Of a DNA stretch of 11,377 bases, positions 1-11,377 are shown piece after piece. The stretch's first letter is position 1, and each line of letters starts with the position of its first letter. Source of the stretch: Melioribacter roseus (GTDB lineage Bacteria; Bacteroidota; Ignavibacteria; Ignavibacteriales; Melioribacteraceae). The notes beneath the pieces were generated by a model, which saw only the letters and a list, made by a program, of their open reading frames with translations, was not told where the DNA came from and did not search any database. The position numbers and the translations under genes are program-made. The stretch spans positions 1-11,377 of the forward strand of contig DYHC01000032.1 in the NCBI GenBank assembly GCA_020724325.1, in the 5' to 3' direction.

Positions 1-478
1 CTTCAGATAAAATTCTTAACGCTTCTTTTGTGCTGTTAATTGATTTAGGGTGAGGACTTGCAACAATTCCGTTTCTGCACTTTAATGAAATTATAGCTTT
101 GAACATTGCTGTGGAGGTAGGATTTGTGGAAGGAATAAGAGCTGCAACAACTCCCATTGGCTCAGCAATCCTTAAAATCTTTCCATTATTTTGAACATCA
201 ATAACACCTACAGTTTTTAGATCCTTAATCGATTCCCATACATCCTTTGTGCCGAATTGATTTTTAATTACTTTATCTTGCCACTTACCAAAACCGGTTT
301 CCTCGTTAGCCATTTTTGCAAGTCGTTCGGCTTCTTTATAGCCAGCATCAGCCATTGCTTTTACAACTTTATCAACCTGATCCTGATTAAAGTGTTTGAA
401 TTCTTGCTGAGCTTCTTTTGATATTGCGGCTAAGTTGCGTGCTTCTTGAATCGACTGAAGGTCTTTATCGATATTCAT
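1..478 (-). CDS. CoA-acylating aldehyde dehydrogenase, N-terminal part (AdhE/EutE/SauS type)
   Basis: This is the first 159 codons of a minus-strand gene that runs off the left edge. The start is the ATG at 478-476 and the protein begins [20 protein letters not shown]. Residues about 28-90 ([32 protein letters not shown]) and 104-144 ([19 protein letters not shown], then SLKCRN and SPHP) match the NAD-binding domain of acylating aldehyde dehydrogenases. These enzymes convert an aldehyde, CoA and NAD+ to acyl-CoA and NADH. The same pattern occurs in the dehydrogenase half of AdhE, in EutE/PduP and in sulfoacetaldehyde dehydrogenase SauS. The catalytic cysteine and any fused alcohol dehydrogenase domain lie outside the window, so the substrate and the choice between a single enzyme and AdhE cannot be decided. 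No signal peptide is seen, so it is cytosolic. It is divergent from porU. A Bacteroidota-like promoter lies just upstream, giving a leader of about 18 bases. No strong Shine-Dalgarno is present. Confidence 0.88.
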
Positions 479-502
479 CTGGTATTCCGTTGTTTTCGTA
501 AT

Positions 503-533
503 CAAATATAAAGATAGGGGAATAAAACTTCAA
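503..533 (-). promoter_or_regulatory. Bacteroidota-type promoter for the aldehyde dehydrogenase gene
   Basis: Read on the minus strand, TTGAAG (533-528) is followed after 17 bases by TATATT (510-505), a good sigma-70-like pair. The same stretch also fits the Bacteroidota primary sigma pattern: TTG (533-531), a 20-base spacer, then TATATTTG (510-503), which matches TAnnTTTG exactly. Transcription would start near 495-498, leaving a leader of roughly 18 bases before the ATG at 478. The assignment rests on motif match and position only. Confidence 0.5.
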
Positions 534-571
534 TTAAGTTGAACAGTTACCTTAATGATAAGAGACTTTTA

Positions 572-594
572 GAAAAATCTGAATTTTATTTTTC
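572..594. repeat. Small AT-rich inverted repeat
   Basis: GAAAAAT (572-578) and ATTTTTC (588-594) are perfect reverse complements separated by 9 bases. The hairpin has only one G-C pair in its 7-base stem and no following U-run in either direction that would make it a clear terminator. It abuts the REP-like segment and may be part of the same decayed element. Confidence 0.4.
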
Positions 595-620
595 AGCCGC
601 TTCGATCCTTCGAAATGACA
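588..620. repeat. Probable degenerate REP-like intergenic repeat (GTCATTTCGA family)
   Basis: On the minus strand this segment reads TGTCATTTCGAAGGATCGAA followed by GCGGCTGAAAAAT. From memory, many genomes of the Bacteroidota group carry intergenic repeats of the form TGTCATTTCGA..GAAGCGA followed by CTGAGAAATCTC. This copy differs from that remembered form at only a few positions. It contains the short inverted repeat TTCGA (601-605) / TCGAA (610-614). A further piece, GTCTCTTATC on the minus strand (567-558), resembles the usual tail of the repeat displaced by an insertion. The match is recalled, not searched. Confidence 0.45.
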
Positions 621-623
621 AGC

Positions 624-642
624 GATATTTTTTAGAAATATC
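624..642. repeat. Inverted repeat GATATTT / AAATATC
   Basis: GATATTT (624-630) pairs perfectly with AAATATC (636-642) across a 5-base TTTAG loop. It lies between the two divergent promoters, so it could be a small operator or a chance AT-rich palindrome. It is not followed by a T-run and so is not a good terminator. Confidence 0.3.
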
Positions 643-719
643 TACTATTAATTTATCGGTGTCAATATTCTACTATGGCTTAGAAAATCTTGCCTTCATA
701 TAGTTAATTATTTATTGAC

Positions 720-751
720 TTGACATTGTTGCAGCTTCTTACATAAATTTT
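720..751 (+). promoter_or_regulatory. Candidate promoter of the porU-porV operon
   Basis: A perfect TTGACA (720-725), preceded directly by another TTGAC (715-719), is followed after 18 bases by TAAATT (744-749). The same bases, TAAATTTT (744-751), match the Bacteroidota TAnnTTTG element at all but the last position, 21 bases after the TTG. Transcription would start near 757-760 and give a leader of about 80 bases before the porU ATG. The -10 element is only moderate, so the exact start is uncertain. Confidence 0.4.
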
Positions 752-797
752 GCACGTAAAATTGGAGAAGTAGTATAGAGAATTTGGCTACCGGTTC

Positions 798-813
798 AAA
801 AAAAATTTTTTTT
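798..813. promoter_or_regulatory. A8T8 palindromic tract upstream of porU
   Basis: Eight A residues (798-805) are followed directly by eight T residues (806-813), a perfect 16-base palindrome ending 24 bases before the porU ATG. Such tracts are stiff or bent in DNA. In the leader RNA this one could form at most a weak all-A-U hairpin. TATAAC (813-818) follows at once and could be a second -10 element, but no well-spaced -35 goes with it. Confidence 0.3.
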
Positions 814-837
814 ATAACAATAATTAAATAAGCCAAA

Positions 838-3800
838 ATGAAAACCCGATTCTCTCTATTATTTCTTCTATTTATTTTAAATCTTACTTTATCTGCACAA
901 GATATTAAGATTTTATCTTCCAACAGTTCTTCTCTGGTACTTGAATACGTGCCGACATATTCTGATACAACCTATCATCTAATTAATGGTGAGAATTACA
1001 TTAGTCTGAAAATTACAGGGGCTTACATCGATGATTTTTTACAGACTGGAAGAACTCAAAGACTTGTTAGAGAAGTAAATATTGGTGTTCCTTCAGAATT
1101 TGGTAATACAATTCAAATAATTGCCAGTGAATATTCAACATTACCCGGTAAATATATTTTTAATCCTGAATTAGAAATCGATTCTTTATCATTCATCACA
1201 AAATATAATACGGTTACGGATATTAAAAATGATCCGCCTAATGATCTTGTTGTAATTGGTGAATTTGGATTAATCCGTTCTTTGCCGGTACAATCGATAA
1301 AAATTTATCCGGTTCAGAATGATAATGATAGGATAAGAATATACAAACGAATAGTAATCAGTATTTCATTCGCAAGAAGTATGAACGAAACCGAATTGAT
1401 TACCGAAAATTACGTTGAAGGTACTGTAATTAACTGGGAAGTTGCAAAAAGGTGGGGAGTTAAATCTAACGTACATTTATCAAAAACTTCTTCTACATTA
1501 GCAGCCGGAACGTGGTACCGGTTTGAAACACCCGAAGAAGGTATTTATAGAATTGATAGATCATTTCTCCAATCCCTTGGTGCCGATGTAAACAATTTGG
1601 ACCCAAGAACTATTAAGATCTTCAGCAATGGAGGATATAATTTACCAGAGGATTACACTATTCCAACGAACCGGGTTTTTCAGGAAGTTGCAATTTCTGT
1701 GGTTGGAGAATCTGACGGCAAATTCGATTCGGGTGATTACATCCTTTTGTATGGGAGAGGTCCAGAATTCTGGGAATATAATTCCGCCTTTAAAAGAATT
1801 ATGAGAGTAAAGCATTCTTATTCCAAGAAGAATTTTTACTGGTTAACTTTTGGCGGAACAACTGGAAAAAGAATTGCAGAAAAACCTTCATTAAATCAGT
1901 CCGGTGTTCATCAGCAGCAATTTTCTCTTGCATATAGAAGTACTGATAAAGATACAATTAATATCGGCAAAACCGGCAGAGATTATTATGGCGATGAATT
2001 CAATCAGTCGGTTCCAAGCCGGACGTATTTAACAACTCTTAATGGAATTCTGCCTTCAACCCGTATCAGCTACAGATTCAGATTAATAAACGGGTCTTCT
2101 GGTGATGTACCACTAAGAATTGATGAAAGTAATAATCAAATTTATTCAGGAAATATTTTTGGTTTTGGTCAAAATAAATATTCATACGGACAGGATCTTA
2201 TCGGTAATGCATCATTTTCCGGTCCGCTTACAGATGAGAGAAGTAACCTTAGATTTACAGTTACTTCAACTACACCAGGCACAAAAGTATACCTGGATTA
2301 TTTCGAAATAGAATATAGAAGACGATTAAGCGCTGTAAATGATAATTACATTCTCTTTTCTAAAGATACCACGGCAATAATTCAATATACTATACAAAAT
2401 TTTTCTAACAGTTCTATCCAGTTATATGATGTTACAGATTACGCCAACATAAAAATAGTAGCTGGTACATCTATAAGCGGCGGTCAGGTTACTTTCCAGG
2501 CACAGGAAACAATTAATAAAGTATCCAAATATATTGCAGTTAATCAAAATGCATTTAGAACACCTTCTAATGGAGCTGCGGTTACAATTAATGATATTAA
2601 AGGGAATAAATCAGGAACCGAGCTTGTAATTATTTCTCATAAAGATTTACGTGCACAGGTAGAAAGATACGCTGCTTATAGATCCATTCAATCTCCAAAT
2701 AAAATCTCTGCATCAATTTATTATGTAGATGATATTTTAAATGAATTTTCTGCCGGAATGATGGACCCAACCGCAATAAGAGATTTCCTAAAGTACGCTT
2801 ATGATAACTGGCAAATCAAACCGTTTTATGTTCTATTTTTTGGAGATGGAGATTACGATTACTTGAATGTAGAAAAAATGAATAGAAATTTAGTACCTAC
2901 TTATCAATCGGTTGAATCCCTGGACGAAATATCATCATATCCAACTGACGATTATTTTGCGAGGGTTTCCGGCAAAGATCTAAGAATTGATCTTGCAATT
3001 GGCAGATTAAACGTTCAAAAACTTTCTGAAGCCCAAATTGTTGTTGATAAAATTATTAAGTACGAAAACAGCCTCGAAAAAGGATTGTGGCGGTCTACTA
3101 TAACACTTGTTGCAGACGATGGACCACAGGAAGTCGGGGTTGACGATGGAAGTATTCACACAGGTCAATCAGAAAATCTTTCTAGGCGCCGAATCCCTAA
3201 ATTTTTTGATCAGAATAAAATCTACCTTGCTGCTTATCCAACTGTAATTTCCGGATTTGGCAGAAGAAAACCGGAAGTTAATAGAGCCATAATAGACGCT
3301 GTAAATAACGGTACGCTTATTCTAAATTTCTTTGGTCATGGTAATCCTAACGTGTGGACTCATGAAAGTGTTTTTGAAAAATCCTCAACTATACCATTAT
3401 TAAAAAATGATCATTATTTCTTTTTAGCAGCGGCTACGTGTGATTTCGGAAAATATGACGATCCTACTCAACAAAGTTCAACTGAATTGATGATTAACAT
3501 GAAAGATGCCGGTGCTATCGGCGCATTTACTGCTGCAAGAGTTGTATATTCAACTGCCAATGCAGAAATAAACGATTCATTATTCACTTATCTATTAGGT
3601 AAGAAAGAGGTTAATAATTTACCATTTAGAGTTGGAAGAGCTTATTTTCTTGCTAAACAATTTAGAACCGAGGAAAATGATGAAAAATTTCATTTATATG
3701 GCGATCCTACTATAAGATTAGCTCAACCTGTTTTACCCGCATATATCGATTCGATAAATGGGAAAACCTTAAATACATCGGTTCAGATAAGTGCTCTTGG

Positions 3801-4791
3801 AAAAGTTAAAATAAACGGCAATGTAAAAAACATAGACGGAACCAATTCCAATTATTCCGGTGAAGCGATTATTAGCGTGTACGATTCTGAAAGACAGATG
3901 TATTTGAGCGAAATGAATTACAATGTTACTTTTCAGGGCGGTCTTATCTTTAGGGGCAGGACTAATGTTACGAACGGAAAATTCCAAACCGAATTTGTGG
4001 TTCCTAAAGATATCTCCTACGAAAATAAGAACGGTAAAGTATCTGCTTATGTTTTCAACCAATTAAATGATGGTATCGGTTATACTACTAATGTAATTGT
4101 AGGCGGAACAGACCCAAATGCGGTTAACGACGGAAAAGGTCCCGAGATTGCAATCTATTTTGATGACGAATCATTCGAAAGCTCTTACCTTGTAAACCCT
4201 GATTTTACTTTGATTGCAAAGCTATCGGATGAAACCGGCTTAAATACTACTGGAACAGGAATAGGACATAAACTGGAAGGTATTTTGAACAACGATCACT
4301 TTAATACAATTGATCTAACCAATCATTTTATTGGCGACCTTAATTCGGGCGGTAAATCGGGTGTTATCAGATATAAATTTACAGCTATGCCAATCGGAGA
4401 TTACAACATCAAAATAAAAGCATGGGATGTATTCAACAACTTCTCTGTTCAGGAAGCAAATTTTTCTGTAGTAAGTTCATTGAACGGAATTGCTCTTAGA
4501 GATGTTTATAATTATCCGAATCCTTTCTCTTCTAATACAACTTTTACTTTTCAACATAACATTACAGATGCAATTAATGTTAAGATAAAAATTTACACTG
4601 TTGCCGGACGGTTAATAAAAGAGATTGAGGAATTAGACTTGTTAAATAAATTTGTTAGAATTGATTGGGACGGAAGGGATAACGATGGAAATTCTATTGG
4701 AAATGGAACATATCTTTACAAACTTACTGTTGAATCTTCTGACGGACGTTTTAAAAATAATGTTCTTGGAAAATTGGCAGTAATTAAATAA
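838..4791 (+). CDS. porU: Type IX secretion system sortase PorU (C25 family)
   Basis: This 1317-residue protein is the C25-family (gingipain-like) cysteine transpeptidase of the T9SS. In the studied systems PorU removes the C-terminal sorting domain of cargo at the cell surface and attaches the cargo to an anchor, working with PorV. A signal peptide covers residues 1-21 (MKTRFSLLFLLFILNLTLSAQ). A beta-rich N-terminal region includes a PorU-like segment from about 225 (WYRFETPEEGIYRID, then IKIFSNGG). The C25 domain spans about 595-961, starting LVIISHKDL and ending LYGDPTIRL. The expected catalytic pair is present: His834 in FFGHGN and Cys868 in AATCDFGKYDDP. A T9SS type A sorting domain occupies about 1224-1317 (YNYPNPF to GKLAVIK), as expected because PorU itself keeps such a domain. 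It is somewhat longer than the roughly 1160-residue P. gingivalis PorU. The start is set by the signal peptide. No Shine-Dalgarno precedes it. It is the first gene of the plus-strand cluster. Confidence 0.93.
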   Translation: MKTRFSLLFLLFILNLTLSAQDIKILSSNSSSLVLEYVPTYSDTTYHLINGENYISLKITGAYIDDFLQTGRTQRLVREVNIGVPSEFGNTIQIIASEYSTLPGKYIFNPELEIDSLSFITKYNTVTDIKNDPPNDLVVIGEFGLIRSLPVQSIKIYPVQNDNDRIRIYKRIVISISFARSMNETELITENYVEGTVINWEVAKRWGVKSNVHLSKTSSTLAAGTWYRFETPEEGIYRIDRSFLQSLGADVNNLDPRTIKIFSNGGYNLPEDYTIPTNRVFQEVAISVVGESDGKFDSGDYILLYGRGPEFWEYNSAFKRIMRVKHSYSKKNFYWLTFGGTTGKRIAEKPSLNQSGVHQQQFSLAYRSTDKDTINIGKTGRDYYGDEFNQSVPSRTYLTTLNGILPSTRISYRFRLINGSSGDVPLRIDESNNQIYSGNIFGFGQNKYSYGQDLIGNASFSGPLTDERSNLRFTVTSTTPGTKVYLDYFEIEYRRRLSAVNDNYILFSKDTTAIIQYTIQNFSNSSIQLYDVTDYANIKIVAGTSISGGQVTFQAQETINKVSKYIAVNQNAFRTPSNGAAVTINDIKGNKSGTELVIISHKDLRAQVERYAAYRSIQSPNKISASIYYVDDILNEFSAGMMDPTAIRDFLKYAYDNWQIKPFYVLFFGDGDYDYLNVEKMNRNLVPTYQSVESLDEISSYPTDDYFARVSGKDLRIDLAIGRLNVQKLSEAQIVVDKIIKYENSLEKGLWRSTITLVADDGPQEVGVDDGSIHTGQSENLSRRRIPKFFDQNKIYLAAYPTVISGFGRRKPEVNRAIIDAVNNGTLILNFFGHGNPNVWTHESVFEKSSTIPLLKNDHYFFLAAATCDFGKYDDPTQQSSTELMINMKDAGAIGAFTAARVVYSTANAEINDSLFTYLLGKKEVNNLPFRVGRAYFLAKQFRTEENDEKFHLYGDPTIRLAQPVLPAYIDSINGKTLNTSVQISALGKVKINGNVKNIDGTNSNYSGEAIISVYDSERQMYLSEMNYNVTFQGGLIFRGRTNVTNGKFQTEFVVPKDISYENKNGKVSAYVFNQLNDGIGYTTNVIVGGTDPNAVNDGKGPEIAIYFDDESFESSYLVNPDFTLIAKLSDETGLNTTGTGIGHKLEGILNNDHFNTIDLTNHFIGDLNSGGKSGVIRYKFTAMPIGDYNIKIKAWDVFNNFSVQEANFSVVSSLNGIALRDVYNYPNPFSSNTTFTFQHNITDAINVKIKIYTVAGRLIKEIEELDLLNKFVRIDWDGRDNDGNSIGNGTYLYKLTVESSDGRFKNNVLGKLAVIK

Positions 4792-4823
4792 AATTATTCT
4801 CAAGTATGAAATCTACTTTTTAT

Positions 4824-4828
4824 GGAGG
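4824..4828 (+). promoter_or_regulatory. Shine-Dalgarno of porV, decides its start
   Basis: GGAGG sits 7 bases before the ATG at 4836, an ideal spacing. It favours that start over the in-frame ATG at 4806, which has no such site and would add ten residues ahead of the signal peptide. None of the three other plus-strand genes shows a comparable site. Confidence 0.75.
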
Positions 4829-4835
4829 TTATAAA

Positions 4836-6026
4836 ATGAAAAGAATATTTATCATAATGATTCTATGTATTACAGGAATCGGATTGATTAATGATATAAG
4901 AGCACAGGGTGAAGCAGCAGTTCCATTTTTAATTTTAGCACCCGATTCAAGAGCTGGAGGTTTAGGTGAATCCGGTGCCGGTTTGGCAGATAACTCCGCT
5001 GCTATTTTCTGGAATCCAGGTGGAATTGCTTTCCTTACTGGTTCGGAAGTCGGGTTCACTCACAGCAACTGGCTGCCAATGTTCAATCTTGACCTGTTTT
5101 ACGATTATGCTACTTACCGTCAATACATTGAAGATATAAGCGGCAGCTTAACTGCCAGCGTTACATATATGCATTACGGCGAATTCATTAGAACCGGTCC
5201 TGACTCGCCAGACCCAATTGGAACATTCCGTTCTTTTGATGCTGCTTTTACAATAGGTTATGCAACTAAACTAAGCAGCGATTGGGGACTTGGTTTCAAC
5301 TTTAGAGTAATTCACAGTCGGCTTGCAGATAAGCCAACCGCAGCCGAACAAGGTTCTGGTGTTGCAACATCTGTAAGTTTCGATATCGGTACTATGTGGC
5401 GTCCTTCCAAACTGGATTTACCATTAATTGGCGATATCGGAAATAATTTTAGTGTTGGTGTTAATCTTAGCAATATCGGTCCTAAAATATATTACATTGA
5501 TCAGGCACAGGCAGATCCAATTCCTACAAACTTCCGGCTTGGAATTGCAGCCCGGTTATTCGAAGATGAATATAATTCTCTTACATATACGGTTGATTTC
5601 AGCAAGTTACTAGTAGATAAGGGTGAAGCATTTAGAGGAAAGATAGATACTACGGAGACAAAGAAGAGGAAAGATTTCTACGAAACTATTTTTACTGCTT
5701 GGTTCGATCAGCCGTTTAGCGAAGAATTAAGAGATATTGTAACTTCAATGGGTTTAGAATACTGGTATGGAAGTGAAGCCGAAGGATTCAAATTTGCTTT
5801 ACGAGCCGGATTCTTTTATGAGGACCCATCGTTCGGAAACAGAAAATTTGTAACGCTTGGTGCAGGTATTCGTTACGATTCTTATGGATTCGATTTTAGT
5901 TACATTACAACAGACGTATTCAAAGGCGCTGAAAACCATCCATTAAATAACACGCTAAGATTTTCATTACTCATTGGCTGGGGCTCTCAACCTCAAACAA
6001 CACCCGGATTTCCACGCGGTTTGTAA
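4836..6026 (+). CDS. porV: Type IX secretion outer-membrane protein PorV
   Basis: This is a 396-residue outer-membrane beta-barrel of the PorV/LptO family. In studied T9SSs PorV takes cargo from the translocon by its sorting domain and delivers it to the attachment complex with PorU. The protein starts MKRIFIIMILCITGIGL and has a signal peptide ending near IRAQ (residue 24). The family's N-terminal signature follows directly: VPFLILAPDSRAGGLGESG, then NSAAIFWNPGGIAF. The rest is alternating beta-strand sequence (for example FDAAFTIGYATKLSSDWGLG and GNNFSVGVNLSNIGPKIYY), ending in strand-like segments up to a final GFPRGL. Length agrees with the family (about 390). A longer start at 4806 is possible, but the GGAGG at 4824-4828 supports 4836. 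It begins 44 bases after porU and ends 6 bases before the next gene, consistent with an operon. A paralogous PorV-like or PorQ role is the main alternative, but linkage to porU favours PorV. Confidence 0.9.
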   Translation: MKRIFIIMILCITGIGLINDIRAQGEAAVPFLILAPDSRAGGLGESGAGLADNSAAIFWNPGGIAFLTGSEVGFTHSNWLPMFNLDLFYDYATYRQYIEDISGSLTASVTYMHYGEFIRTGPDSPDPIGTFRSFDAAFTIGYATKLSSDWGLGFNFRVIHSRLADKPTAAEQGSGVATSVSFDIGTMWRPSKLDLPLIGDIGNNFSVGVNLSNIGPKIYYIDQAQADPIPTNFRLGIAARLFEDEYNSLTYTVDFSKLLVDKGEAFRGKIDTTETKKRKDFYETIFTAWFDQPFSEELRDIVTSMGLEYWYGSEAEGFKFALRAGFFYEDPSFGNRKFVTLGAGIRYDSYGFDFSYITTDVFKGAENHPLNNTLRFSLLIGWGSQPQTTPGFPRGL

Positions 6027-6032
6027 AAATTT

Positions 6033-9000
6033 ATGAAAAAGTTTCCTCTTTTCATATTATTTATTTTTTTATTGGGCAGTCTATCTGCCCAATCGTTTGT
6101 TAATGCTATTGATCGGAATAATGGCGGTATTGCAGCTTATTCCGGCAATAGATTAATTAAGATTTTGGCTGTGATGGTTGAATTCCAGGAAGATAAGTAT
6201 GATGGAACAACCGGCAATGGAAAGTTTGGTTCCCACTTTACAAAAGCTTACGGTGATACAATATTAGATCCGCTTCCTCATAATGCTGATTATTTTGAGG
6301 ATCATCTCGAATTTGCAAAAAATTATTTCAATAAGGTATCTAAAGGGAAAGTTCAAGTAGAATATAAAGTTCTTCCTCAGGTAATCACAGTTTCTAAAAT
6401 GATGCGCGAATATGTTCCGGCTTTCAATTCTAACAATAACACTCCGCTCGGAAATTTTGCAAAAGAAGTCTGGCAGCTTGCAGATCAGAAGTTTACCAAT
6501 ATTAGGTTTGCTGATTATGATCTGTTTATAATTTTCCACGCCGGTATCAGTAATGCATTTTCTTATGGCGCACCGTTAATTAACCGTAACATGCCTTCGT
6601 TATATTTGAGTAAATCGGCATTTAAGAAAATTTTTGGAAATCAGTTTAACGGAATTGCAGTCAACAACAATTCATTTCTGATAGATAACACAATCATTAT
6701 GCCAGAAACGGAATCCAGAGAGGCAGCAGCAATTGACGGCTCTTTAGTTTTGGCAGAATTATCAATTAATGGTTTACTCGTAAGCAACATTGCGTCACAT
6801 ATCGGTCTGCCGGATCTATTCAATACGTCAACCGGAAAAAGTGCAATAGGACGATTTGGCTTGATGGACCCGCAGTCAATCTTTGCTAACTCTGGAATGT
6901 TTCCGCCAGAACCTTCACCATGGGAAAAAATTTATTTGGGTTGGGAATCACCTGTAACATTAAATCCGGGTAATAGAAAAGTTACAATTGCTGCAAGGAA
7001 TATTGCATCGCAGAACGATACAACACTTCTAAAAATTCCGATTAATTCTACCGAATATTTTCTTGTTGAAAACCGTGCGCAGGATTCTAATAACGATAAA
7101 GTGAAAGTTACTTATAAAAGGAGCGGACAAATTTACACGAAGGTAATAGAGCTTGATACCAGCGGCGTTTATGTTATTGAACGTAGATTCAAAAATGGAA
7201 TAGAAGGAGGAGTAGTAATTGATGTTGACGAATTTGATGCAGGTTTACCTGGCAGCGGAATTGTTATTTGGCACATTGATGAAAAAGTAATAAACGAAAA
7301 AATTATTGATAATAAAATTAATGCTGATTTTGATAGAAAAGGAGTAGACGTTGAAGAAGCAGACGGAATTCAAGATATTGGTGAAACGTTTGTATCGCCT
7401 ATTGACGAAATTATTGGCGAAGGAAGTAAGGAGGACTTCTGGTTCAAAGAGAACAAAGCCAGATTGTATAAGAACAGGTTCTCTTATAATTCTAAACCGA
7501 ACAGCAGATCTAACGATGGTACAAACAGTTTGATTACACTAGAAAATTTTTCCCCTCTCGCAAATAAAATTTCTTTTGACTTAGTATTTGGCAGCAATGA
7601 AATTACTCTAAACAGAAGTGTAAAACTGCCTCACTTAAAAAATCTTTTCTCTATTTCATCTCTTCAAATTGGCAACAGCTTCTGGACCTATTTACTTGAC
7701 GGGACCGATCTTGTACGTGCAGATGCTTACAGCGGTAATTACTCTGCAATAAAAAATTTCAGTTCATTCAAGCCGGCTGCTTTCAAAGATGGCGCTAATG
7801 AATTCGTAATTGGAGCTAATGGTAAAAAGCTGAGTATAATTTCTACAATAAACAATGTTTACAAATTAACTGAATATTTGTTCACTGCCGATATAACAGC
7901 CGCACCTGTAATTGTAAAAAGCGGAGGTGTAATTAAAGGGCTTATAGGAACTTCTGATGGAAAAGTTTATCGGGTTGATGTTCTTGAATCAATTTCATCC
8001 AATCTTATTAAAGGAATCGTTGCTCTTACTACTGATAATAAACCGGTTAAACAAATTGCATCTTACGAAGATTACTTCTCAATTATTACAGATAATAGCT
8101 TTACAGATTCGAACGGAAAGACGCTCATTCTAAATCAAAAATTAAAACGGATTGCTCTTACAAAAAATATTGATGGGAAATTTGTAAATGTAATTCTTGC
8201 AGAGGGAAATTATTTTTATATAGTTATAGATGGTCAGTTAACCTCATCTTTTAGTATTCCGGTTAATGAAATATCTTCATTTTCTTTAGCAGATCTTTTT
8301 GCTGATGGAAATAATTACATTCTCTTTAATGCTAAATCTAAAATTTACGCTGTAAACTTTTTAGGAGTTTCAGCTAATAATTTCCCATTCGAAACAGAAT
8401 CTGTTTATTCATTAATTAGTTCTCCGCTAGTTATCGATCTGAATAATGACGGCAATTCAGAAGTCCTTTCGTTTAATTCAAAAGGCGGTCTTTATGCTGT
8501 AACAGCAGCAAGTGGAAAACTCTTAAATCCATATCCGGTAAACGTGATTAATAATACTAATATTATTCCTGTTATCATTTTAGAAGAATTGCCGGCTATG
8601 GGTCCCATCGCAAAATTCAAGCCGGTTCTTCCGGCTCTAAATGATACTGGAATTTTGGCATTCTGGTCTTTATCAAATTTAAGCGGCAAAGAATATTGGA
8701 TTAATGAATTTGCCGGTTCTTCAAACAGCTCTTATGTTTCTGCTGCAGATTCCAAATCTAAAACAGCTGATTATTTCCCGCCAGAAAAAGCATATAACTG
8801 GCCTAATCCCGTTTACGGTAACGAAACAAATATCAGGTATTTTGTTGCCGAAGATTCAGAAGTGTCTATTAAAATTTTTGATCTATCCGGGGATTTAGTT
8901 GCAAATCTTATCTCAAAAGCAACAGGCGGAATTGATAACGAAGTTAGATGGAATGTATCTGGAATTCAGAGCGGAGTTTACTACGCAAGAATAGAAGCAA

Positions 9001-9056
9001 AAAGCAGTACTGGTAAAAGAGCCAATAAGTTAATTAAGATAGCTGTAATAAAATAA
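6033..9056 (+). CDS. Secreted M6-peptidase-like protein without HExxH, T9SS sorting domain
   Basis: This 1007-residue T9SS cargo has the body of an M6 (immune inhibitor A-like) metallopeptidase. The signal peptide is residues 1-20 (MKKFPLFILFIFLLGSLSAQ). The M6-like part runs from about 43 (IKILAVMVEFQ) and has FNKVSKGKVQVEY, GLPDLF (258-263), then GRFGLMD and SPWEKIYLGW. Further M6 hallmarks follow: YFLVENRAQ (from 342), GSGIVIWHIDEK (from 407) and GVDVEEADG (from 437). The zinc site, normally HExxH just before GLPDL, reads SNIASHI here (251-257). The glutamate and the first histidine are missing, so hydrolysis is unlikely. A beta-propeller or VCBS-like stretch (IDLNNDGNSEV, about 801-811) precedes a type A sorting domain from about 920 (AYNWPNPVYG to KIAVIK). 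It starts 6 bases after porV and has no Shine-Dalgarno. It is predicted to be surface-attached. Its role is unknown. Binding or a T9SS accessory task is inference. Confidence 0.8.
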   Translation: MKKFPLFILFIFLLGSLSAQSFVNAIDRNNGGIAAYSGNRLIKILAVMVEFQEDKYDGTTGNGKFGSHFTKAYGDTILDPLPHNADYFEDHLEFAKNYFNKVSKGKVQVEYKVLPQVITVSKMMREYVPAFNSNNNTPLGNFAKEVWQLADQKFTNIRFADYDLFIIFHAGISNAFSYGAPLINRNMPSLYLSKSAFKKIFGNQFNGIAVNNNSFLIDNTIIMPETESREAAAIDGSLVLAELSINGLLVSNIASHIGLPDLFNTSTGKSAIGRFGLMDPQSIFANSGMFPPEPSPWEKIYLGWESPVTLNPGNRKVTIAARNIASQNDTTLLKIPINSTEYFLVENRAQDSNNDKVKVTYKRSGQIYTKVIELDTSGVYVIERRFKNGIEGGVVIDVDEFDAGLPGSGIVIWHIDEKVINEKIIDNKINADFDRKGVDVEEADGIQDIGETFVSPIDEIIGEGSKEDFWFKENKARLYKNRFSYNSKPNSRSNDGTNSLITLENFSPLANKISFDLVFGSNEITLNRSVKLPHLKNLFSISSLQIGNSFWTYLLDGTDLVRADAYSGNYSAIKNFSSFKPAAFKDGANEFVIGANGKKLSIISTINNVYKLTEYLFTADITAAPVIVKSGGVIKGLIGTSDGKVYRVDVLESISSNLIKGIVALTTDNKPVKQIASYEDYFSIITDNSFTDSNGKTLILNQKLKRIALTKNIDGKFVNVILAEGNYFYIVIDGQLTSSFSIPVNEISSFSLADLFADGNNYILFNAKSKIYAVNFLGVSANNFPFETESVYSLISSPLVIDLNNDGNSEVLSFNSKGGLYAVTAASGKLLNPYPVNVINNTNIIPVIILEELPAMGPIAKFKPVLPALNDTGILAFWSLSNLSGKEYWINEFAGSSNSSYVSAADSKSKTADYFPPEKAYNWPNPVYGNETNIRYFVAEDSEVSIKIFDLSGDLVANLISKATGGIDNEVRWNVSGIQSGVYYARIEAKSSTGKRANKLIKIAVIK

Positions 9057-9065
9057 TTGAGATGA

Positions 9066-11377
9066 ATGTTTATTAGTAATTACATAAAGAGAAATCCTGG
9101 AATTAATTTTTTATCTAACCAATTGATCCTTTGGATAATTTTATTTGTTTTTCTGCCGGTTATAATTTTTTCGCAGATAAATCAATTTAATCCGGATTAC
9201 AAATGGCTTACAATAAAAGGCAAGCATGTAAGGGTTCACTATCACGAAGAGGCAGAACGGACAGCACGGACGGTTGCTAAAATAGCAGACGAAATTTGGG
9301 AGCCGGTTACTTCACTTTATCAATATGAACCGGATGTAATTGATTTTGTTATAAAAGATATAGACGATTATTCTAACGGCGCTACATTCTTCTTCGATAA
9401 CAAAATTGAAATCTGGTCTTCATCATTAGATTTTGATTTGCGCGGTACTCATAACTGGCTTAGGAATGTAATTACGCATGAATTCACACATATGGTTCAG
9501 ATTCAAGCCGGTATGAAATTATCTAGAACACTTCCCGTTTTTTATCTGCAATTTCTAAATTACGAAGACAAACGCCGTCCAGATATTCTTTACGGCTTTC
9601 CTAATTTCATTGCATCTTATCCTGTACCAATGATTAACATTCCGGCATGGTTTGCTGAAGGAACTGCTCAATACATGCGCAAAGAGTTTAATTACGATAA
9701 TTGGGATACACATCGCGATATGATTTTAAGATCTTCTGCGCTCGATAATAAAATGCTTACCTGGAATCAAATGGGCGTGTTCGGTAAAACAAGTCTTGGC
9801 AACGAATCGGTTTATAACTCCGGATTTGCTCTAACGCGCTACATCTCTCAGAAATATGGCGAGGATAAGTTGAGAGAAGTAACTAACAAACTTGGCAACC
9901 TTACTACATTTACAATTGATGCTGCTTTCCAGGAAGTTATTGGTAAAAATGGAATTGAGATCTATAATGAATGGTCGGATTTTCTGAAACGAGATTATAA
10001 AAAAAGAATTGCCGAAGTAGAAGAGAATTTGATTACCGGGGATACTATCGTATCAACCGGGTTTGGAAATTTTTATCCCGTCTATTCAACCGATGGAAAC
10101 AATATCCTCTATATTTCAAATAAAACGAGCGATTACTTCAGCTTATCATCTGTTTTTTTATACGACATAGATTCAAAGAAAGAAAAGAAAATTGTTTCTA
10201 ATGTAAGATCAACAGTAAGTTTTATTCCGAACGAAAACAAAATTGTTTATGCCAAGTTGAGCAGTGATAATCCACGTATGAGTAATATTCATGATCTTTA
10301 TGTTTATGATATCGGCAAAGAAAAAGAAGAGCGCATTACTTTTGGTATTAGAGCTAATAATCCATCGGTCTCTAATAACGGTAAGAAAATTACATTTATT
10401 TTTCAGAATGACGGAACTGTTAATATTGGAGTGTGTGATATCAACGGAAAGAATTTTAAGAAACTTACTTTCTTTGATAATGGTGAACAACTTTACAATC
10501 CAAAATTTTCTAAGGACGATTCCTTTATCCTGTTCGATTATTCATACCATGATAACCGTGATATAGGAAGAGTTGATACCAATGGAAGTAATTATGCGTT
10601 AATTACAGAATCGAATGCAGATGAACGCCATCCTTTCATGGCTAATAGTGGCGTTCTCTATTATTCAAGTGATGAAACGGGTATTTTCAATATTTATTCG
10701 ATTAACCTTGAAACTGGAATTAAGAAGCAGCACACAAATGTAACCGGCGGTGCTTTTATGCCCTCGGTTAATAATAAAGGGGATTTGGTTTATGCCGGCT
10801 ACACTTCGGATGGTTACAAAATATTTATGCTTAGAAGCGAAGAGCAGGGGAAAGTAAACCCGAACAAAAAGTATACATGGATTAATAATCCGCCGCTGGA
10901 TGAAGATAAACCTAATGGTGACATAAGCAAGTTCGATTTAAATCTTCTCCGTAACTTCAATGATTTTGAATTACCCGAATATAATGTAGAAAAGTATTCC
11001 GGTTTCTTTTCTAAAATAAGTTTCTTTCCTTTTATTAGAATTGATAATTATAACACATCAAGTTCTGGCTGGGATAGAATTAAACCGGGATTTTATTTTA
11101 CATCCAGTGATGTGCTTAACCGTTTTTCAATATTTGGAAGCGCTTCGCTAAATAAAAAAATGGAACGCGATCTCTATTTCTTGTTTGAATACCGCGATAA
11201 ATTTCCGTTGATTCACTCATTTGGTTTAAAACCTGAATTTGGCGTTGAACTATTCAGCATAAGCAGAAAAGCTAACTTCGATTTGCAGTTCGGAATCGAT
11301 TCAACTTTTACTCCGCCAAGAATTGACTATTATGTTCCGGTTGAAGTTACTTATAATCTGTTCGAAGTTGATTTTAG
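9066..11377 (+). CDS. Gluzincin metallopeptidase with TolB-like propeller, incomplete at right edge
   Basis: An open frame of 770 codons begins at the ATG at 9066 (MFISNYIKRNPGINFLSNQL) and runs off the window without a stop. A hydrophobic segment at about 19-37 (LILWIILFVFLPVIIFSQ) looks like a signal peptide with a long n-region. The peptidase domain carries HEFTH (138-142) in VITHEFTHMVQIQAG and a candidate third zinc ligand Glu198 in WFAEGTAQYM. This fits the gluzincin pattern of the MA-like peptidase families, so it is probably active. From about residue 337 come repeated PD40/TolB-type propeller blades (YPVYSTDGNNILYISN, NPSVSNNGKKITFIF, YNPKFSKDDSFILFDY). After about 646 the sequence turns to alternating, aromatic-rich strands that may begin an outer-membrane barrel. 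It lies 9 bases after the previous gene and is probably in the same operon. An in-frame TAG closes the neighbouring ATG at 9062 after four codons. Substrate is unknown. Confidence 0.82.
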   Translation, partial: MFISNYIKRNPGINFLSNQLILWIILFVFLPVIIFSQINQFNPDYKWLTIKGKHVRVHYHEEAERTARTVAKIADEIWEPVTSLYQYEPDVIDFVIKDIDDYSNGATFFFDNKIEIWSSSLDFDLRGTHNWLRNVITHEFTHMVQIQAGMKLSRTLPVFYLQFLNYEDKRRPDILYGFPNFIASYPVPMINIPAWFAEGTAQYMRKEFNYDNWDTHRDMILRSSALDNKMLTWNQMGVFGKTSLGNESVYNSGFALTRYISQKYGEDKLREVTNKLGNLTTFTIDAAFQEVIGKNGIEIYNEWSDFLKRDYKKRIAEVEENLITGDTIVSTGFGNFYPVYSTDGNNILYISNKTSDYFSLSSVFLYDIDSKKEKKIVSNVRSTVSFIPNENKIVYAKLSSDNPRMSNIHDLYVYDIGKEKEERITFGIRANNPSVSNNGKKITFIFQNDGTVNIGVCDINGKNFKKLTFFDNGEQLYNPKFSKDDSFILFDYSYHDNRDIGRVDTNGSNYALITESNADERHPFMANSGVLYYSSDETGIFNIYSINLETGIKKQHTNVTGGAFMPSVNNKGDLVYAGYTSDGYKIFMLRSEEQGKVNPNKKYTWINNPPLDEDKPNGDISKFDLNLLRNFNDFELPEYNVEKYSGFFSKISFFPFIRIDNYNTSSSGWDRIKPGFYFTSSDVLNRFSIFGSASLNKKMERDLYFLFEYRDKFPLIHSFGLKPEFGVELFSISRKANFDLQFGIDSTFTPPRIDYYVPVEVTYNLFEVDF

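Follow-up and report, generated by a model that had tools for sequence, protein, structure and literature searches.

Catalogues of type IX secretion system (T9SS) components have been drawn mostly from Porphyromonas and Flavobacterium. In the zinc-binding motif HExxHxxGxxD the two histidines and the aspartate are the zinc ligands. The closest enzymes to the protein considered here are the active family M6 peptidases of the kind of immune inhibitor A, for which 4yu5 and 4yu6 are solved structures. On the side of the secretion system, excerpts of PMC12618676 describe PorV as the protein that receives type A cargos at the translocon and recognizes all type A domains, while excerpts of PMC8545088 describe PorU and PorZ as surface proteins held by outer-membrane barrels, with the sorting domain of PorZ escaping cleavage by PorU.

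The stretch of DNA that we analyzed (11,377 nt, hereafter the window) carries four main ORFs, all on the plus strand, in the order porU, porV, M6i and MA (Table 1). A partial acetaldehyde dehydrogenase (acetylating) gene, cut at the window edge, occupies positions 2-505 on the minus strand; its best match is TIGR02518 with 217.9 bits, which is under the whole-protein cut-off. In an NCBIfam profile search the M6i protein matched NF052323 (T9SSA_dep_M6i; cut-off 600 bits) across model positions 3-1043 of 1043, and is thus a member of an already named family rather than of a new one. Given that this model bears the name "T9SS-dependent M6-like inactivated metalloprotease", the family was already known as an inactivated protease. 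We found no difference between the window protein and NF052323; the name gives no function, and the linkage to PorV was worked out here. What is new is the tie to porV and the persistence of the protein in genomes without the sortase. Among the literature matches listed, no paper on M6i was found by title or abstract opening, and PMC8714846 contains "M6 family" once.

Table 1. Features of the window, with coordinates, strand and the basis of each assignment
Feature	Positions	Strand	Basis
PorU sortase	838..4791	+	NF033707 976.4 bits, cut-off 420; also Peptidase_C25
PorV, T9SS outer-membrane shuttle	4806..6026	+	NF033710 260.8 bits, cut-off 250
M6-like inactivated metalloprotease (M6i), 1007 aa	6033..9056	+	ORF; NF052323 963.4 bits over residues 4-1007
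Probable signal peptide, residues 1-20	6033..6092	+	By eye: hydrophobic stretch ending LSAQ
M6 peptidase-fold domain, residues 22-530	6096..7622	+	Predicted fold
SNIAS in place of HExxH, residues 251-255	6783..6797	+	Aligned homologues and active M6 comparators
Asp261 of GLPDL, presumed third-ligand position, kept	6813..6815	+	208/208 filled rows
Met278, Met-turn, kept	6864..6866	+	203/209 filled rows
Beta-propeller, about residues 525-885, limits approximate	7605..8687	+	
T9SS type A C-terminal sorting domain, residues 923-1002	8799..9038	+	TIGR04183 31.1 bits (cut-off 23); PF18962 34.6 bits (cut-off 27)
MA, HExxH peptidase-like and TolB-like propeller protein	9066..11375	+	Truncated by window end

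M6i differs from the active M6 peptidases in several respects: the zinc-binding and catalytic residues of HExxH are missing, a propeller and a T9SS sorting domain follow the peptidase domain, and the match to the active M6 model TIGR03296 (66.1 bits) falls below its cut-off of 110.8. The predicted model nevertheless has the M6 fold, and all six M6 motifs quoted in the preliminary description (GLPDLF, GRFGLMD, SPWEKIYLGW, YFLVENR, IVIWHIDE and VEEADG) are present in the translation. The same description had claimed a signal peptide and a sorting domain. The latter is recognized by both TIGR04183 and PF18962; the former is probable as judged by eye, and the glutamine at its end, Q20, is conserved among homologues. 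Export via the T9SS is predicted. The M6i sequence drew no match at an E-value of up to 1 in a search of solved structures. The model of its C half aligns with single-propeller chains; PorZ structures are absent among the best 50 structure matches for this half, an absence that excludes nothing. PF21544, the N-terminal propeller of PorZ, is not among the Pfam matches of M6i at an E-value of up to 1.

The central feature of this protein is the sequence SNIASHI at residues 251-257, which had been singled out from the translation as standing where HExxH belongs and is borne out here (nucleotides 6783-6803, inside the interval 6780-6821 originally marked). We aligned 211 rows, comprising the window, the ORFs of 79 of the 80 genome-scan loci (L018, with an open frame of only 146 aa, was omitted), 120 of 2325 database matches and 11 ORFs from other genomes. 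In three M6 proteins of other members of the phylum in our sample, all of which score over the TIGR03296 cut-off, HEYGH or HEMGH aligns at this point and the GLPD that follows is retained. This fixes the register: it is SNIAS that stands for HExxH, with the next two residues, HI, outside the motif. The five columns are all filled in 207 rows, the four others being presumably L048, with a three-residue gap, and L010, L058 and P0012, in which the region is absent. Among the 207, histidine at 251, glutamate at 252 and histidine at 255 each occur in none (0/207); these rows overlap to some extent, P0001 being the window itself and some locus ORFs possibly coinciding with database proteins, so that 204 of them are distinct. 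Nowhere in the 211 aligned rows is there an HExxHxxG. The position of the second histidine is filled in 208 rows by serine (170), asparagine (27), threonine (10) or glycine (1). The claim that the catalytic glutamate and at least one histidine are gone therefore stands and was an understatement, as alignment with active M6 proteins indicates the loss of the glutamate and of both histidines. Asp261, which we take to be the third zinc ligand of HExxHxxGxxD, is invariant, and the Met-turn methionine nearly so (Table 1). A sequencing error or a local mutation is ruled out by the same 0/207 count. The site is lost in every relative examined. The earlier suggestion of a retained non-catalytic function rather than gene decay is supported. 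On this comparison of sequences M6i is probably a pseudopeptidase throughout the relatives examined.

The five columns that replace HExxH are about as conserved (0.653) as the N domain as a whole (0.635), and thus offer no hint that this very spot has acquired a new function; the value is raised over residues 244-262 (0.781), mostly owing to GLPDL, which is common to active M6 proteins. The propeller is the least conserved part of M6i (0.391). Separate alignments were made of the two halves, A1 with 64 of 65 listed N-half pieces (all but L063) and A2 with 67 of 68 listed C-half pieces (all but L088), each with the window added and with short and near-identical pieces removed beforehand. We also considered M6i as an enzyme with a rebuilt site that holds zinc or another metal on other residues. 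Asp261 is conserved, and so are His169 and His414, the only histidines of the N domain conserved at 95% or more; both histidines, however, are shared with the single active M6 protein compared, and do not look like replacements. A rebuilt metal site is accordingly exceedingly unlikely.

In a survey of 148 genomes (the window's own, 67% complete, and 147 others with a completeness of at least 90%), M6i was found in 61, with 57 over the NF052323 cut-off and four diverged. The latter (G001, G006, G011 and G016, family f12) score 358-388 bits over the N half, and the whole protein from G011 (L093), with an M6 match under cut-off and a sorting domain, reaches 441 bits against the cut-off of 600. 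We counted all four as M6i since they stand directly behind PorV and PorU and since both diverged sequences that were read, from G011 and G006 (L104), show the lost HExxH. There is one M6i place per genome (over cut-off, or as one N-half match in the four diverged). The 61 genomes belong to 13 families, and presence is all-or-none by family among sampled genomes whose family is shown; ten genomes with no match are absent from the M6i listing; two of them, G130 and G134, belong to f21, and for the remaining eight no family is given. The SprA translocon is found in 117 of the 148 genomes, including all 61 with M6i, and the 56 SprA-positive genomes without M6i indicate that the T9SS works without it elsewhere. 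An active M6 protein in the PorV slot was sought as an intermediate: none of the 13 TIGR03296 places (in 9/148 genomes) lies beside PorV, and one of the genomes, G048, has no PorV match. A link to PorU2, suggested by the neighbouring NCBIfam accession, was not supported, as NF052324 is over cut-off in 14/148 genomes and M6i is present only in G079 of these.

The gene neighbourhood of M6i is strikingly constant. In 60 of the 61 genomes porV lies directly 5' of M6i on the same strand, the exception being G137, where M6i stands apart from porV. Further upstream, porU is present in 52/61; of the remaining nine, four (G061, G081, G108 and G119) lack PorU over cut-off, G005 has it in convergent orientation, and G079, G125, G133 and G137 have it on another contig. 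These genome counts, including that for PorZ below (57), were compiled by hand from match listings rather than by script. Among the fetched loci, 82 of 92 had enough upstream sequence to be eligible, and PorV adjoins M6i in 81 of these, 78 by script and three (L012, L033 and L048) from match coordinates, as the script's open-frame walk ended early there but the PorV matches stop 6-9 nt short of the start of M6i; the one genuine exception is L097. PorU is found in 60/74 fetched loci. The spacing between the PorV stop codon and the first in-frame M6i start codon, 6 nt in the window, has a median of 9 (range 2-216) and is within 50 in 54 of the 78 loci. The 82-locus count is no random sample, since L089-L098 and L104-L105 entered it on account of their unusual contexts and there is overlap with the survey (L079 and L090 come from a single assembly). 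From the linkage in 60/61 genomes we infer that M6i binds PorV.

M6i and PorV also persist together where PorU is missing. The four survey genomes without PorU over cut-off (99-100% complete) also lack PorZ over cut-off, and they keep SprA, PorV and M6i. We examined nine further genomes, hand-chosen via their loci (seven with PorU-less loci and two with PorU; completeness not given). All nine are SprA-positive over cut-off, with SprA in pieces in two; seven lack both PorU and PorZ over cut-off, and L068 and L082 have both. As L079 is the same assembly as G081 and is counted in both sets, the genomes of this kind beyond the survey are L069, L073, L076, L081, L086 and L088. One of them, L076, is Rhodohalobacter halophilus strain JZ3C29, a strain and not a metagenome-assembled genome. 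In L081 (Gracilimonas sp.) a 103-aa ORF at 8322-8630 on the plus strand, directly before PorV, matches PorU at its C-terminal end alone (profile positions 1010-1095) and is apparently a remnant of a lost porU. The PorU-less state requires at least two changes on the M6i tree, in which long outgroup branches and odd composition were flagged, and these amount to two losses only if porU was never regained. The PorU-less genomes G061, G081, G108 and G119 encode 8, 7, 32 and 26 type A sorting domains, as compared with 66 in G089, of the same genus as G061, and 18, 32, 37 and 46 in four other relatives. Thus, their T9SS still has several cargos, and a low number is no rule. Genomes without PorU and PorZ apparently possess a T9SS lacking its sortase arm.

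These observations bear on what M6i might do. One proposal, that it contributes to the PorU sortase reaction or keeps it in check, or else replaces PorZ as the lipopolysaccharide-handing partner, draws on the upstream porU and on the resemblance to PorZ, which in the excerpts of PMC8545088 is likewise a T9SS-linked protein of propellers and a sorting domain. Those excerpts give PorZ two propellers, however, in contrast to the single-propeller alignments of the M6i C half, and M6i further differs in its peptidase-fold domain and in lacking a PF21544 match. PF21544 itself is over cut-off in 57/61 M6i genomes, the window's own included, and this co-occurrence excludes a replacement of PorZ, while the persistence of M6i where PorU and PorZ are both gone makes regulation of the sortase unlikely. 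The proposal is already largely refuted, and we consider it highly unlikely. A pairing with the downstream gene, with M6i as the pseudo-enzyme chaperone or inhibitor of MA, is very unlikely. The window MA has a PF13485 (Peptidase_MA-like) match of 27.3 bits, below the cut-off of 32.4, and contains HEFTH; MA lies within 69 of the 82 eligible loci, and an HExxH is found in the first 300 residues of 67/67 MA ORFs of at least 400 aa, although the first match in three of these, YQHEPDHKV, could be a different site. Against such a pairing, M6i occurs without a nearby MA in the other 13 loci, and the two proteins match different peptidase families.

The main rival to our best reading is a favoured cargo in the porV operon: M6i would be a conserved T9SS cargo, possibly an abundant one (an adhesin or receptor at the surface, for instance), that is produced alongside its shuttle from the porV operon and has no role in secretion. 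Its sorting domain is of the ordinary type A, the propeller is a common binding fold and the gene linkage fits this too; moreover, the excerpts of PMC12618676 note frequent linkage of type B cargos to shuttle genes of their own. The same excerpts, however, have type A cargos sharing one PorV, which is taken to be in excess or recycled, and there is hence no general need to link one cargo to it. The single place per genome and the all-or-none distribution by family, where shown, also seem more typical of machinery. We regard the favoured cargo as possible, if rather doubtful.

Given that the M6i gene is almost always right behind porV, the protein is probably a non-cutting partner of the secretion machine. 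Our best reading, to which we give about an even chance, is that M6i is a non-catalytic component of the T9SS of Ignavibacteria and Balneolota/Rhodothermota, bound to PorV at the cell surface. As a dead M6 peptidase joined to a beta-propeller and a type A sorting domain, it would be exported through the SprA translocon, collected by PorV via the sorting domain and would then stay on the outer membrane as a dedicated partner of PorV. There it may be an accessory part that acts with the shuttle or the translocon and not in the sorting step of PorU and PorZ. The dead peptidase domain would offer a binding surface, and M6i may help other cargos. By analogy with PorU and PorZ, M6i looks like a third barrel-held surface protein, tied to PorV instead of to the sortase. 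A bolder version, which we put forward as a real though tentative possibility, makes M6i an unrecognized core part of the T9SS in both Ignavibacteria and Balneolota/Rhodothermota: what was once a protease fold would now be a subunit that is attached to PorV, has a binding or guiding role and survives the loss of the sortase. In the lineages that lost PorU and PorZ, the T9SS would then operate without a sortase, and the cargo would be dealt with by PorV and M6i.

A porV-linked pseudopeptidase that spans other T9SS lineages and outlasts both the sortase and PorZ suggests that the T9SS has lineage-specific machine parts. The PorU-less genomes constitute a natural experiment on PorV without PorU. 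With M6i present in 61 genomes, and PorU and PorZ each missing from four of them, the role of M6i would be directly testable by deletion.
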